From the NCBI GenBank assembly GCA_947627275.1, contig CANQVK010000011.1:18865-82864 (forward strand): a stretch of DNA of 64,000 nt, read 5' to 3'. Of this stretch, positions 1 through 64,000 are shown piece by piece (the first letter of the stretch is position 1; every line of letters starts with the position of its first letter). The notes under the pieces were generated by a model, which saw nothing but the letters and a program-made list of their open reading frames with translations, was not told where the DNA came from and searched no databases. Both the position numbers and the translations under genes were made by a program. The stretch is from an uncultured Ruminococcus sp. Its GTDB lineage: Bacteria; Bacillota; Clostridia; Oscillospirales; Ruminococcaceae.

Positions 1-130
1 CGATCCCAATGGTGGAGGAGGCGCTGTCGATCCTAACGGCGGCGGTGCTGTCGATCCTAACGGCGGCGGTAATGTCGATCCTAACGGCGGCGGCGCTGTC
101 GATCCTAACGGCGGCGGAGAAACTTGGTAA
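1..130 (+). CDS. C-terminal end of a VDPNGGG-repeat protein (partial)
   Basis: The frame from base 2 is open to a TAA at 128-130 and gives 42 residues. It is almost entirely an 8-residue repeat, G-[AN]-V-D-P-N-G-G, ending in GETW. The DNA repeats in 24-bp units about five times, so the repeat probably grows by slippage or unequal crossing over. The start and main domain lie outside the window, so no function can be assigned. A Gly/Asp/Asn/Pro tail like this would be flexible and hydrophilic. A hairpin at 201-232 follows the stop. Confidence 0.7.
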   Translation, partial: DPNGGGGAVDPNGGGAVDPNGGGNVDPNGGGAVDPNGGGETW

Positions 131-200
131 GCAAGTGATAATATCCTCTTGAATCGTTATCGACTAATATTGTGAATCCCCGATTCGTTTCGGGTATAAA

Positions 201-232
201 AAGCCTGCCCTTACTTAGCTTTGGACAGGCTT
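201..232 (+). terminator. Hairpin terminator after the repeat protein
   Basis: AAGCCTGCCC (201-210) pairs with GGACAGGCTT (223-232) with one mismatch and a 12-base loop. It is followed by TAACTAAAA rather than a clean T-run. It lies between the stop at 130 and the methyltransferase start at 268. Confidence 0.55.
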
Positions 233-267
233 TAACTAAAAACAGCATATATATGAGGTGAAAATAA

Positions 268-1383
268 ATGAGTGATAAACTGCGCCTTTGCTGTCCTTGT
301 CATTTCGGTCTGGAAAGCGTTCTGAAATACGAAATAACAAAAATAGGCGGCACAGACCTAAAAGTCAGCGACGGAAAAATAAGCTTCACAGGCGATGAAA
401 ACATAATGGCAAGAGCAAATCTATGCCTTTCAACCGCAGAACGTGTGCTTATAGAGCTTATAGAATTTCGTGCGGAAACCTTCGAGGACTTGTTTCAGGG
501 GGTTCGTTCTATAGAGCTGGAAAGATTCATCGGCATCGACAATGCGTTCCCAGTCAAGGGATATTCGCTTAATTCCGCCCTCCACAGCGTTCCCGACTGT
601 CAGTCTATCGTGAAAAAAGCGGCGGTGGAAAGGCTGAAAACAAAATACGGCGTGAACAGGTTTTCAGAGACTGCTCCTCCCGTTCAGATACAGTTCAGCA
701 TAATGAAAGATATTGTTACGATATATCTCGATACAAGCGGAGCCGGACTTCATAAGCGAGGTTACAGGCGCAATTCCAACGCAGCTCCGATAAAGGAAAC
801 TCTTGCGGCTGGTATTGTTGACCTTGCAAGAGTACGCCCTGATTCCATTGTATGCGACCCGTTCTGCGGAAGCGGTACCCTGCTTATCGAAGCGGCTTTA
901 AAGTCGCTGAAGATACCGGTGGGAATAAACCGCCGATTTGCCGCTGAAAAATGGGACTCTATAGATTCAAGGATATGGCAGGAGGAGAGAAAAAAAGCCA
1001 TAGACGGCGTTGACCGCTCAGCCACGTTCCACGGTATCGGATTTGATATTGACGACGCGGCAGTCGCTCTCACACTTGATAACGCTCACAAGGCAGGCAT
1101 AAAGTCGCGGCTGAAAATCGAGCAGGCGGATATTTCAAAGTTCGTACAGCCCGAAAATTCTATCGTTATCTGCAATCCGCCCTACGGCGAAAGACTTTTA
1201 GAGCTTCGTGAAGCAGAGGCGATCTACCGTAAAATGGGCAAGGTTCTCGGTCACGGAGGAGATCGGCAAAGCTACGTCATTTCCCCACATGAGCAATTCG
1301 AGACGTTCTTCGGCGAAGAAGCCAAAAAACGGCGAAAACTCTATAACGGCATGATAAAATGCCAGCTTTACATGTACTTCTGA
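268..1383 (+). CDS. THUMP-domain class I RNA methyltransferase (RlmL/YpsC family, UPF0020)
   Basis: The 371-residue protein has an N-terminal THUMP RNA-binding region (about residues 45-155) and a C-terminal Rossmann methyltransferase domain. The SAM-binding motif DPFCGSGT is at 197-204 and the N6-adenine/N2-guanine type catalytic motif NPPYGERL at 303-310. The family (YpsC in Bacillus, RlmL N-terminal half in E. coli) methylates 23S rRNA; the exact base is inferred only. An AGGTG ribosome site precedes the ATG at 268. The stop overlaps the next start as TGATG, so comF is probably translationally coupled. Confidence 0.9.
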   Translation: MSDKLRLCCPCHFGLESVLKYEITKIGGTDLKVSDGKISFTGDENIMARANLCLSTAERVLIELIEFRAETFEDLFQGVRSIELERFIGIDNAFPVKGYSLNSALHSVPDCQSIVKKAAVERLKTKYGVNRFSETAPPVQIQFSIMKDIVTIYLDTSGAGLHKRGYRRNSNAAPIKETLAAGIVDLARVRPDSIVCDPFCGSGTLLIEAALKSLKIPVGINRRFAAEKWDSIDSRIWQEERKKAIDGVDRSATFHGIGFDIDDAAVALTLDNAHKAGIKSRLKIEQADISKFVQPENSIVICNPPYGERLLELREAEAIYRKMGKVLGHGGDRQSYVISPHEQFETFFGEEAKKRRKLYNGMIKCQLYMYF

Positions 1384-2057
1384 TGGACTATATGCTGAAA
1401 AAGCGGCTGTTAGCCCTGCTCTACCCTGTAAGATGTCCGATTTGCGGAAAAGTAATATTTCCACATGAGGACTTTTGCAATGAGTGCCGTAAAGATTTGC
1501 CGAAATACTGCGGAAATTTTAATATAAAGGGAGCTGAATCCTTCATCGCTCCGTTTGAATACAACGCCAAAATCGCCCCTGCTATACTGCTAATGAAAAA
1601 CGGCATAAGAGGTAATGCTCCTTACGCCTTGGGACTTGCAGCAGCAGAACATATCAAAAATCACGGTATACATCGGCAGTCAGATATGATTATTCCTACG
1701 CCGCTTCATCCAGCCGACAAAAGGAAACGAGGCTTCAACCAGTCGGAGCTTATTGCGAAAGAGATCGGACGTATACTGAATATAAACGTCTGTACAAAAT
1801 GTGTTGAAAAAGTCCGAATTACCGAACCTCAGAAGCTGCTTTCAAAAAACGAAAGAAAAAATAATCTCAAGGACGCTTTTGCTGTGAAAGCTCCTGAGAT
1901 TATTCGGGAAAAACGGATTCTGCTCATTGACGATGTATGTACCACAGGCAGCACGCTTGCGGAGCTTACAAGGGTTCTCCGTCAAAACGGCGCAGCGGCG
2001 GTTTACTGCGTTTGCTGCTGTAAAACTCCAATAAAAAGGGATGATAAAAATGATTGA
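1383..2057 (+). CDS. comF: ComF family phosphoribosyltransferase-like protein
   Basis: The protein is 224 residues from the ATG at 1383. It has an N-terminal four-Cys zinc motif (CPIC then CNEC, residues 18-35) and a C-terminal phosphoribosyltransferase fold with the PRPP loop IDDVCTTGST near residue 183. ComF proteins act in DNA uptake during transformation, and many non-competent Firmicutes carry one. The frame is open further upstream to 1359, but 1383 overlaps the methyltransferase stop as TGATG and gives the usual short N-terminus (MDYMLKKRLLALLYP). A further ATG at 1392 is also possible. The last bases overlap the next gene. Confidence 0.88.
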   Translation: MDYMLKKRLLALLYPVRCPICGKVIFPHEDFCNECRKDLPKYCGNFNIKGAESFIAPFEYNAKIAPAILLMKNGIRGNAPYALGLAAAEHIKNHGIHRQSDMIIPTPLHPADKRKRGFNQSELIAKEIGRILNINVCTKCVEKVRITEPQKLLSKNERKNNLKDAFAVKAPEIIREKRILLIDDVCTTGSTLAELTRVLRQNGAAAVYCVCCCKTPIKRDDKND

Positions 2058-2553
2058 AAATCATGCCGAAAAGGCTTGCAAACTCTTTGCAGAGGGGCGA
2101 AACTGCGCTCAGGCGGTTTTCGCCGCTTTTGCCGATGTTACGGGACTCGACGAGGAGTTTGCTCTCCGTCTTTCCTCCTCGTTCGGCGGAGGCATGGGAC
2201 GCATGAGGGAGGTCTGCGGCACTTGCTCTGCAATGTTTATGGTCGCCGGTATCCTCTATGGTTACGCTTCCAAAAACGATATTAACGAAAAGGCGGAACA
2301 TTACCGACGTATCCAGTATCTTGCGGCTGAATTCAGAAAAAAGCACGAGACGATAAACTGTCTGGAGCTGCTTAAGGGTCTTAAGGTCAGTTCCGACCCT
2401 ATACCTGAACAGAGAACGGAGCAATACTATAAGGTTCGCCCTTGTATTAAATTCGTCAGAACAGCGGCGGAAATCCTTGATGATTATATAAAGGCAAACC
2501 CTGTTAAAGCGATAAAAAATAGCGGAGCGATTAAACGCTATGCAGAGCTTTGA
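2050..2553 (+). CDS. C_GCAxxG_C_C family redox-type protein
   Basis: The 167-residue protein shows the family signature: NCAQAV near the N-terminus, FGGGMGRMREVCGTCSA in the middle and single later cysteines (INCLELL, VRPCIKF). The conserved cysteines suggest a metal or redox centre, but no reaction is established for the family. The start at 2050 has AAAAGGG 9 bases upstream; the earlier in-frame ATG at 2041 abuts that ribosome site, so it is less likely. The gene overlaps the comF end by 8 bases and closes the three-gene operon. Confidence 0.82.
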   Translation: MIENHAEKACKLFAEGRNCAQAVFAAFADVTGLDEEFALRLSSSFGGGMGRMREVCGTCSAMFMVAGILYGYASKNDINEKAEHYRRIQYLAAEFRKKHETINCLELLKGLKVSSDPIPEQRTEQYYKVRPCIKFVRTAAEILDDYIKANPVKAIKNSGAIKRYAEL

Positions 2554-2693
2554 TTCTCACCTGTCGGCTCGGTCGGTGCTTCTGCTTCGCAGAGGTGTCC
2601 ACTGGACTCCGCCAAAGGGACACCGTCCCTTTGGAATCCCAATGTTAGTTAACTTAAGGTGTGGATATTACTTCAAAAATCCAAAAAACAAAT

Positions 2694-2728
2694 GTGCCAT
2701 GGTACTTATGAAATTAATACCATGGCAC
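2694..2728. terminator. Bidirectional terminator between convergent genes
   Basis: GTGCCATGGTA (2694-2704) pairs perfectly with TACCATGGCAC (2718-2728). A T-rich run follows on both strands (AATTTTTCTT on plus, ATTTGTTTTTT on minus). It separates the plus operon ending at 2553 from the minus AraC gene ending at 2729. The rest of 2554-2693 holds a short CCAAAGGGACxxxGTCCCTTTGG palindrome and nothing coding. Confidence 0.8.
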
Positions 2729-3496
2729 TCAATTTTTCTTACGGTATTGCGTCGGGGTCACTCCCACAAGCTTTTTAAACTGCCGCATAAAATGCTCCTC
2801 ATTGTCATATCCGCACATCGCCGCCACCTGAGACACGGTACACCCCGTCTCGCTGAGAATTTCCTTAGCTTTTTCGATCTTGCCGTTTATAACGTCTGTC
2901 ATACAGGAAACTCCGAATATCTCACGGTAAATGTGCTGGAAATATGAACGCGACATGCTTACGTCCGCCGCCATAGTATCAACGTTCCATTTCATCTGAG
3001 GATTACGGTATATCTTCTCACGAAGCTCCATCAATTCGCTGTAATGAGGTTCAGCCGCCGACTGTACGGGTTCACGGTGCGAACAGTTCTCCGCCGCTTT
3101 CATAAGCAGCGTTTTCAACATAAGGTCGATCATTTTCATGCGTCTGCCGTTCAAAGAATAAAATTCGGCGGTAAGATTCCCGATAAGGCGGCTTATAAAA
3201 TCGCTGTCCGTGTGAAAAATCGGCTCGTTAAAGGCAATCTCGGCAATATCTATGAACTCCGAATCGCCCTCAGCGTCAAAAACTATCCAGTCGCATATAA
3301 GGAACTCCTCCTCCGCAGAATAAAATATCTCGCAGCTTCCATCGTATATCACAAGAGTATTTTTCGGCAAAACAGCTTTCCCCATGCGTACAGCCGTACG
3401 TGCAAGAACAAGAAGATACTCGCCGCTCTCGCCTGCGGAACGGTAGAAGTAATCTCCGCCGTAAATACAGTTCCAGCCAATTGAGCGGATATTCAC
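2729..3496 (-). CDS. AraC family transcriptional regulator
   Basis: The 255-residue protein has an N-terminal cupin-like ligand-sensing half and a C-terminal pair of helix-turn-helix motifs (about residues 155-255). The second carries the family signature VSQVAAMCGYDNEEHFMRQFKKLVGVTPTQYR. It should bind DNA and respond to a small molecule, possibly a sugar as in many gut Firmicutes, but no target is visible nearby. The start is a GTG with GGAG 7 bases upstream. The gene begins 4 bases after the DNA glycosylase gene ends, so they are probably co-transcribed. Confidence 0.9.
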   Translation of the reverse strand: MNIRSIGWNCIYGGDYFYRSAGESGEYLLVLARTAVRMGKAVLPKNTLVIYDGSCEIFYSAEEEFLICDWIVFDAEGDSEFIDIAEIAFNEPIFHTDSDFISRLIGNLTAEFYSLNGRRMKMIDLMLKTLLMKAAENCSHREPVQSAAEPHYSELMELREKIYRNPQMKWNVDTMAADVSMSRSYFQHIYREIFGVSCMTDVINGKIEKAKEILSETGCTVSQVAAMCGYDNEEHFMRQFKKLVGVTPTQYRKKN

Positions 3497-3500
3497 AGTA

Positions 3501-4019
3501 TCACTCCTTTTTCGCTATATATCGCCACTTTACATTTTTCCAATACTCGCCTGCATAGTCTATCCCAACTCTCGGAGCAGTCATAAGCTCGGGACGCGTT
3601 CCATCGTCCTCTATCCATACACGCTCGTTGTCGCAGAGCTTTTCGCCGTTGAAGCTGCCGTCAATTTGAAGATATTTCGTCAGCTTTGCAGGACCGTTCT
3701 TCACTTCTCCGCTGCGAAAAAGCACCCCTTGCGGCTGCTCTTTTTCTCCCGTAATAACGTTCATTAGCCAGTGCATACCGTAACAAAGGTACACATATAT
3801 CACGCCGCTTTCACCGTACAGGATCTCAGTTCGCTTAGTTCTGCCCTTTGACGCATGACACCCGAGATCTTCCTCGCCTCGGTATACCTCTGTCTCGGCA
3901 ATGCGCTCGCGTATTACCGTTCCGTCCTCCAATCTCCTTGCGATAATTTTACCCACAAGCTCAGGGGCGACCTCCAATGCGTCTCTATGAAAAAACTCTT
4001 CTGTTAATATTTCAGTCAT
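3501..4019 (-). CDS. 3-methyladenine DNA glycosylase, AAG/MPG family
   Basis: The 172-residue protein matches the alkyladenine glycosylase family, with KIIARRL, ETEVYRGEEDLGCHASKG (catalytic Glu and substrate-pocket residues), YVYLCYGMHWLMNV and GPAKLTKYL. It would remove alkylated purines from DNA in base-excision repair. Its length is slightly short of the usual 180-200 residues but all core blocks are present. AAGGG precedes the ATG at 4019. It follows rqcH by 3 bases. Confidence 0.9.
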   Translation of the reverse strand: MTEILTEEFFHRDALEVAPELVGKIIARRLEDGTVIRERIAETEVYRGEEDLGCHASKGRTKRTEILYGESGVIYVYLCYGMHWLMNVITGEKEQPQGVLFRSGEVKNGPAKLTKYLQIDGSFNGEKLCDNERVWIEDDGTRPELMTAPRVGIDYAGEYWKNVKWRYIAKKE

Positions 4020-4022
4020 AAA

Positions 4023-5774
4023 TTATACCCTTAGTTTATTTGCAAGCTCCTCATCGGGCTTTACAAATGCTGTTTTGTAATTTGTAAATATTACCTTTCC
4101 CGGCTTTGCACCGGACGGCTTTTTGACATATTTCGCAAGGCAGTAATCAACAGGCACAAGAGTTGACTCCCTGCCCTTGCTGTTTACCGCAGCGATTATC
4201 GCCGCCTCCTCAATAGTTCTGTCGGGCGGATAGCCGCCGTCCGTCACTATGATAACATGCGAGCCTGTAATAGTCTGCGTGTGAAGCCAAATATCCGATT
4301 TTTCCGCAAATTTGAGCGTCAGCTTGTCGTTCTGAAGATTATTTCTGCCTACAAGCACAGTATATCCATCGCTTGACTTATACTCGATCGGCGGCAGAGC
4401 TTTAGGCGGCTTTGCTTTGCTTCTTCCGGATTTGATATACCCCTGCTCGTGCAGTTCAAGGCGAAGCTGAATAATGTCATTCTCAGAATCCGCACGCGTC
4501 AGGGCGTCAAAAACGCTGTCGAGGTATTGCAGTTCCTCCTCGCCTTTTTCGATCTGTACTGCAAGTATTCTCTCGGCAGTTACGCACTTTTTATACTCAT
4601 TGTAATAATACTGAGCGTTCTGCGACGGAGTTTTTCGCACATCAAGCTCGATCGTAAGCTTCGGACAGCCGTCCTCATAAAAATTATCGGCAGTCAGCGA
4701 AGAGTCGCCCTTCTTAATGCTGTACATGTTAGCTGAAATAATGTCGCCGCAAAGCTTGAAATGCTCCTTATCGGCACACGCTGCAAGCTCGGTTTTCTGA
4801 GCTGCAATACGCCGTGACGTGCGCTCCGTCAAATTGACAAGCAGCTTGAAAAGATCGTTTGCACGCTGCTTGGTTCGGACTGCTTTGTCCCGTTCAAAAT
4901 AGAAATAATCCAACAGTTCCGAAGCCGAATGCAGTTCCTTTGTGTACATCAACGTTCCGAACTGATTAAGACGGATAAAGGAAAAGTCTTTCAGCAGCCC
5001 CTCTTTAGTGCTTGCCGCAGAATAACAGCATTCGCCCGAAGTCAGCTGATTCTTCGTCTTTTTAATAATATAGAGCAGTCTTTCGAGAAAATCGCCGTCA
5101 ATCGTATCACTTTGCAGGTGAACTCCGCGTCCTGCAAAAAACGTCCACTCACGAGCCAAAACAGGCGATATTCCCTCAAAAATACGTATCAACGCCTTTG
5201 AAAGCTCGGCAGCCGGCGTCTCATGAAGTCTTTTAACTATTTCCTCGGGAGATGCGGTCAAAAAGTTTAGCCGTTCGTCACGAGGAGGAAGAGCGTACTT
5301 CATTCCGGGAAGAACAAGTCTTTCCCGAGACATTTCCTCATCGACACGCTTAATGCTGTCAATGATCCTGCCGCTGCTGTCAATAATTATCAGGTTGGAG
5401 TAGCGTCCCATGATCTCACAGGCGAGCGTAACAGTCACGATGTCCCCAAGCTCGTTTACGCACTCAAAGTCCAGAAATAATATACGCTCCAATCCGTCCT
5501 GCCGAATATCAATAAGCTTTCCGCTGCCCAGCCGTTTTCGCATTAACATGCAGAACATTGGCGGAGTCTGCGGATTATCGGGCTGCTTTTCAGTTATATG
5601 CACTCTTGCACTCCCTGCGTTCGCCGAAATATAGAGCTTTTTGCTGCCGCCTCGCGTGCGTATTGATATGATTATTTCTTCACGGGAAGGCTGAAAAACC
5701 TTCTCGACGCGTCCTCCGATAAGTGGTTGAAGTTCATTTTTTACTGCATACAAAAATGCTCCGTCAAGAGCCAT
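4023..5774 (-). CDS. rqcH: RqcH (NFACT family) ribosome quality control factor
   Basis: The 583-residue protein has NFACT-N (about 1-210), a coiled-coil and helical middle region (about 280-430) and the NFACT-R domain near the C-terminus (GYTVLVGRNN, DIWLHTQTITGSHVII, VDYCLAKYVKKPSGAKPG). RqcH binds stalled 50S subunits and directs alanine tailing of nascent chains. In Bacillus subtilis an Asp-Arg pair (D97/R98, from memory) is needed for tailing. The aligned site here reads GLERI, so Glu replaces Asp at residue 96. The protein is often annotated as fibronectin-binding. AAAGGG precedes the ATG. Confidence 0.93.
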   Translation of the reverse strand: MALDGAFLYAVKNELQPLIGGRVEKVFQPSREEIIISIRTRGGSKKLYISANAGSARVHITEKQPDNPQTPPMFCMLMRKRLGSGKLIDIRQDGLERILFLDFECVNELGDIVTVTLACEIMGRYSNLIIIDSSGRIIDSIKRVDEEMSRERLVLPGMKYALPPRDERLNFLTASPEEIVKRLHETPAAELSKALIRIFEGISPVLAREWTFFAGRGVHLQSDTIDGDFLERLLYIIKKTKNQLTSGECCYSAASTKEGLLKDFSFIRLNQFGTLMYTKELHSASELLDYFYFERDKAVRTKQRANDLFKLLVNLTERTSRRIAAQKTELAACADKEHFKLCGDIISANMYSIKKGDSSLTADNFYEDGCPKLTIELDVRKTPSQNAQYYYNEYKKCVTAERILAVQIEKGEEELQYLDSVFDALTRADSENDIIQLRLELHEQGYIKSGRSKAKPPKALPPIEYKSSDGYTVLVGRNNLQNDKLTLKFAEKSDIWLHTQTITGSHVIIVTDGGYPPDRTIEEAAIIAAVNSKGRESTLVPVDYCLAKYVKKPSGAKPGKVIFTNYKTAFVKPDEELANKLRV

Positions 5775-5809
5775 AAAATCAATCCCTTTCTGTTTTTAAG
5801 GCAATCACT

Positions 5810-6667
5810 TTACTTCTTGCCAAAGGAGTTATCTGCTGAAATTGACGACCGTGATTTTTTATAAGTTAAAATTTCAAAATCCGACTGAGTTTCAAGTGAT
5901 TCAAGACTGACAAGCCTTTGCTGTTCGACCCTGCCGCTTTTATAGTAGTAGGGCGTCATGGAAAACAGGCTCTGAATGTCGTTTTTTTCATTTATACGCA
6001 TAAGAAAATTTACACGCTCGCTGCCAATAAATTCAAAACCCTGCAAAGAATACGGCTTCACCTCGTTTTTATACGGCGTGTCATAAATCAGGCTTTTTAG
6101 CTCCCAAAGATGATTTTCAGACGGAATGACCATGACCATAATACCGCTTTCTTTGAGGACTCGACTGTATTCTTCTCCGCAGAACGGAGCAAACATTGTC
6201 AGCAAAATATCACAGCTTTCGCTTCTCACTGGAATATTAAACACGCTTGCAGCCGCAAATCTTACTCCAGACCGTCTCTTGGAAGCCATATCAACAGCCT
6301 CTTTTGAAATGTCTATCCCATACATATCGACCGCAATATCTGACTTGTCGAATTTTGCTTTAATAGCTGAAGTATAATAACCTTCGCCGCAACCTGCGTC
6401 AAGTATCGTGAAGCCATTTTCCGCATATTTCACTACAGCTTTGCAGACCTCCGCACGCAAAGGGGCATAATATCCTTTTTCAAGGAAGTCTCTCCTCGCT
6501 TTGAGCATAAGCTTATTATCCCCATGCACAGCCGTTCCATGCTTTGAAAGAAGAAGATTAACATAACCGCTTTTTGCCGTATCAAAGCTGTGCCTTTGAG
6601 GACACACAAGAGATTTTCCCAAAACGCCGAGCGTTTCTCCGCACACAGAACATGTAAATATACTCAT
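5810..6667 (-). CDS. RlmA-like 23S rRNA (guanine-N1) methyltransferase
   Basis: The 285-residue protein starts with a zinc-binding module (CSVCGETL then CPQRHSFD) followed by the family motif KSGYVNLLL and a class I SAM fold with ILDAGCGEGYY. This matches RlmA/TlrB enzymes, which methylate N1 of a guanine in helix 35 of 23S rRNA (G745 or G748). Which base is modified cannot be told from sequence. The frame opens with a GTG at 6673, but that codon overlaps the ribosome site GAGGTG; the ATG at 6667 is correctly spaced and is chosen. Confidence 0.87.
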   Translation of the reverse strand: MSIFTCSVCGETLGVLGKSLVCPQRHSFDTAKSGYVNLLLSKHGTAVHGDNKLMLKARRDFLEKGYYAPLRAEVCKAVVKYAENGFTILDAGCGEGYYTSAIKAKFDKSDIAVDMYGIDISKEAVDMASKRRSGVRFAAASVFNIPVRSESCDILLTMFAPFCGEEYSRVLKESGIMVMVIPSENHLWELKSLIYDTPYKNEVKPYSLQGFEFIGSERVNFLMRINEKNDIQSLFSMTPYYYKSGRVEQQRLVSLESLETQSDFEILTYKKSRSSISADNSFGKK

Positions 6668-6676
6668 ATCCACACC

Positions 6677-8116
6677 TCAGAAGTAAACGCATGGGTCAAC
6701 AGACGATTCTGCTATCTCCACATCAAGAAGCGGAAATTTTTCCTCGAGAACTCGCCGCAATTCCCATAAAACAAGATTCTCCGTGTGAAAGTGACCACAG
6801 TCGATAATTGTGAAAAAGCAATTATTTGCATCTATCCAGACATCGTGCTTCACGTCGCCTGTTATCAAGGCATCGCAGCCCTTTTCTACCGCAAGTCCCA
6901 TGAGAGAACCTCCAGAGCCGGAGCATACCGCAACTTTTGATATAACTTTCATGCCATATCTGTTCACTTTTATGCGGTCAATTTTAAAAATACATTTTAG
7001 TATTTCTGAAAGCTCGTCAATATCTACAAGTTCTTTAAATTTAAAAATACACCCAATACCCGAGTCGTCCAAAGGCTCGACCTCATCGAAAATATCTCGG
7101 ATTTCGGCAATTTTTCTCAAAATAACGGTATTTGTGCCGCCCTCGGCAGCGTCCAGATTCGTGTGCATACAAATTGCCGATATTCCGCTTTCTATCAGAT
7201 TATAAGCAGGAGCGAAACGGTCTATTTTTTTGATCGGATCAAAAATTACAGGATGATGCGATATTATCAGATCCGCATTTTTCATATCCGCCTCGTGAAC
7301 AGCAAAATTAGTGATGTCAAGCGACAGAAGTATCTTTCGGCAATTTTTGAAACCCGTATTAACCAAAAAACCCGAATTGTCCCACTTTTCCTGTAGAGCG
7401 AATGGATATTTTTCATCGAGAAATTTATATATCTCGCCAATAGGAATACTGCCGACGCCGTTCATAAGCTTTTGACCCATCGCCAAATAATGCTGTGCGT
7501 CGTCGTATCTACCGGCAGCTTTCAGCGAATTGCCTGCTTTTATAAGACGAGCAGCTTCTTTTTGGCGATATTTTTTTCCAAGCTCGTCATCGTCCTCAAA
7601 AAATCCTGCGATCGCTTCAAATTCGGTCAGCTTTCGAGAGGCTTCAATGTCATATCCTGCGCAAATCACGCTGTATAGCTTGTCACCGTCCACGACAGCT
7701 CTTTCCGTTATAGCCTGAAAATTATTGTCATACAGCCACTTTCTCAGTATTTCAGGCTTGCTCATTGGCTGAAGTATCAGGCGAATACCGTCCAGCGCAT
7801 ACGCTCGGTTTTCAAGAATTTTAACAATAGTCTCACCGCCCATGCCTGCAATAACTATATCGCTTACATCGTCAAGGCATACGTTCTCAAGTCCGTCTGA
7901 AAGTACAAGGTCAACTTTATCGGATATACTGTACTTTTTAACGGTTCTACCGGCAGCTTCGAGCGGTCCTTCTTTAATATCGGACGCAATAACTTTTTTA
8001 CACTTTCCGCTCATTATCAGTTCGGCAGCAAGGAGCGCATGGTCAGTTCCAACGTCGCATACAGTACCTTCGCCGCTTATCATGTCCGCACACATTTTCA
8101 ATCTATTATCAAGCAT
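6677..8116 (-). CDS. Fusion of TrmK (tRNA m1A22 methyltransferase) and Nif3-like metal protein
   Basis: The 479-residue protein joins two families in one frame. Residues 1 to about 220 are TrmK-like, with the SAM motif CDVGTDHALLA, IAGMGGETI and the C-terminal coiled-coil arm. Residues about 225-479 are a Nif3/YqfO-like dinuclear-metal protein, with LQEKWDNSGFL, the ligand motif SHHPVIF, MHTNLD and the terminal DCGHFHTE. In Bacillus these are neighbouring genes (trmK and yqfO). The Nif3 half is compact and appears to lack YqfO's inserted middle domain. TrmK makes m1A at tRNA position 22; the role of Nif3 proteins is unsettled. Confidence 0.92.
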   Translation of the reverse strand: MLDNRLKMCADMISGEGTVCDVGTDHALLAAELIMSGKCKKVIASDIKEGPLEAAGRTVKKYSISDKVDLVLSDGLENVCLDDVSDIVIAGMGGETIVKILENRAYALDGIRLILQPMSKPEILRKWLYDNNFQAITERAVVDGDKLYSVICAGYDIEASRKLTEFEAIAGFFEDDDELGKKYRQKEAARLIKAGNSLKAAGRYDDAQHYLAMGQKLMNGVGSIPIGEIYKFLDEKYPFALQEKWDNSGFLVNTGFKNCRKILLSLDITNFAVHEADMKNADLIISHHPVIFDPIKKIDRFAPAYNLIESGISAICMHTNLDAAEGGTNTVILRKIAEIRDIFDEVEPLDDSGIGCIFKFKELVDIDELSEILKCIFKIDRIKVNRYGMKVISKVAVCSGSGGSLMGLAVEKGCDALITGDVKHDVWIDANNCFFTIIDCGHFHTENLVLWELRRVLEEKFPLLDVEIAESSVDPCVYF

Positions 8117-8128
8117 GTTCTCACCTCA

Positions 8129-8160
8129 AAAAATAAGGCGTGCCGAAAACTCAACACGCC
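8129..8160 (-). terminator. Terminator after the DUF1858 gene
   Basis: Read on the minus strand, GGCGTG (8160-8155) pairs with CACGCC (8142-8137) and TTATTTTTTGAG follows. It lies just after the stop at 8170 and before the TrmK-Nif3 start. Confidence 0.7.
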
Positions 8161-8169
8161 CTCGCAATT

Positions 8170-8373
8170 TTATGCCTTCTTTGCAAAATGCTCATTCAGC
8201 TTAGCAACAAGCTCTTCGGGGTCAGTACCATGGACTGCACAAGCCTCCTCAATGGATTCGCCTCTTGAAGCAGGACATCCGAGACAATGCATTCCCATTT
8301 CAAAAAAATAAGGTGCAACCTCAAAATCAGCGTCCAGAATATCGCCTATAATCGTATTTTTTGTGATTTCCAT
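8170..8373 (-). CDS. DUF1858 domain protein (small Cys-pair redox protein)
   Basis: The 67-residue protein, MEITKNTIIGDILD to LNEHFAKKA, contains the DUF1858 signature: a conserved FFEMGMHCLGCPAS with a CxxC pair. Such proteins or domains are linked to hybrid-cluster proteins and are thought to be disulfide or redox modules; no substrate is known. The frame stays open to 8430, but the ATG at 8373 has GAAAGGAAG 8 bases upstream and gives the family's usual N-terminus. The gene stands alone between two hairpins. Confidence 0.85.
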   Translation of the reverse strand: MEITKNTIIGDILDADFEVAPYFFEMGMHCLGCPASRGESIEEACAVHGTDPEELVAKLNEHFAKKA

Positions 8374-8458
8374 AATTGACTTCCTTTCACGCATTGGTGC
8401 GGAACTCGGGTATCCCCCCGGCGCCGCCATATTAATAAAATCTACAGTAAAATGGCGT

Positions 8459-8485
8459 ACTTTCCCCCGAAAGCAGGGGGAAAGT
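8459..8485 (-). terminator. Strong hairpin after the zinc-ribbon gene
   Basis: ACTTTCCCCC (8459-8468) pairs perfectly with GGGGGAAAGT (8476-8485) with a 7-base loop. It lies 38 bases past the zinc-ribbon stop on the minus strand. Only a weak T-run (CCATTTTAC) follows, so terminator function is likely but not certain. Confidence 0.6.
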
Positions 8486-8522
8486 CACATAAACCACCTT
8501 GATTAATTCACAGAATTTTTAA

Positions 8523-8798
8523 TTAATCCTGATTGAGTTTAGCAAAACAGTCGCTGCAATATACAGGTCTGCCATCCTTAGGCTCAAAAGGGATCTTAGC
8601 CTCACCGCCGCATGTAGCACATACGCCTGTGAACATTACACGCTCGCCTCTACCTGCATTTTTTCTTGCGTCACGGCAGCTCTTGCATCTCTGAGGCTCA
8701 TGAGTAAGTCCTTTTTCCGCATAGAATTCCTGCTCGCCTGATGTGAATACGAACTCGTTGCCGCACTCTTTGCAGACTAATGTCTTGTCTTCGTACAT
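8523..8798 (-). CDS. Small double zinc-ribbon protein
   Basis: The 91-residue protein has four CxxC pairs: CKEC, CKSC, CATC and CSDC. They form two zinc ribbons, the first with the probable zinc-ribbon signature (QEFYAEKGLTHEPQRCKSCR) and the second like CxxC-x17-CxxC proteins. No enzymatic residues are seen; nucleic-acid or protein binding is plausible but not shown. GCGAGG lies about 10 bases upstream of the ATG. A small CCGG-rich hairpin is found around 8830-8846 between this gene and the sigma factor gene. Confidence 0.85.
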   Translation of the reverse strand: MYEDKTLVCKECGNEFVFTSGEQEFYAEKGLTHEPQRCKSCRDARKNAGRGERVMFTGVCATCGGEAKIPFEPKDGRPVYCSDCFAKLNQD

Positions 8799-8898
8799 TT
8801 TTATATACCTCGCTTAATTTTTGTACCCCGACCGGATTTACACCGGCACCTTTGAAATATCCGAAAGATATACAACGCTCTGAATTTAAGCTACACGG

Positions 8899-9498
8899 TC
8901 ATCTCTGATTTTTATTTATGGAATTACGGATTTTCTTCCTTGCTCTCTGCATGGCATTATCTACAGATTTCTCGGATACACCGAGTACTGAAGCAGTCTG
9001 CCTGTAAGTTTTTCCGCTTACGCACAAGCAAAATACCTTATTTTCAAAAACGGAAAGAACGTTATCTACAGCATACCAAAGCTCGGAAAAAAACTCTTTA
9101 TTGATATAAATGCTCTCGGGAGTTTCTTCCTGTGAAGCCGTCTCCTCCGGGAGATCGTCCAAACTTAGCTTATTGATCTGCTTTATACCGCATTTTTTCG
9201 CATAAGTTTTCATGCGGTTGACGATACAGACCTCCGCATAGGTCGAAAATTTTATAGCTCGTTCGGGCACATAGGAAGCAATTGCATTTAGCAGCCCCAT
9301 AAGTCCTTCCTGACGCAGATCGTCAGGATCGGACTCATGAGATGAAAAAATTTCCGCTTTAATAAAAATCAACTTTGAGAAACGCAGAATAAGCGCGTCC
9401 GCCGCTGACCTGTCGCTTTTGGCGAGCAGGGCAAGTTCTTCATCGGTTTTACCGCAGAATTCATTCAAATTGAAGTCCAAATCAAGCAAGATATCCAC
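8899..9498 (-). CDS. Sigma-70 family sigma factor, SigH-like
   Basis: The 199-residue protein has sigma region 2 (DPDDLRQEGLMGLLNAI, then the -10 recognition helix FSTYAEVCIVNRM) and region 4 with a helix-turn-helix (TYRQTASVLGVSEKSVDNAMQRARKKI). The closest known pattern is SigH/Spo0H, with region 4 SIDNALQR-like, but the assignment to SigH is by pattern only. The start is a GTG without a good ribosome site. A TTG at 9489 has GGGTGG at better spacing, so the true start is uncertain. It lies downstream of the DivIVA-like gene. Confidence 0.86.
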   Translation of the reverse strand: MDILLDLDFNLNEFCGKTDEELALLAKSDRSAADALILRFSKLIFIKAEIFSSHESDPDDLRQEGLMGLLNAIASYVPERAIKFSTYAEVCIVNRMKTYAKKCGIKQINKLSLDDLPEETASQEETPESIYINKEFFSELWYAVDNVLSVFENKVFCLCVSGKTYRQTASVLGVSEKSVDNAMQRARKKIRNSINKNQR

Positions 9499-9535
9499 CC
9501 AACATTCGCTGTTTTTGGTTTTATAAAGAGTATAT

Positions 9536-9562
9536 CCGGCAGCCCGCAGAACGAGCTGCCGG
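9536..9562 (-). terminator. GC-rich hairpin after the DivIVA-like gene
   Basis: CCGGCAGC (9536-9543) pairs with GCTGCCGG (9555-9562). It follows the DivIVA-like stop at 9586 and precedes the sigma factor gene. No T-run follows on the minus strand, so it may attenuate rather than stop transcription. Confidence 0.45.
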
Positions 9563-9585
9563 GGTAATTTAGAGTTTAAGGAAAC

Positions 9586-11163
9586 TTAATTTTCCTCCTT
9601 AGCCGCTTCTTCCTCAGCAGCCTTCAAAAGGTCGGACATATCGAAATTGAAATTGCTTACAGGCTTCTTTATAGCCGGCTTTGCAACCTCGGGAGCCGAA
9701 TTATTATTCGATATAGAGGGCTTTGAGCTAAAGCTGTTCGAGCCTCCTCTGCTGTTATATGAACCGCCTGAAACGCTTGCAAAGGGGTCAACGCTTCTGT
9801 TCTCCGTCTTGATATTTTCAGCCTTTGGAGCAGATGCGGCAGGCGCTTTAGCCGCAGAAAACTCAGCCTTTGGAGCTTCCGCAAGCTTGACCGTATTCTC
9901 AGAATTCGGCTCAACAGCCTTTTTAGCTTCACCGATAATGTTCTGAGCTTCGCTCATTCTGTCGGCAGCCTGACTGGTAAGCTGATTGATAACGGAAGTA
10001 ATATCTTTAAACTTAATATTTACGCTTTCGATCTCGTTAAGAAGCATACTGCGTACAGTCGAGGACATTTCGTTGATATTGCCAGCCTTCTTATTTGCGT
10101 CCTTAACAGCTGCTTCAGCTTGATTGTTTGCTTCTGTGATCGTTTTCTTTGCAGTCTCATTAGCTTCCTTGATAGTTTTCTCAGCAACAGCATTAGCTTC
10201 GCTTATAACGGCGGCAGCCTTTTCATCCGCCTCCTTGGTAGTCTTGGCAGCTTCCTGTTCAGCCTGGATTTTAAGCTGAGAAACAGTTTTCTGAGCCTCT
10301 GCGAAAAGCGAACCCATAAGAGCCGCAGGATTGTTTGCATTTGCCTTTAACTCGACGATCTCATTGTTGAGCTTAGCGATCTCATCATCCTTTTTTGCTG
10401 CCGCTTCGTTATCCTTAGTGAGTTGGCGAATCTTTCCTTCCATCTCATCGGCAGCTTTCTTTGCAGCCTCAAGCTCAGCAGACTTCGCCTTAAGCTCCTC
10501 GTTCTTGGAATTGAGATCAGCCGTGATTCTTGTAACATCCTGTTTAACCTTAGCAAGCTCCGCAGAAGCATTTGCGTCAGCAGGAGATGTCTTTGGTGCA
10601 GCGGAGGCTTTTTTCTCAGCGTCTGCTGCGCGTTTTTCAGCGGCAGAGACCTTCTGATCGGCAGCCCTGAGCTGACTTCTGAGATTGTCAATTTCCTTCT
10701 TGGCAGCCTCGATAGCAGCCTGCGCCTGAGCGTTATTTGATGCGGCAGGCGGAACGGCAGCCTTATCATTTGCCGCCTTAAGCTGAGCGCGGAGATTATC
10801 TATCTCTCTCTTGGCAGCTTCAAGAGCCGCCTTAGTCTGGGGATTCTCAACAACATTTGCTCCGGCAGCTGCCGCACCGCCGGCTTTAAGCTTGGCTATC
10901 TGCTGCTGGAGTTCCTCGTTTTCCTTTTTAGCGGCTCTGAGGGCATTATTTGAAGCGTTGAGCTTTTCTTGTAAATTATCTACCTGATTTCTGAATTTAA
11001 CAAGTTCCTGAGGGTCGGCAGGCTTCTGACCGCTGACTTCCTGAAGTTCTTTTTTCAACCTCTCGTTCTCGGAATTCAATTCATCGAGATAAGTCAGAAC
11101 GTCCTCTTTGACGTAACCCTTCTGACCGATCTTAGTTTCTCTTAAAATGCTTGGCTGATCCAT
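9586..11163 (-). CDS. DivIVA-like long coiled-coil protein
   Basis: The 525-residue protein opens with a DivIVA-type membrane-targeting and polar motif (IGQKGYVKEDVLTYLDELN). It continues as a very long Ala/Glu/Lys coiled coil with repeats of KKEIDNLRSQL and EANAVAEKTIKEAN types to about residue 400, then a low-complexity Ser/Asn/Pro tail and a short conserved end (NFNFDMSDLLKAAEEEAAKEE). DivIVA proteins mark curved membrane at septa and poles. This one is far longer than the usual 150-250 residues. The frame opens at 11211, but the ATG at 11163 gives the normal N-terminus and has GGAG upstream. It lies just beyond ftsZ. Confidence 0.82.
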   Translation of the reverse strand: MDQPSILRETKIGQKGYVKEDVLTYLDELNSENERLKKELQEVSGQKPADPQELVKFRNQVDNLQEKLNASNNALRAAKKENEELQQQIAKLKAGGAAAAGANVVENPQTKAALEAAKREIDNLRAQLKAANDKAAVPPAASNNAQAQAAIEAAKKEIDNLRSQLRAADQKVSAAEKRAADAEKKASAAPKTSPADANASAELAKVKQDVTRITADLNSKNEELKAKSAELEAAKKAADEMEGKIRQLTKDNEAAAKKDDEIAKLNNEIVELKANANNPAALMGSLFAEAQKTVSQLKIQAEQEAAKTTKEADEKAAAVISEANAVAEKTIKEANETAKKTITEANNQAEAAVKDANKKAGNINEMSSTVRSMLLNEIESVNIKFKDITSVINQLTSQAADRMSEAQNIIGEAKKAVEPNSENTVKLAEAPKAEFSAAKAPAASAPKAENIKTENRSVDPFASVSGGSYNSRGGSNSFSSKPSISNNNSAPEVAKPAIKKPVSNFNFDMSDLLKAAEEEAAKEEN

Positions 11164-11225
11164 AAATAGTACTCCGATCCCCGCAAAGCCTGCGGATATA
11201 ATAAACGACAATATGCCTTATTACA

Positions 11226-11254
11226 ATTATAACATATTTTCACATTTCATTCAA
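11226..11254 (-). promoter_or_regulatory. Sigma-A type promoter for the DivIVA-like gene
   Basis: On the minus strand TTGAAT (11254-11249), a 17-base spacer and TATAAT (11231-11226) lie about 63 bases upstream of the start at 11163 and downstream of the ftsZ terminator. Confidence 0.7.
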
Positions 11255-11350
11255 TCGTTGAAAATGCTGAATTTTGAAGTTGTTCTTTAGTTATTTTGCA
11301 CAATCAATTAACAGTTATTCTGAATATAGTTAGCCTACTTGAAATTTGAA

Positions 11351-11381
11351 CAAAAACGGGATGCCCATTAAAGAGCATCCC
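11351..11381 (-). terminator. Terminator after ftsZ
   Basis: GGGATGC (11381-11375 on minus) pairs with GCATCCC (11364-11358), followed by GTTTTTGTTC. It ends the dcw cluster transcript 19 bases after the ftsZ stop. Confidence 0.8.
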
Positions 11382-11399
11382 TGCAAATGCTATTTAAGA

Positions 11400-12512
11400 T
11401 CACGAGCCGAGTATCTTAAGAATGTCGTCCAGATCGTAGTCTGTAGACGTCTGAGGCTTTGACGCTTCACCGAGTCCAAGACCGTCGATAAGAGGATTAT
11501 CAATTTTTATAACATCGTCCTCGGCAGTTTCCTCCTCAGGTTTTGGAGCGCCCTCGGGTTCGTCGAAACCTGCGGCAATGACCGTAATAGTCATCTCGTC
11601 CTGCATGTCCTCCTTAAATGCCGTACCGAAAATAAACTCAACATCTTTGGAGGCTGTATCGGTGATCATCTTTGTAGCTGCGTCCACATCGGAAGAAAGA
11701 ATATCCTCGGACATAGCGATATTGATAAGCAGACGTTTTGCGCCAGAGATCGAAGTTTCAAGCAGCGGGCTGGAGATAACCGCATTTGCAGCCTCCTTTG
11801 CCTTATCCTTGCCGGAACCGTGACCGATAGCCATATGAGCGTAGCCTGCGCCCCTCATAATGGTCGAAACATCGGCGAAATCAAGATTTATGTAGCCCTC
11901 CTCAACAATGAGGTCGGAAATGCTCTTTACACCTGTTTTAAGAATATCGTCTGACAAAGAAAAAGACTGCTTCATAGTAAGCTGCTGCTTACCCTCAAGG
12001 AGCTTTTCATTCGGTATAACGATAAGTGAATCAACGTATTTTCTAAGCTCTGTGATACCTCTTTCAGCCTGTGCCATTTTCTGCTCTCTCTCGAAAAGAA
12101 AAGGCTTAGTAACGACTGCAACGGTAAGTATATCCATTTCCTTTGCGATCCTTGCAACAACGGGGGCTGCGCCCGTACCCGTACCGCCGCCCATACCTGC
12201 GGTAATGAAGATCATATCTGCGCCCTTAAGATGAGCTTCTATCTCATCTCTGTTTTCCTCAGCGCTTTTCTGACCAATGTCAGGCTTATTTCCTGCGCCT
12301 CTGCCCTTTGTTAGCTTTGTTCCGATCGGGATCCTTGTGGTAGCCTTAGACTTATTAAGAGCCTTCGCATCGGTATTCACAGCAATATACTCGATATTGC
12401 TGACGCCTGATTCAACCATGCAGTTTACGGCATTTCCGCCGCCGCCGCCTACGCCTATGACCTTTATATTAACATCGGGTTCCATTGCTTCCTCGTAGTT
12501 AAAATCTGACAT
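11400..12512 (-). CDS. ftsZ: Cell division GTPase FtsZ
   Basis: The 370-residue tubulin homologue forms the cytokinetic Z-ring. It shows VGGGGGNAVN (21-30), the tubulin signature GGGTGTG (108-114), the T7-loop region NLDFADVSTIM and a short C-terminal tail (DLDDILKILGS) that would bind partners. The linker is short and acidic (about 315-355). AGGAGGAG precedes the ATG. The 166-base gap to ftsQ is T-rich and has a TATAAT-like box at 12553-12548, so ftsZ may also have its own promoter. No ftsA gene lies between ftsQ and ftsZ. Confidence 0.97.
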   Translation of the reverse strand: MSDFNYEEAMEPDVNIKVIGVGGGGGNAVNCMVESGVSNIEYIAVNTDAKALNKSKATTRIPIGTKLTKGRGAGNKPDIGQKSAEENRDEIEAHLKGADMIFITAGMGGGTGTGAAPVVARIAKEMDILTVAVVTKPFLFEREQKMAQAERGITELRKYVDSLIVIPNEKLLEGKQQLTMKQSFSLSDDILKTGVKSISDLIVEEGYINLDFADVSTIMRGAGYAHMAIGHGSGKDKAKEAANAVISSPLLETSISGAKRLLINIAMSEDILSSDVDAATKMITDTASKDVEFIFGTAFKEDMQDEMTITVIAAGFDEPEGAPKPEEETAEDDVIKIDNPLIDGLGLGEASKPQTSTDYDLDDILKILGS

Positions 12513-12678
12513 TTTGAAACTCCTCCTATTTTTTCTGTAACACTCGAATTATAGTCTGTAAATACACTTATCATTTTATCACATTTCGCCGATTTTTTCA
12601 AGTCTCACAGCTATTTTTTTTATTTTCTGCACTTTGTACAAATCAGTTGAATTATATATGTTGAATTTGTATATATCA

Positions 12679-13578
12679 TCAAAAACCGTAAACTTCCGCC
12701 GTATCGGATACAACGGCAGTAGTTGTCGTCTCAGGCATGATAAGTCCCAAAGCGTCTGTAGAAGCCGCCGTAGTGACGATCGTTTCCTTTTCGCCGCTGC
12801 TGCGGAAGCTGCACTGATTCTTGCCTACCATTGTAAGGTAGCCTGTTTTTCCCTTGACATTTTCATCGTTCATTACTGTCTGCGCAAGGTCAAGCTTATA
12901 GTCCACATCGCTCCAGTTGCCCATTTTGAAGATCGTTCCGTCGCGGTATTCAACAACAATGTCATACTCATTGGTCATATCTATCGAAGCAATATCGGTA
13001 TTATCGTCTCTGTCAAAGCGGCTTATGAGCTGTGCGAACGCCTCGTCCTTATTTGCATTTTCAGACTTAAGCTCTGCGCCCTCGGTAAATTCATCAGGCT
13101 CGAAGCCTTGTATTATCGGGAGCTTTTCGGGGTCGGTATAATTATCGCTTTCTGAGAGTATCTTTCCCTTTCGGCTCACAAGCAGCACGCTGTTTTCGTA
13201 CTGAACATTATAAGCCGGAATGCACCTGGTAACGTTTATTCGCAGCGTAGAGGGGAAATCCTTATCTACCGACGCCGATTCCACATATGTGAGACGGTCA
13301 AGTATATTTTTTTCAGCCTTTCCCGTATCAAGACGGATAAGATTATCTCCTGCCTTTACTTTTGACGCTTCGACTATCTGTATAGCGGTATAATCGTTAG
13401 ACTCCCCCGATACGATTATTTCATCTATATTGAACAGAAAGGTCAGGCACATAGTCACTCCCGCTGTCAAAACAAGGACTATAACGATAAACGCGTAAAC
13501 GCTCATCATACGTCTGCGCCGCCGCATACGCTTGCCGCTGTTTTTCCTCTCTATATTAGTCTTTTCGACATCATTCAT
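12679..13578 (-). CDS. ftsQ: Cell division protein FtsQ/DivIB
   Basis: The 299-residue protein has a basic cytoplasmic tail (KRMRRRRR), one membrane helix (about residues 28-50), a POTRA domain (FNIDEIIVSGESNDYTAIQI) and a beta domain (SVDKDFPSTLRINVTRCIPAY). It acts in the divisome with FtsL and FtsB/DivIC. The frame is open to 13635, but the ATG at 13578 has GAGGAG 8 bases upstream. It ends in a Thr-rich stretch. An AGCAGGGACACG hairpin (13625-13654) separates it from murA. Confidence 0.9.
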   Translation of the reverse strand: MNDVEKTNIERKNSGKRMRRRRRMMSVYAFIVIVLVLTAGVTMCLTFLFNIDEIIVSGESNDYTAIQIVEASKVKAGDNLIRLDTGKAEKNILDRLTYVESASVDKDFPSTLRINVTRCIPAYNVQYENSVLLVSRKGKILSESDNYTDPEKLPIIQGFEPDEFTEGAELKSENANKDEAFAQLISRFDRDDNTDIASIDMTNEYDIVVEYRDGTIFKMGNWSDVDYKLDLAQTVMNDENVKGKTGYLTMVGKNQCSFRSSGEKETIVTTAASTDALGLIMPETTTTAVVSDTAEVYGF

Positions 13579-13624
13579 ATTATTATCTCCTCTTTCACAG
13601 GTGCGGTATTGCCTTAAGGAATTT

Positions 13625-13654
13625 AGCAGGGACACGACACGCCGTGTCCCTGCT
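13625..13654. repeat. Short GGGACACG palindromic repeat
   Basis: AGCAGGGACACG (13625-13636) and CGTGTCCCTGCT (13643-13654) form a perfect 12-bp stem between murA and ftsQ. Related palindromes with the same GGGACACGGC core occur at 35079-35105 and 39606-39643, which marks a small dispersed repeat family rather than gene-specific terminators. Confidence 0.7.
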
Positions 13655-13677
13655 GAGTTATTACATTAAGTTGCTTC

Positions 13678-14937
13678 TTACTCCCTGCGGATCTTTCCGC
13701 CCAGCGAAGTTATAGCCTCCTCGAACCTCTCGTAGCCCCTGTCGATATGGGAAATACTTCCGATGCGTGTAGTTCCCTCCGCCGCAAGAGCAGCTACAGC
13801 CATTGCCGCTCCTCCTCTGAGATCGGTAGCTTCTACGTCAGCTCCGTGAAGTCTCGGAACTCCTCGTATCACCGCCGCTTTGCCCATCACCTGTATATCG
13901 GCGCCCATTTTTATAAGAGCGTCTGTATGACGATAACGGCAGTCAAAAATATTTTCCTCAAAAACGCTTGTTCCGTCTGCCGTTACAAGCACGGCCATCA
14001 GTACAGCCTGCGCATCCGTCGGGAAACCCGGATGAGGCATTGTCCTTATTCTGTCCTTTACAGCCTTAAGACGTCCGCCGCGTCTTAGATATATCCTGTT
14101 TTCAGCGGTATAAATGCCGCACCCCGTCTGCTCCAGAACTGTTGTAAACGGCTCTGTTTCGGGAACGCAGGCATTTTTAAGTATCAATTCTCCTCCTGCT
14201 GCCGCCGTCATGGCAAGATAAGTCGCTCCGGCAATCCGGTCGGGCATTATCCTGTATTCGCAGCCATGGAGTTTTTCAACGCCTTCTATAACTATGCAGC
14301 TCTCGCCGTCGCCCTTGATCTTCGCTCCGCACGAACGCAGAAATCGGCACATATCGCAAATTTCCGGCTCTCGGGCGGCGTTGTTTATAACGGTTTCGCC
14401 CTCTGCCGTAACTGCGCAGAGTATGATATTTTCAGTAGCTCCCACAGAGGGAAACGACAGTGAAAGCCTTGCCCCTTTTGATCTGCCTTTCGGCATACGG
14501 CAGCAGATCCGTCCGCCTGTATCGGTTATTTCCGCACCCATTTTAGACAATGCCGCCAGGTGCATATCAATAGGGCGAGGTCCAAGCTCGCATCCTCCGG
14601 GAATGCTGAACGTACATTCCCCGGTCCTGCCGAGGATAGCTCCCATAAACATTATCGAGGAACGCATTTCACGCATAAGCTCCTCGGGAATCTCGCTGCC
14701 GTAAACTCCGGTAGAATCGATCTCCGCACAGCCTCCCGAAAGACTGCATTTGCAGCCGAGGCAGTTAAGTATTCTCGCCGCGGAATATACATCGGTAAGT
14801 CTCGGACAGCTTTTCAGAAGGCATTTTCCGCTGACAAGCACGCACGCCGCCATTATTGGGAGAGCGCTGTTCTTGCTTCCCTGTAATTCAAGTTCTCCGC
14901 AGAGGCGTGTACCTCCCGTAACAATAAAATTCTGCAT
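13678..14937 (-). CDS. murA: UDP-N-acetylglucosamine 1-carboxyvinyltransferase MurA
   Basis: The 419-residue enzyme transfers enolpyruvate from PEP to UDP-GlcNAc, the first committed step of peptidoglycan synthesis. The N-terminal GSKNSALPIMAA and the catalytic loop GGCELGPRPIDMHL, with its active-site Cys (target of fosfomycin in the family), are intact. Length is as expected. It lies between murG and ftsQ in the cluster, with 45 bases to murG. Confidence 0.95.
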   Translation of the reverse strand: MQNFIVTGGTRLCGELELQGSKNSALPIMAACVLVSGKCLLKSCPRLTDVYSAARILNCLGCKCSLSGGCAEIDSTGVYGSEIPEELMREMRSSIMFMGAILGRTGECTFSIPGGCELGPRPIDMHLAALSKMGAEITDTGGRICCRMPKGRSKGARLSLSFPSVGATENIILCAVTAEGETVINNAAREPEICDMCRFLRSCGAKIKGDGESCIVIEGVEKLHGCEYRIMPDRIAGATYLAMTAAAGGELILKNACVPETEPFTTVLEQTGCGIYTAENRIYLRRGGRLKAVKDRIRTMPHPGFPTDAQAVLMAVLVTADGTSVFEENIFDCRYRHTDALIKMGADIQVMGKAAVIRGVPRLHGADVEATDLRGGAAMAVAALAAEGTTRIGSISHIDRGYERFEEAITSLGGKIRRE

Positions 14938-14982
14938 ACGACCACCTCACATACGTATAATATGCGAAGCGGTGTCTTTGCG

Positions 14983-16119
14983 TTACTTGCCTGATTTTTT
15001 CAGAAGCTTATCAACAACGGCAAGTATTCTGTCGTTAGTATCTTTAAGGTGGAGAGCCGCCGCGCTCTCGGACATTATTTCCACTTTATCGGGAGCGTTG
15101 TACAGCTTTTCTATTTCGGAAATGATCTTGTCGGATGTAACGTCTTTCTGCTCGATGACCTCGGCAGCCCCTGCTCTGCCGAGAACCATAGCGTTGTGAT
15201 ACTGATGATTTCCTGCAACTATAGGGGACGGGATAAGTATCGAGGCTTTTCCTGCCGCTTCAAGCTCTGCAAGAGTTGAAGCTCCCGATCGGCATATTAC
15301 CAGATCGGCAGCCGCAAGGCAAACGTCCATGTCGTTGATATACTCGGTGATGCGCAGTCTGCTGCTTTTCAGCGGTATTCCTGCCGCTTTCATCGCCTGC
15401 GGAAAGGTGTCCCTGCCCATTCCGCCGTAGCCGTGGATATGGTTGATGTTCAGTCCCCTGCCGTGATGCCATTTGATGGCTTCTGTCATTGTCTCATTGA
15501 TACAGCCAGCGCCCAAACTTCCGCCGAAGGAGAGTATCGTAAAATCATCGTTGAACCCAAGCTTTCGGCGAGCTTCCGACTTTGTGAGCTTCGTGCTGAT
15601 GCCGCTTCTCACGGGAAGTCCCGTAACGCTGTACTCGAACTTGCTCTTATCCATAAAATCAAGAGCCTCCTTGACCGTCAGCATAACGTAATCCACCTCT
15701 TTTGAAAGCAGGCGATTCGTTACGCCGGGGTAGGCGTTCTGTTCATGGATAGCCGTCGGAACGCCCATTCTTGCGGCTTTCCTGATAACCGGTCCCGCCG
15801 CATATCCGCCCGTACCGATAGCTATATCAGGCTTGAAATCGGAAATTATCTCCTTTGCCCGCTTGCCCGAAGAAGCAAGATATGCCAGAGCCTTGGCGTT
15901 TCTGCCGATGTTTTCTATGGATATTTTTCGCTGGAAGCCTGCCACCTTTATAGTTTCCAGCCTGTATCCGGCTTTCGGAACGAGCTTTGCCTCCATTCCG
16001 TTCGGAGTTCCGGCAAAAAGGAACTCCGCATCGGGATATTTTGATTTGATCATATCTGCAATGGCAAGACCGGGATTAATATGTCCCCCAGTTCCGCCGC
16101 AGGAAATTAAAACTCTCAT
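14983..16119 (-). CDS. murG: MurG, lipid I to lipid II GlcNAc transferase
   Basis: The 378-residue GT28 enzyme adds GlcNAc to lipid I at the inner face of the membrane. Conserved blocks are GGTGGHINPGLAIA at the N-terminus, GTGGYAAGPV, IHEQNAYPG, SFGGSLGA and the UDP-GlcNAc site CRSGASTLAELEAAGK with IPSPIVAGNHQYHNA. It starts 26 bases after ftsW ends, so the two are surely co-transcribed. Confidence 0.96.
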   Translation of the reverse strand: MRVLISCGGTGGHINPGLAIADMIKSKYPDAEFLFAGTPNGMEAKLVPKAGYRLETIKVAGFQRKISIENIGRNAKALAYLASSGKRAKEIISDFKPDIAIGTGGYAAGPVIRKAARMGVPTAIHEQNAYPGVTNRLLSKEVDYVMLTVKEALDFMDKSKFEYSVTGLPVRSGISTKLTKSEARRKLGFNDDFTILSFGGSLGAGCINETMTEAIKWHHGRGLNINHIHGYGGMGRDTFPQAMKAAGIPLKSSRLRITEYINDMDVCLAAADLVICRSGASTLAELEAAGKASILIPSPIVAGNHQYHNAMVLGRAGAAEVIEQKDVTSDKIISEIEKLYNAPDKVEIMSESAAALHLKDTNDRILAVVDKLLKKSGK

Positions 16120-16145
16120 ACACTTCTCCTCTGAAACTCCGACTT

Positions 16146-17387
16146 TTATTTCTGATCAGCATCTCCTTTATCGGGCGGATAATAGCGATGCTGTGAGATA
16201 TTCAGCATTATCCCCATTTCCGCAAGCTGCATTATAAGAGCAGTTCCGCCGTAACTGAAAAACGGCAGACTGATTCCCGTGTTAGGTATAAGATTGCTTA
16301 CAACGGCAAGATTCAATACCGTCTGAATACCTATCTGAGTTGTGATGCCTACCGCAAGAAGCATTCCGAAGCGATCCTTGCACCTTACTGCAATAGAAAA
16401 TCCCTCGACTACAAGCAGGAAGAATACTATAATTATCGCCAATGCTCCGACAAAGCCTATCTCCTCGCAAACTATGGGAAAAACAAAATCGTTTTTCGTT
16501 TCGGGGAGGTAAAGATACTTCTGACGGGAATTTCCCAGTCCCAAGCCGAAAAGTCCGCCCGAGCCTATAGCTATGAGAGAATTTGCCGTCTGCCATGAGT
16601 CTCCGAGAACGTCCTCAAATGGATGCTGCCAAGCGTTGATACGCGTCTGAACGTAGCTTCCCGGCGTATTGTACTGCCAGTAAATATATCCTGCAACAGC
16701 CGTAACGCCCGTAATGCCCAAAGCCAAAAACTGACGTCTGTTAGCTCCTCCGCAGAGGATCATTGCTATCGCTATAGTTCCTATGAGTACGATTCCCGAA
16801 ATGTGCTTTTCAAGAGCAATGAGAATTACGTAAACTCCCAAAAGAAGGGCGTATTTTACGATACCCGTTTTAAAGGTATTCATTTTCTTTCCGTCTTTTT
16901 CCATGCTGTAAGCAAAGAATATTATAATTGCAAGCTTTGCGACCTCCGAGGGCTGAAAATTAAGAGGTCCGATAGTTATCCATCTCTTTGCGCCCATGTC
17001 GCCGCCCTCTGTGTTTCCGATAAGCAGGACCGCTATAAGCAGGATAGCTACCGCAGCATATAGTATTCCGGCTATATTGAATTTCTTAAAAAGCGGTATC
17101 TCCAGCTTTTTGAAGTTGTGATAATCGAATTTCATGAAAAATATCATCGCAACAAATCCGATACCCGCATTCATAGCCTGATTTTTTGCGTAATACAAGC
17201 CGTCGCCGAAATCGCTGTACGCCCACGCATAGCTTGCCGACGACATCATTACAAGTCCCACTACAAGGAGTATCATTACATATGCGAAAAACGACAGGCT
17301 CATATCGCCGTTCTTTCCGCCTCCGAAAAGAACCGTAAACAAGCCTTTTCTCTTACTGCCTTTTATACTTTTTGCCGAAGCAGCCAT
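16146..17387 (-). CDS. ftsW: FtsW/SpoVE/RodA family SEDS glycosyltransferase
   Basis: The 413-residue protein has about ten membrane segments and SEDS hallmarks, including GAKRWITIGPLNFQPSE and the C-terminal NTGISLPFFSYGGTALI. SEDS proteins polymerise lipid II together with a class B PBP, here presumably the one encoded at 20167. AAAGGAGG precedes the ATG. FtsW or SpoVE cannot be told apart by sequence alone; its place in the dcw cluster favours the divisome role. Confidence 0.93.
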   Translation of the reverse strand: MAASAKSIKGSKRKGLFTVLFGGGKNGDMSLSFFAYVMILLVVGLVMMSSASYAWAYSDFGDGLYYAKNQAMNAGIGFVAMIFFMKFDYHNFKKLEIPLFKKFNIAGILYAAVAILLIAVLLIGNTEGGDMGAKRWITIGPLNFQPSEVAKLAIIIFFAYSMEKDGKKMNTFKTGIVKYALLLGVYVILIALEKHISGIVLIGTIAIAMILCGGANRRQFLALGITGVTAVAGYIYWQYNTPGSYVQTRINAWQHPFEDVLGDSWQTANSLIAIGSGGLFGLGLGNSRQKYLYLPETKNDFVFPIVCEEIGFVGALAIIIVFFLLVVEGFSIAVRCKDRFGMLLAVGITTQIGIQTVLNLAVVSNLIPNTGISLPFFSYGGTALIMQLAEMGIMLNISQHRYYPPDKGDADQK

Positions 17388-17487
17388 AGATTCCTCCTTT
17401 TATTTATAACCGTATACAATCAAGCGGGGGACTCTGTCCCCCTGCACCCCCTGCCAAAGGGGTGACCCCTTTGGAATCTCTGTGTTC

Positions 17488-17562
17488 GTGAATTTGTCAG
17501 TATATAGCCACCTTATTTTTTCAGGACTATTAATTATCATGGCTATATACTAACAAATCCAC
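17488..17562. repeat. Long imperfect inverted repeat between mraY and ftsW
   Basis: Arms at about 17488-17510 and 17540-17562 are inverted copies (core AGTATATAGCCA / TGGCTATATACT, extended through ATTTGT/ACAAAT) with two mismatches. The loop is about 29 bases and T-rich. It fills much of the 261-base gap between mraY and ftsW. A CCAAAGGGGTGACCCCTTTGG palindrome lies next to it (17453-17473). It may be a terminator or a small palindromic insertion. Confidence 0.65.
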
Positions 17563-17648
17563 GGATACGGAAACCAAGAGTTACCTCTCTGAAAGAAAAT
17601 ACCGAAAATCAAAGTACTCGTTAATTTGTTGATAGAATTTCCAAAATA

Positions 17649-18686
17649 TCAAAATGCCAAAAGCAGTACGATGCCCAAAGCTCCGAAAACCGCGCCCGCA
17701 AGAGAAAACGTAATAACGATCCTGTATTCGCTCCACTTGCACATTTCAAAATGGTGATGAATGGGCGTCATTTTGAAAATTCGCCTGCCCTCGCCGTATT
17801 TCTTTTTTGTGTACTTAAAATAGCTGACCTGTATCACTACCGACAACGCCTCGATAATATACACCAGCGAAACAAGCAGCATAAGCAGATGATTGTGAAA
17901 CACAAGTCCGACAGCTGTTACCGCAGCTCCAAGAAACATCGAGCCTGTATCGCCCATGAAGCATTTTGCCGGATTCAGGTTCCACACAAGGAATCCCAGA
18001 CAACCGCCTGCCAAAGCCATTGTAAAGCATGTCATCTCCTTTTCGGCAAGGATAGAACTGCATACCGTGAATATCAGCATTGCCGTAAACGTTACCGAAC
18101 CGCAAAGACCGTCCACACCGTCCGTAAGATTCACGGCATTGGTCAGATATATTATAACGGGTATCATAATAAGGTAATAAAATATACCGAGCTGCGGAGT
18201 CTCCCAAAAACCCAGATCTATTGACGTCGAGCCGTCCCCGAATTTGTACAGACAGAACAGAAAGCCAATTGAAAACAATGTCTGCAAAAGTATTTTCTGC
18301 ATCGGCGTCAAGCCGTCGTTATTTTTTCTGACTACCTTTGTATAGTCGTCGATAAAACCGATAAAGCCGAACAGTATTGAAAACACAACAACGCTCAGGA
18401 GCATGAAAAATCCGTTTCTTGTACTTTGAGCTACAGGATCGAGCCCTGCCTGTATGCGGTATATCCAATAACCGCACATTGACATGAGAACCGTGGATAT
18501 TATGAACATGAATCCGCCCATTGTAGGAGTTCCCTGTTTCTTTGCATGCCACCCCGGACCGTCCTTGACCTTGATAGGCTGACCGAACTTCAGCTTGTGC
18601 AGAAACGGCACGAGCCACTTTCCCGATAATGCCGCAATTCCAAAGGACAGCAAAGCCGTCAGTAAAATAATTATCCAAAATGACAT
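17649..18686 (-). CDS. mraY: MraY, phospho-MurNAc-pentapeptide transferase
   Basis: The 345-residue membrane enzyme makes lipid I from UDP-MurNAc-pentapeptide and undecaprenyl phosphate. Seen are GTPTMGGFMFI, GFIDDYTKV (the catalytic Asp pair), NAVNLTDGVDGL and MTPIHHHFE. The frame is open to an ATG at 18728 just after the murE stop, but that has no ribosome site. The ATG at 18686 has AAGGAG about 12 bases upstream and gives the usual N-terminus, so it is preferred. No murD follows, unlike in many Firmicutes. Confidence 0.94.
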   Translation of the reverse strand: MSFWIIILLTALLSFGIAALSGKWLVPFLHKLKFGQPIKVKDGPGWHAKKQGTPTMGGFMFIISTVLMSMCGYWIYRIQAGLDPVAQSTRNGFFMLLSVVVFSILFGFIGFIDDYTKVVRKNNDGLTPMQKILLQTLFSIGFLFCLYKFGDGSTSIDLGFWETPQLGIFYYLIMIPVIIYLTNAVNLTDGVDGLCGSVTFTAMLIFTVCSSILAEKEMTCFTMALAGGCLGFLVWNLNPAKCFMGDTGSMFLGAAVTAVGLVFHNHLLMLLVSLVYIIEALSVVIQVSYFKYTKKKYGEGRRIFKMTPIHHHFEMCKWSEYRIVITFSLAGAVFGALGIVLLLAF

Positions 18687-18728
18687 CTGATCAAACAACT
18701 CCTTTTCGACGGATACTCCGTCATCCAA

Positions 18729-20162
18729 TTACAGAAGCTTCAAGCCCTCCGCAACGATTTCTCTCTCATCAAAATGAATATGCTTCATGCCTGCAAGTAT
18801 CTGATAATCCTCATGACCCTTGCCTGCCAATACTATTATATCACCTTTCCGGGCAATTTTCAAGCCGTGATATATAGCTTCTCTGCGGTCAGTCACCACA
18901 TCATATGGTGTTGCCGAGCCTTCAAGCCCCTTTAAAATATCCTCTATTATAGCCTCCGGCTTCTCGTTTCGGGGGTTATCTGATGTCACGATAAGTCTGT
19001 CGGCATACTTCGCCGCCGCCGCAGCCATTTTCGGACGCTTTGCCGCATCACGGTTTCCGCCGCATCCGAACAGGCAGATAAGTCTGCCCTCGGTATACTC
19101 CTTTACGCTTTTCAGGATATTCTCAACGGCGTCAGGAGTATGAGCATAATCGCATATTACGGTAAAATCCCGTCCCGTGGGAATGATCTCGCATCTTCCC
19201 TTAACGCCGTTATAAGCCGAAACTGCCGAAAGTATATCGCTCATGGGGATGTTTTCCAATACGCATACGGCTATCGCCGCTGTCAGATTTGAAACATTGA
19301 ACATTCCCGGGATAGGCGAGCTTACGTCATATCTTCCGCCCTCACAGTTAAACGAAAATGTGCTGCCCGCAGAGCTGATCGTAATTTCATCGGCATAAAA
19401 CGCCGCTTTTTCCCTTACTGAAAATGAAAGTCTGCCGCAGTTCACCTCATTGTAAAGCCGTCTGCCGTATTCATCATCAATATTTACGACAGCCGTACCG
19501 CAGACGTCGAACAGCATTTTTTTCGCCTGAAAGTAATCCTCCATGTCCTTATGATAGTCAAGGTGATCCTGCGTAAGATTGGTAAATACGGCAGTTTTGA
19601 AAAACGCCGTTCCTATGCGTCGCTGAACCAACGCAAAGGAGCTTACCTCCATAACGGCGTACTCACAGCCCGCGTCCGCCATTTTCGCAAGAAGCGACAT
19701 AAAATCATACGCCATAGGAGTAGTATTTTCCGTGTGAAGAACCTCGTCCCCTATCTCGTTCTGTATCGTGCCTATAAGTCCTGTCTTGTGACCTGTACTC
19801 ATAAGTATGTGCTTGATAACGTTTGTAATGGTAGTCTTACCGTTTGTACCTGTCACTCCGATAAGGGTCAGACGTTTTTCGGGATGTCCGAACCATGCCG
19901 CACAAAGCTCTCCGTAAAGCTTTCGGCTGTTTTCCGTGACGATCTGCCTGTCGCCAAGACCAAGATCGCGTTCGCAGACTATCGCCGCAGCGCCCTTTTC
20001 AAGCATTTCGGCGGCGGCGGTATGACCGTCGAAGCTGCCGCCTTTTACGCATACAAAAAGGCTTCCCTCTGTCACTTTTCTTGTATCGTCCGTTATCGAG
20101 GTTATTTCAGCGCCGCCTATTGCAGTTTCGGCTCTGCCCTCAAGTAAATCCGCTAACTTCAT
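18729..20162 (-). CDS. murE: MurE, UDP-MurNAc-tripeptide synthetase (mDAP-adding type)
   Basis: The 477-residue Mur ligase adds the third stem-peptide residue. The ATP loop GTNGKTT is at 105-111, and the specificity motif SDNPRNEKPE indicates meso-diaminopimelate rather than lysine. The frame opens at 20198, but the ATG at 20162 has GGAGGAG 9 bases upstream and overlaps the PBP gene end by its ribosome site. Inference: the cell wall is mDAP-type. Confidence 0.95.
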   Translation of the reverse strand: MKLADLLEGRAETAIGGAEITSITDDTRKVTEGSLFVCVKGGSFDGHTAAAEMLEKGAAAIVCERDLGLGDRQIVTENSRKLYGELCAAWFGHPEKRLTLIGVTGTNGKTTITNVIKHILMSTGHKTGLIGTIQNEIGDEVLHTENTTPMAYDFMSLLAKMADAGCEYAVMEVSSFALVQRRIGTAFFKTAVFTNLTQDHLDYHKDMEDYFQAKKMLFDVCGTAVVNIDDEYGRRLYNEVNCGRLSFSVREKAAFYADEITISSAGSTFSFNCEGGRYDVSSPIPGMFNVSNLTAAIAVCVLENIPMSDILSAVSAYNGVKGRCEIIPTGRDFTVICDYAHTPDAVENILKSVKEYTEGRLICLFGCGGNRDAAKRPKMAAAAAKYADRLIVTSDNPRNEKPEAIIEDILKGLEGSATPYDVVTDRREAIYHGLKIARKGDIIVLAGKGHEDYQILAGMKHIHFDEREIVAEGLKLL

Positions 20163-20166
20163 ATTA

Positions 20167-22611
20167 TTAATCTCCTCCGCCCGGTACATGAAATTCAAGA
20201 ACTATGGTCTTACCCTTTTCCACTTTCGTTCCTGCCGGAATGGACTGACTGTTTACAACAGCTCCCTCACGGTGGATAGAAGCTCCCGTCGCCACGTAAT
20301 TAAGATCCATGTAAACTATCGAATCATTTGCAACATCGGGAGATAAGCCCACAAGATCAGGGACTTCCGTATAATCTACCGTATGGCTGGGATCGGTGTA
20401 AAGATAGACCGTGCCGCCCTTTGCTATAGTTGTACCTGTTACGGGCGATTGCGCAACAACTGTCATGCCCTTGCCCACTACTTCGGGATTTGCGCCCATT
20501 GCGTCAAGAGTTGCCTTTGCAGCCTCAAGATCGCCTTCAAGGAGAGGAACTTTAATATCAAGCTCAGCCAATTCCTCCGCTGTATACTCGGGACTTATGC
20601 CGAGATAAGGAAGAACGTCGGTAAGAATATCTCTTGCTGTGGGAACAGCGACCTTGCTTCCATAGTAAAAGCCTCCGTTTGTTCTGAAATCAGGCATATC
20701 GGCAAGCACAAGAAGAATGATCTCGGGGTCGTCGGCAGGAGCGAAACAGCAGTAAGACGCACCGTAATCCTGTTTATCGGCAATTTCGTTTTCGCCCTGT
20801 TCCATTTTCTTGCCTGCCGCAGTTACGGAAAGTCTCTGGGAAGTTCCCGATTTTCCGCCGATAGCATAACCCTTGATATTTACGTTACCACCGCCGTTGT
20901 CAATTGTAACATGATAAAGAGCGTCACGCATTATAGCGGAGGTTTCCTCTGAAACGACCTGTCTGCGGACTGTGCGCTCGTTTTTGAGAACAACATTTCC
21001 GTCCTCGTCAAGAATTTTCTCAACAACATAGGGCTGTAGAAGATAACCGCCGTTTATCGAGGCGCAGTATGCCGTGATCATTTCGATCGGAGTTATCGTG
21101 TGGTTCTGTCCTATCGAGGACATGCCCAGATCGACATTGGTAAATATATCAGCAGGCTGTATATTGCCGGAACTGCCCGCCTCTGCCGGAAGGTCTATTC
21201 CTGTAGGTTCTTTCAGTCCGAAGGCATCGAAATAATAGAGGAATTTTTCTTCTCCCAATCTTTCACCTATATCCATAAATGCAGGGTTGCATGAATGGGT
21301 AAGCGCCACCTGATAACTCTGTGCGCCGTGTCCGCCAATCTCGTGACACTTTACAGGACTTTCCATACCGTCAAGCTTTTTAAAACCCTGACAGTAAAAG
21401 CTGTCCTTATTAACGTCTATAAGATCTTCCTCAAACGCCGCCGCGCTTGTTATTACCTTGAATACGGAACCCGGCTCGTATACCTCGGTAACGCACTTGT
21501 TGCGCCACTGAGTCTCACGGGCTGTTCCCTGAAGCTTGTTGTATTCTTCCTCGGAAAGCGTTTTCAGCTGCTCGTTAATTACAGGGTCGGCAATTTCGTA
21601 AGGATTATTCAGATCGTAGCTCGGATATTGAGCCATTCCGTAAATTGCGCCTGTTTTTGCGTTCATTAAAATAGCGCAGCTTCTGTTTTTTACCTTGAAA
21701 TTCGTTGACATTTCCTCCAGATGCTTTTCAAGAGCATACTGAATACGCATATCAAGAGTGAGATATACGTCGTTTCCGTTTTTGGCAGGATATGTCTTGG
21801 AATAGCGGTAGGGCAGCTCGTTGCCGTTTGAATCCTTTGCGGAGATAGTTCTGCCGTCCGTACCTGCAAGATATTCGTCATATGATGATTCAACTCCGTA
21901 CATGCCGTAGCCGTCCGAAGCCGTAAAGCCGATAACAGCCGCCGCAAGCTCATTCTGAGGATAGTAACGCTTGGTGTCCTCCTCAACGTTAAGACTGACA
22001 AGTCCATATTGATTAAAGAACGCAAGCACCTCGTCCGCCACGGGTTTTTCGACCTGCTCCTGAAGAACGCTGTATTGGTTGTTTGCCGTCATAGCCTTTT
22101 CAACCTTTTCGGCAGTTATTTGCAGCTTTCCGTGCGGAGGCTGTAGCTTTTCAACAAGGAACGCAACGGCGTCCGCGCGGAATTTCTCCGCTGATTCAGG
22201 AAGAAGATCTTCAACTACTTCCTCCTTCTCAACGCCGTTTTCATCTGTAGTGACCTGTATCTTCGGCTGATACGTACCGTCTTTTATCTGTTCGGCACGA
22301 GTCTCGATACGCTTCTGCAAATTTTCCAGATCGGCTCGGAACTGCTTCGGATCGAGGAAAATCTTATAAACCGTTGCGCTTTTGGCAAGAGCAGTTCCCT
22401 TTGAATCGTAGATCGAGCCTCTGTGAGCCGAAATTGGTATCGAACCGAAGTGCTGGTCGTTGGCTTTCGCCTGATATTCCTTGTTCATCAGAACGGATAT
22501 GCGGAAAAAATTTCCCGCAACAAATGCGAAAAGAATGAAAAAAACGACGGTCATCGTAATTTTCGTCCTGATTTTCATTGACCTTGAAGGAAGATTGCTG
22601 TTATTAGCCAT
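20167..22611 (-). CDS. Class B penicillin-binding protein with PASTA domains (SpoVD/FtsI type)
   Basis: The 814-residue protein has a short cytoplasmic tail, one membrane helix (about 19-40), a dimerisation domain (SAHRGSIYD), a transpeptidase domain with GSVFK (Ser382), the SCN motif and KSGTSQ, and two C-terminal PASTA modules (from about residue 650). It crosslinks septal peptidoglycan, probably paired with FtsW. The ATG at 22611 has GAAAGGA upstream; the longer frame to 22653 is not supported. Vegetative FtsI and sporulation SpoVD both carry PASTA repeats in Clostridia, so the exact role is open. Confidence 0.92.
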   Translation of the reverse strand: MANNSNLPSRSMKIRTKITMTVVFFILFAFVAGNFFRISVLMNKEYQAKANDQHFGSIPISAHRGSIYDSKGTALAKSATVYKIFLDPKQFRADLENLQKRIETRAEQIKDGTYQPKIQVTTDENGVEKEEVVEDLLPESAEKFRADAVAFLVEKLQPPHGKLQITAEKVEKAMTANNQYSVLQEQVEKPVADEVLAFFNQYGLVSLNVEEDTKRYYPQNELAAAVIGFTASDGYGMYGVESSYDEYLAGTDGRTISAKDSNGNELPYRYSKTYPAKNGNDVYLTLDMRIQYALEKHLEEMSTNFKVKNRSCAILMNAKTGAIYGMAQYPSYDLNNPYEIADPVINEQLKTLSEEEYNKLQGTARETQWRNKCVTEVYEPGSVFKVITSAAAFEEDLIDVNKDSFYCQGFKKLDGMESPVKCHEIGGHGAQSYQVALTHSCNPAFMDIGERLGEEKFLYYFDAFGLKEPTGIDLPAEAGSSGNIQPADIFTNVDLGMSSIGQNHTITPIEMITAYCASINGGYLLQPYVVEKILDEDGNVVLKNERTVRRQVVSEETSAIMRDALYHVTIDNGGGNVNIKGYAIGGKSGTSQRLSVTAAGKKMEQGENEIADKQDYGASYCCFAPADDPEIILLVLADMPDFRTNGGFYYGSKVAVPTARDILTDVLPYLGISPEYTAEELAELDIKVPLLEGDLEAAKATLDAMGANPEVVGKGMTVVAQSPVTGTTIAKGGTVYLYTDPSHTVDYTEVPDLVGLSPDVANDSIVYMDLNYVATGASIHREGAVVNSQSIPAGTKVEKGKTIVLEFHVPGGGD

Positions 22612-22725
22612 ATTCTCATCCTTTCTGTTGTTAAAGAAAAACTTTCCCTCCATAATATCAACGTCGTAAAATCAAGAGGGAACTGTTTCTCCTTACTTTC
22701 TGTCAAATAGCGCTTCTAATAAAGA

Positions 22726-22752
22726 AGGCAGGGTTTTTGAGCAGCCCTGCCT
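22726..22752 (-). terminator. Hairpin upstream of the class B PBP gene
   Basis: AGGCAGGG and CCCTGCCT (22752-22745 and 22733-22726 read on minus) form an 8-bp stem followed by TCTTTATT. It lies between ftsL and the pbp gene, 115 bases before the pbp start, and closes the candidate structured RNA just upstream. It could terminate or attenuate the dcw transcript. Confidence 0.55.
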
Positions 22753-22792
22753 TTGAACATCTTCTTTTTTTATGCGATGTCCTTGCTCTTTG

Positions 22793-22909
22793 ACACATAA
22801 GCAATCAATTACGCCTGTTGTCCCGACAAGCGATGGATCTTTCCTCTTTCAGCGTATCGCATGAAAGAAGACGATCCTGTATTCCGATCACCCGCTGTGC
22901 CTCCGTGTT
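22793..22909 (-). ncRNA. Candidate structured RNA between ftsL and the pbp gene
   Basis: The 382-base gap 22612-22993 is unusually long for this cluster. On the minus strand it can fold as a junction. AACAC pairs with GTGT (22909-22905 with 22796-22793), and GUGAUC with GAUUGC (22891-22886 with 22806-22801). Inside lie a long hairpin (22877-22835: GGATC/GATCC, then 9 bp CTTCTTTCA/TGAAAGAGG, then GCG/CGC) and a second hairpin (22832-22812, TTGTC/GACAA). A terminator-like stem follows. No known riboswitch signature was recognised. Whether it is a leader or an independent RNA is unknown. Confidence 0.4.
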
Positions 22910-22993
22910 CTACTATCACTACGGCGTTATATTTTTTGTTGCCGTTAGTTTTTTAATTACAGGCAGCTTTTTGTTATATTTATATTTATTTAG

Positions 22994-23440
22994 CTACCCT
23001 CTGAAATATTCCACGCAGCGATTAAAAAACTTCTTGACCTTCGCCAGAAGACCTTCGTCCTGCTCAGGAATAGTTACAACGTCGTCGGTCTGGATCTTGA
23101 TGTAATTTATCTGGGACGAATCTATTTTATGCATGCCCAGTACATTTTCAGCATAATCCTCGACGTTCTTTGCAGATATTTTGCTTTCCAGCTCAGTTTG
23201 CAGCCTTACGTTTTCCGCCTCGGCAAGGGTCAGCTCCTCGTTAAGAGCGGACACCATGCTGTACATTGTATTCCTTCGGTCAAGGCTGTATATAACAGTT
23301 CCAAGCAGTACGGCGGCGAGGACGGATATAAGTACGATAGATATTACCGACCCGAGCTTTGTTTCGGATTTCCCCGAAGCCTTTTCAGACCGGCTCTTTT
23401 TAACGCGGCTCTCTGATTTTACAGAGTCTCGTTCAGCCAT
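22994..23440 (-). CDS. ftsL: FtsL-like septum formation protein
   Basis: The 148-residue bitopic protein has a basic Ser/Lys-rich cytoplasmic tail, one membrane helix (about 31-51), then a leucine-zipper-like coiled coil (MVSALNEELTLAEAENVRLQTELESKI) and the motif DYAENVLGMHKID typical of FtsL/DivIC. Position directly after rsmH, as in other dcw clusters, supports FtsL. It starts one base beyond the rsmH stop. Confidence 0.85.
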   Translation of the reverse strand: MAERDSVKSESRVKKSRSEKASGKSETKLGSVISIVLISVLAAVLLGTVIYSLDRRNTMYSMVSALNEELTLAEAENVRLQTELESKISAKNVEDYAENVLGMHKIDSSQINYIKIQTDDVVTIPEQDEGLLAKVKKFFNRCVEYFRG

Positions 23441-23441
23441 T

Positions 23442-24374
23442 TCAGTCCGTACTCCTTTCTATTATTCTGAGCTTAGCGCTTCTGCTTCTGTTGTTGCTTT
23501 CCAGCTCCGTTTCGTCAGCCTCTATGGGCTTTCTGTTCACAAATATTCCCTGCGGCTTGCGTCCGCATACACATTTGGGAAAATCGGGCGGACAAATACA
23601 TCCCTTGCACCAACCTGCAAATCTCTGTTTGACTATTCTGTCCTCCAAAGAATGAAAGGTGATGACGGCAAGTCTGCCCTTTGGCTTCAGGGCAGCGAAC
23701 GCCTTGTCAAGTCCTGCCGACAAATGGTCGAACTCTCCGTTTACGGCTATTCGTATCGCCTGAAAGGTTTTTTTACAGGGGTTTTTTTCTCTCCGTGCTT
23801 TCTGCGGAACGCTTTTCCTTATTATATCCGCAAGCTGCAATGTAGTTTCTACGGGAGCAGTCTCTCTTGCCTTGATTATATTTGAAGCAATACGCCGTGA
23901 GAATTTTTCTTCTCCGTACTCGAATATAATTTTTGCAAGCTCCTGTTCCGAATAAGTATTAACTATATCAGCCGCACTCATACCGTTTTGGCTCATTCTC
24001 ATATCGAGCGGCGCATCGGCATGATAAGAAAAGCCTCTGCTTTCTTCATCGAGCTGATATGACGATACGCCTAAATCCATAAGTATACCGTCAACGCAGC
24101 TTATGCCAAGCTCGTCAAGCACACAGTCAAGCTCCGAGTAATTACGATGTATCACACGGGCGCTGCCGAAGTCCGCCAATCTTTCCGAAGCCGCCTTAAC
24201 GGCGTCGGGATCGCGGTCGAGGGCAATAAGTTTGCCTTTTTCGCTCAGTCTTGCAGCAATTGCAGAGGAATGTCCGCCGCCTCCGGCAGTACAGTCAACG
24301 TACACGCCGTCGGGATCGATATTCAGTCCTTCAATACATTGGTCAAGAAGAACAGGGATATGTCTGAATTCCAT
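23442..24374 (-). CDS. rsmH: RsmH (MraW) 16S rRNA m4C1402 methyltransferase
   Basis: The 310-residue enzyme N4-methylates C1402 of 16S rRNA. Motifs are HIPVLLDQCIEGL, VDCTAGGGGHSSAI (SAM site), DGILMDLGVSSYQLDEESRG, FQAIRIAVNGE and FHSLEDRIVKQ. A Cys-rich CKGCICPPDFPKCVC segment near the C-terminus is common in the Gram-positive forms. AAGGAG precedes the ATG. A dispersed hairpin element separates it from mraZ. Confidence 0.96.
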   Translation of the reverse strand: MEFRHIPVLLDQCIEGLNIDPDGVYVDCTAGGGGHSSAIAARLSEKGKLIALDRDPDAVKAASERLADFGSARVIHRNYSELDCVLDELGISCVDGILMDLGVSSYQLDEESRGFSYHADAPLDMRMSQNGMSAADIVNTYSEQELAKIIFEYGEEKFSRRIASNIIKARETAPVETTLQLADIIRKSVPQKARREKNPCKKTFQAIRIAVNGEFDHLSAGLDKAFAALKPKGRLAVITFHSLEDRIVKQRFAGWCKGCICPPDFPKCVCGRKPQGIFVNRKPIEADETELESNNRSRSAKLRIIERSTD

Positions 24375-24393
24375 ATAACTCTCCTTATACTGA

Positions 24394-24554
24394 TATACTC
24401 GCCGCTATTACAAAATGTCCAAAGAATGCTTAACAGAAAATTCGTATGTCAAGGAAGATGACGAAAGCATACTTGTTGTATGGTGAGGAAGATGACGCAG
24501 ACAGACGGATTTTATGTCTGCATTACTGGATATTTTGTAATAGCGGCGAGTATA
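24394..24554 (+). repeat. Dispersed hairpin element, type 1, full copy A
   Basis: 161 bp between mraZ and rsmH. The ends are 28-bp inverted repeats beginning TATACTCGCCGCTATT with one mismatch that would be a G-U pair in RNA. Pairing continues inward imperfectly (AATGC/GCATT, then ACAGAAAATTCGT against ACGGATTTTATGT). The apex holds a small CATAC/GTATG hairpin flanked by two copies of GGAAGATGACG (24453-24463 and 24487-24497). The motif-bearing strand is plus, opposite to the dcw transcript. No open frame is inside. Copy B at 46160 is nearly identical. Confidence 0.9.
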
Positions 24555-24569
24555 AGATACACAGCGGTA

Positions 24570-25001
24570 TCAAAGCACAAGATTTGCCAATGCTGCCTTT
24601 TTTGCAGCGGGATCAAGGCTTTTTCTGCTTTCAGCAAGCACAGCCGAATCCCAGATCTCAGCTCTGTTCATATTGCCTATAACGGTTACCTCGCCTTTAA
24701 TGCCGGCATAGTCCCTTAATGTCTGCGATATAAAAATTCTGCCCTGCTTATCGGGGACCTGCTTGTCCGCACCGGCGAGAAGCTCACGCCGTATTTCCGA
24801 GCCGATCTCGCCCGGAATCTCATTGAGCTTTCCGCAGTATTTGTAGAACTCTTCCACAGAGTAAACAGCGATGTAGTTTTTTTCATGACCAATGCAAAGA
24901 TAGAATTCGGCGCCGAGAATGTCACGAAGCTTGTTTGGAAAGCTCATACGGCCCTTTGCGTCGATACTCGGATTAAAAGTACCGCATAACGGCTCGTTCA
25001 T
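24570..25001 (-). CDS. mraZ: MraZ transcriptional regulator
   Basis: The 143-residue protein has two SpoVT-AbrB-like half domains, each with the family motif (IDAKGRMSFPNKLRD and PDKQGRIFISQTLRD). MraZ is a DNA-binding regulator of its own dcw operon. The frame opens at 25016, but the ATG at 25001 has GGAGG 8 bases upstream. Possible MraZ sites (CCAAA at 25042 and 25052 on plus, TTTGG on minus, 10 bp apart) lie in its leader. Confidence 0.94.
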   Translation of the reverse strand: MNEPLCGTFNPSIDAKGRMSFPNKLRDILGAEFYLCIGHEKNYIAVYSVEEFYKYCGKLNEIPGEIGSEIRRELLAGADKQVPDKQGRIFISQTLRDYAGIKGEVTVIGNMNRAEIWDSAVLAESRKSLDPAAKKAALANLVL

Positions 25002-25101
25002 GACATTCGCCTCCATTTCTTCTTTCGGTCACGTTTCGCTGCCAAACTTCACCAAAAAATGGAAAATTTCACATTACATCACCTTTTTTACCCCTACAAC
25101 A

Positions 25102-25130
25102 ATTATACACTATTTGCCATAATTTTGCAA
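25102..25130 (-). promoter_or_regulatory. dcw cluster promoter (upstream of mraZ)
   Basis: On the minus strand TTGCAA (25130-25125), 17 bases, TATAAT (25107-25102). The predicted start is about 95 bases before the mraZ ATG. Two TTTGG boxes 10 bp apart lie in the leader and resemble MraZ direct repeats, which in other bacteria read TGGGN; this match is weak. Confidence 0.7.
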
Positions 25131-25364
25131 TAGGGCATACTGCACAATCATGAGGAGCATTGAAAAGATATTTTCAGCGTTTATGACAAATCAAGCGGAT
25201 ATAAAGTTAATTTATATTACTTGATTTTCACCTTTTTTCACCCTTTGAGGTCAAAAATCAGGAAAAAGGTGAAAAAAGGCATAGAAGATTTTAAAAGCAA
25301 AACAAGCCTCCGAGCCAAAGCTGTGCCTTTGGCTCAAAGACTTATTGGAAAACAAGTTTCTATT
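25131..25364. other. Non-coding region between mraZ promoter and SpoIID gene
   Basis: No convincing gene is seen. It holds CACCTTTTTTCACC repeated in inverted form around 25231-25280 and a perfect GAGCCAAAG/CTTTGGCTC hairpin at about 25312-25335. With the long hairpin at 25365-25456 it makes a 330-base stretch rich in inverted repeats. Confidence 0.5.
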
Positions 25365-25456
25365 ACTGATCTCTGATCGGTTCCATGAAAAAATTTCCCG
25401 ACAATCAACGATTGGATCGCAGTGAAAATTTTTCATGGGTTTGGTTAGAGATCAGT
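25365..25456 (+). repeat. 92-base imperfect palindrome; perfect helix only as plus-strand RNA
   Basis: ACTGATCTCTGATCGG through CCATGAAAAA (from 25365) pairs with TTTTTCATGGGTTTGG through AGAGATCAGT (to 25456). Within the 17 positions CTCTGATCGGTTCCATG every mismatch is a G-U pair if the plus strand is the RNA, and an A-C mismatch on the minus strand. It lies 7 bases beyond the SpoIID stop. No plus-strand gene is nearby, so its transcription is unproven. Confidence 0.6.
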
Positions 25457-25463
25457 GTAAACA

Positions 25464-26930
25464 TTAATAACTGTATGTTTCGTCACTATAAGGAATCGTG
25501 GCGTCCGTCGCAGTCTCTCCTGCATAAGAAGGCTCCTGAGGCCATGCAGCGGGATCGTCATACCACGGTTGTTCGTATGTCGGTTCTTCGTAATAAGGAT
25601 CTTCATATACAGGCTCCTCGTAAGGCGGTTCTGTAGTCTCGGGAACTCCGCCTATATCGGTGGGATAGTTGTTCGGATACCACACGCCGGGAGTCTGTGT
25701 ATAATCAGGCTCTACCACAACTATATCGCTTGAACCGTTGGGTATCTTCTCGCCGTCAGGTCTTGGAGTGTAGAACACATTGAACTTAGACGATTTCAAT
25801 CCCATGGCAAGCTTGAATTCATAGCCCTTTACCGTTATCTTATCATCAATATTCACGTATGTAACATATCCTGTTTCTTCCGAATACTCAGGCTTTATCC
25901 AGTTGAACGGATCGTCCGACAAAGTAATGCCGTAAGCGTTCTGTATCATATTCCTGAGCTGAAAATCGTCAATATATGTTACCGTGCCGTAATGGGGATC
26001 GTACGCCGCGTCGTAGTCGCTCGATACCGAACGGAGATACGGCAGATCAGACCAGAAAACCTCATTGCAGTTCGCCGTAATTCCGCCGCTTGACGCCGAG
26101 AACATTGTCAGGGCATAATCGCCGTCATAGAAAAGCGCCTGTCCCAGAACCTCGGAAACAGCGTCAACGACCACCTGCGGAGGATAGGGCTTGCACCGCA
26201 GATCGCTGGAATCATTGCCGTTATATTTGCAGTACGTATAAACCGCTACCGCCTGAGCCTTGATAGCCTCGTAGCTCATCGAGCTTCCCACCTCGTTGTA
26301 AACGATCTGGGAAACCATCGAGAGAACGTCTCCCGAAACGCCTGCTACGGTAATTTCCTCGTCATAAGCCTCGCCAGTGTCCATAAGGTACGTATCGGGA
26401 TAATAATGGAACAATATATCCTGATAAGTCCATCCGCTGTATGTGGCGTAGAAATTTGCGCCGTTCTGACTCATGCCGACGCCATGACCCCAGCCGTAAG
26501 TTACAACGGCAAACTGTCCGGGATTGGATTCGATAACCGGCTCGCTTTCAAACCACGGTATATCGCCCACATATCCGCCTGTAACATTAAGCTCGACCGG
26601 CGTAGGCGTCTTTTTGCGCTTTTTGCCGCCGCCTGATGATTCGGGAGAAGCCTCGTAGCTGATAAGGGACAGGCTGTCGTCGTAGCTGTCAAGCTCAGCC
26701 TTGTACCATTCGACTTCCTCGCCGTTTTCTTCGGCGATAGCTTCTGTAGACATTTCAACAGCCGCTTCGGAAGTCACGGTAGTTTCGGTAGTTTCAGTTT
26801 CGGTCGTTTCGGCTGCGGTCCCGGAAGAACTTGTAGTCTCCTCTGCATTTGCCGTACCAACGGTTGCGCAGCACGTAACGACTATGCTCGCCGCAAACGC
26901 CGCAGCCTTCTTAAAACTTTCGTTATTCAT
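25464..26930 (-). CDS. Secreted SpoIID/LytB domain protein
   Basis: The 488-residue protein has a signal peptide (FKKAAAFAASIVVTCCATVGTANA), a Thr/Glu-rich linker (about 30-75), a SpoIID/LytB domain (about 120-360, with WGHGVGMSQNGAN, IVYNEVGSSMSYEAIKAQAVAVYTY and SASSGG) and a Pro/Glu/Tyr-rich tail of PxYEEPxYEDP repeats. SpoIID enzymes are lytic transglycosylases acting on denuded glycans during engulfment; vegetative homologues exist. The motif order differs from spore SpoIID, with the GHGVGMSQ block first. The start is the ATG at 26930 after GAGGTG. Two sortase genes lie upstream in the same direction. Confidence 0.88.
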   Translation of the reverse strand: MNNESFKKAAAFAASIVVTCCATVGTANAEETTSSSGTAAETTETETTETTVTSEAAVEMSTEAIAEENGEEVEWYKAELDSYDDSLSLISYEASPESSGGGKKRKKTPTPVELNVTGGYVGDIPWFESEPVIESNPGQFAVVTYGWGHGVGMSQNGANFYATYSGWTYQDILFHYYPDTYLMDTGEAYDEEITVAGVSGDVLSMVSQIVYNEVGSSMSYEAIKAQAVAVYTYCKYNGNDSSDLRCKPYPPQVVVDAVSEVLGQALFYDGDYALTMFSASSGGITANCNEVFWSDLPYLRSVSSDYDAAYDPHYGTVTYIDDFQLRNMIQNAYGITLSDDPFNWIKPEYSEETGYVTYVNIDDKITVKGYEFKLAMGLKSSKFNVFYTPRPDGEKIPNGSSDIVVVEPDYTQTPGVWYPNNYPTDIGGVPETTEPPYEEPVYEDPYYEEPTYEQPWYDDPAAWPQEPSYAGETATDATIPYSDETYSY

Positions 26931-26968
26931 TGGAATCACCTCAAAATTCGCATTTCTGCTGTTTTTTA

Positions 26969-27907
26969 TCAGCTGTTTTCCTTTTCTTTTTTCTGTTCTT
27001 TCTCTTTTTTCTTCTGTCTTTTTCTGTACTCCTCGGTGCGTTCTATCGAATCCATGTTGCCTGCTTCCTCGCCGTCGCGAAGTCTCCTTGCCACCAGTAT
27101 GAAACGCATATTTGCCTCGGAAGCTCCGTAGCAGGTCGAAAGAGTAAGCAGCTTGTCGCCGAATTTCACATCAACCTCGGGGTCGAAAACACACTTTTCC
27201 TTGAGCTTATCCATATAGAAATCAAAGCTTTCCTCGGTATCAAGCTCCTCCATATCCCAGTAAACAAAGTCGGATTCTTTATATCCGCTTGTAACTGCAT
27301 TTCCGCATATAACATAGTCATAATCGGCGTAGTTGGAGCTTAGCTCGATAAAGGGAGCGGTTTTCCAGAAATTATAGTCGTTGTAGTAATTTCTCAGCGA
27401 ACCGAACATTGTAAGGTTCAGCATGTTATGTCCGTAGATCAGTATATTTTCGGATTGCTCCTCCTCGACAGCCCCGAAATTGTCGCGGTAATCAATGAAA
27501 AGCGAACCGGCGAACTCATAGTTCCTCTCAAAATTTTTATGAAGGTAAAAATGATTCGGGTCGTAATGCTCATTGCCGTAATAGGTCTGCCCCTCGGAGA
27601 TCTCTCCGGGGTCTTTCAAAAGAGGATAATCAACATACGTATTTGGTATCCTTATCCAGCCTGCATAATCCTTGTTCTTATGCAGCATGATTTTTGCCAT
27701 TTCCGTCATTCCGTCAGGAGATTCTGTAAAGCTGTCGTAAACCGGCAGGGTCGGCGGTTCTGTAGGAGCTTCGGTCGGCGGCGGAGCTTCGATAAGAGGA
27801 GTGGGTATATCCTCCTCGGTATCGAGATTTTTGTATGCCGCAACACCGAGTCCTGCCGCAAGAACAAAAGCAGCAGCGGCTGATATAATCTTGCAGGTTT
27901 TATTCAT
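26969..27907 (-). CDS. Class B sortase 1
   Basis: The 312-residue protein has an N-terminal membrane anchor (about 7-25), a Pro/Thr-rich linker and a class B sortase domain. His is in ILIYGHNM, the catalytic Cys in LTLSTCYGA and Arg in MRFILVARRL. It would join surface proteins to peptidoglycan or to each other. The C-terminus is an unusual Lys/Glu-rich stretch (YRKRQKKKEKEQKKEKENS). It starts 10 bases after sortase 2 ends. Confidence 0.93.
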   Translation of the reverse strand: MNKTCKIISAAAAFVLAAGLGVAAYKNLDTEEDIPTPLIEAPPPTEAPTEPPTLPVYDSFTESPDGMTEMAKIMLHKNKDYAGWIRIPNTYVDYPLLKDPGEISEGQTYYGNEHYDPNHFYLHKNFERNYEFAGSLFIDYRDNFGAVEEEQSENILIYGHNMLNLTMFGSLRNYYNDYNFWKTAPFIELSSNYADYDYVICGNAVTSGYKESDFVYWDMEELDTEESFDFYMDKLKEKCVFDPEVDVKFGDKLLTLSTCYGASEANMRFILVARRLRDGEEAGNMDSIERTEEYRKRQKKKEKEQKKEKENS

Positions 27908-27916
27908 TATTCCTCA

Positions 27917-29284
27917 TCATCCCTCGGTATCCGTCTTTTTCGCCTTGCTTTGGGCAGTATCTTCCTTCTTTTTCTTATCCGATCCTTTTTTCTTCTTAGC
28001 GGCAGCGGCTTCCTCAGCCTCCTTTACCGCCTCCTCGGGACCGTAAGGAATGAACACGGCGTTTTCATCGTACTTTTCATCCGGTTTTGTATTATAGTAC
28101 ATCGAGGGCCACTTGATGTTTTTGTTGACCTTGCTTTTTTTCGTTCCCGCATACGGATCTTCTCCGGGACGCACACGTCTTGCCATAATAATGAGACGAC
28201 TTCTGTCCTGCAGCAGATAGTGGCATGTGGAAAGAGTAAGTATCTGATCGCCGTATTTTACGTCAACATCGTTTGTGCGGAGCGTTCTGCGCTTTGCTTC
28301 GTTGACGAAATTGTAAAACGACTCCTCGTCATCAAAGGAAAGCTGATTCCAGCAGTCATACTTTGTTTCAGACTCGTCCTTGGCGTCAAGAATAAAGAAT
28401 GAGAATATTTTATAAGTATAGGATTCGTAGTTTGAGTTGAACTGTATGATCGGATGATTTTCATAGTAATCATCGTTGCGCTCATAGTATTTGAGCTTGC
28501 CAAACATGCTTTCATCAGCCATATTATGACCGTAAACTACCAGATTATCTGAATTTTTCTCAACAAGGTGATGATCTTCCACCTCGTCGAAGTGATTTCT
28601 CCAGTCGAGGAACAGTGCGCCTGCACGGGATTCCTCGCCTTTAAAATTGCGGTCAAGATACTTGTTGTTATCGTCCGCCTGAACCACGGGCAGTTCGATA
28701 ATAGGTTCGCCGTCCTTGGTCGGGATACGCATATATCCGATAACGTCAGGGTTCATATCAAGAAGCTTCTGAGCGCCGTCAAGGAGAGTGTAGTACTTGT
28801 CATACTTTTCATCGTTTTCCTCCTCGGGCGTAAGGGTCGTATATACCGGCTCGTATGTACCGTAAAGACCTGCGATCTCACTGTACTGCATACGGCTTCT
28901 CCATAAGTCAAGGTAGTAATCGCCGACCATGTAGCCGCATACAATAATAGCGGCAATAGATACAAGGAAAATTATTTTTCGCAGGACTTCAAGAACGCTG
29001 TCTCCCTTTTCGGGGAAAAAGCCTCTTATTGTCTGACCGAATGTTTTTTTCTTCTTTTTTTTCTTTTTTCCCTTGCCTTTCGAGCCTGTTTTCTTTGCTT
29101 TTGAGGACATTCCGCCGTTCGCCGACGGCATAGACGGCTGAGTTCTCCTTTGCTGCATTTCCGGCTGAGCAGGAGCTTCTTCATTTCTGATAGCGTTTCT
29201 TATCGCCTTTATCTTCGCTGCTCTTGCGGAAGCCTCTGACGATGCCGTATCTCCCATGCTGTCATTTCTATTATTTTCGTTCAT
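27917..29284 (-). CDS. Class B sortase 2 with long cytoplasmic tail
   Basis: The 455-residue protein has about 95 cytoplasmic residues ending in a lysine run (GSKGKGKKKKKKKK), one membrane helix (about 105-127) and a class B sortase domain with VVYGHNMADESMFG, the catalytic Cys in LTLSTCHYL and Arg in RSRLIIMARRV. Another Lys-rich tail ends the protein. Tandem sortases usually differ in substrate or pilus role; no protein with an obvious sorting signal lies in the window. Confidence 0.92.
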   Translation of the reverse strand: MNENNRNDSMGDTASSEASARAAKIKAIRNAIRNEEAPAQPEMQQRRTQPSMPSANGGMSSKAKKTGSKGKGKKKKKKKKTFGQTIRGFFPEKGDSVLEVLRKIIFLVSIAAIIVCGYMVGDYYLDLWRSRMQYSEIAGLYGTYEPVYTTLTPEEENDEKYDKYYTLLDGAQKLLDMNPDVIGYMRIPTKDGEPIIELPVVQADDNNKYLDRNFKGEESRAGALFLDWRNHFDEVEDHHLVEKNSDNLVVYGHNMADESMFGKLKYYERNDDYYENHPIIQFNSNYESYTYKIFSFFILDAKDESETKYDCWNQLSFDDEESFYNFVNEAKRRTLRTNDVDVKYGDQILTLSTCHYLLQDRSRLIIMARRVRPGEDPYAGTKKSKVNKNIKWPSMYYNTKPDEKYDENAVFIPYGPEEAVKEAEEAAAAKKKKGSDKKKKEDTAQSKAKKTDTEG

Positions 29285-29330
29285 TCAAATTGTCGCCTCC
29301 GCTGAGAATAGTTATCCTATGATATAGTAT

Positions 29331-29360
29331 ATTTTACACCATTTTCGGTATATTTGTCAA
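29331..29360 (-). promoter_or_regulatory. Promoter of the sortase-SpoIID operon
   Basis: On the minus strand TTGACA (29360-29355), an 18-base spacer, then TAAAAT (29336-29331). It gives a leader of about 40 bases before the sortase 2 start at 29284. Confidence 0.55.
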
Positions 29361-29522
29361 GCTTTGCGGACAATATTTCACATAAATTTCGTAAAATCAG
29401 CCCGAAAAGCTTAGTTTTTCAGCTATTTTCAATAAAAAAGCATAATATTTTTGTGGGTTTTGCCGATAAACGTCGCTGCGAATCTTACAGCATAAACATA
29501 GGATATTATGTAATCTGTAATA

Positions 29523-30701
29523 TTATTTATTAAAATCGAACAGCTTCATAGTCGTTCCCTCAACAGCCTTCTGCACAAGGGGGGCAAAATCAAAAGCGTT
29601 CTGAGCTTTTTCTATATCCTCCAGCCTTGGACGCACCTTCGGATGCTTGGGCGTGAATACCGTACAGCAGTCCTCATAAGGCTCTATGGAAATATCAAAC
29701 GTATCTATCTTTCTTGCTGTTTCGATTATCTCCGTCTTGTCCATTCCCACACACGGGCGGAAAACAGGCATATGGCATACAGCGTCGGTACAAGCCATTG
29801 CCGCCATAGTCTGACTTGCCACCTGTCCGACGCTTTCACCCGTAATAAGAGCGAGACAATCGTCTTTTTCCGCTATTTTCTGCGCAATTTCCATCATAAG
29901 CCTGCGCATGATGATAGTAAAGAACTCCTCGGGGCAGTTATCCTTTATAGCCTCTTGAATTTCCGTAAAGGGAACGCAGAAAAACGCTATACCGCCGCAG
30001 TAATCCGTCAGCTTCTCGCAAAGCTGTTCGACCTTCAGTTGCGCTCTGTCGGAGGTATAAGGAGGGCTTACATAGTGTATCGCAGAAATGTGGATACCTC
30101 TTTTAGCCATCATCCAACCTGCAACGGGACTGTCGATACCTCCCGAAAGCAGGAGCATCGCCTTTCCGCTGCTGCCTACGGGAAGTCCGCCCGCGCCCTT
30201 GATATTCTCCGCATGAACGTAGGCGTTTGTGTCACGGACTTCGACGGTTACCGTTACATCGGGATTTTTAACGTCCACAGAAAGGTGCGGAAATTTCTCG
30301 AGAATAATTCCGCCCAGTTCCGCGCATATCTCTGGGGACTTCATGGCGAACGCCTTGTCCGAGCGTTTTGCGTTGACCTTGAACGTCTTGGCACGGCTCA
30401 GTACGTCCCCGGAGTATTCAACGGCTTTTTCAGCAATATCGCCAAATTCCTTTTCGCAGACGCACGCGCGGCAAAGTGCGGCTATTCCGAAAATTTTTCC
30501 CACGCGCTCAACTGCCTCGGCTAAATCAATATCATCGTCCAAGGGAGTTATGTAAATAGTGGACTGCGCAGATGTCAGTTCAAATTTGCCAAGACTTTTT
30601 ATTCTTCTTTTGATATTCTTTTTAAGCATATCCTCAAAGGTCTTTTTGTTCAGACCTTTCAATGCCATTTCTCCGAATTTTACAAGTATGATCTCTTTCA
30701 T
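29523..30701 (-). CDS. thiI: ThiI, tRNA 4-thiouridine synthetase
   Basis: The 392-residue protein has a ferredoxin-like/THUMP N-terminus (about 1-165) and a PP-loop ATPase (MLLLSGGIDSPVAGWMMAKRG, ALITGESVGQVASQ). It makes s4U8 in tRNA. There is no C-terminal rhodanese domain, as in Bacillus, where a dedicated cysteine desulfurase gives sulfur directly. The desulfurase gene lies just upstream and fits that pairing. Confidence 0.95.
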   Translation of the reverse strand: MKEIILVKFGEMALKGLNKKTFEDMLKKNIKRRIKSLGKFELTSAQSTIYITPLDDDIDLAEAVERVGKIFGIAALCRACVCEKEFGDIAEKAVEYSGDVLSRAKTFKVNAKRSDKAFAMKSPEICAELGGIILEKFPHLSVDVKNPDVTVTVEVRDTNAYVHAENIKGAGGLPVGSSGKAMLLLSGGIDSPVAGWMMAKRGIHISAIHYVSPPYTSDRAQLKVEQLCEKLTDYCGGIAFFCVPFTEIQEAIKDNCPEEFFTIIMRRLMMEIAQKIAEKDDCLALITGESVGQVASQTMAAMACTDAVCHMPVFRPCVGMDKTEIIETARKIDTFDISIEPYEDCCTVFTPKHPKVRPRLEDIEKAQNAFDFAPLVQKAVEGTTMKLFDFNK

Positions 30702-30763
30702 TCTCCTACTCTCCTATACTTTATTAAAAGGGGCGTTTTAATCGTATTCCTTATGCAAGAATT

Positions 30764-31894
30764 TTATCCTCTTACTTTTTCTATGCCTTCTTTGAGCGCT
30801 TCCGCAAAAAAATTGATTTCTTCCGCAGTCGTTTCTGCCGTCATACTGATACGCAGGGCGCTGTCGGCAGCTTTTCCGATTATGCCGAATTCTCCCAAAA
30901 CGCCGCTCTGCTGTCCTTTTGAACACGCAGAACCGCTGCTTACATAAACTCCCCTGCTCTCGAGGTAATGGAGCATTATCTCCGAACGCTTCCCAGCCGC
31001 AGAGATATTCGCGATATACGGAGAACCGTCCTCGGGAGAATTTACCGTAACACCGCCGATCTGCGATATTTCAGACAACAGCAGTGATTTAACAGCCGAA
31101 ACCTTTTCCGCTCGTTCTCTGACCGAGGAATACAGCTTCTCAACTGCCGCACCGAATGCGCATATCATGGGAACATTTTCAGTTCCCGAGCGAATGCCTT
31201 TTTCCTGCTTTCCGCCTGTCATGATCGGAAGAATACGGACTCCCTTTTTTATATACAACGCTCCGATACCTTTTGGAGCGTGGACTTTATGTCCGCTGAC
31301 GGAGATCAGATCGGCGTTAAGCGCACTCGCTTTAACAGGCAGCTTCATATATGCCTGTACGCAGTCGCTGTGCGTTATTATCCCGGGGAAACGCCGTTTC
31401 ACCGCAGAAAAAGTCTCCTTTACGGGAAGAATATAACCTGTTTCGTTGTTGACATACATCATGGTAATAAGCGAAGTCTGTTCGTCACAGGCGGACAAAA
31501 AATCCTCCGGATAAAAGCGTCCGTCAGCTCTCGGGGAAACACGTACCACCTCAAAACCATTCGCTTCCAAAGCGGACAAGGTTTCGTCCACCGAAGCGTG
31601 TTCCACCGATGAAGCGACTATTTTGCGCCGTTTTTTTCCGTATGCCGCAACTGCTCCCCGAACGGCAAGATTATTGCTTTCCGTTGCTCCCGAAGTAAAA
31701 AATATATTTCCGCTGTCCGTTCCCAATGAATCTGCGATTATTTTTCTTGCCCTGTCCACTGCAAGCTGAGCGTCAAGTCCACAGCGGTGGAGCGACGAGG
31801 GATTGCCGAAATTATCGGTCATAGCCGATACTGCCGCCGATACTGCCGCTTCGCATGGTTTTGTGGTCGCCGCATTATCCAAATATATAAACAT
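30764..31894 (-). CDS. Cysteine desulfurase (NifS/IscS family)
   Basis: The 376-residue PLP enzyme has YLDNAATTKP at the N-terminus, the PLP lysine in SVSGHKVHAPKG and the persulfide cysteine in SSGSACSKGQQSG. It frees sulfur from cysteine. Its position before thiI suggests it is the NifZ-type partner that feeds tRNA thiolation. AAGGTG precedes the ATG. Confidence 0.93.
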   Translation of the reverse strand: MFIYLDNAATTKPCEAAVSAAVSAMTDNFGNPSSLHRCGLDAQLAVDRARKIIADSLGTDSGNIFFTSGATESNNLAVRGAVAAYGKKRRKIVASSVEHASVDETLSALEANGFEVVRVSPRADGRFYPEDFLSACDEQTSLITMMYVNNETGYILPVKETFSAVKRRFPGIITHSDCVQAYMKLPVKASALNADLISVSGHKVHAPKGIGALYIKKGVRILPIMTGGKQEKGIRSGTENVPMICAFGAAVEKLYSSVRERAEKVSAVKSLLLSEISQIGGVTVNSPEDGSPYIANISAAGKRSEIMLHYLESRGVYVSSGSACSKGQQSGVLGEFGIIGKAADSALRISMTAETTAEEINFFAEALKEGIEKVRG

Positions 31895-32009
31895 TTTAAC
31901 ACACCTTTTTACTGATGATTACAAAAAGCCAACTTATTAATTATATCACACTTAAATAGAAAATGCTATAGATTTTATATATTTTTAAATAAATTACGCA
32001 AAGCTGCTC

Positions 32010-32132
32010 TATACTCGCCGCTACTGCAAAGAACTTTAAAAGCCGTACACGGCACGCTTACTGTGCTGCATACGGCTTTGTGACCTTCATATACTCGCCT
32101 ATATTGGACGTTTTGCAATAGAGGCGAGTATA
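32010..32132. repeat. Dispersed hairpin element, variant copy G
   Basis: 123 bp between the desulfurase and cysK genes. The left end TATACTCGCCGCTACTGCAAA and the right end are inverted copies with three mismatches in about 20 bp. Inside is an AAAGCCGTA/TACGGCTTT hairpin with GGCAC/GTGCT (32038-32080), unlike copies A and B, and a second internal TATACTCGCC at 32090 that pairs with the right end. It lies downstream of cysK, where it may serve as a terminator. Confidence 0.75.
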
Positions 32133-32147
32133 ATCATTGGTCGCTCG

Positions 32148-33077
32148 TTATTCATCAAAAAGCGGCGTAGAGAAATATCTTTCCGCAGTATCGGGAAGGA
32201 TAGTGACTACCGTTTTCCCCTCTCCCAGCTTTTCGGCAAGCTTCAATGCAGCCGCAACATTCGTTCCGCTGGAGATTCCGCACATTATGCCCTCCTTGCA
32301 GGCAAGGTCACGGGCTGTCTGAATAGCCTCCTCGTCGGTAACAATGTAAATATCGTCATAAATATTCTGATTGAGAATATCGGGGATTATTCCGTCGCCA
32401 ATGCCCATCTGGAGATGCGTACCTATGTTTCCGCCTGCCAATATAGCGGCGTTTTCGGGTTCTACTGCCCATATTACCATATCGGGATACTGGGATTTCA
32501 GCGTTTCGCCTATACCGGTTATCGTACCGCCTGTACCGATACCCGAGCAGAAGCCGTCTATCCTGCCCGCCGTCTGCTCTAAAATTTCAAGAGCCGTGTG
32601 ATATTTGTGAGCATAGATATTATTCACGTTGGCAAACTGCTGCGGTACGTAGACCCTTTTGTCCTCCGCAGCCATTTTTAACGCAGTGTCAAGACACTCG
32701 CGAATACATTTTCCAATATCGCCGTCGTCATGGATAAGCATTACCTCAGCTCCGTAATGACGGACGAGCTTACGCCTTTCCTCGCTTACGGAATCCGGCA
32801 TAATGATTATTGTTTTATATCCTCTGACTGCGCCCACCAAAGCAAGACCTATCCCCTGATTTCCGCTGGTAGGCTCGACAATTATCGTATCCTTATTTAT
32901 TCTGCCTTCCTTTTCGGCGTGGCGGATCATATTAAAGGCGGTACGCGTCTTTATCGAGCCGCCTACGTTAAGTCCCTCGAATTTCACCAATACTTCGGCA
33001 TTTCCGGGCTTGTTCAGCTTATTGAGCCTTATCATGGGCGTATGCCCCATTGCATCTAATATGTTATCATATACCAT
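32148..33077 (-). CDS. cysK: Cysteine synthase (O-acetylserine sulfhydrylase)
   Basis: The 309-residue PLP enzyme makes cysteine from O-acetylserine and sulfide. The PLP lysine is in NVGGSIKTRTA (Lys43), with the substrate loop PTSGNQGIG and the phosphate loop GIGTGGTITG. The lysine motif reads KTR rather than the more common KDR. It is followed by the desulfurase and thiI genes in the same direction. Confidence 0.93.
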   Translation of the reverse strand: MVYDNILDAMGHTPMIRLNKLNKPGNAEVLVKFEGLNVGGSIKTRTAFNMIRHAEKEGRINKDTIIVEPTSGNQGIGLALVGAVRGYKTIIIMPDSVSEERRKLVRHYGAEVMLIHDDGDIGKCIRECLDTALKMAAEDKRVYVPQQFANVNNIYAHKYHTALEILEQTAGRIDGFCSGIGTGGTITGIGETLKSQYPDMVIWAVEPENAAILAGGNIGTHLQMGIGDGIIPDILNQNIYDDIYIVTDEEAIQTARDLACKEGIMCGISSGTNVAAALKLAEKLGEGKTVVTILPDTAERYFSTPLFDE

Positions 33078-33111
33078 TACGGATAACTCCTTCTGTTTTT
33101 TCTCCTATAAC

Positions 33112-33140
33112 ATTATATTACAAAAAAACAGAAAATGCAA
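33112..33140 (-). promoter_or_regulatory. cysK promoter
   Basis: On the minus strand TTGCAT (33140-33135), 17 bases, TATAAT (33117-33112). The leader is about 28 bases, too short for a riboswitch or T-box. Confidence 0.7.
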
Positions 33141-33164
33141 TAATTTTCGGAGATTTAATAAAAA

Positions 33165-33881
33165 TCATATTTTAACTTTAACTATATCTTTAACGACCTC
33201 CGAAGCGATGATAAGTCCTGCCGCCGACGGAACAAACGCTGCCGATCCGGGAACTGCTTTCCCCGATGGCTGCGAAATTCCGCTGTTTTCGGGACGTATC
33301 GCTTCTTCTCTCGAATAAACGACTTTCAGGGACTTTACTCCCCTTTTTTTCATTTCACGCCGCATTACACGAGCCAAAGGACATACCGACGTCTTGTATA
33401 TATCTGCGACCTCAAACGCCGTAGGATCGAGCTTGTTTCCTGCTCCCATAGAGCTTATGACAGGGACTCCTGCGGCTTTTGCATGCATAATTATCTCGAT
33501 TTTTCCCGTGACCGTGTCGATAGCGTCCACCACATAGTCGAACTCCGAAAAATCGAAATTATCTGCCGTATCAGGCATAAAAAACATCCTGTGCGTCCTT
33601 ACGGCGCATTCGGGATTTATATCGGCTATACGATCCTTTGCGGCATCGACCTTGTACTGTCCTATAGTACTTTGCAAAGCGATTATCTGCCTGTTGAGGT
33701 TCGATTCGCTGACTGTATCGTTGTCTATAAGGTCGAGGCTTCCTACCCCTGACCGTGCAAGAGCCTCAACCGTATAGCCTCCGACTCCGCCAACGCCGAA
33801 CACAGCCACTCTTGAAGCCTTCAGCCGCTCCATAGCGTCCTTTCCGAGTAACAGCTCGGTTCTTGAAAAAATTCCAGACAT
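33165..33881 (-). CDS. tcdA: TcdA, tRNA threonylcarbamoyladenosine dehydratase
   Basis: The 238-residue ThiF/E1-like protein has the ATP loop VFGVGGVGGY, an Asp and Arg set (DNDTVSESNLNRQ), DYVVDAIDT and the family's SSMGAGNKLDPT. TcdA cyclises t6A37 to ct6A in tRNAs that read ANN codons. It is slightly shorter than the E. coli protein. It starts 12 bases after the membrane-protein gene ends. Confidence 0.9.
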   Translation of the reverse strand: MSGIFSRTELLLGKDAMERLKASRVAVFGVGGVGGYTVEALARSGVGSLDLIDNDTVSESNLNRQIIALQSTIGQYKVDAAKDRIADINPECAVRTHRMFFMPDTADNFDFSEFDYVVDAIDTVTGKIEIIMHAKAAGVPVISSMGAGNKLDPTAFEVADIYKTSVCPLARVMRREMKKRGVKSLKVVYSREEAIRPENSGISQPSGKAVPGSAAFVPSAAGLIIASEVVKDIVKVKI

Positions 33882-33893
33882 ATATTCCTCCGC

Positions 33894-34487
33894 TTATCTC
33901 AGTGAAATCAGCAGCAAGATCAGACATACAATAAACAGTACTAAGTATATTTTTACAACAACAGGAGGTACCTGAATATTTTTTCTGCGTGCAATAAATG
34001 CGGAAAGCGCAAGGGCGATCAAAAGGATCCCCGATGCAAGTTTTAAAACAGAGTCCCTGATATAAGATAAATTCAGACACATTGAAGAACCCAATGGCAT
34101 CTTGAATGAATTTAACTCCGGCGCTGTCATCTGAGAATCAAGCTCTCTTGAAACTTTATAATCGGAAATTTTCTTCGCTAAAGCTGTAATCTTCACCGTT
34201 TTGCCGTCGTTTTCCTCAGAACTGAAATTGTTTGTATCCCAGTTTTTCGGAGCTTGTATCAAATATGTATTATCTTCATCGTCCATTCCGATATAATAAT
34301 GATCCGTTCCGAAAGGTATAAGACCGTTTATGGAATGCTCCACCTCAAGAATTTCAAAGGCATATACGATATCAAGGGTATAACGATCCTTTTTATTGGT
34401 AAGGTCAATAATCGAAAATACGATAGTATATGCTAAAAATATCCCAAGCAGAAGAACTATAAATACGTTTCTAAGACCTTTTTTCAT
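33894..34487 (-). CDS. Membrane protein of unknown function
   Basis: The 197-residue protein is not a family I recognise. It has an N-terminal membrane helix (about 7-27), a hydrophilic extracellular middle (about 30-135, with YYIGMDDEDNTYLIQAPKNW) and two C-terminal membrane helices (about 145-165 and 175-196). It sits between tcdA and a zinc-ribbon membrane protein and may belong to the same transcript. Confidence 0.7.
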   Translation of the reverse strand: MKKGLRNVFIVLLLGIFLAYTIVFSIIDLTNKKDRYTLDIVYAFEILEVEHSINGLIPFGTDHYYIGMDDEDNTYLIQAPKNWDTNNFSSEENDGKTVKITALAKKISDYKVSRELDSQMTAPELNSFKMPLGSSMCLNLSYIRDSVLKLASGILLIALALSAFIARRKNIQVPPVVVKIYLVLFIVCLILLLISLR

Positions 34488-34502
34488 TTTATTTTCTCCT
34501 TG

Positions 34503-34961
34503 TTAAAATTTATAACCTAATTCTCTGAGAAGCTCCGCATAGCTATTATTACGAAGTCTTTCCTCGGATTCTATGCGCAGCCGTTCATATTTTCGGGCTT
34601 TTCCGCCTGTCTTTATGAAAATTATCTCTGCAATGCCTCCGATAACGCAGACTGCTCCCATAATAAGAAAAACAGTCGGCATAAACCACTGCATTTCATC
34701 GGGAACTCCAAGCTGGATTCTTTTAAACATATATAGTCCCCTCCAAGCGACCAAAACGCCGAAGATAATCAGGAAAAAATAGCTCTTTACGGAAAAAACG
34801 TCGTCGGGAACGCCCTCTATTGCAATCTCATGACACCTCGGGTCAGCGTAAAGCTTTCCGCACTTTTTGCATTTTCTCACCGGACTTTTATATCGTCTGA
34901 AACCGTTCTTATCATATGAAAGCAGTTTTTTCCCGCACCCCGAACATATTAAGTTAGTCAC
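34503..34961 (-). CDS. Zinc-ribbon membrane protein of unknown function
   Basis: The 152-residue protein starts with a zinc ribbon (CSGCGKK then CKKCGKLYADPRC) followed by two membrane helices (about 65-80 and 95-120) and a charged tail. No function is known. The frame opens with a GTG at 34976, but that lies inside the GGGAGGGG ribosome site; the GTG at 34961 is 7 bases downstream of it and is chosen. Confidence 0.72.
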   Translation of the reverse strand: MTNLICSGCGKKLLSYDKNGFRRYKSPVRKCKKCGKLYADPRCHEIAIEGVPDDVFSVKSYFFLIIFGVLVAWRGLYMFKRIQLGVPDEMQWFMPTVFLIMGAVCVIGGIAEIIFIKTGGKARKYERLRIESEERLRNNSYAELLRELGYKF

Positions 34962-35036
34962 TTTTTCCCCTCCCACATCAAAAGTCTTTCAGTCCGCTAT
35001 CTCACTTTTTATTTCACTTAGAAAAACCATGGTAAA

Positions 35037-35065
35037 ATTATACCACTAAAACCGCATACTGTCAA
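35037..35065 (-). promoter_or_regulatory. Promoter for the zinc-ribbon/membrane-protein/tcdA operon
   Basis: On the minus strand TTGACA (35065-35060), 17 bases, TATAAT (35042-35037): a full consensus promoter about 75 bases before the start at 34961. Confidence 0.75.
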
Positions 35066-35078
35066 GTAAACATCTAAT

Positions 35079-35105
35079 ATAGGAACACGGCGTTCCGTGT
35101 CCCTG
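35079..35105. repeat. Short GGGACACG palindromic repeat, second copy
   Basis: Imperfect palindrome TAGGAACACGGC / GTTCCGTGTCCCTGC in the divergent gap between the zinc-ribbon gene and recD2. It shares the core with the copies at 13625 and 39606. Confidence 0.55.
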
Positions 35106-35180
35106 CAATTTCAGAGATCCGCACATAAAAATGTTAAAAAGCTGTGAAATCCTCTGGAAAAAATAAATTTCCCGAAACGT

Positions 35181-35209
35181 TTGCATTTTCCCGAGAAATG
35201 TAGTATAAT
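35181..35209 (+). promoter_or_regulatory. recD2 promoter
   Basis: TTGCAT (35181-35186), 17 bases, TATAAT (35204-35209), giving a leader of about 35 bases to the ATG at 35250. Confidence 0.72.
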
Positions 35210-35249
35210 GTAAAGAGTGAAAACAAATTTGTGCGGAAAGGATATGTTA

Positions 35250-37442
35250 ATGTCTGTGGAAACGCTGCATATCGAAGGCTCTGTGGAAAATGTGCTTTTC
35301 CGAAACGAGGTCAACGGATATATCGTTCTCGACCTTGACGCAGGCGGAGAACTCATAACTGTTGTCGGCTGTCTCGGCGACATCGAAGAAGGCGAGCTTC
35401 TTATACTTGAAGGGAACTATGAAACGACACGCAAATACGGCGTACAGTTCAAAGCGGAATACTGCGAGCGCAAGCTTCCCGAAAACACCGTCAATATCGA
35501 GAAATACCTTGCCTCGGGAGCTATCAGAGGCATCGGTCCGGGACTTGCAAGAAAGATAGTCGGAGTTTTCGGCGCCGATACGCTGAATATCATTGAAAAC
35601 AACCCTCGCCGTCTCAGTGAAGTCAAAGGAATTTCCCCGAAAAAATGCGATGAAATTGCTGAGGAGGCAAAAAAGCTCTTTTCCCTGCGCATGGTCACAT
35701 CTTTTCTTTCGCAATTCGACATAAAGCCTAAATATGCCATGAACGCTTTCAGAAGATTCGGCGGAAACTCCATGGAACTCATAAAGCTCAACCCCTACAT
35801 ACTCTGCGGCGACGGCATTGACGTGGAATTCGGACGCGCGGACGCTGTCGCAAGGGAACTTGACATACCAAGAAATTCCGATCACAGAATAATTGCGGGA
35901 ATGCAGTGTATACTCCGTGCATTTGCCGAGAGAGGCAATTCATGTATGCTTATCGAACATCTGCTGAAAGTAGTTTCACCAAAGCTGAATATTTCTGAAA
36001 AGGAATTTTACAGCTCCTACAACGCCGCGCTGGAGGACAGCGAACTTTTCTGCTACGTCATTGACGATAAGGAATACGTCTATCTCCCCGATTATTACTA
36101 TGCAGAACAGTTTATAGCCGACAGAATACATATCATAAAGGACTTTACTTCCCCCGAGGATTATAATTACGACGCTCTCATTGATCTGGAGGAGGAGGAA
36201 AAGGGCATAAAATATGAGCATAAGCAGCGTCAGGCTATCACTACCGCTGTTTCAAGAGGACTTATGGTCCTTACGGGCGGTCCCGGCACAGGAAAAACCA
36301 CAACGCTCAATGCAATTATTTCTATTTTTGAAAAACGAGGAGACAAGGTTTTCCTTGCCGCCCCCACAGGCAGAGCCGCAAAGCGTATGTCCGACCTTAC
36401 CTGCCGTGAAGCGAAAACCATACACCGCCTTCTCGAAGTCGTATTCGACAGCGCAGACAGACAGATCTTCGCCCATAACGAAAACAATCCCCTCGACTGC
36501 GATGTTATAGTTGTGGACGAGATGTCAATGGTTGACAGCCTGCTGTTTGAAAAGCTGCTCAGAGCGCTCAAGCTGGGCTGCCGTCTCATTATGGTAGGAG
36601 ACTTTCACCAACTCCCATCGGTCGGCGCAGGCAATCTTCTAAAAGATATTATATCGAGCGGAGCTGTTCCCGTTGTTGAACTTACGGAAATTTTCCGTCA
36701 GGCACAGCAAAGCTGTATCGTCACAAACGCCCACAGGATAGTAAACGGAGATTATCCGGATATTACCCGAAAGGACAGCGATTTCTTCTTTTTTAAGAGA
36801 AGCGAATTTGAAGCTGCCGTGGAGCTTATAGTCGATCTTACAAAAAGACGTCTGCCCAATGCCTATAAGTACTCCCCCGTTGACGATATACAGATAATTG
36901 CTCCCTCGCGAAAAGGAACGCTTGGTACGGTGGAGCTTAATAAAGTACTACAGGAAAAGCTCAATCCTCCGTCACAAAACAAGGCGGAACACAAGGGCTA
37001 TACCTATACCTACCGTATCGGTGACAAGGTCATGCAGACCAAGAACAATTACGATATTGTCTGGAAAAAGGATAACGAACAGGGTACGGGCATTTTCAAC
37101 GGCGATATAGGAAAAATATTAAGCATCTCACCTGCCTCGCAAACGGCGGTCATTGATTTTGACGGCAGAGAAGCAACATACACCTTCGACCTGCTTTCTC
37201 AGGTCGAGCTTGCTTACGCCATTACGGTACATAAAAGTCAGGGCTGTGAATTTGAAGCCGTAATTATGCCCGTTATGGGAGTTTTCGAGAAGCTCTGCTA
37301 CAGAAATCTGCTGTATACGGCAGTTACCCGTGCAAAAAAGCTGCTCATACTTATCGGCTCGGAAGAAAATATAAACCGAATGGTCGATAACAACAAAAGA
37401 ACAAGACGCTACAGCTGCCTGAAGCATATGCTTCAAAGCTGA
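35250..37442 (+). CDS. recD2: RecD2 ATP-dependent DNA helicase
   Basis: The 730-residue protein has an N-terminal OB-like domain, helix-hairpin-helix repeats (AIRGIGPGLARKIVGVFG) and a superfamily 1B helicase core with Walker A LTGGPGTGKTT, VDEMSMVD, GDFHQLPSVGAGN and the C-terminal AYAITVHKSQGCEFE. RecD2 moves 5' to 3' and acts in DNA repair outside RecBCD. The ATG at 35250 lies 7 bases after AAAGGA and gives MSVETLHIEG; earlier in-frame starts are too close to that site. AddAB is also present. Confidence 0.94.
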   Translation: MSVETLHIEGSVENVLFRNEVNGYIVLDLDAGGELITVVGCLGDIEEGELLILEGNYETTRKYGVQFKAEYCERKLPENTVNIEKYLASGAIRGIGPGLARKIVGVFGADTLNIIENNPRRLSEVKGISPKKCDEIAEEAKKLFSLRMVTSFLSQFDIKPKYAMNAFRRFGGNSMELIKLNPYILCGDGIDVEFGRADAVARELDIPRNSDHRIIAGMQCILRAFAERGNSCMLIEHLLKVVSPKLNISEKEFYSSYNAALEDSELFCYVIDDKEYVYLPDYYYAEQFIADRIHIIKDFTSPEDYNYDALIDLEEEEKGIKYEHKQRQAITTAVSRGLMVLTGGPGTGKTTTLNAIISIFEKRGDKVFLAAPTGRAAKRMSDLTCREAKTIHRLLEVVFDSADRQIFAHNENNPLDCDVIVVDEMSMVDSLLFEKLLRALKLGCRLIMVGDFHQLPSVGAGNLLKDIISSGAVPVVELTEIFRQAQQSCIVTNAHRIVNGDYPDITRKDSDFFFFKRSEFEAAVELIVDLTKRRLPNAYKYSPVDDIQIIAPSRKGTLGTVELNKVLQEKLNPPSQNKAEHKGYTYTYRIGDKVMQTKNNYDIVWKKDNEQGTGIFNGDIGKILSISPASQTAVIDFDGREATYTFDLLSQVELAYAITVHKSQGCEFEAVIMPVMGVFEKLCYRNLLYTAVTRAKKLLILIGSEENINRMVDNNKRTRRYSCLKHMLQS

Positions 37443-37467
37443 TAAACGAATCAGAGAAAGGGAAAAT

Positions 37468-38487
37468 ATGGCTAACACAGATATTGGAATAGATTTGGGA
37501 ACATCAAATATTGTAATGACTATGGGAAAAAAAGGCGTTATATTAAGCGAACCGTCCGTCATTGCATATAATACCCGTACAGAGCGTGTGCTTGCAGTCG
37601 GTAAAGAAGCTTATGAAATGATAGGCAGAAATCCCGATTACATATGCGTAGCGCGTCCCGTCAGCAACGGAGTTATCTCCGACGACGACCTCGCACACAG
37701 CATGATACGTGAATTTATTCTTAAAGTCACAGGACATCAGCTTATCAAACCGAGAATTATCATCTGCGTGCCGTCGTTCATTACGGACATTGAAAGCCGC
37801 GCGGTAGTCGAAGCGGCAAAAAGCGCAGGCTCGCGGCAGGTCTACCTGATACAGGAGCCTATTGCCGCTATGATAGGCGCAGGAGTAAACATCACCAAAG
37901 CTAAGGGACATATGATCGTTGACATCGGCGGCGGCACAACAGACGTTGCTATCGTTTCCATGAACGGCGTCGTTACCTCGCATACCATTAAAAATGCAGG
38001 AAACTCCATTGACCGCGCTATTATAAAGTATATGCAGAACAAGTACAAGCTGCTCATAGGCGAACGTACTGCCGAAAGGGTCAAGATAGAGCTTTGCAAC
38101 CTCTACGACCCTACCGATGAAATGACGTATACAGTTAAAGGACGCAGTCTCGCAAAGGGACTCCCTGCACAGATCCAGCTTAGCGAGATAGAGCTGTACA
38201 AGGCTATAGAGGACGAAACGTTCGCTATTATGGAAGCCGTCCGCAAGGTGCTGGAGGACGCTCCCCCGGAGCTTGTGGGTGATATTTACGACAACGGTCT
38301 GCTGCTCACAGGCGGAGGAGCGCTGCTCGGCGGACTTACTCAGCTTATCAAGCGCACACTGGGCATAAAATGCAGTATCGCCAAGGACGCAGTCAACTGC
38401 GTTGCCAAAGGCACAGGCATGGCTTTCGGCAGCATGACGACCCTTTTAGACGGATTTGAAGCTGCAACAGTTTACAAATACAGATAA
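37468..38487 (+). CDS. MreB/Mbl family actin-like protein
   Basis: The 339-residue protein has the actin-fold phosphate motifs GIDLGTSN (near residue 7) and IVDIGGGTTDVA, plus LIQEPIAAMIGAG and LLTGGGALLGG. MreB-type filaments guide lateral wall synthesis. Whether it is MreB, Mbl or MreBH is not clear from sequence, and mreC/mreD do not follow. AAAGGG precedes the ATG. It is 25 bases after recD2. Confidence 0.93.
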   Translation: MANTDIGIDLGTSNIVMTMGKKGVILSEPSVIAYNTRTERVLAVGKEAYEMIGRNPDYICVARPVSNGVISDDDLAHSMIREFILKVTGHQLIKPRIIICVPSFITDIESRAVVEAAKSAGSRQVYLIQEPIAAMIGAGVNITKAKGHMIVDIGGGTTDVAIVSMNGVVTSHTIKNAGNSIDRAIIKYMQNKYKLLIGERTAERVKIELCNLYDPTDEMTYTVKGRSLAKGLPAQIQLSEIELYKAIEDETFAIMEAVRKVLEDAPPELVGDIYDNGLLLTGGGALLGGLTQLIKRTLGIKCSIAKDAVNCVAKGTGMAFGSMTTLLDGFEAATVYKYR

Positions 38488-38498
38488 CGGGATCGTAT

Positions 38499-39527
38499 AT
38501 GAAACAAATTCTGACTAATTTTATTAAATTCTTTTTCGGGAATCCGATATTTCCCACGATTGCCGTAATATGCTCGGTTTTCATCGTATTCCTCACAGCC
38601 GATTCAACAGTAAGACCCGAGAAAAAAGTATCGAACGATCAATATAAAATAGCCGCTCTCCGATACGCCGCTTCGGCAGCGAAAACTACGGCAACAACAA
38701 CGTCAACTTCTGCCACAACGACTTCTGTAACTGTAACTGTGACTGAAACTTCAGGCTTTTATACAGCTTCGTCAACGGCTTCGTTATCGCAGACGAGTAC
38801 AACTGAAACCGCCGAGCCGCCCCTCGAAACAGAACCCGTTGAAGAACCTGCGGATAAGTACGCTCCGCCTGTTTACAACTATCTTGCTGCGGGGGAATCT
38901 CCAAACAGCGGATTTTATCAGGACAGGCTCGTTATTATCGGAGATTCGATAGCGTATGGCTTCAACGCTTACGGCTACATCCCATACGAGCATAATATAG
39001 CCGCCGAATCCCTTGCGGTATGGAACATGGGGAATTATACATTCGACCTCGGCGGCGGCCCTATGGGCGTTTATGATGCCGCAAGCTATGTTTATTCTCC
39101 CCTCTACTATATTTCTATCGGAATGAACGATATTTACAGCTATACGCCCGATGATTACGCTTGGAACATGCGCTGGATAGCCGAGGAAATTCTTGCGAGA
39201 GTTCCCACGGCGACTATCGTAGTCGGCGGTATAACGCCCGTTTCCGAAGGTAATTACTATACCGACAACGACGTTATCCGTGAGTTCAATTCCTCTCTGG
39301 AGTGGGTAATAAACGACATGGGTTCGGAACAGGTGCTGTTTTTCAATACTCACGATGTTCTCTGCGACCAGAACACAATGGCTCTCGGCTGGGACTACGC
39401 AGGCGGAGACGGACTTCATCTCAACAGCTCGGCATACTCTCAGATCTTAAGCGGTCTTTTCAATTACCTCGATACGACTTACGCTGTCGAACAGATAGAA
39501 GCGCACGAAGAAACATATAACAGATGA
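38499..39527 (+). CDS. Membrane-anchored SGNH/GDSL hydrolase
   Basis: The 342-residue protein has an N-terminal membrane helix (about 16-34), a Thr/Ser-rich linker (60-115) and an SGNH esterase domain from about 125 with block I IIGDSIAYG (Ser150), block III IGMNDIY and block V DGLHLN. It should be an extracellular ester hydrolase, perhaps acting on acetylated glycans or peptidoglycan. It is 12 bases after the mreB-like gene, which favours a cell-envelope role. Confidence 0.88.
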   Translation: MKQILTNFIKFFFGNPIFPTIAVICSVFIVFLTADSTVRPEKKVSNDQYKIAALRYAASAAKTTATTTSTSATTTSVTVTVTETSGFYTASSTASLSQTSTTETAEPPLETEPVEEPADKYAPPVYNYLAAGESPNSGFYQDRLVIIGDSIAYGFNAYGYIPYEHNIAAESLAVWNMGNYTFDLGGGPMGVYDAASYVYSPLYYISIGMNDIYSYTPDDYAWNMRWIAEEILARVPTATIVVGGITPVSEGNYYTDNDVIREFNSSLEWVINDMGSEQVLFFNTHDVLCDQNTMALGWDYAGGDGLHLNSSAYSQILSGLFNYLDTTYAVEQIEAHEETYNR

Positions 39528-39531
39528 TAAT

Positions 39532-39558
39532 AACTGCTCCTGTCTCGGGAGCAGTTTC
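39532..39558 (+). terminator. Terminator after the SGNH gene
   Basis: AACTGCTCC (39532-39540) pairs with GGAGCAGTT (39548-39556), followed by TCTT. Confidence 0.7.
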
Positions 39559-39605
39559 TTATGCGCATTACAGTGAAACTCAAATTTTATTTTCGCTAAA
39601 ATCTC

Positions 39606-39643
39606 CCGTTGTAGGGACACGGCATGCCGTATCCCTACAACGG
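39606..39643. repeat. Short GGGACACG palindromic repeat, third copy
   Basis: CCGTTGTAGGGACACGGC pairs with GCCGTATCCCTACAACGG, an 18-bp stem with one mismatch. It lies between the SGNH terminator and the DnaD-gene promoter. Confidence 0.7.
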
Positions 39644-39679
39644 AAAATATTTATTTAATCGAAAAATTTTCCGCGCCTA

Positions 39680-39708
39680 TTGCAATTTTAAAGCTAATAT
39701 GATATAAT
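39680..39708 (+). promoter_or_regulatory. Promoter of the helicase-loader operon
   Basis: TTGCAA (39680-39685), 17 bases, TATAAT (39703-39708), 40 bases before the DnaD-like start. Confidence 0.72.
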
Positions 39709-39747
39709 TAATAACACACATTTCGGAAATACGAGGGAGGTATGTCT

Positions 39748-40719
39748 GTGGAATTCAAGACTAACAGCGGTATTTGGGGAACTATGTTCGGCGTTCCCTG
39801 TATAGTTGCCGATAACTTTTTAAAGCTTGCCTCTGACGGGCAGATAAAGGTGCTTCTTTACATTCTCAGATGCTCGGGCAGAGCTGTGTCCGCTGAAGAA
39901 ATTTCCGCGAATACGGGCGTTGCTCCCGAACAGGCTGTGGACGCAGTTATGTTCTGGCAGCAGGCAAACGTCCTGACCTCCGATATAGCCGTCCTTAAAA
40001 GTACGGTAAAGCTCCACACTGAGGAACAACCAGCGTCCGCCGCAGAAAACGAAACGTCAGCAAGAATTGATACCGCTCCGCCGAAAAAAACACTTATCTC
40101 CCCTTCGGAGATCTCAAATATAATCTGCGAAAATGCGGATATTGCCGAACTTTTCAAAATTGCCGAAACTATTTTAGGTCCTCTTAATCCGTCAATGCAG
40201 AATTCGCTTATCTGGATGTTCAATTACCTTGGACTGAAAAAAGAGGTAATACTTATATTAATAGGCTACTGCGCAGAGATAAACAAGCCAAACGCCTCTT
40301 ACATAGAGAAGATCGCTTCAAGCTGGGCTGAAAAAGAGATCAACACTCTCGAAACAGCTACAGCGGAAGTGGAGCGTCTCAATTCGGCTCACACCTTTGC
40401 AGGAGAAATAAAAAGACTTTTTGAACTTCGTCAAAATCCCACCGCCAATCAGAAGAAATTTATTTCCCAATGGCAGGAATCAGGCTATTCTACAGAGCTT
40501 ATCCACTACGCATACGAAAAAACCGTGGAGCAGATAAATAAAGTCTCATTTGAATATATCAACAAAATACTTATTTCATGGAACGAAAGCGGTTACAAAA
40601 CTCCCGAGGAAGTACAGTCCGCCGAAAAGGAATACAGAAAAAAGAAAAAATCCGAAACTCCGGCAGCGTCCGACGGCTTTAATGCAGATAAATATAAGGT
40701 ATTTATAAATAATATATGA
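39748..40719 (+). CDS. DnaD domain replication protein
   Basis: The 323-residue protein has an N-terminal winged-helix region (about 20-85) and two DnaD-type helical domains (about 130-200 and 210-295) ending in the YxxxNxxxxW-like motif FEYINKILISWNESGYKT. DnaD remodels the origin and helps load helicase. The GTG at 39748 lies 7 bases after GGGAGG; the ATG at 39742 is only one base away from it, so the GTG is preferred. The helicase-loader ATPase gene follows after 11 bases. Confidence 0.87.
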   Translation: MEFKTNSGIWGTMFGVPCIVADNFLKLASDGQIKVLLYILRCSGRAVSAEEISANTGVAPEQAVDAVMFWQQANVLTSDIAVLKSTVKLHTEEQPASAAENETSARIDTAPPKKTLISPSEISNIICENADIAELFKIAETILGPLNPSMQNSLIWMFNYLGLKKEVILILIGYCAEINKPNASYIEKIASSWAEKEINTLETATAEVERLNSAHTFAGEIKRLFELRQNPTANQKKFISQWQESGYSTELIHYAYEKTVEQINKVSFEYINKILISWNESGYKTPEEVQSAEKEYRKKKKSETPAASDGFNADKYKVFINNI

Positions 40720-40730
40720 GGAGCTGAGCA

Positions 40731-41702
40731 ATGGACAGCGAAATTTACGATAAGGCACACGCCATTCTTTCACAGCGGCGCGCTAAGGCACAGGCTGAAA
40801 ACGATATGCGCATCAGAGAAATAAACGACAAAATTCCCGAAATAAAGGAAATAAACGATGCTCTTTTCAATACCGGACGAGAGCTTATCCGCATCATCAC
40901 CGAAGCGAAAGGCAAAGACGTAAGCGGAAAAATCGAACAGATCAGACAGAATAATCTCGGGGCGCAGCAGCTTGCTCGTCAGCTTCTTGCGGCGAACGGT
41001 TATCCAGCCGATTACCTCGATATGCGCTACACATGCCCAAAGTGCGGAGATACGGGATATAACGGCAGCATGATATGCAGTTGTCTCAACGCTCTTTTTG
41101 CAAAGCTGACCACGGCAAAACTCAATGAAAAGGCAAAGCTTTCTCTTTCAAGCTTTAAAACGTTCAGCCTCGGCTATTATCAGGGAAACGACCGCATTGC
41201 TATGGAACGCATTCTGAATTATGCCATGAATTATGCGGCAAACTTTACGCCAAGCTCCGAAAGTATTCTGATTTTCGGCAATACAGGGCTCGGCAAAACG
41301 CATATTTCCCTTGCCATAGCGAACGAGGTTATTCAAAAGGGCTACAGCGTTATCTACGATTCAATAATCAACATTCTCCGCGATATTGAAAAGGAGCATT
41401 TCAGCCACGAAAAATCCTCTGAAATGCTCGACCTCGTAACAGATACAGACCTGCTTATTCTTGACGATCTGGGTACGGAATTTGAATCTAAATTCTATAA
41501 TTCGGCAATATATAACATTATTAACAGCCGTCTTATAAAAGAAAAACCCACGATCATAAATACTAATATGGATTTTTCCGCAATTTCAGGACGCTACGGC
41601 GGCAAGGTCGCATCACGGATAACGACAATTTACACCTGTCTCGAATTCAAGGGAGACGATGTAAGGCTGCAAATGAAATATCGAAATTCTCAAAACAAAT
41701 AA
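40731..41702 (+). CDS. DnaC/DnaI-like helicase loader ATPase
   Basis: The 323-residue AAA+ protein has an N-terminal helical region, a zinc motif (YTCPKCGDTGYNGSMICSC, about 100-118) and an IstB/DnaC ATPase core with Walker A GNTGLGKTH and Walker B LLILDDLGTE. Pairing with a DnaD protein indicates a replicative helicase loader rather than a transposition IstB protein; no IstA is present. Confidence 0.88.
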   Translation: MDSEIYDKAHAILSQRRAKAQAENDMRIREINDKIPEIKEINDALFNTGRELIRIITEAKGKDVSGKIEQIRQNNLGAQQLARQLLAANGYPADYLDMRYTCPKCGDTGYNGSMICSCLNALFAKLTTAKLNEKAKLSLSSFKTFSLGYYQGNDRIAMERILNYAMNYAANFTPSSESILIFGNTGLGKTHISLAIANEVIQKGYSVIYDSIINILRDIEKEHFSHEKSSEMLDLVTDTDLLILDDLGTEFESKFYNSAIYNIINSRLIKEKPTIINTNMDFSAISGRYGGKVASRITTIYTCLEFKGDDVRLQMKYRNSQNK

Positions 41703-41707
41703 AAATC

Positions 41708-41738
41708 AGGCAGTCTTTTTCGGGACTGCCTATTTTTG
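41708..41738 (+). terminator. Terminator after the helicase-loader operon
   Basis: AGGCAGTC (41708-41715) pairs with GACTGCCT (41724-41731), followed by ATTTTTGT. Confidence 0.85.
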
Positions 41739-42231
41739 TAATATTCAACAAATGTCAACAGCCAATCGAGCTTAAAACTGAATCTTCTCACAATTCGGAC
41801 AAGCTTCAATTATGAATTGCTTAAATATGGCTATTTTTAGCCATATTCCCGATTTATGAAAAATGACGAATAAAAAAGAACATTTATCACTAAATTATGA
41901 ATCGGTTGGTAACAGAATGATAACAAACGCCCTCGTTCCATTAATACAAATTGTATTCGACAAGCAATATTTTTACAGCGTTTTGCACAAGTTTACGGGT
42001 ATATATTTGTAATATAGCGTATAGGAAACGTTAAAATATACTATTTGTATTTCAAAAAATGAATTTGACCGTAACCATTTTGTAATATCTTCGGACGGTG
42101 ATAAGGCAAATCACTGTTAATATATTATTTGAGTTCATTTTAAATTCACACAATTTATGGCAAAAATAACTAAAATAGTTTACAACACGTCCGCTTTCTT
42201 TGGTCGTAAAATGGAAATGTTTTGAAAAGGG
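41739..42231. other. AT-rich non-coding region upstream of the SleB-like gene
   Basis: No convincing gene is seen on either strand. It contains a perfect AATATGGCTA/TAGCCATATT hairpin (41824-41847) and a GTGAT/ATCAC hairpin near 42097-42116. Its base content is much more AT-rich than the flanking genes. Confidence 0.5.
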
Positions 42232-42271
42232 TTGCTATTTTCAGCCAACTGTGGTAATATTATCACAGTTG
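42232..42271 (+). promoter_or_regulatory. Promoter with overlapping 26-bp palindromic operator
   Basis: TTGCTA (42232-42237), 17 bases, TAATAT (42255-42260). A near-perfect palindrome at 42246-42271 (CAACTGTGGTAAT / ATTATCACAGTTG) covers the -10 box and the likely start site. This is the arrangement expected for repressor binding. A UUCG-capped hairpin (42301-42324, ATACC/GGTAT and TATC/GATA) follows in the leader. Confidence 0.5.
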
Positions 42272-42359
42272 CTGATTTGCCGAAGGGCTTATCGACGACC
42301 ATACCGTATCTTCGGATAAGGTATAAATAACGAATGCTTTTCGAGGAAAGGATGAGTTG

Positions 42360-43313
42360 ATGAGAAAAGCTAAAGTTGCAGCACTTATTATCGGAGGTGT
42401 TTCTACCTGCATATTCGGCGGAATCTTCGGCGTATACGCAACAGCGCCGATCGTAAGTTCCGTTTCTCCGAGTAATGACGTTGAAAGCATTTACGAAGTC
42501 GAAAATGAAGAATTAGCAAATGCAGCTGCAGTAACTTCTATCAGAACAACAGCCCAAACCACAACAAGCAATACCCCTTCACCCATTTTTACTACCTGCA
42601 CCACTACAGCAGTAAAAGAAACTACTGTAGAAGCACAGAAGGATCAGACAATAAGCGCTTCCTTCTCCGGTGCATCGGCAAGACCGTCCTATATGTCTGA
42701 TAATCCCGAAGCACCTACAGAAGCGCCCACTTCACCATATACCAATGCTCCTGTATACGACTACACATCACCTGTTGACGAGACACAGGCTCCCACTGAG
42801 CCGTGGAGTCAGCCCGAAACTGAGGTGTGGAACGAACCTGAGCCGGAAGTTCCCGAAGAACCGATCACCGAACCTGTGACGGATCCCCCTGTGGAAGAAC
42901 CTATCGTCGAGGTAACTGAGCCTGTAACAGAGTACGTTGAAGCTGTTACACCCATCGTTCCCGAGGAACCGTCAAGTTCTCTTTCGATCACGGACGAGGA
43001 ATACATCATTTTATGCAACGCAGTTGCCCACGAGGCAGGCTGCAACTGGATAAGCACATATGACAAGGCTCTGGTCGTTGAAGTCATCATGAACCGTGTA
43101 AACAGTCCTCTGTACCCTAATTCGATCGTTGGCGTTCTTACACAGCCATATCAGTTCAGCGGCTCTTCAAGCTATGTATACCTTGGAGATTACTCAGGAC
43201 ACGTTACGCAGGATGTCATGGATGCCGTTTCGCTTTACTTTAATGAACCCGATTCCTTCGCTCATGGCTATTTCGGATTCTACGGCGACGGAGTACGCAA
43301 TTATTTCTATTAA
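42360..43313 (+). CDS. Secreted SleB-type cell wall hydrolase
   Basis: The 317-residue protein has a signal peptide or anchor (about 5-28), a Thr-rich then Pro/Glu-rich linker (about 50-200, TEAPTSP and EEPITEPVTDPP types) and a C-terminal SleB/hydrolase-2 domain (about 210-317) with CNAVAHEAGCNW, VVEVIMNRVNS and YQFSG. SleB-family enzymes are lytic transglycosylases; vegetative versions without spore function are common. The ATG at 42360 follows GGAAAGGA; the TTG before it is not needed. Confidence 0.87.
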   Translation: MRKAKVAALIIGGVSTCIFGGIFGVYATAPIVSSVSPSNDVESIYEVENEELANAAAVTSIRTTAQTTTSNTPSPIFTTCTTTAVKETTVEAQKDQTISASFSGASARPSYMSDNPEAPTEAPTSPYTNAPVYDYTSPVDETQAPTEPWSQPETEVWNEPEPEVPEEPITEPVTDPPVEEPIVEVTEPVTEYVEAVTPIVPEEPSSSLSITDEEYIILCNAVAHEAGCNWISTYDKALVVEVIMNRVNSPLYPNSIVGVLTQPYQFSGSSSYVYLGDYSGHVTQDVMDAVSLYFNEPDSFAHGYFGFYGDGVRNYFY

Positions 43314-43355
43314 TAAAAAAAGAAGTTAAAATTATTATCTGTTCAGAAGTTACTT

Positions 43356-43386
43356 GCTCCCGAGTTTTCTCGGGAGCTTTTTCTTT
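43356..43386 (+). terminator. Terminator after the SleB-like gene
   Basis: GCTCCCGAG (43356-43364), TTTT loop, CTCGGGAGC (43369-43377), then TTTTTC. Confidence 0.9.
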
Positions 43387-43490
43387 TTAAAGAATTTCGT
43401 GTCAAAGTACCCGCTTAAATTGACGACTTTGACCTCTTGCAGTTCTGACGCAATTTTCATCTAATGAACATAAATATCACAAATTACCTG

Positions 43491-43519
43491 TTGCTTTTTC
43501 CGATAAATTATGTTATAAT
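43491..43519 (+). promoter_or_regulatory. ftsH promoter
   Basis: TTGCTT (43491-43496), 17 bases, TATAAT (43514-43519), 30 bases before the ATG. Confidence 0.7.
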
Positions 43520-43549
43520 TTTATCAAACCATGATAAAGGAGTTTTAAA

Positions 43550-45376
43550 ATGAAAAACGACAAAAATTATACCAAGCATATAATTGTTTTTATAATCTCA
43601 AGCTTCGTGCTTACGCTGATGATGAACGCCCTCATCATGCCTTTGATCAACAAACCAAGAGTCAAGGAAACCAACTACAGCTTCTTCCTTGACAAGCTCG
43701 ACGAGGGCTGCGTCACTATGGTCAAGGTCGAGGACACGGAGATACGCTTTGAAGTTGAGATCGACGGTAAAAAACAAGCATACTCAACAGGCAGAATGGA
43801 CGACCCTGGGCTTGTAGACCGCCTCCGCAAGAACGGCAAAATCGTCTTTACGGAAAGCTTTGAAGAACCCAATGTGCTGCTGGAATTTCTTGTAGGCTGG
43901 GTCCTGCCAATCGTTCTCCTTATCGTTATCTGGAACGTTCTTATGCGGGGAATGAGCAAGCGTATGGGCGGAAATGCCATGTCCTTCGGTAAAAGCAACG
44001 CAAAAATTTACGTGAAAGCTCAAACAGGCAAGACATTCGCAGACGTTGCCGGTCAGGACGAAGCAAAAGAAGCTTTGGTGGAAATAGTGGATTTCCTGCA
44101 TAACCCCGGTAAATATGCCGAAATAGGCGCAAATCTGCCCAAGGGAGCTTTGCTTGTAGGCCCTCCCGGAACAGGCAAGACGCTCCTTGCTCAGGCTGTC
44201 GCAGGCGAGGCTAACGTTCCTTTCTTCTCAATTTCGGGTTCGGAATTTGTGGAAATGTTTGTCGGCATGGGCGCAGCTAAAGTCCGCGACCTCTTTAAAC
44301 AGGCAGCCGAAAAAGCCCCCTGTATCGTTTTTATTGACGAGGTGGACACGATCGGTAAAAAACGTGACGGAAACTTCAGCGGCAACGATGAGCGTGAACA
44401 GACGCTCAATCAGCTCCTTACCGAAATGGACGGCTTTGACGGCGCTAAAGGAGTCGTTATCCTTGCAGCGACCAATCGTCCCGAATCACTTGACCCAGCT
44501 CTGCTCCGTCCCGGCCGCTTCGACAGGCGGATCCCTGCCGAACTTCCCGATCTGGCAGGACGTGAAGCAATACTTAAAGTCCATGCGAAAAAGATCAAAA
44601 CCGAAGAAAGCATTGATTATAACGCTATTGCCCGTGCAACTGCCGGAGCGTCGGGCGCTGAGCTTGCAAACATAATCAACGAGGCGGCTCTGAGAGCTGT
44701 CAGAAACGGACGCAAACTTGTCAATCAATCAGACCTTGAAGAAAGCGTGGAGGTAGTTATCGCAGGCTATCAGCGTAAAAATGCCGTTATCTCTCAAAAG
44801 GAAAAGGAGATCATCGCTTATCACGAAATAGGCCACGCCCTTGTAGCCGCCATGCAGAAAGATTCCGCACCCGTACATAAAATAACCATTATTCCCCGTA
44901 CAAGCGGAGCTTTGGGCTATACTATGCAGGTCGACGAGGGTGAAAAGTTCCTGCTCACAAAGGAGGAGGCTCTTGCAAGGATAGCTACTCTTACAGGCGG
45001 ACGTTCCGCAGAGGAGCTTATTTTCAACAGCTGTACAAGCGGAGCCTCCAACGATATTGAACAGGCTACAAAGCTTGCACGGGCTATGGTAACTCGCTAC
45101 GGCATGAGCGGCAGCTTCGATATGATAGCTCTTGAAACCGTAACAAACCAGTATCTCGGCGGCGACGCTTCCCTTGCATGTTCACCCGAGACTGCGGCAA
45201 AAATAGACGATGAGGTAAATAATATCGTTAAAAAATCGCACCAGAACGCTATCCGTATCCTCAGCGAAAACATTGACAAGCTCCATGAGCTTGCTGCGTA
45301 CCTACTCGATAAGGAAACCATTACAGGCGAGGAATTTATGGATATTCTCCACAAAGAACCTGCCGCCGCCTTGTGA
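43550..45376 (+). CDS. ftsH: FtsH ATP-dependent zinc metalloprotease
   Basis: The 608-residue protein has two membrane helices (about 10-30 and 112-132) around a small external domain, an AAA+ module (Walker A GPPGTGKT at 204-211, FIDEVD at 261-266, the second-region [18 protein letters not shown]) and an M41 protease domain with the zinc motif HEIGH (425-429). It degrades misfolded membrane and regulatory proteins. AAAGGAG precedes the ATG. Shorter than the E. coli protein but normal for the family. Confidence 0.97.
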
Positions 45377-45410
45377 AATTTGTAATAAAATGCAAATTTA
45401 AAAAAACACC

Positions 45411-45439
45411 TTGACTAATTACTCAAAATATGCGATAAT
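45411..45439 (+). promoter_or_regulatory. Promoter of the COG2426 gene, abutting hairpin element E
   Basis: TTGACT (45411-45416), 17 bases, GATAAT (45434-45439). The last T of the -10 box is the first base of element E, so transcription should start inside the element. Confidence 0.65.
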
Positions 45440-45603
45440 AGACCTGTTCAGTAACTTGAAAAATGCTGAATGACGCAGGATCTTTTGTGCTGTGCAAAGT
45501 CGGGTCTCCGCTGGGATACTATATGTATTTCAAGGAAAGACGGCAAAGCACAGCGAAAAAAAGACAAGTCAGGCAGCGTTTTGAAGGTTATTGAACAGGT
45601 CTA
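45439..45603 (+). repeat. Dispersed hairpin element, divergent copy E, in a 5' leader
   Basis: 165 bp with ends TAGACCTGTTCAGTAAC and GTTATTGAACAGGTCTA, inverted with one mismatch. Imperfect pairing continues inward to GCTGTGC/GCACAGC. It contains CAAGGAAAGACGGCAAAGC (45531-45549) and TGACGCAG (45471-45478), both also found in type 1 copies but in the reverse order. It fills the leader between the predicted start site and the ribosome site of the gene at 45638. Confidence 0.7.
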
Positions 45604-45637
45604 ATTATTGAAATTTATTTGCGAAAGGACTTTTAAA

Positions 45638-46156
45638 ATGAGCGGATTAACAGAGGCAATGACAAGCTGGCTTGCAGAACACGGCATTCCCGAATGGCTT
45701 ATCCCATTCCTTGTATCAATACTTCCCATTATCGAGCTGAGAGGCGGTATAATTGCCGCGCGGCTTCTGGATATGGAGCTTTTCAAGGCTATATGGGTCT
45801 GTATGCTCGGAAATATCCTGCCGATACCGTTCATACTGCTGTTCATTGATAAGTTTTTCGGTTTCGTAAAAAAGCATAAAATCCCCCTGCTTACCAAATT
45901 TGTGATCTTTTTGGAAAATAAGGCTATGAATAAAAGCGCAGCTATGGAAAAGGGTGAGTTCTTCTTCCTTCTGTTTTTCGTAGGTATTCCGCTTCCCGGC
46001 ACAGGCGCATGGACAGGCTCGCTTATTGCGGCTCTCCGAAAAATTCCGCTTAAAAAGGCTGTTCCGGCTATATTCTTGGGACTTTGTCTTGCCTCGGCTA
46101 TCATGTGTACTCTCTGCTACGGATTCCCCGAGATCTTCACAAAAATGTTTTCTTAA
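45638..46156 (+). CDS. COG2426 small membrane protein (putative small multidrug export family)
   Basis: The 172-residue protein has about four membrane segments and the family blocks IPFLVSILPIIELRGGIIAA and FFVGIPLPGTGAWTGSLIAAL. The Pfam name is Sm_multidrug_ex, but transport is not well proven. The frame opens at 45608; the ATG at 45638 has AAAGGAC upstream. Its entire leader is element E, and element B follows its stop by 3 bases. Confidence 0.88.
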   Translation: MSGLTEAMTSWLAEHGIPEWLIPFLVSILPIIELRGGIIAARLLDMELFKAIWVCMLGNILPIPFILLFIDKFFGFVKKHKIPLLTKFVIFLENKAMNKSAAMEKGEFFFLLFFVGIPLPGTGAWTGSLIAALRKIPLKKAVPAIFLGLCLASAIMCTLCYGFPEIFTKMFS

Positions 46157-46159
46157 AAT

Positions 46160-46320
46160 TATACTCGCCGCTATTGCAAAATGTCCAAAGAATGCTGAAC
46201 AGAAAATTCGTATGTCAAGGAAGATGACGAAAGCATACTTGTCGTATGGTGAGGAAGATGACGCAGGCAGACGGATTTTATGTCAGTGTTACTGGATATT
46301 TTGTAATAGCGGCGAGTATA
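46160..46320 (+). repeat. Dispersed hairpin element, type 1, full copy B
   Basis: 161 bp, nearly identical to copy A at 24394 (same length, ends, GGAAGATGACG pair and CATAC/GTATG apex). It lies between convergent genes, directly followed by a terminator. Confidence 0.9.
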
Positions 46321-46362
46321 AAACGGACTGACGTATCAGGTGAACGATACGTCAGTCCGTTT
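46321..46362. terminator. Bidirectional terminator between convergent genes
   Basis: AAACGGACTGACGTATC (46321-46337) pairs perfectly over 17 bp with GATACGTCAGTCCGTTT (46346-46362), with TTTTG following on plus. It serves the COG2426 gene and addA. Confidence 0.85.
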
Positions 46363-46375
46363 TGTTAGAGCCTGT

Positions 46376-49300
46376 TCAGCATACAATAATTTCCTTTTCA
46401 AGTTCTATCGAGTAAAGGAGCAGTCCCTTTACGTCTCTGCCGGTGGTAAGTTCCAAAGCTGCTTTATATATTTCAAGCTGTCTGCGGTAATGCTCGCGAA
46501 GCTGATTTTCCGTCATATTACGGTCAGACTTGTAGTCAACAATAACAATTCCGTCCTCCTCCTCGTACATAAGGTCGATAATTCCCTTTATCATACCGTC
46601 CGAATCGCGAAGCCTGTCAAAAACAGCGTCCGAAAGATCAAGATGCGCAGCCGCAACGGTAAATTTCTTTTCCCTCTCAACATGCTTTGCACGGCATATC
46701 CGCTTATAAAGATCGGTACGGAAAAACGCCCGTATCTTTTCAACGTTAATACATTCAGCCTGCGACTTTGTAAGAAATCCGTTGTCCGCAAGACGTATAA
46801 CCTCCGCTTCAGTATCCGCTATGGCGTTCTCAAAGGAGCAGTACTGGAAAAAGGTGTGTATTGCCGTACCGCGTTCCGCACCCGTCATTTTTGTTTTTTC
46901 TCTCAGGAATCTCGGACGTTTAAGACGGAAATCAAACTCCTCTGCCTCACTGAATTTTTTTGAGATCTGCGTAACGCTGAGCTTTGCAGGCGTTTCGGCA
47001 AGAGTACGGTCATACGAGCTTTCAAACATATCCGACAGCCGCTTTACAAGAACAGGGTCGGCTTTTGCAGGAATACGCTCCTCCGCTTTTATCTCGATTT
47101 TCCCGAGTTCCGTACAAAGCTCGAAATCAAATATTTTATCATGACTGTCAAAAGCCGGAAAACCAAAGCTTCCGCTGTCAATGCCGATAAGATCTGCGAT
47201 CTCAGGAAAGTCGCCGTGCATCATGAGCGAAAGCCAGAACCAGTCGGAAAAGCATTTGGCTGTCTCTGCAAGTCCGCTGATGTCATTTCCGTCAACAACG
47301 CACTTCTCCATAAGCGACTTAACTCTGTCCTTTTCAGCTTCGCCGCATTTGAGGTTTATAAAAAGCTGCTGCTTTGCTCTGGTAAGCCCTACATAGAGCA
47401 GACGCATCTCCTCGCTGCGAGTATCGCGCTGTCCCTCGCTGCACAGCATTACCTGCTGAAAAGTCCTGTACCGTCTGAGAAGCTCCTTTTCGCAAAGGAT
47501 AAAGCCAATTCTCCCGTCGTCGCTGCACATAACTTTTTCGGAATCGTACCGAAATTCGTACCCAAGCTCCGCTATAAACACAAACGGATACTCCAGTCCC
47601 TTCGATTTGTGAAGCGTTTGAACCACCGCATAGTCTCCCGAAGCGGCGGCAACCTTTCCCTGCTCGTAGTCTCCGCTTTCGAGAACACGGTCAAGATGCG
47701 CCACAAAGCCGCTTAGTCCGCCGCCGCCGTCAACTGCCGCAACAGTCTCATAGTTCTGTGCGTATTGAATGAGCAGACGGAGATTCGCACGTTTTTTCCC
47801 GCCGTCCGTGTACTGCTGCATTACCGAAATAAAGTCGGTGGTATCGTAGATAGAACGTATCAGCTCCCCTATCGTCATTGTCACCGCATTTAAGCGGAAT
47901 CCGTCTATTGCCGCCGCAAATTCTTTGCAGCGTGCGGAAAGTTCCGTGTCGATTCCCGATAATTCGCCGTTTGCCGCTGCCTTTACAAGAGTGTAAAGAT
48001 GTTTTTTTCTGCCGCAGGCTTTGAGTACAGCCAAGTCCCTCATATCAAAGGGGTACATAGGCGAAACCATTACCGCCGCCAACGGAACGTCCTTCAGCGG
48101 ATTGGCAATGATTCGGAGAAGATCGGTCAAAACTGCTATTTCCTGCGATTTAAGATAGCCCTTTTCATCGTTTCCCCGAACGGGGATACCTCTTTTTTCG
48201 AGAGCCTTTGCATATATATTCGCTGCCGGATTTGTACGTACAAGTATACAGAAATCCTTTGGAGTACATTTGCGCTGAGTTCCGTCATTTTCCGTGACTG
48301 CCGCTCCATTTTTCAGCATATCGGCAATTTTATCCGCCGTCAGTTCAGCCTCGATACGCTCGTCCGCCTCGGTATTCTGCATATCCGCAGAATCAGTATC
48401 AATAAAAAATATATGGGTGAGCCGTTCGTCCGAGCGTCCTGCATACTGACCTGCTCCGAAATAAAGCTTTTCGGAATCGGTGTAGTCAATGTCGCCGCAG
48501 CTGCGCGTCATCAGCTCTCCGAAAATAAAATTGACAAAATCAATGACTTCGGGTGAGCTTCTGAAATTTTTATTGAGCAAGATCGCCTTGTTTTCCGATG
48601 GACTGTCAGGGTCATACTTTTCCGAAACGTCCATGACGTCAATGAAATTTTTAGGATTTGCCAGTCGGAAACGATATATCGACTGCTTAACGTCCCCGAC
48701 AACAAAAGCGTTTCTGCCATACATAGGTCTGCCCTTTCGGTCATGCTTAAAGCCTTTGGAAAGAAGCTTGAAAATAAGATCCTGCTTGTTATTGGAATCC
48801 TGATATTCGTCCACAAGGATAATATCGTAGTAATCTGCTATTCTTTTGGCTGTCTCGGACTGAACTACTCTGCCGTCCCTGTCATAGTCCGACAGAAGCT
48901 CCAGCACAAGACGTTCGCCGTCGTCAAAGCTTATGGAATTTTTTGCGCACTTTCTTTGCCACACAAGAGCACGAAATCTCTTGACCGCCTCTGCAAGCAG
49001 TTCGGCAACCTTTCCCGATTCCTCAAAGTCACGGGGAGCTGAAACGAAACACGGCGCTACGTCTTTCATTACCTCCTTGATACGGTCGCGGCGCACCTTG
49101 AAAATATCCCTCAAAGCCGCATTGTACTCGATTTTTCCGCGCAGTATCACAAGTCTCGAAAAATTCAAAGCATACTCGACGTCCTCTTTGTCTGGGAAAC
49201 GCCGGTTTTCCGCGATCGTGAGCAGAGACTCGACCCTGCCGAAGTCCTCCTGCGCCTGCAAAAGTGATTTTTCAGCCTGCAGTATCGTCATATCGGGAAA

Positions 49301-50002
49301 GATCGCTTCAACGGCAGAAATATTTTCCTCGGCAAGCCTGAGAGCCGTTTGCAGCTTTTTAGTAATATCCTCGAAAAAAGCGTCATAGTATATAGAATCG
49401 GAAAACTCCTTTTTATATTCCGAAACTGCCGTATCAAGCCACTTTTCTCCCATTGCGACCGACGAAAGGAATCTGTCCGTTCCAAGAACGGCATCAATAA
49501 GAGGCTGTCTGTCGCTGATACAGAATTTATCGTAAAGATATGAGATCTTTTCATACTCCTCACGGCTGTATATGTCGAGCAGTTCATTGATCGCCTGCTC
49601 CTTTATGACCCTCTCATCGTTTTCGTCAAGCACGCCGAATCCCGAGGTTATCCCCTGCTCCGTGATGTTATCTCTTAAAAGCTCGAAGCAAAACGAATTT
49701 ATGGTGGAAATTTTTGCGCTCTGTAAAAGTACCTGCTGCCGAAGCAGATACGTATCGCCCGGTCGGTCGTTTATAAGCTTCCTGAGTCTCCTGTCAAGCT
49801 TTTTTTTAAGCTCCGAAGCCGCTGCGTTGGTAAATGTGACCGCAACTATCCTATCCGCTCTGACCCCTGATTCAGCATCCGCAAGAAGCTTTACAAGGCG
49901 TTCCGTAAGTACGGCGGTCTTTCCGCTTCCTGCCGCCGCCGATACGATAAACGAGGCGTTCCGTGCGTCTATGGCTGTCTGCTGCTGTTTTGTCCAGTTC
50001 AT
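46376..50002 (-). CDS. addA: AddA helicase-nuclease subunit
   Basis: The 1208-residue protein has a UvrD-like helicase core (Q motif WTKQQQTAIDA, Walker A SAAAGSGKTAVL, DEYQDSN, LLYVGLTRAKQQLF) and a C-terminal RecB-type nuclease (GIIDLMYEEEDGIVIVDYKSDR). With AddB it resects double-strand breaks for recombination. The ATG overlaps the addB end by four bases and has AAAGGAG upstream, so the subunits are translationally coupled. Confidence 0.96.
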   Translation of the reverse strand: MNWTKQQQTAIDARNASFIVSAAAGSGKTAVLTERLVKLLADAESGVRADRIVAVTFTNAAASELKKKLDRRLRKLINDRPGDTYLLRQQVLLQSAKISTINSFCFELLRDNITEQGITSGFGVLDENDERVIKEQAINELLDIYSREEYEKISYLYDKFCISDRQPLIDAVLGTDRFLSSVAMGEKWLDTAVSEYKKEFSDSIYYDAFFEDITKKLQTALRLAEENISAVEAIFPDMTILQAEKSLLQAQEDFGRVESLLTIAENRRFPDKEDVEYALNFSRLVILRGKIEYNAALRDIFKVRRDRIKEVMKDVAPCFVSAPRDFEESGKVAELLAEAVKRFRALVWQRKCAKNSISFDDGERLVLELLSDYDRDGRVVQSETAKRIADYYDIILVDEYQDSNNKQDLIFKLLSKGFKHDRKGRPMYGRNAFVVGDVKQSIYRFRLANPKNFIDVMDVSEKYDPDSPSENKAILLNKNFRSSPEVIDFVNFIFGELMTRSCGDIDYTDSEKLYFGAGQYAGRSDERLTHIFFIDTDSADMQNTEADERIEAELTADKIADMLKNGAAVTENDGTQRKCTPKDFCILVRTNPAANIYAKALEKRGIPVRGNDEKGYLKSQEIAVLTDLLRIIANPLKDVPLAAVMVSPMYPFDMRDLAVLKACGRKKHLYTLVKAAANGELSGIDTELSARCKEFAAAIDGFRLNAVTMTIGELIRSIYDTTDFISVMQQYTDGGKKRANLRLLIQYAQNYETVAAVDGGGGLSGFVAHLDRVLESGDYEQGKVAAASGDYAVVQTLHKSKGLEYPFVFIAELGYEFRYDSEKVMCSDDGRIGFILCEKELLRRYRTFQQVMLCSEGQRDTRSEEMRLLYVGLTRAKQQLFINLKCGEAEKDRVKSLMEKCVVDGNDISGLAETAKCFSDWFWLSLMMHGDFPEIADLIGIDSGSFGFPAFDSHDKIFDFELCTELGKIEIKAEERIPAKADPVLVKRLSDMFESSYDRTLAETPAKLSVTQISKKFSEAEEFDFRLKRPRFLREKTKMTGAERGTAIHTFFQYCSFENAIADTEAEVIRLADNGFLTKSQAECINVEKIRAFFRTDLYKRICRAKHVEREKKFTVAAAHLDLSDAVFDRLRDSDGMIKGIIDLMYEEEDGIVIVDYKSDRNMTENQLREHYRRQLEIYKAALELTTGRDVKGLLLYSIELEKEIIVC

Positions 50003-53000
50003 TCCTCAGTCTCCTTTTCTAAAATCGAAGCCGCTTCTTTAAGCTTTTCGGGACTCGGTTCACGGCACACTCTGCCGCTGCCGTTTCCGCATATATCCGC
50101 GTACCTGCAATAGCTGCACGGAACTTTTCCTCCCGATCTCAACGGTACTGCTTCGATAGAGCCGTCAAGCATGGATTCCGCAGCTTCTATAAGACAGCCA
50201 TAAACATAATCCCTCAGACGGTTCATTCCGGATTCGGAAACAACGCTTGAATATCTGTCGAATCCCCCGTCCTTTTTCAGCTTGACGGGAATATATTTTC
50301 CGCCTATGCCGTGTTCCATTTTTTCGAGGACTTCCCTGCTGTCAATAAGCAGACCCGTTGTTTTTAGCTCCGAATCGACTGCGGCACGGTTATATTCTTC
50401 TATCTTGGACGGGTCTATTCCGATATTCGAGAGCCGAAGGGGTGTATAAAGCACTCCGGCAGGTTTGCAGTCCTCATAAGCTCCGCCCTTATCGCATGAG
50501 GCGAAAAGATACAACAGCATTTGAAGGTTAAGTCCGCCTGCAAGCGTATTTTCGTTGATAAGCTTTTTACTGCTCTTATAGTCCACGACCCGAAGATATT
50601 TCTCTCCGTTTATATTGCAGACGTCCGCGCGGTCTATTATTCCGCCGAAAAGCAGCTCTCGTCCCTCGCCGAATCCTATTCTTACGGAATGAGATTCACG
50701 CAGGTTCAGCTCGAAGGCATCAGGAACGAAATCGCTTGCCATAAGAGAATGCTGCGTGTGCAGGAATACGTCCCCCAGACGTTCCGTAAGCTTGTTGAAA
50801 AACAGCTCGAACCTCGGAGTTTTGCCGAAATCCCCAGCCATTTTCTCCTTGCGGTAAATATCCGCCTCCGATTCTATTTCCCTTTGAAGCTGCTCATAAG
50901 GCATGGTAACAAACTCGGATTTTGACCTTGAACCGAGTATTTTCTGAAAGCAGCTATGCGTAAGCTCGCCCGAGATTCTCCTGTCAAGCTCTATTTTTTC
51001 AGGGATCTGCAGCTTCAGCATATTTTCGCAGAAGTGCATGAAATGACATTTATTATACTTCTCCATTGCGGACGGCGACAAATACAGCGGCTCAAAACAT
51101 TCAAGCTTCTCCATAACAGAACGGTCAATGCGGTATTCGGGCGTCCGACCCGTTTTGCTGAGAGCCATTGTTATTTTTCGGCGGTATTCCTCGTCCGCAA
51201 GCAGAGCGGCGTAGAGCGAAGCCGTTTCAGCGGTATTCTCCGCCCTGTCCTGCATATAATGATAGTACGCCGCTTTCTTTGTAACGGCGTAAAAATCGGG
51301 CGTAAGACAGTTTTCCGTTATCAGCATATTACCGCCGAACATCTCCCGTATCTGTTCAATGATACGGGACGGATACTTAGCCTGTCCCGAAAGGTCGGAC
51401 AAAGGATAGCTCAGATACAGCTTCTCAGAAGCCGTGGACAGCGCCTTATATGCAATAAGACGTTCAGAAGCTATAAGATCGGTCAGCGGACGGGCAATGT
51501 CAAGACCGTGCTTTGAAAGCGTCTGCTTGTCCCCTTCCGTAAAAAGACCGTGAAGATTCACCTGATTCGGAAAATCACCCTCAGCCGCACCCATAACGAA
51601 GATGACCCTCGGCGAACTCAATCGCGCTGTTCTTGCCGATGCCGCCGTAACGGCGTCAAGCGTCCTCGGAGGAACGGAATAGCTTATCTGTCCTATCATA
51701 GAACGCAGAATATCCGCAAGCTCACGGAATTTCAGCGGCTCGCCTCCCAGAGTGTCGGCAGCTCCGTCAAGTATATCCATGAGACAGCCCCAAAGTCGTT
51801 TAAGCTCCGCCGCTTCGTTGTCGTGGTCTGTTTTTATTAGCCTGTTCATGAGTTTTCCGAGGTTTCGTTCAGCATTGCTTTCTGTAAGGTATTTGTACAG
51901 CAGACCGCAGAAATACTCGGCTGAATTTTCCTTCATGAGCTTTTTCCTGAGCTTTAATACTGGAACAACGGTACGGCTTCTCAGTTCTTCTATCAATTCA
52001 AGCGAATCGTCCTCGGCTGTAAACGGTTCTTCCCACATATCGCCGTCAACGTCCCATTTGTAGCAGTAGTTTTCAAGGAGCGAAACATCAGTAAGCTCTG
52101 CTTCAAGAAGTCCGCACTTAAGAAGTCTGAAAATCTGCTCGCTGCGCATTTTTTTAGCCGTCAGCAGGTCGAGAAGCGACAGGAAAAACACCATTACCGA
52201 CGTATGACCCACAGGCTGCTCGATACTCATAAAATACGGAATGTCATATCTCGCAAAGGCTGCTTTGAGTACATCGGCGTAATCCTCGATATTATTGGAA
52301 ATGACGGCTATATCCCTGAACTTCAAGGTACTGTCGGCGTAGACGAGCCTTCGCAGCTCAGCGCATACGTACTCGGCTTCACCATACATATCGCGCGCCT
52401 CAAAAATACGGATGTTATGCGGCTCGGGAGCGTCCTCGGGAGAATTCGGCAGATTGCGCATTGCCCTTTCGCTGAGATATTTCAAGTCATCCGATCTGAA
52501 ACGACGGCTTTCTTCAAGCTTTGTAAGCTTAACAGAAACGTTCAGCTCACGGCAAAGCTCCGAAAGCTGTCTGTAAGTTGAGTTCACTGTCTCAAAAAGC
52601 GTAAACTCTCCTGCATTGACATCATCGGTACGCAGGGTAATAACAGTATTTTCAGCCGAAGAAAAAATCACTTTCAGCATATCCGTCTGATCGGCGGTAA
52701 AGCTTTCAAATTCGTCAAGGAAAACGGTTTTACCCTTGAAAAAACGCTGCATATTTGCAATCTTAGCCGCTTCGCGTATATTTTCAAGGTGTTCCTTGAA
52801 GCCATATTGTTCCATAAGAAATTCATATTCGTAAAAAATATTGGCAATATCCGAAACCTTATCATGAAGCCTGCTGTCGAGAAGCTCCGATTTCAGCATC
52901 AGACGCTGCGGTGAAATTCCCGCCTTTTTCATATCGCTGATAAGCTTAAGAGAGTCCTCCGCAAATCCCGGATAAGCGCTGCTTTTGGCGAAAAATTTCA

Positions 53001-53316
53001 GCTGCTCGGGATTTTTCCTTGCGCCGTCCACCGCACGGTATATCAGTATAAGACGAGCCATATCGTCCGCATATTCGCCTTTTCTGTCAGGCTCGCCGTA
53101 AATCTGGAAAAGCTGACGCGCAAGACTGCTGAACGTAAGCGAAAGCATACTGTTAAATTCTTTAGCGCCGATATAAAAGTACAATTTTTTATCAAACTCT
53201 GTGGAATACTGCTCGGGAACAAGAACTATCCGTTCTTTGTCTGTGCATTCCTTTATCCTTTTGAACATTTCGGTTGTTTTACCCGTACCTGATGCTCCTA
53301 TAATAAATTCTACCAT
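49999..53316 (-). CDS. addB: AddB nuclease/helicase-like subunit
   Basis: The 1105-residue protein has an N-terminal Walker A (IIGASGTGKTTEM), a long helicase-like region without full motifs and a C-terminal nuclease (GGIIDRADVCNI, VVDYKSSKK). The four Fe-S cluster cysteines expected for AddB are present (KCHFMHFC region, then CSYCRYADIC). The frame is open to 53376, but the ATG at 53316 has GAAGGAG 5 bases upstream and begins directly at the ATP loop. Confidence 0.95.
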   Translation of the reverse strand: MVEFIIGASGTGKTTEMFKRIKECTDKERIVLVPEQYSTEFDKKLYFYIGAKEFNSMLSLTFSSLARQLFQIYGEPDRKGEYADDMARLILIYRAVDGARKNPEQLKFFAKSSAYPGFAEDSLKLISDMKKAGISPQRLMLKSELLDSRLHDKVSDIANIFYEYEFLMEQYGFKEHLENIREAAKIANMQRFFKGKTVFLDEFESFTADQTDMLKVIFSSAENTVITLRTDDVNAGEFTLFETVNSTYRQLSELCRELNVSVKLTKLEESRRFRSDDLKYLSERAMRNLPNSPEDAPEPHNIRIFEARDMYGEAEYVCAELRRLVYADSTLKFRDIAVISNNIEDYADVLKAAFARYDIPYFMSIEQPVGHTSVMVFFLSLLDLLTAKKMRSEQIFRLLKCGLLEAELTDVSLLENYCYKWDVDGDMWEEPFTAEDDSLELIEELRSRTVVPVLKLRKKLMKENSAEYFCGLLYKYLTESNAERNLGKLMNRLIKTDHDNEAAELKRLWGCLMDILDGAADTLGGEPLKFRELADILRSMIGQISYSVPPRTLDAVTAASARTARLSSPRVIFVMGAAEGDFPNQVNLHGLFTEGDKQTLSKHGLDIARPLTDLIASERLIAYKALSTASEKLYLSYPLSDLSGQAKYPSRIIEQIREMFGGNMLITENCLTPDFYAVTKKAAYYHYMQDRAENTAETASLYAALLADEEYRRKITMALSKTGRTPEYRIDRSVMEKLECFEPLYLSPSAMEKYNKCHFMHFCENMLKLQIPEKIELDRRISGELTHSCFQKILGSRSKSEFVTMPYEQLQREIESEADIYRKEKMAGDFGKTPRFELFFNKLTERLGDVFLHTQHSLMASDFVPDAFELNLRESHSVRIGFGEGRELLFGGIIDRADVCNINGEKYLRVVDYKSSKKLINENTLAGGLNLQMLLYLFASCDKGGAYEDCKPAGVLYTPLRLSNIGIDPSKIEEYNRAAVDSELKTTGLLIDSREVLEKMEHGIGGKYIPVKLKKDGGFDRYSSVVSESGMNRLRDYVYGCLIEAAESMLDGSIEAVPLRSGGKVPCSYCRYADICGNGSGRVCREPSPEKLKEAASILEKETEE

Positions 53317-53378
53317 AAAAACTCCTTCAGGAAAAAAATCAACGCCGCATAAGCTGTGCGACGCTGATATACTCATAT

Positions 53379-53425
53379 TATACTCGCCGCTATTACAAAA
53401 TCACTATCCAATAGCGGCGAGTATA
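53379..53425. repeat. Dispersed hairpin element, minimal copy F
   Basis: 47 bp: TATACTCGCCGCTATT and AATAGCGGCGAGTATA form a perfect 16-bp stem with a 15-base loop. Only the ends of the type 1 element remain. It lies between addB and the GH25 gene, 6 bases from the GH25 stop. Confidence 0.85.
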
Positions 53426-53430
53426 TTTGA

Positions 53431-55224
53431 TTACTTCGGATACCCGTTCAGACCGTTTTTCGCTATGATCGACGGGAAGTTATCTCTGCTGTAATGTGCA
53501 TATCCTCCGACAGCATAATCCCACTCGCTGATCATGCCGCAGCGTTTCGGATATATTACAGGCGTTTCCTGCTCATTAAACAGCCATACGCTGTATTTTT
53601 TAAACAAGCCTTCGTCAAGCTGTTCCGCCAACGGCATGTCATATGCGGCAATTCCCACAAAATATCTGCGTTCCTCCAAATACGAACAGAAAGCGTCCGC
53701 ATTTTCAGAAAGCTGTGCAGCTCCCACGCCGTAATCCGAAAGATCGGGCTTATCGAACCAATAATATACAGGGTATTCAAGCTTGACCGTACTGAGCATA
53801 TTGTAAAGCTTTTCGGCGTTTTGGCTTGCCGTATCCGCGTAGGCATCTTCGGCAAGGTAAACAATTCCGCAGTCAATACCCTCCGCATGAGCCGCATCTA
53901 TATTCGCCTTTACAGCGTCAAGCTCCTCAACGGAACCGACCTCAAGCATAGCGTATTGGTAGAAATCCTTATCAAACTTCTCCCAATCATAAGTTCCTGA
54001 CGTATCTTCGACAATATATCCTCTCGGGAGCGTTGTCGCAGTCGTAGTGGTTTGCTGCGTTGTCGGTACGGTATCGGTAACAACGGGCTGCGTCACCACA
54101 GGCGTCGTAGTAACGGGAAGTCGTCCGTCCTTTGGATTTACGCCTATAATTGACGGATAATCCTTGTAGCAGTAGTCCTTATCGACTTCAACCGATACTC
54201 CCGGAGCAGTACCCGAACCCGTATATTGCCACATTCCGTACTCACCCGTATACCAGCTGACGGAAGCGCCATATTCAGCGACCCATACGTCATATTTGGA
54301 TAAAACGTGCTTGTAAATGCTGTTTTCAAGATAGCTTCCGCTGCCGTAAACGCCTACATAGTAACCGTTCTCCTCCATGATCGTACAAAACGCATCGACC
54401 ATAGCCGAAAGATCCGCTACAGACAATGTTTTCAAAGCCCATTCGTACTCAAAGTCGTAATAAATGGGATATGTAAAGCTGTAACCCTTTATAACGTCAA
54501 GACATGCCTGTGCTTCGAGCTTTGCGTCCTCCACCGACTTAGCGTAGCTGAACCAGTATATTCCGACATCCATTCCTGCCGCCTGCGCATTCTGCATATT
54601 CTTATGGAAGTAAGGATCGACCTGATCGGAAAATTTTCCGTAACCTGCCTGAATAATTGCATAATCGACCTCACCGCTTGCTTTGGCAGTCTGCCAGTCA
54701 ACATCGAGCTGATACCTGGCAACATCAATTCCGTTAAGGCAAAATGCAGTAGTTGTAGAGACAGGCGCGGTACTTGCGGCAGACGAGGAAACAGTAGGCG
54801 TTGTTGCGGGAGCTGTGATAGGCGCTGAGGTTATTGATGTGGTCGGTATTGCCGTAGTTACCGGCTTCTCCGATGTTGTAAGCTCCGTTGATGTTGTTGA
54901 AACTGTTGTCGCCGCAGTCTTTTTAGTTGTAATATTGGAAGTAGTCGTTGTCTTTTTTGTTGAAACGGCTGTCGTTGTAACAGTTGTTGTTGCAGCTGTG
55001 GAAACCGCCGCTGTTGTTGTGGGGACGATGCCGTAGTATGCGTTATATATGTCAAACACGTTGAAAGGCTTTTCCGTCTCCGAAGCAGGGTCTTTACTTT
55101 TTTCCGAAAATGTGTTATCATATGTATAGTCCTTTTCGACAGCGCCGCATGGAACGGACGAAATCGAAAAAAGTCCAAGACTGACAGATAACACGGCTGA
55201 CGTTATTCTTCTGAACAAACTCAT
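53431..55224 (-). CDS. Secreted GH25 lysozyme-family protein with a degenerate second GH25 domain
   Basis: The 597-residue protein has a signal peptide (1-28), a Thr-rich linker (about 68-160), a GH25 muramidase domain (about 162-365) with GIDVARYQ and the catalytic YYDFEYE (Asp257, Glu259), a second Thr-rich linker (371-398), and a second GH25-like domain (about 402-597). In the second domain the catalytic site reads YYWFDKP, so Asp is Trp and Glu is Asp. It is presumably inactive and may bind wall glycans. The first domain should cleave MurNAc-GlcNAc bonds. Confidence 0.92.
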   Translation of the reverse strand: MSLFRRITSAVLSVSLGLFSISSVPCGAVEKDYTYDNTFSEKSKDPASETEKPFNVFDIYNAYYGIVPTTTAAVSTAATTTVTTTAVSTKKTTTTSNITTKKTAATTVSTTSTELTTSEKPVTTAIPTTSITSAPITAPATTPTVSSSAASTAPVSTTTAFCLNGIDVARYQLDVDWQTAKASGEVDYAIIQAGYGKFSDQVDPYFHKNMQNAQAAGMDVGIYWFSYAKSVEDAKLEAQACLDVIKGYSFTYPIYYDFEYEWALKTLSVADLSAMVDAFCTIMEENGYYVGVYGSGSYLENSIYKHVLSKYDVWVAEYGASVSWYTGEYGMWQYTGSGTAPGVSVEVDKDYCYKDYPSIIGVNPKDGRLPVTTTPVVTQPVVTDTVPTTQQTTTTATTLPRGYIVEDTSGTYDWEKFDKDFYQYAMLEVGSVEELDAVKANIDAAHAEGIDCGIVYLAEDAYADTASQNAEKLYNMLSTVKLEYPVYYWFDKPDLSDYGVGAAQLSENADAFCSYLEERRYFVGIAAYDMPLAEQLDEGLFKKYSVWLFNEQETPVIYPKRCGMISEWDYAVGGYAHYSRDNFPSIIAKNGLNGYPK

Positions 55225-55396
55225 GGGTAATCATCTCCTTGAAATGTCATGGGCGTACTCCTTATATACAATAAAAAACAACGCTTGCCCCAAACAGCAG
55301 GCATATATACACCAAACCTCAGTTTCCGCCGCTTTATCACCACTCCGCTTCTATACCATGTAATACAGGTCTGAATTTATTTCAGCCTGTAACCTA
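55225..55396 (-). other. Long leader of the GH25 gene
   Basis: The predicted transcript has about 165 untranslated bases. Its 5' end forms a firm hairpin (ACAGG/CCTGT with CTGAA/TTCAG, about 55366-55391). The rest shows no riboswitch family that I recognise. Confidence 0.4.
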
Positions 55397-55425
55397 ATTG
55401 TATCATAATTATTACAGAATTGCAA
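55397..55425 (-). promoter_or_regulatory. GH25 gene promoter
   Basis: On the minus strand TTGCAA (55425-55420), 17 bases, TACAAT (55402-55397). Confidence 0.65.
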
Positions 55426-55512
55426 CAATTTTAATACAAAATGCGAAAGTCTCCCGGAATTTCGTCAAAACGCACTAAATCCATTTACAAAATTTGTATG
55501 AAATTACAAAAT

Positions 55513-55638
55513 TATACTCACCGCTATTGCAAAATGTCCAAAGAAAGCTGAACAGAAAATTTGTATGTCAAGGAAGATGACGCAGACAGACGGATTTTAT
55601 GTCGGCGTTACTGGATATTTTGCAATAGCGGCGAGTAT
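55513..55638 (+). repeat. Dispersed hairpin element, type 1, deletion copy C
   Basis: 126 bp with the same ends and stem sequences as copies A and B, but 35 bp shorter. The missing part is exactly one GGAAGATGACG copy plus the apical hairpin, as expected from deletion between the direct repeats. It ends 15 bases before the rluA-type start, so it lies in or at the leader of that gene. Confidence 0.88.
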
Positions 55639-55653
55639 GTACAGAGGTGAAAA

Positions 55654-56610
55654 ATGAAGGAATTTAAGATCACACAGAATGACAGCGGTCAGAGAATAGA
55701 TAAATTCTTGCAGAAGGCTATGCCCGAGCTTCCTAAGAGCATGATGTACCGACTTATCCGCAAAAAAGAAATAAAAATAAACGGCAGACGCTGCGAGAAC
55801 TCCGCAAAACTTGCCGAGGGAGATATTGTTCGTGTATACGTCAAGGACGAGGTTTCAGCTCCGAAACGGCACGACATGAGCTTTATCAATGCCGATACGG
55901 AGTTGAACGCGATCTATGAGGACGACAACATCATTATCGTGTTCAAGCCTGTCGGACTCGACTCGCACAGCAACGGCGAAAATAACCCTGATACGCTGAT
56001 AAACCGAATAAAGCTCTATCTTTACCGTAAGGGGGAATATGCTCCCGACACCGAGAATACTTTCTCCCCCGCTCTTTGCAGCAGGCTTGACAGAAATACT
56101 TCGGGACTTGTGACCGCGGCAAAAAATGCGGCTTCCCTTCGGGAACTGAACGAGGGTATCAGGTCGGGCTGCGTACATAAAATTTACCGCTGTATCGTTG
56201 TCGGAAAACCTGCAAGGTCGGAGGACATACTAACCGCCTACCATTTCAGGGACGAGGGCAGAAATATGGTGCGTATCAGCACAGACCCCAAAGAAGGATT
56301 CAGGCAGATACGCACGGGCTATAAGCTTTTAGCCGAAAATTCGGGGCTTTCTCTACTGGAAATACGGCTTTATACGGGACGTACTCACCAGATAAGGGCG
56401 CACCTTGCGCATATTGGTCTGCCTATCCTCGGAGACGGAAAGTACGGAAATATCGCCGCAAACAAACGCTTCGGCATTTTCCGTCAGCAGCTTTGCGCAT
56501 ACGAGCTGGAATTTGATTTTCCCGAAAGCTCACCGCTCCGCTACCTAAGCAAAATTCACCCCAAGTCTCCCGAAAACTTACAGGTAACCTCTAAAATTGA
56601 TTTTAAATGA
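55654..56610 (+). CDS. RluA family pseudouridine synthase
   Basis: The 318-residue protein has an N-terminal S4 RNA-binding domain (about 12-60) and a catalytic domain with FKPVGLDSH, SRLDRNTSG (catalytic Asp146) and the C-terminal TGRTHQIRAHLAHIGLPILGD. It isomerises uridines in rRNA or tRNA; the target is not deducible. The first residue of the catalytic motif is Ser rather than the usual His. AGAGGTG precedes the ATG. Confidence 0.93.
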   Translation: MKEFKITQNDSGQRIDKFLQKAMPELPKSMMYRLIRKKEIKINGRRCENSAKLAEGDIVRVYVKDEVSAPKRHDMSFINADTELNAIYEDDNIIIVFKPVGLDSHSNGENNPDTLINRIKLYLYRKGEYAPDTENTFSPALCSRLDRNTSGLVTAAKNAASLRELNEGIRSGCVHKIYRCIVVGKPARSEDILTAYHFRDEGRNMVRISTDPKEGFRQIRTGYKLLAENSGLSLLEIRLYTGRTHQIRAHLAHIGLPILGDGKYGNIAANKRFGIFRQQLCAYELEFDFPESSPLRYLSKIHPKSPENLQVTSKIDFK

Positions 56611-56611
56611 C

Positions 56612-56640
56612 TTGACTTTTTCGCATTAAAGTAGTATAAT
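56612..56640 (+). promoter_or_regulatory. tyrA promoter
   Basis: TTGACT (56612-56617), 17 bases, TATAAT (56635-56640). The predicted start near 56647 lies 17 bases before element D. Confidence 0.75.
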
Positions 56641-56663
56641 AAACATGTTTAAAACAATGTCAA

Positions 56664-56821
56664 TAGACCTCCTCGGAAACTAAGGTGCAGCCGTATGACT
56701 AAAGATTTTGTCATATGGCAAGGCAGACGATGAAAGCGGGCTAACGCCCTCTGAGGAGGATAACGCAGCCACATGGCAAAAGATTTGACAGACGGTGTGC
56801 GTTAGTTTCCGAGGAGGTCTA
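56664..56821 (+). repeat. Dispersed hairpin element, divergent copy D, in the tyrA leader
   Basis: 158 bp with perfect inverted ends TAGACCTCCTCGGAAACTAA / TTAGTTTCCGAGGAGGTCTA. Pairing continues imperfectly to GTCATATGGC against GCCACATGGC. The apex is GGGC-TAAC-GCCC flanked by CAAGGCAGACGATGAAAGC (56719-56737) and GAGGAGGATAACGCAG (56753-56768). These match the flanks in copies A and B although the stems differ completely. It fills the tyrA leader up to the ribosome site. Confidence 0.8.
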
Positions 56822-56841
56822 ATAAAAAGGATGTAATACTC

Positions 56842-57693
56842 ATGAAAATTTTAGTAGTCGGACTGGGTCTTATCGGAGGCTCTATCTGCAAAGCTCTGAA
56901 AAAATACACCTCCCATTTAGTCACAGGCTGCGATCTGAACCACGATATTGAATTTTCAGCCCTGAGAGATGTTGCTATCGACAAGGAATTTGACGGCAGT
57001 TTCAGCGGTTTCGATTTGATCATAGTCTCTCTTTTTCCCGACGCTGCGGAAAGCTATCTGCGTGAAAATATCGGTAAATTCGATAAAAACACCCTGATAA
57101 CCGACGTTTGCGGCATTAAGGGCAGTTTCTCCCTGAGAGTGAAAAAAATGGCTGAGGACTGCGGACTTCGTTATGTCGGCATACATCCCATGGCTGGAAA
57201 GGAGTTCGGCGGCTATCATAACAGCAGCGCAGATCTGTTCCAGAAAGCAAACTTTATAATCGCGCCTTTTGAAAACAGCAGAAACGAGGACGTCGATCTG
57301 TTGACGAACCTTGCAAAAGAGATCGGCGCAGGAAAAATCGTGGTAACTACCCCCGAAAACCACGACAAAATGATAGCATACACTTCACAGCTTGCTCATA
57401 TCGTGTCCTCCGCTTACGTAAAAAGTCCCGAGCTTGACTTGGAATGCGGTTTCAGCGGCGGCAGTTTTCAGGATATGACAAGAATTGCCACTATGAACGA
57501 AAAAATGTGGACCGATCTGTTTATGCAGAACAGAGAAAATCTAATGTATGAGCTTGAGATCCTTATTGAAAATTTAACAAAATATAATACGGCTCTGAAA
57601 AATGCCGACAGCGAAGAAATGCTCAGGCTTATCGCCGAGGGCAGACAGCTTAAGGAGGAAAATCTCCGCCACCGTCAGGGACAGCCGAATTAA
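56842..57693 (+). CDS. tyrA: Prephenate dehydrogenase TyrA
   Basis: The 283-residue protein starts with a Rossmann NAD loop (VVGLGLIGGSICKAL) and has the prephenate-site blocks DVCGIKGSF, GIHPMAGKEFGGY and FSGGSFQDMTRIA. It makes 4-hydroxyphenylpyruvate for tyrosine. There is no ACT or chorismate mutase domain. Lone tyrA here is not next to other aro genes. AAAAGGATG precedes the start. No T-box signature is in the leader; element D occupies it. Confidence 0.93.
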   Translation: MKILVVGLGLIGGSICKALKKYTSHLVTGCDLNHDIEFSALRDVAIDKEFDGSFSGFDLIIVSLFPDAAESYLRENIGKFDKNTLITDVCGIKGSFSLRVKKMAEDCGLRYVGIHPMAGKEFGGYHNSSADLFQKANFIIAPFENSRNEDVDLLTNLAKEIGAGKIVVTTPENHDKMIAYTSQLAHIVSSAYVKSPELDLECGFSGGSFQDMTRIATMNEKMWTDLFMQNRENLMYELEILIENLTKYNTALKNADSEEMLRLIAEGRQLKEENLRHRQGQPN

Positions 57694-57707
57694 CGTAGAA
57701 CAGCAAC

Positions 57708-57746
57708 AAATCCCCTTTGTCACCGAAACAAAGGGGATTTTTATTT
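57708..57746 (+). terminator. Terminator after tyrA
   Basis: AAATCCCCTTTGT (57708-57720) pairs with ACAAAGGGGATTT (57728-57740), then TTATTT. Confidence 0.9.
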
Positions 57747-57770
57747 CTATAGGTTAATGAGACACTGATA

Positions 57771-59681
57771 TCATATAAACATAGTGCTGATATTATGCTC
57801 ACGGGCGTAGCGTTCCGCCTTTTTACGGTTGACCTGCTTCAAGATACGCAGAATAAGCTTCTGCCCTTTTTTTACCGTTGTCTGATTGTAGTCAACGCCC
57901 TCAAATTCAGCAATCTTCACGTTATAAATATTCTCGCAGCCGCAGAACGCGTCATCGCGGACATCCTTTGTCTGAACGCTGACACGAACGTCCGTAAGCT
58001 TGCCGCAGCCGTAAAACGCCCAACTGCCGATAGTTTTTACAGAAGGAGGGATCGTGATCTCCTCCAGCGATCTGCACCACGAAAAGGCGCTTTCGCCGAT
58101 GCTTGTAACGGAATCTGCAATAACGATCTTCTTTAAGCCGTAACATTCGGAAAACGCCGCATTTCCGATAGCTTCCACAGAATGAGAAATAATTACACGA
58201 TTAAGATTGCGGCAGGCAAAAAAGCTTAAATCGTTTATCTTTTTTATTTGTCCCGGGAAAATCAGCTTGCGTATGGAACTGCACCTGCCAAAAGCTCCCT
58301 TGCCTATGTTTTTAAGAGAATTAGGAAAATCAAGCTCTTTAAGCCGCTGACACTTCAAGAAAGCGTTTTCACCTATAGACTCTAAATTTCTCGAAAAAAC
58401 AATTTCCTCCAAATTAACGCAGTGGGCGAAAGCAAAGCGGTCAACAGTCTTTACGCTGTCGGACATAATAATTGTTTTTGCCGATTTATTGCCTCTGAAC
58501 GCATATTTCCCGATAGAAACTATCGTATCGGGGATATGTATTACTTCGTTAGTGCCAATATATTTTATAAGCAGAGTTCCGTTTTTGCCAAGAGCCATGT
58601 TGTTAATATCGTCGATCTCAACACTTTCAACCTGCTCAATGTCCTTATCACTGTATAATTCGTCAATTTTCTCACGGGACATTGCCTTAGCGGACGTTTT
58701 TTTCACCGTTTCGGGTTCAGCTTTCACCGGCTGAGCAGTCTCGTGTATCTCTCTGAATGCGTCCCTTGAAAGAACGATCTCGGGCATTTCTTTTTTCTTG
58801 GCTTTTGCAGGCTTTGGCGCGTCTGAGATCACATGAGCTTCATTCGGCTTTTTTTCGGTAATTTTCTCCGATTTTGCTGTTTCTTGTGCAGTTGAAAGAG
58901 AACTCTTTTCAACGCCGTCCGAAGATTTTTTTACATTTATTTCCTCAATAAAAATTGTTTTCGGCTTCTCCTCTGCCTTTTTCTCGGGCTTCGGGGACTC
59001 CTTGGGCTTTTCCTCCGCCTTTTTCTCGGGCTTCGAGGACTCCTTTGGCTTCTCCTCTGCCTTTTTCTCAGGCTTTGAGGACTCCTTTGGCTTCTCCTCC
59101 GCCTTTTTTTCAGGCTTCGGAGACTCCTTGGTCTTCTCCTCCGCCTTTTTCTCGGGCTTCGGAGACTCCTTGGTCTTCTCCTCCGCCTTTTTCTCGGGCA
59201 TCGGGGACTCCTTGGGCTTTTCCTCCGCCTTTTTCTCGGGCTTCGGGGACTCCTTGGGTTTCTTCTCCGCCTCTTTCTTGGGCTTCGGAAACTCCTTGGG
59301 CTTCTCCTCCGCCTTTTTCTCGGACTTCGGGGACTTCTTGGGTTTCTCCTCCGCCTTTTTCTCGGGCATCGGGGACTCCTTGGGCTTTTCCTCCGCCTTT
59401 TTCTCGGGCTTCGGGGACTCCTTTGGCTTCTCCTCCGCCTTTTTCTCGGGCTTCGGAGACTCCTTGGGCTTTTCCTCCGCCTTTTTCTCAGACTTCGGGG
59501 ATTCATTAGGCTTCTCCTCCGCATTTTTCTTGGACTTCGGGGACTCTTTTGGCTTCTCCTCCGCCTTTTCAGCAACTTTATCATGCTCTACAAGCGCAGA
59601 AGAAATTTTTACATCCTTTTCCTCAGCAGCAAAATCCGCTTTAGAGGCTTTGCGAACTCTTACTATCTTAGTTACTTTCAT
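57771..59681 (-). CDS. Lys/Glu/Pro-repeat protein with BspA-type leucine-rich repeats
   Basis: The 636-residue protein begins without a signal peptide (MKVTKIVRVRKASKADF). Residues 39-241 are 14 full copies and one partial copy of KAEEKPKESPKPEK. Residues about 360-600 are BspA-type (LRR_5) repeats such as IVSIGKYAFRGNKSAKTIIM and LESIGENAFLKCQRLKEL. The C-terminus is basic (GQKLILRILKQVNRKKAERYA). LRR_5 proteins are usually secreted or surface-bound, so a cytoplasmic form with a charged repeat stalk is unusual. No function can be assigned. Confidence 0.85.
   Translation of the reverse strand: MKVTKIVRVRKASKADFAAEEKDVKISSALVEHDKVAEKAEEKPKESPKSKKNAEEKPNESPKSEKKAEEKPKESPKPEKKAEEKPKESPKPEKKAEEKPKESPMPEKKAEEKPKKSPKSEKKAEEKPKEFPKPKKEAEKKPKESPKPEKKAEEKPKESPMPEKKAEEKTKESPKPEKKAEEKTKESPKPEKKAEEKPKESSKPEKKAEEKPKESSKPEKKAEEKPKESPKPEKKAEEKPKTIFIEEINVKKSSDGVEKSSLSTAQETAKSEKITEKKPNEAHVISDAPKPAKAKKKEMPEIVLSRDAFREIHETAQPVKAEPETVKKTSAKAMSREKIDELYSDKDIEQVESVEIDDINNMALGKNGTLLIKYIGTNEVIHIPDTIVSIGKYAFRGNKSAKTIIMSDSVKTVDRFAFAHCVNLEEIVFSRNLESIGENAFLKCQRLKELDFPNSLKNIGKGAFGRCSSIRKLIFPGQIKKINDLSFFACRNLNRVIISHSVEAIGNAAFSECYGLKKIVIADSVTSIGESAFSWCRSLEEITIPPSVKTIGSWAFYGCGKLTDVRVSVQTKDVRDDAFCGCENIYNVKIAEFEGVDYNQTTVKKGQKLILRILKQVNRKKAERYAREHNISTMFI
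58959..59567 (-). repeat. 42-bp tandem coding repeats
   Basis: About 14.5 units of 42 bp encode KAEEKPKESPKPEK. Units differ by scattered substitutions, mostly at P/T, P/M and P/S sites and in silent positions, which suggests repeated unequal exchange. The opposite strand is also open through the repeat, but that is a codon-pattern effect. Confidence 0.92.
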
Positions 59682-59735
59682 GTATATGCACCTCTTAGGG
59701 GTAAATTTTTAATAAAAAATGAATACATCAATTAA

Positions 59736-59764
59736 ATTATAGCATGTTTCTCAGTAAAATGCAA
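59736..59764 (-). promoter_or_regulatory. Promoter of the repeat/LRR gene
   Basis: On the minus strand TTGCAT (59764-59759), 17 bases, TATAAT (59741-59736). Confidence 0.7.
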
Positions 59765-59880
59765 GAAAACATTTTGCTTTCTGATTATTTTTGTAGGAAA
59801 TTACCAATAAACGAATTATATTTGTACAAATTATCCAAACATAATTATGCAAAAAAATTGCAAAATTATTGCAAAAATTA

Positions 59881-59909
59881 TTGACTTTACGAAATCCGAA
59901 ATGTATAAT
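59881..59909 (+). promoter_or_regulatory. Promoter of the solute-binding lipoprotein gene
   Basis: TTGACT (59881-59886), 17 bases, TATAAT (59904-59909), about 30 bases before the ATG at 59941. Confidence 0.75.
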
Positions 59910-59940
59910 GAACATACAAGCTTGTGAAAGGAATAATGTT

Positions 59941-62325
59941 ATGAAAAAATTGATTGCTTTAATATTATCCGCGACTGCTCTGACTTCATGCTCAAATGTC
60001 GGGAATCTCCCGAAATCCAATGATAGCACCGCAAACGATATATCATCGGCAGTTCAGTCAGAGGAGCTTTCAGCCGCTTCAAACGGATACAAAACCATGG
60101 AGATAGAACTTCCGATAGATTACGGGTACATAAGCAGATTTATCACTTTGCCCGGCTCGGACAAATTCTATTTGCAGCGCTATTGGTGCGACAACAAAGA
60201 ATGCAACGATCCAAATTCGCCCACAGGCATGGTAGAAGCTCCGAATACTTTTGAAAGCATTGACGAATGCAAAGACCTTATTTTTAAGCAGCCCGATGAG
60301 TTTTACAGCGCAGACTACGCTAACAGCGATATACTTTTCAACACCGACGGATCTTTTATAACGCTGATCGTTATGGAAGATCATGGAGGAATGAAATTCC
60401 CCGATGAATATGACGAATCCTTTGATTACACTACATATAACTCGAACTGCACGTATTCGTTCAAGCTTATCAAATACAGCAGCAGCTGCGAAGTCCTCTG
60501 GGAAACGGATTTTGAACCTACCGACGACTTCTTTGAGAAATCGGAGGATCAGGTATATCTGGCTTACCAATCTACGATAGCGGACGGAGACAGTATACTT
60601 ATGTCTACCAACGCCGGAAAGATTTTTAGAATTTCGCAAAACGGCGAGATTTCTCAGGTCTTTGCCCTTGAAGGCGACCCTTATGAAATTACTGCTCCTG
60701 TTCTTATGCGCGATCGTGACGGAAAACTTGTTTTATGTATCCAAGACGAGACTACCGATGACAACGGCTACGTAAAATATTGCACGTATCTCTGCGATTT
60801 CGGTGAAGACGGTTATGTTGGAGAACCGTTCGCAAATGTATCCAACGATAACGAGTCTTTCGATATTACTCCGGGGAGCGGCGAATACAGATTCTACGTA
60901 TCTCATACCGACGGTCTGTACGGAATTACCGACGCAGGGGACGAAAAGCTTATTATCGACTATGAGGACATCAGCCTTGAAAGCGGTCCGACAATTTCAT
61001 TAGGCGATAACGTTTTTCTTATGGCAGTTGACGACAATGATTCCGCACATACACATCTTTACAAGATAGTTCCCAGAGAGCCTGGAGAAACCGACGAGCG
61101 CACCGAAATATCCATTGCCAATCCGTACAATTACATTCCGAGGGAGCTTATTAACGACTTCAATAAATCTCAGGATACCTACAAAATCAAAACAGTGGAA
61201 TTTGAACAGTCCGATGAAGAACGCGATCAAGGCTTGCTCAATAACAATGCGCTTAATATGGCACTTATACAAGGAGAAGCCCCCGACATAATTTTCGGTC
61301 TTGATTTTGCGACATATCAGAATTATCAGCATAAGGGAGTTTTCACCGATCTCTATCCGCTTATGGAAAACGACCCGAAAATCAATAAGTCTACTATATT
61401 GCCGAATTTCTTAAAAGCTATGGAAACGTCCGACGGCTCGCTTTATGCGCTTTGCAATTCATTCGGGGTCACAACAATGGTAGCCAAAACAAAAGTTTTC
61501 AGCAAGGAAAACTGGACATTTGACGAAATGGCAGAGCTTTACGAAAATCCGCCCGTAAACGCTGTCCACAGGTACGACGGCTACAACAAGGAAGAAATGT
61601 TCAACAGTCTGTCATATTGCTTTGATGACCTTATCGACTACGAAACATCGACCTGCAATTTCCAATCGGAGGAATTTATAAAGCTCCTTGAATTTTGCAA
61701 TCGTTTCGTTGATGTAGTTCCAAGACCGGATAAGGTCGCAGACGGTGAAGAAGCTAATCAGAATTACTGGACAGAGCGCTATACATGGCTCAGAGATGAT
61801 GCAATTCTTAATGAAACAATAGCTCCGCTCGGCTATTCACATTGCAAGTATTTGCAGGGCGGCGGCGAGGAGCTGACTATCGTCGGCTACCCCTCGTCAA
61901 ACGGCAAGGGCGGCAGATTGTCGGTAGATACACTTGTCAGCATTACCGAAAGCTGCAAATGCAAGGAGGGCGCATGGGCGTTCATCAGCTATTATATCGA
62001 CCGATCCAATAGTTCAGATTCTAACGGCGATGAATTTTCGGGAATGCCAATACTTTCTGAAAGCTTTGAAAAGCTGATGGACAGCGAAATGACCGCCAAT
62101 CATACGGCAAACGGAAGGGAGATACCGAATCTTACGCAGGCAGACAGAGATATGCTGGCAAATTACATAAAGTCCTGCGATACATTGGGTACGCTTCTTG
62201 ATGAGGACATAATAAACGTATGCTCGGAAGAAACCTCTCTGTATTTCGCAGGTCAGCAGACAGCGGAAACGACAGCCGAGCATATTCAGAACAGAGCTTC
62301 TATCATAATAAGCGAAAAAAGCTGA
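59941..62325 (+). CDS. Large lipoprotein with a C-terminal extracellular solute-binding domain
   Basis: The 794-residue protein has a lipoprotein signal (MKKLIALILSATALTSC, lipid Cys17). A long N-terminal region (about 50-385) has beta-rich segments of possible propeller type (KIFRISQNGEISQVF, DGLYGITDAGDEKLI). A family 1 solute-binding domain follows (about 395-790, with GEAPDIIFGLDFATY, GVFTDLYPLMENDP and DGSLYALCNSFGV). Solute-binding proteins normally serve ABC sugar importers, but no permease or ATPase gene is nearby. The frame opens at 59869; the ATG at 59941 has GAAAGGA 8 bases upstream. Confidence 0.85.
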   Translation: MKKLIALILSATALTSCSNVGNLPKSNDSTANDISSAVQSEELSAASNGYKTMEIELPIDYGYISRFITLPGSDKFYLQRYWCDNKECNDPNSPTGMVEAPNTFESIDECKDLIFKQPDEFYSADYANSDILFNTDGSFITLIVMEDHGGMKFPDEYDESFDYTTYNSNCTYSFKLIKYSSSCEVLWETDFEPTDDFFEKSEDQVYLAYQSTIADGDSILMSTNAGKIFRISQNGEISQVFALEGDPYEITAPVLMRDRDGKLVLCIQDETTDDNGYVKYCTYLCDFGEDGYVGEPFANVSNDNESFDITPGSGEYRFYVSHTDGLYGITDAGDEKLIIDYEDISLESGPTISLGDNVFLMAVDDNDSAHTHLYKIVPREPGETDERTEISIANPYNYIPRELINDFNKSQDTYKIKTVEFEQSDEERDQGLLNNNALNMALIQGEAPDIIFGLDFATYQNYQHKGVFTDLYPLMENDPKINKSTILPNFLKAMETSDGSLYALCNSFGVTTMVAKTKVFSKENWTFDEMAELYENPPVNAVHRYDGYNKEEMFNSLSYCFDDLIDYETSTCNFQSEEFIKLLEFCNRFVDVVPRPDKVADGEEANQNYWTERYTWLRDDAILNETIAPLGYSHCKYLQGGGEELTIVGYPSSNGKGGRLSVDTLVSITESCKCKEGAWAFISYYIDRSNSSDSNGDEFSGMPILSESFEKLMDSEMTANHTANGREIPNLTQADRDMLANYIKSCDTLGTLLDEDIINVCSEETSLYFAGQQTAETTAEHIQNRASIIISEKS

Positions 62326-62348
62326 CAATAATAATCAAACCTGCTTAT

Positions 62349-62374
62349 CCCCGACTAAGATATCTTAGTCGGGG
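62349..62374 (+). terminator. Terminator after the lipoprotein gene
   Basis: A perfect 26-bp palindrome, CCCCGACTAAGAT / ATCTTAGTCGGGG, followed by ATTTTAT. Confidence 0.85.
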
Positions 62375-62379
62375 ATTTT

Positions 62380-62395
62380 ATACTCGCCGCTATTG
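62380..62395 (+). repeat. Single end of a type 1 hairpin element (copy H)
   Basis: TATACTCGCCGCTATT is present once, with no matching inverted end downstream. Its final TT is the start of the -35 box TTGACA of the tetR promoter. Confidence 0.6.
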
Positions 62396-62450
62396 ACAAA
62401 TTTGCATTTCCATGATATAATAAATACGCACGTTATATAACATACGTTAT
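62393..62450 (+). promoter_or_regulatory. tetR promoter and probable TetR operator
   Basis: TTGACA (62393-62398), 17 bases, TATAAT (62416-62421): full consensus. The start region carries an 18-bp palindrome (62428-62445, GCACGTTAT / ATAACATAC) and a further GTTAT half site to 62450. A regulator bound there would block transcription, so autorepression by the TetR protein is likely. Confidence 0.72.
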
Positions 62451-62466
62451 TAAGGAGAGAACGCTT

Positions 62467-63054
62467 ATGCCGCCTAAAGCGAAAATCAGCAAAGAAATGG
62501 TTATTGAAGCAGGTTTGAAGATAGTACGGACAGAGGGCGCAGGAAATCTCAACGTCCGCAGGATAGCTGCAGAACTCAACTGCTCTACACAACCCGTCGT
62601 CTATCACTACGATACTGTGAACGATCTGAAATCGGACGTTTATGCTGCTGCGGACAAATTCCATGAAAAATTTATAATGACACCCGATGAAAATGCACAT
62701 AACCCGCTTTTGTCGATCGGTCTTAGATATATTAGGTTTGCCGAGGAAGAAAAATACCTGTTCCGATTCTTGTTCCAATCAGACAAATTTTGCAATATCA
62801 GCTTTCGCGACCTGCTTGACGCCGAGGACAGCAATCCTGTTATACAGCCGCTTTGTGAGATCGCCAAACTATCGGGATCACAGGCAAAAGAAGTCTTTGA
62901 AACCCTGTTTATCTGCGTTCACGGTATCGCAAGTCTGATAGCAAACAATTCGCTCACATATAATGAATCCCAATATGAAAGACTGCTGACCAATACCTTT
63001 CTGGGTGCGATCGGCATAATAAAAGGAGATAAAAATGATGAAAAAAATGTTTGA
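62467..63054 (+). CDS. TetR family transcriptional regulator
   Basis: The 195-residue protein has an N-terminal helix-turn-helix (about 10-55; LNVRRIAAELNCSTQPVVYHY) and a TetR_C-like ligand domain (WHG-type features around YIRFAEEEKYLFRFLFQSD). It is probably a repressor of itself and the overlapping CPBP protease gene. AAGGAGAG lies about 9 bases before the ATG. Confidence 0.9.
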   Translation: MPPKAKISKEMVIEAGLKIVRTEGAGNLNVRRIAAELNCSTQPVVYHYDTVNDLKSDVYAAADKFHEKFIMTPDENAHNPLLSIGLRYIRFAEEEKYLFRFLFQSDKFCNISFRDLLDAEDSNPVIQPLCEIAKLSGSQAKEVFETLFICVHGIASLIANNSLTYNESQYERLLTNTFLGAIGIIKGDKNDEKNV

Positions 63055-63781
63055 AAAAAACGAAATCACCTTTGCAATACTTCTGATCGTTGTATATGTT
63101 GTGGGAATGAGCGTCATGCAGAGGCTATCCGACGCTATCGGCATAAACTCTTTTGCAGAGGCTGTATATGGCATGATACTCTCAGGCATAATATTTCTTT
63201 TTATTAAGCGCAATGATCTTATGCGACATCTGGGACTTATAAAACCGGAAACTCCGCCCTCCAGAATGCTGTTTTACATTCCGCTTTTTCTGATCGGCAG
63301 CTTCAGCGCTTTCTTTGGACTTGGGCTTGAACATAATTTTGCCGGAACAATATTTCACACATTAGCTATGATATGCGTGGTTTTCTTGGAAGAAGTGATA
63401 TTTCGCGGATTTTTATTCAAAGGTATTGCCAAACAGAATCTTAAACAAGCTGTTGTAATATCTTCTATTACGTTTGGAATAGGACATATAGTAAATCTTT
63501 TTAACGGATACGATCCACTTCAGAATGTTATCCAAATAATACTTGCTGTTATGGTCGGATTTATGCTTGTTATGATATTTCTGCGTACCGGCAGCATTAT
63601 CCCGTGCATTGCTTTCCATGCGTTCAATAACTGCATGACTGCTTTTACATCAGGCGAACGCCTCATCGGTAAGGTGGGCGAGCAAAAGGCACAGCTCATA
63701 ATTCTTGCGGTCAACCTTATCATTGCCGCCGCATTCACATTCTATGTGACTAAGCTTCCCAAAAGGGAGCAGATACAATAG
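63035..63781 (+). CDS. CPBP family intramembrane metalloprotease
   Basis: The 248-residue protein has about seven membrane helices and the CPBP/Abi motifs: EEVIFRG (motif 1), FGIGHIVN (motif 2) and HAFNN (motif 4). Such proteins are prenyl-protease-like membrane enzymes, some linked to bacteriocin self-immunity. AAGGAG precedes the ATG. It overlaps the tetR end by 20 bases, so the two form one regulated unit. Confidence 0.9.
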   Translation: MMKKMFEKNEITFAILLIVVYVVGMSVMQRLSDAIGINSFAEAVYGMILSGIIFLFIKRNDLMRHLGLIKPETPPSRMLFYIPLFLIGSFSAFFGLGLEHNFAGTIFHTLAMICVVFLEEVIFRGFLFKGIAKQNLKQAVVISSITFGIGHIVNLFNGYDPLQNVIQIILAVMVGFMLVMIFLRTGSIIPCIAFHAFNNCMTAFTSGERLIGKVGEQKAQLIILAVNLIIAAAFTFYVTKLPKREQIQ

Positions 63782-63784
63782 CAA

Positions 63785-63823
63785 ACAGGCAGATACTTTT
63801 AGAGAGTATCTTTCTTAGCCTGT
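63785..63823 (+). terminator. Hairpin after the CPBP gene
   Basis: Nested stems ACAGGC/GCCTGT and AGATACT/AGTATCT, with TTTCTT after the inner stem. Confidence 0.6.
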
Positions 63824-63880
63824 CCAAACCCTTGAACCCTGCAAAGGAATCGGGAATTTTTGGAATATGCTGAAACTAAA

Positions 63881-63904
63881 AAGGACGGTCACATGACCGT
63901 CCTT
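63881..63904. terminator. Bidirectional terminator near the right edge
   Basis: AAGGACGGTCA (63881-63891) pairs with TGACCGTCCTT (63894-63904), with T-runs on both sides. On minus it lies 3 bases beyond the stop of the partial gene at 63907. Confidence 0.85.
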
Positions 63905-63906
63905 TT

Positions 63907-64000
63907 TTATTTGAAATACACTGTCCACAACTTAAGAGGATTTTGCTGCCCTTTACTTTCTGTTAAAGAGATAACTCTTAGAACCCAATATCGTAAATTT
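63907..64000 (-). CDS. C-terminal end of an unknown protein (partial)
   Basis: On the minus strand the frame from the window edge is open for 30 residues and ends VISLTESKGQQN then PLKLWTVYFK and TAA at 63909-63907. The terminator directly after the stop supports a real gene. Too short to identify. Confidence 0.45.
   Translation of the reverse strand, partial: NLRYWVLRVISLTESKGQQNPLKLWTVYFK

Follow-up and report, generated by a model that had tools for sequence, protein, structure and literature searches.

A dispersed palindromic element with a conserved core and many kinds of ends lies upstream of tyrA in an uncultured Ruminococcus sp.

Introduction

In a 64,000-nt stretch of DNA from an uncultured Ruminococcus sp. 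(assembly GCA_947627275.1, contig CANQVK010000011.1, positions 18,865 to 82,864; hereafter the window), a palindrome fills most of the interval between a promoter-like site and tyrA, which raises the question of whether it belongs to the gene as a leader RNA or came there as a mobile element. A preliminary description, made from the sequence alone, had considered both an undescribed class of leader RNA and a MITE with a conserved functional core. That observation is right, and the phenomenon proved larger than was seen there.

Results

The palindrome upstream of tyrA

The palindrome was said to sit between the promoter-like site and the AAGG resembling a ribosome site of tyrA, and the coordinates bear this out (Table 1). 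Its 20-nt ends are perfect (TAGACCTCCTCGGAAACTAA / TTAGTTTCCGAGGAGGTCTA), and together with its flanks it has a predicted folding energy of -78.9 kcal/mol, compared with a shuffle mean of -41.0 (sd 3.85, n=200; z -9.85). The tyrA product is identified as a prephenate dehydrogenase by PF02153 and PF20463, and a site resembling TTGACT-17-TATAAT, judged by eye, also precedes tyrA in relatives. Neither by eye nor by model was an element of F1, the family to which the palindrome belongs, found in the tyrA leader of any of the 17 genus relatives compared; one such leader (L294) gave a weak match on the opposite strand (E 0.011).

Table 1. Positions of the element upstream of tyrA, its parts, its neighbours and its relatives in the window
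Feature	Position	Strand	Remarks
FA copy (A)	24394..24554	+	other ends, same core
FA copy (B)	46160..46320	+	other ends, same core
Short FA copy	55513..55637	+	minus one core repeat and the apical stem; immediately ahead of pseudouridine synthase gene at 55654
Promoter-like TTGACT-17-TATAAT	56612..56640	+	upstream of the insertion
F1-family element	56664..56821	+ (core, folding strand)	158 bp, with TA at each end
Left terminal inverted repeat	56664..56683	+	TA + GACCTCCTCGGAAACTAA; 20-nt perfect match to opposite end
Core helix, 5' strand	56719..56735	+	model positions 20-36; pairing register; A56734 is a predicted bulged A
Apical stem	56735..56752	+	loop TAAC at 56742-56745; TGNC in most families
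Core helix, 3' strand	56752..56768	+	model positions 53-69; A56767 is a predicted bulged A
Right terminal inverted repeat	56802..56821	-	TA-terminated
tyrA, prephenate dehydrogenase	56842..57693	+	AAGG, ribosome-site-like, at 56827-56830

Copies and ends in the source genome

A BLAST search of the region against its own genome returned 66 matches, among them seven full F1 copies (identity at least 90%) and five relatives (72-80%). The FA end family, to which window copies A and B belong, gave 103 matches in that genome. The core motifs recur far more often than chance would give: the pattern GAGGANGATNACGCAG, allowing at most one mismatch, occurs 35 times in the source genome against 0 for the reversed control, at least one of the 35 occurrences (C16:54073) lying outside any such element. 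As had been noticed at the outset, the ends of the tyrA element are unrelated to the A/B end (TACTCGCCGCTATTRCAAAAT), yet the order CAAGGAAGATGACGAAAGC, small hairpin, GAGGAAGATGACGCAG is common to both. This single core is found in the source genome within several end types, namely F1 TAGACCTCC, FA TACTCGCCGC, FB TACTAAACGC, FD TAGTAATCCTAC and the ends of the element at L082. At L051 a left FA arm is joined to a right FB arm within the core, and short forms from which the core is deleted are frequent. Other FA-type ends occur in the window as a pair enclosing a different interior (32012-32130), as a short pair of 43 nt (53381-53423) and as a single left end at 62381, beside a promoter-like site.

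Distribution among genomes

A covariance model built from 19 elements of the source genome (R1) matched 42 of 197 genomes of the family, the source genome included, and with a model built from 34 sequences (R2) matches were obtained in 76 of the 391 class genomes, these 76 belonging to 24 families according to the genome labels; the copies per genome are lower bounds, since only 22 (family) and 11 (class) candidates were scored in each. Elements in the family genomes mostly measure about 155-168 bp, much like those of the source genome, and carry the core centrally, but their ends differ yet again (TATAGCAATACAAG, TATAGTCGCCC, TACTAAAATC, TACTAATT and more). A scan with a pattern of core letters found at least 119 stretches, and among the 80 listed are stretches from Ruminococcus, Oscillibacter, Lachnospiraceae, Peptococcaceae and a few Actinomycetota such as Arachnia propionica, with the cultured strains Ruminococcus sp. 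zg-924 and Oscillibacter sp. 1-3 named among the matches; nine of the pattern-scan loci, from Lachnospiraceae, Peptococcaceae and Actinomycetota, are also R2 matches. Pattern matches on viral contigs were set aside, their lengths stepping by three as for coding runs.

Some elements of genome G487 are about 290 bp long, with ends TACCCTCTATTGACAATG.. and two cores inverted to each other, and similar inverted two-core pairs occur between other ends in G389. Three two-core elements of G389 (L620, L625, L626) have outer ends (GGGGTTCGACTCCCCTGTGCTT) that by eye recall the 3' portion of a tRNA, which may point to another route of integration. Judged by titles and the starts of abstracts, we recognised no description of this element family in the open full-text literature, outside which most subscription papers lie.

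Structure of the stem and core

The preliminary description reported different stems that still pair around a conserved core, and compensatory changes in these stems are indeed present, all 14 modelled pairs having changes on both sides among 33 distinct sequences. In these 33 sequences 93.0% of the stem cells pair, compared with 60.3% in shuffles and 31-41% in slid registers, a score that leans toward structure because the alignment was fitted to it. With a MAFFT alignment of 19 source-genome copies, from which the structure had itself been drawn, the result was similar (pairing 92.9%; 10 of the 14 pairs).

Folding programs drew the core as an open loop with a few isolated pairs. Core letters were counted in 58 families, 44 from R2 matches and 14 from the pattern scan (the two sets may overlap); positions 32 and 56 are fixed by the pattern in the pattern-scan families, positions 26, 29, 59 and 62 are free, and the alignment model is without the Watson-Crick and G.A pairs of the core. 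Pair 26-62 occurs as all four Watson-Crick types in 53 of the 58 families (AT 22, GC 21, TA 6, CG 4), pair 29-59 as CG in 31, GC in 17 and AT in 2, and pair 32-56 mostly as CG, with GC in 4 and TA in 2, while pair 23-65 is GC in 55 and therefore uninformative on covariation. In the register i+j=88 the four positions are 91% Watson-Crick, compared with 8-34% in the neighbouring registers. These single Watson-Crick pairs are separated by two-step G.A / A.G pairs (24.64, 27.61, 28.60, 30.58, 31.57 and 33.55); the usual alternatives at 25.63 and 34.54 are C.A and A.G. All four core pairs are kept, wobbles allowed, in 47 of 58 families and the apical stem cap C(TGNC)G in 43 of 58; the tyrA copy is in this register too, its pair 32-56 being T.G and its loop TAAC. 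A bulged A is predicted near each end of the core helix (positions 35 and 68), and since the two core strands are direct repeats, the helix would have a pseudo-twofold axis. Thus, of the conserved apical motifs within an internal loop that had been reported, the motifs stand, whereas the 'loop' is best read as a regular predicted helix of covarying Watson-Crick pairs alternating with G.A pairs, which may be sheared or imino.

No Rfam family matched the window at gathering score, relaxed cut-offs gave only weak unrelated matches in the element region, and in 11 loci Rfam found a tRNA and weak matches, none to the element near threshold. An origin of the core from SRP RNA, suggested by an apparent likeness to E. 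coli 4.5S RNA, was considered and rejected: the best score against the SRP RNA of the source genome was 9, which 124 of 300 shuffles equalled or exceeded (mean 8.45, maximum 13).

Folding of one strand

A palindrome kept complementary as double-stranded DNA is expected to have G.T and A.C mismatches in equal numbers, and a folding preference for one strand is not expected of double-stranded DNA elements. On the core strand, however, the arm mismatches of 46 families (144 usable of 155 distinct elements, those near a locus end or with N being dropped) comprise 164 G.T and 49 A.C (p 1e-15), the G.T-rich families outnumbering the A.C-rich ones 37 to 5, with 4 ties. When the 12 nt adjacent to the core are left aside, so that only arm pairs farther out than the modelled helix count, the excess persists (119 vs 43; families 34 to 5, 7 ties), and it is also present in 20 families chosen by core letters alone, which comprise 72 usable elements from the 80 listed loci of at least 119 stretches (59 vs 17; 17 to 1, 2 ties; p 1.4e-6). 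The core strand folds better than the other in 42 of the 46 families and in 18 of the 20. For an F1-like group of ten the consensus of the core strand folds at -70.9 (55 pairs), that of the opposite strand at -53.3 (42 pairs). Folding of the core strand alone appears to be under selection in the spreading lineages, and such strand-specific folding fits the structured RNA or single-stranded DNA recognition element envisaged in the preliminary description.

In the consensus arms of the eight families with at least four copies we counted 26 G.T and 0 A.C, whereas single-copy changes from a Watson-Crick consensus gave 81 G.T and 53 A.C (p 0.019); the two sets of counts differ (Fisher p 1.5e-5), the positions used being not exactly the same. 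This points to source lineages that stay foldable on the core strand and to inserted copies that drift much more freely, and therefore to a role in spreading instead of one for the host at every insertion. Because of the same difference between consensuses and single copies, we infer that the fold matters at the making of new copies and not at each host site, although selection may act on inserted copies as well, since G.T still exceeds A.C within families. Cytosine deamination on one strand is not sufficient alone as the source of the G.T pairs, since within families these come from both C>T (50) and A>G (31), and the A.C pairs from G>A (32) and T>C (21). Correction of imperfect palindromes at the DNA level could create compensatory changes, but not the G.T excess.

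Orientation to genes and to replication

Among elements between tandem genes, 39 are oriented with their neighbours and 36 against them, 29 further elements lie between divergent and 17 between convergent genes; these contexts rest on mechanical ORF calls, and 37 elements overlap an ORF of at least 90 aa, part of which are chance ORFs. The even orientation agrees with spread rather than with a host function at each site. By local G-C skew in 20-kb surroundings, 48 of 70 elements from the source genome and G035, some of which are neighbours, have their core strand on the C-rich strand, and for single hairpins of seven other genomes the figure is 23 of 38, a bias of 23 to 15 that is not significant (p 0.26).

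Insertion and candidate transposases

The elements are short, noncoding, present in many copies and bounded by terminal inverted repeats, as MITEs are, and they have TA target duplications. A gene for an ISAs1-like transposase is split by an F1 copy with TA on either side (L007/L162), and an FB element nested in an FA element is likewise bordered by TA left and right (one site, seen at L048 and L156); at another FB-in-FA site (L155) the right-hand TA is missing. Together with ends resembling those of IS630-type elements, the TA insertions and the nested copy speak for the MITE with a conserved functional core that had been proposed. Short forms without the full core are common, however, so that the core may be dispensable for movement.

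IS630-type (DDE_3) genes are found in 19 of the 197 family genomes and in 8 of the 42 carrier genomes; none was found in the other 34 carriers, which include the source genome. Among 16 IS630 loci scanned for paired ends only L183 (1114 bp) and L192 (1131 bp) have element-like ends, and the ends present at others match no element. The L183 end is identical to that of the L101 element at 24 of 28 bases, and in G035 the end next to a weak DDE_3 remnant (L175; 24.7 bits, under the Pfam cut-off of 28.6) agrees with G035's own elements at 30 of 33. L192 and L169 start with TATACTAAACACC, near the FB end. No autonomous IS630 partner was found for the F1 or FA ends, and some elements have ends of another style (AGAACCTGTCTTCA, GGGYGTGTTGACA). 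IS630 is thus our best guess, indirectly supported by these sequence likenesses, for the mobilising enzyme, and only that because the end likenesses are few, the F1 and FA ends have no partner and other styles of ends exist.

Searches for autonomous copies found none from one-sided ends in 16 stretches of the source genome, none at transposase loci in up to ten or twelve genomes and none from the G487 ends in four genomes. At L163 (G002:C2) an ISAs1-type transposase gene is flanked by two inverted 176-nt copies of an element, 95% complementary and with AGAACCTGTCTTCA ends; it was rejected as a master copy, as it looks like two separate elements beside an insertion sequence. At L171 (G150:C50) an element with GGGYGTGTTGACA-type ends is inside an IS630-type DDE_3 gene.

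Discussion

The copy number, the insertion at TA, the occurrence of one core on many end types, the covariation in stem and core and the G.T excess on one strand are observed. To account for them, we propose, with a probability of roughly 60%, that these are palindromes of about 160 bp with many ends and one core which insert at TA and would be moved as DNA by transposases of the IS630 type, and perhaps others too, supplied in trans; the core strand would have to fold at some step of the making of new copies, and the folded hairpin, with its regular helix of G.A pairs, would be bound by a factor. We are less sure of the nature of the folded strand, for which RNA is the likelier form than single-stranded DNA, because of the long G.A helix, the tolerance of G.U and the conserved tetraloop.

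The strongest competitor, although it is rather unlikely, is that the folded form is strand-specific single-stranded DNA whose hairpin is read by a protein, much as IS200/IS605 or REP hairpins are recognised by HUH transposases and attC sites by integrases. In DNA, too, a G.T mismatch is more favourable than A.C, so that the mismatch counts would fit this explanation, as would the even orientation to genes and the placement of the core on the C-rich strand in 48 of 70 elements from two genomes, a possible replication bias; against it, the bias in seven other genomes is 23 to 15 (p 0.26), and the inverted ends, TA targets and likeness to IS630 ends fit transposition of double-stranded DNA. A superfamily of ordinary IS630-type MITEs, with a middle kept by shared descent and by arm-to-arm correction and a fold without function, would explain the TA insertion, the inverted ends and the nested and core-deleted copies. 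However, the core stays while the ends differ, its pairs covary down to the alternation of C.A and A.G, and the G.T excess is confined to one strand and was reproduced in an independent set, so this explanation is improbable and already disfavoured.

That the element is a leader RNA or attenuator regulating tyrA is very improbable. It does lie between the tyrA promoter and ribosome site with its core in the sense direction, but it is present at this place in 0 of 17 relatives (the weak match at L294 being on the other strand), elements oriented with their tandem neighbours hardly outnumber those against them (39 vs 36), and no Rfam family matches. As none of the 17 relatives examined has the element and gene orientation is even, we do not take it for a tyrA leader RNA, and the undescribed leader class of the preliminary description is not supported. 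The position is most simply explained if the element landed by chance between the promoter and the ribosome site; the hairpin would then lie, in its folding sense, within the tyrA transcript, and any putative effect on tyrA would be incidental.

Among known systems the nearest, by description, are RUP and ERIC. RUP of Streptococcus pneumoniae is a MITE attributed to IS630-Spn1, and like the present elements it is short and noncoding, has inverted ends and TA targets and inserts into the transposase genes of other insertion sequences; it is described with one kind of ends, those of IS630-Spn1 (PMC2229807), whereas here many end types surround one core and one strand is kept foldable. ERIC of enterobacteria is likewise palindromic and of similar size, and is co-transcribed with genes with an orientation-dependent effect on the RNA (PMC2229807), but the consulted part describes no conserved G.A core across different ends, a distinction made by description and not by sequence. 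The inverted two-core elements of G487 and G389 recall a third group. REP/BIME with RAYT, the ends of IS200/IS605 and integron attC are strand-specific hairpins, and BIMEs pair REPs as those elements pair cores, but the inverted transposon ends and TA targets set our elements apart from all three. SINEs such as Alu are structured RNA-like modules that spread with the enzyme of another element. A structured module would here also spread by a borrowed enzyme, although the ends and the TA targets point to a DNA transposase. It is possible, if doubtful, that the elements are the bacterial equivalent of SINEs: a structured RNA module would spread among Clostridia and a few Actinomycetota via a folded single-strand intermediate and repeatedly gain new transposon ends; if so, the RNA core and not the ends would be the lasting unit of inheritance.

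The lasting part of a MITE is usually its ends, and its middle decays. Here it is the middle that lasts, predicted to be a regular helix of G.A pairs, between ends that differ, and the spreading lineages keep one strand foldable. The dependence of small bacterial mobile elements on a folded RNA or single-stranded DNA stage thereby becomes testable. The count of G.T against A.C is a simple sequence test that can be applied to other palindromic elements, and the covariance model now available for this repeat has matches in 76 of 391 Clostridia genomes.

The window also holds tandem repeats of other kinds. Positions 14-133 contain a 24-nt tandem repeat that would be Gly/Asp-rich if in frame (GGCGGCGGTGCTGTCGATCCTAAC). 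At 58834-59673 there are at least 14 tandem, in-register copies of a 42-nt unit. Mechanical ORFs cover them on either strand, among these one of 636 aa at 57771-59681 on the minus strand, and this region likely encodes a repeat protein.
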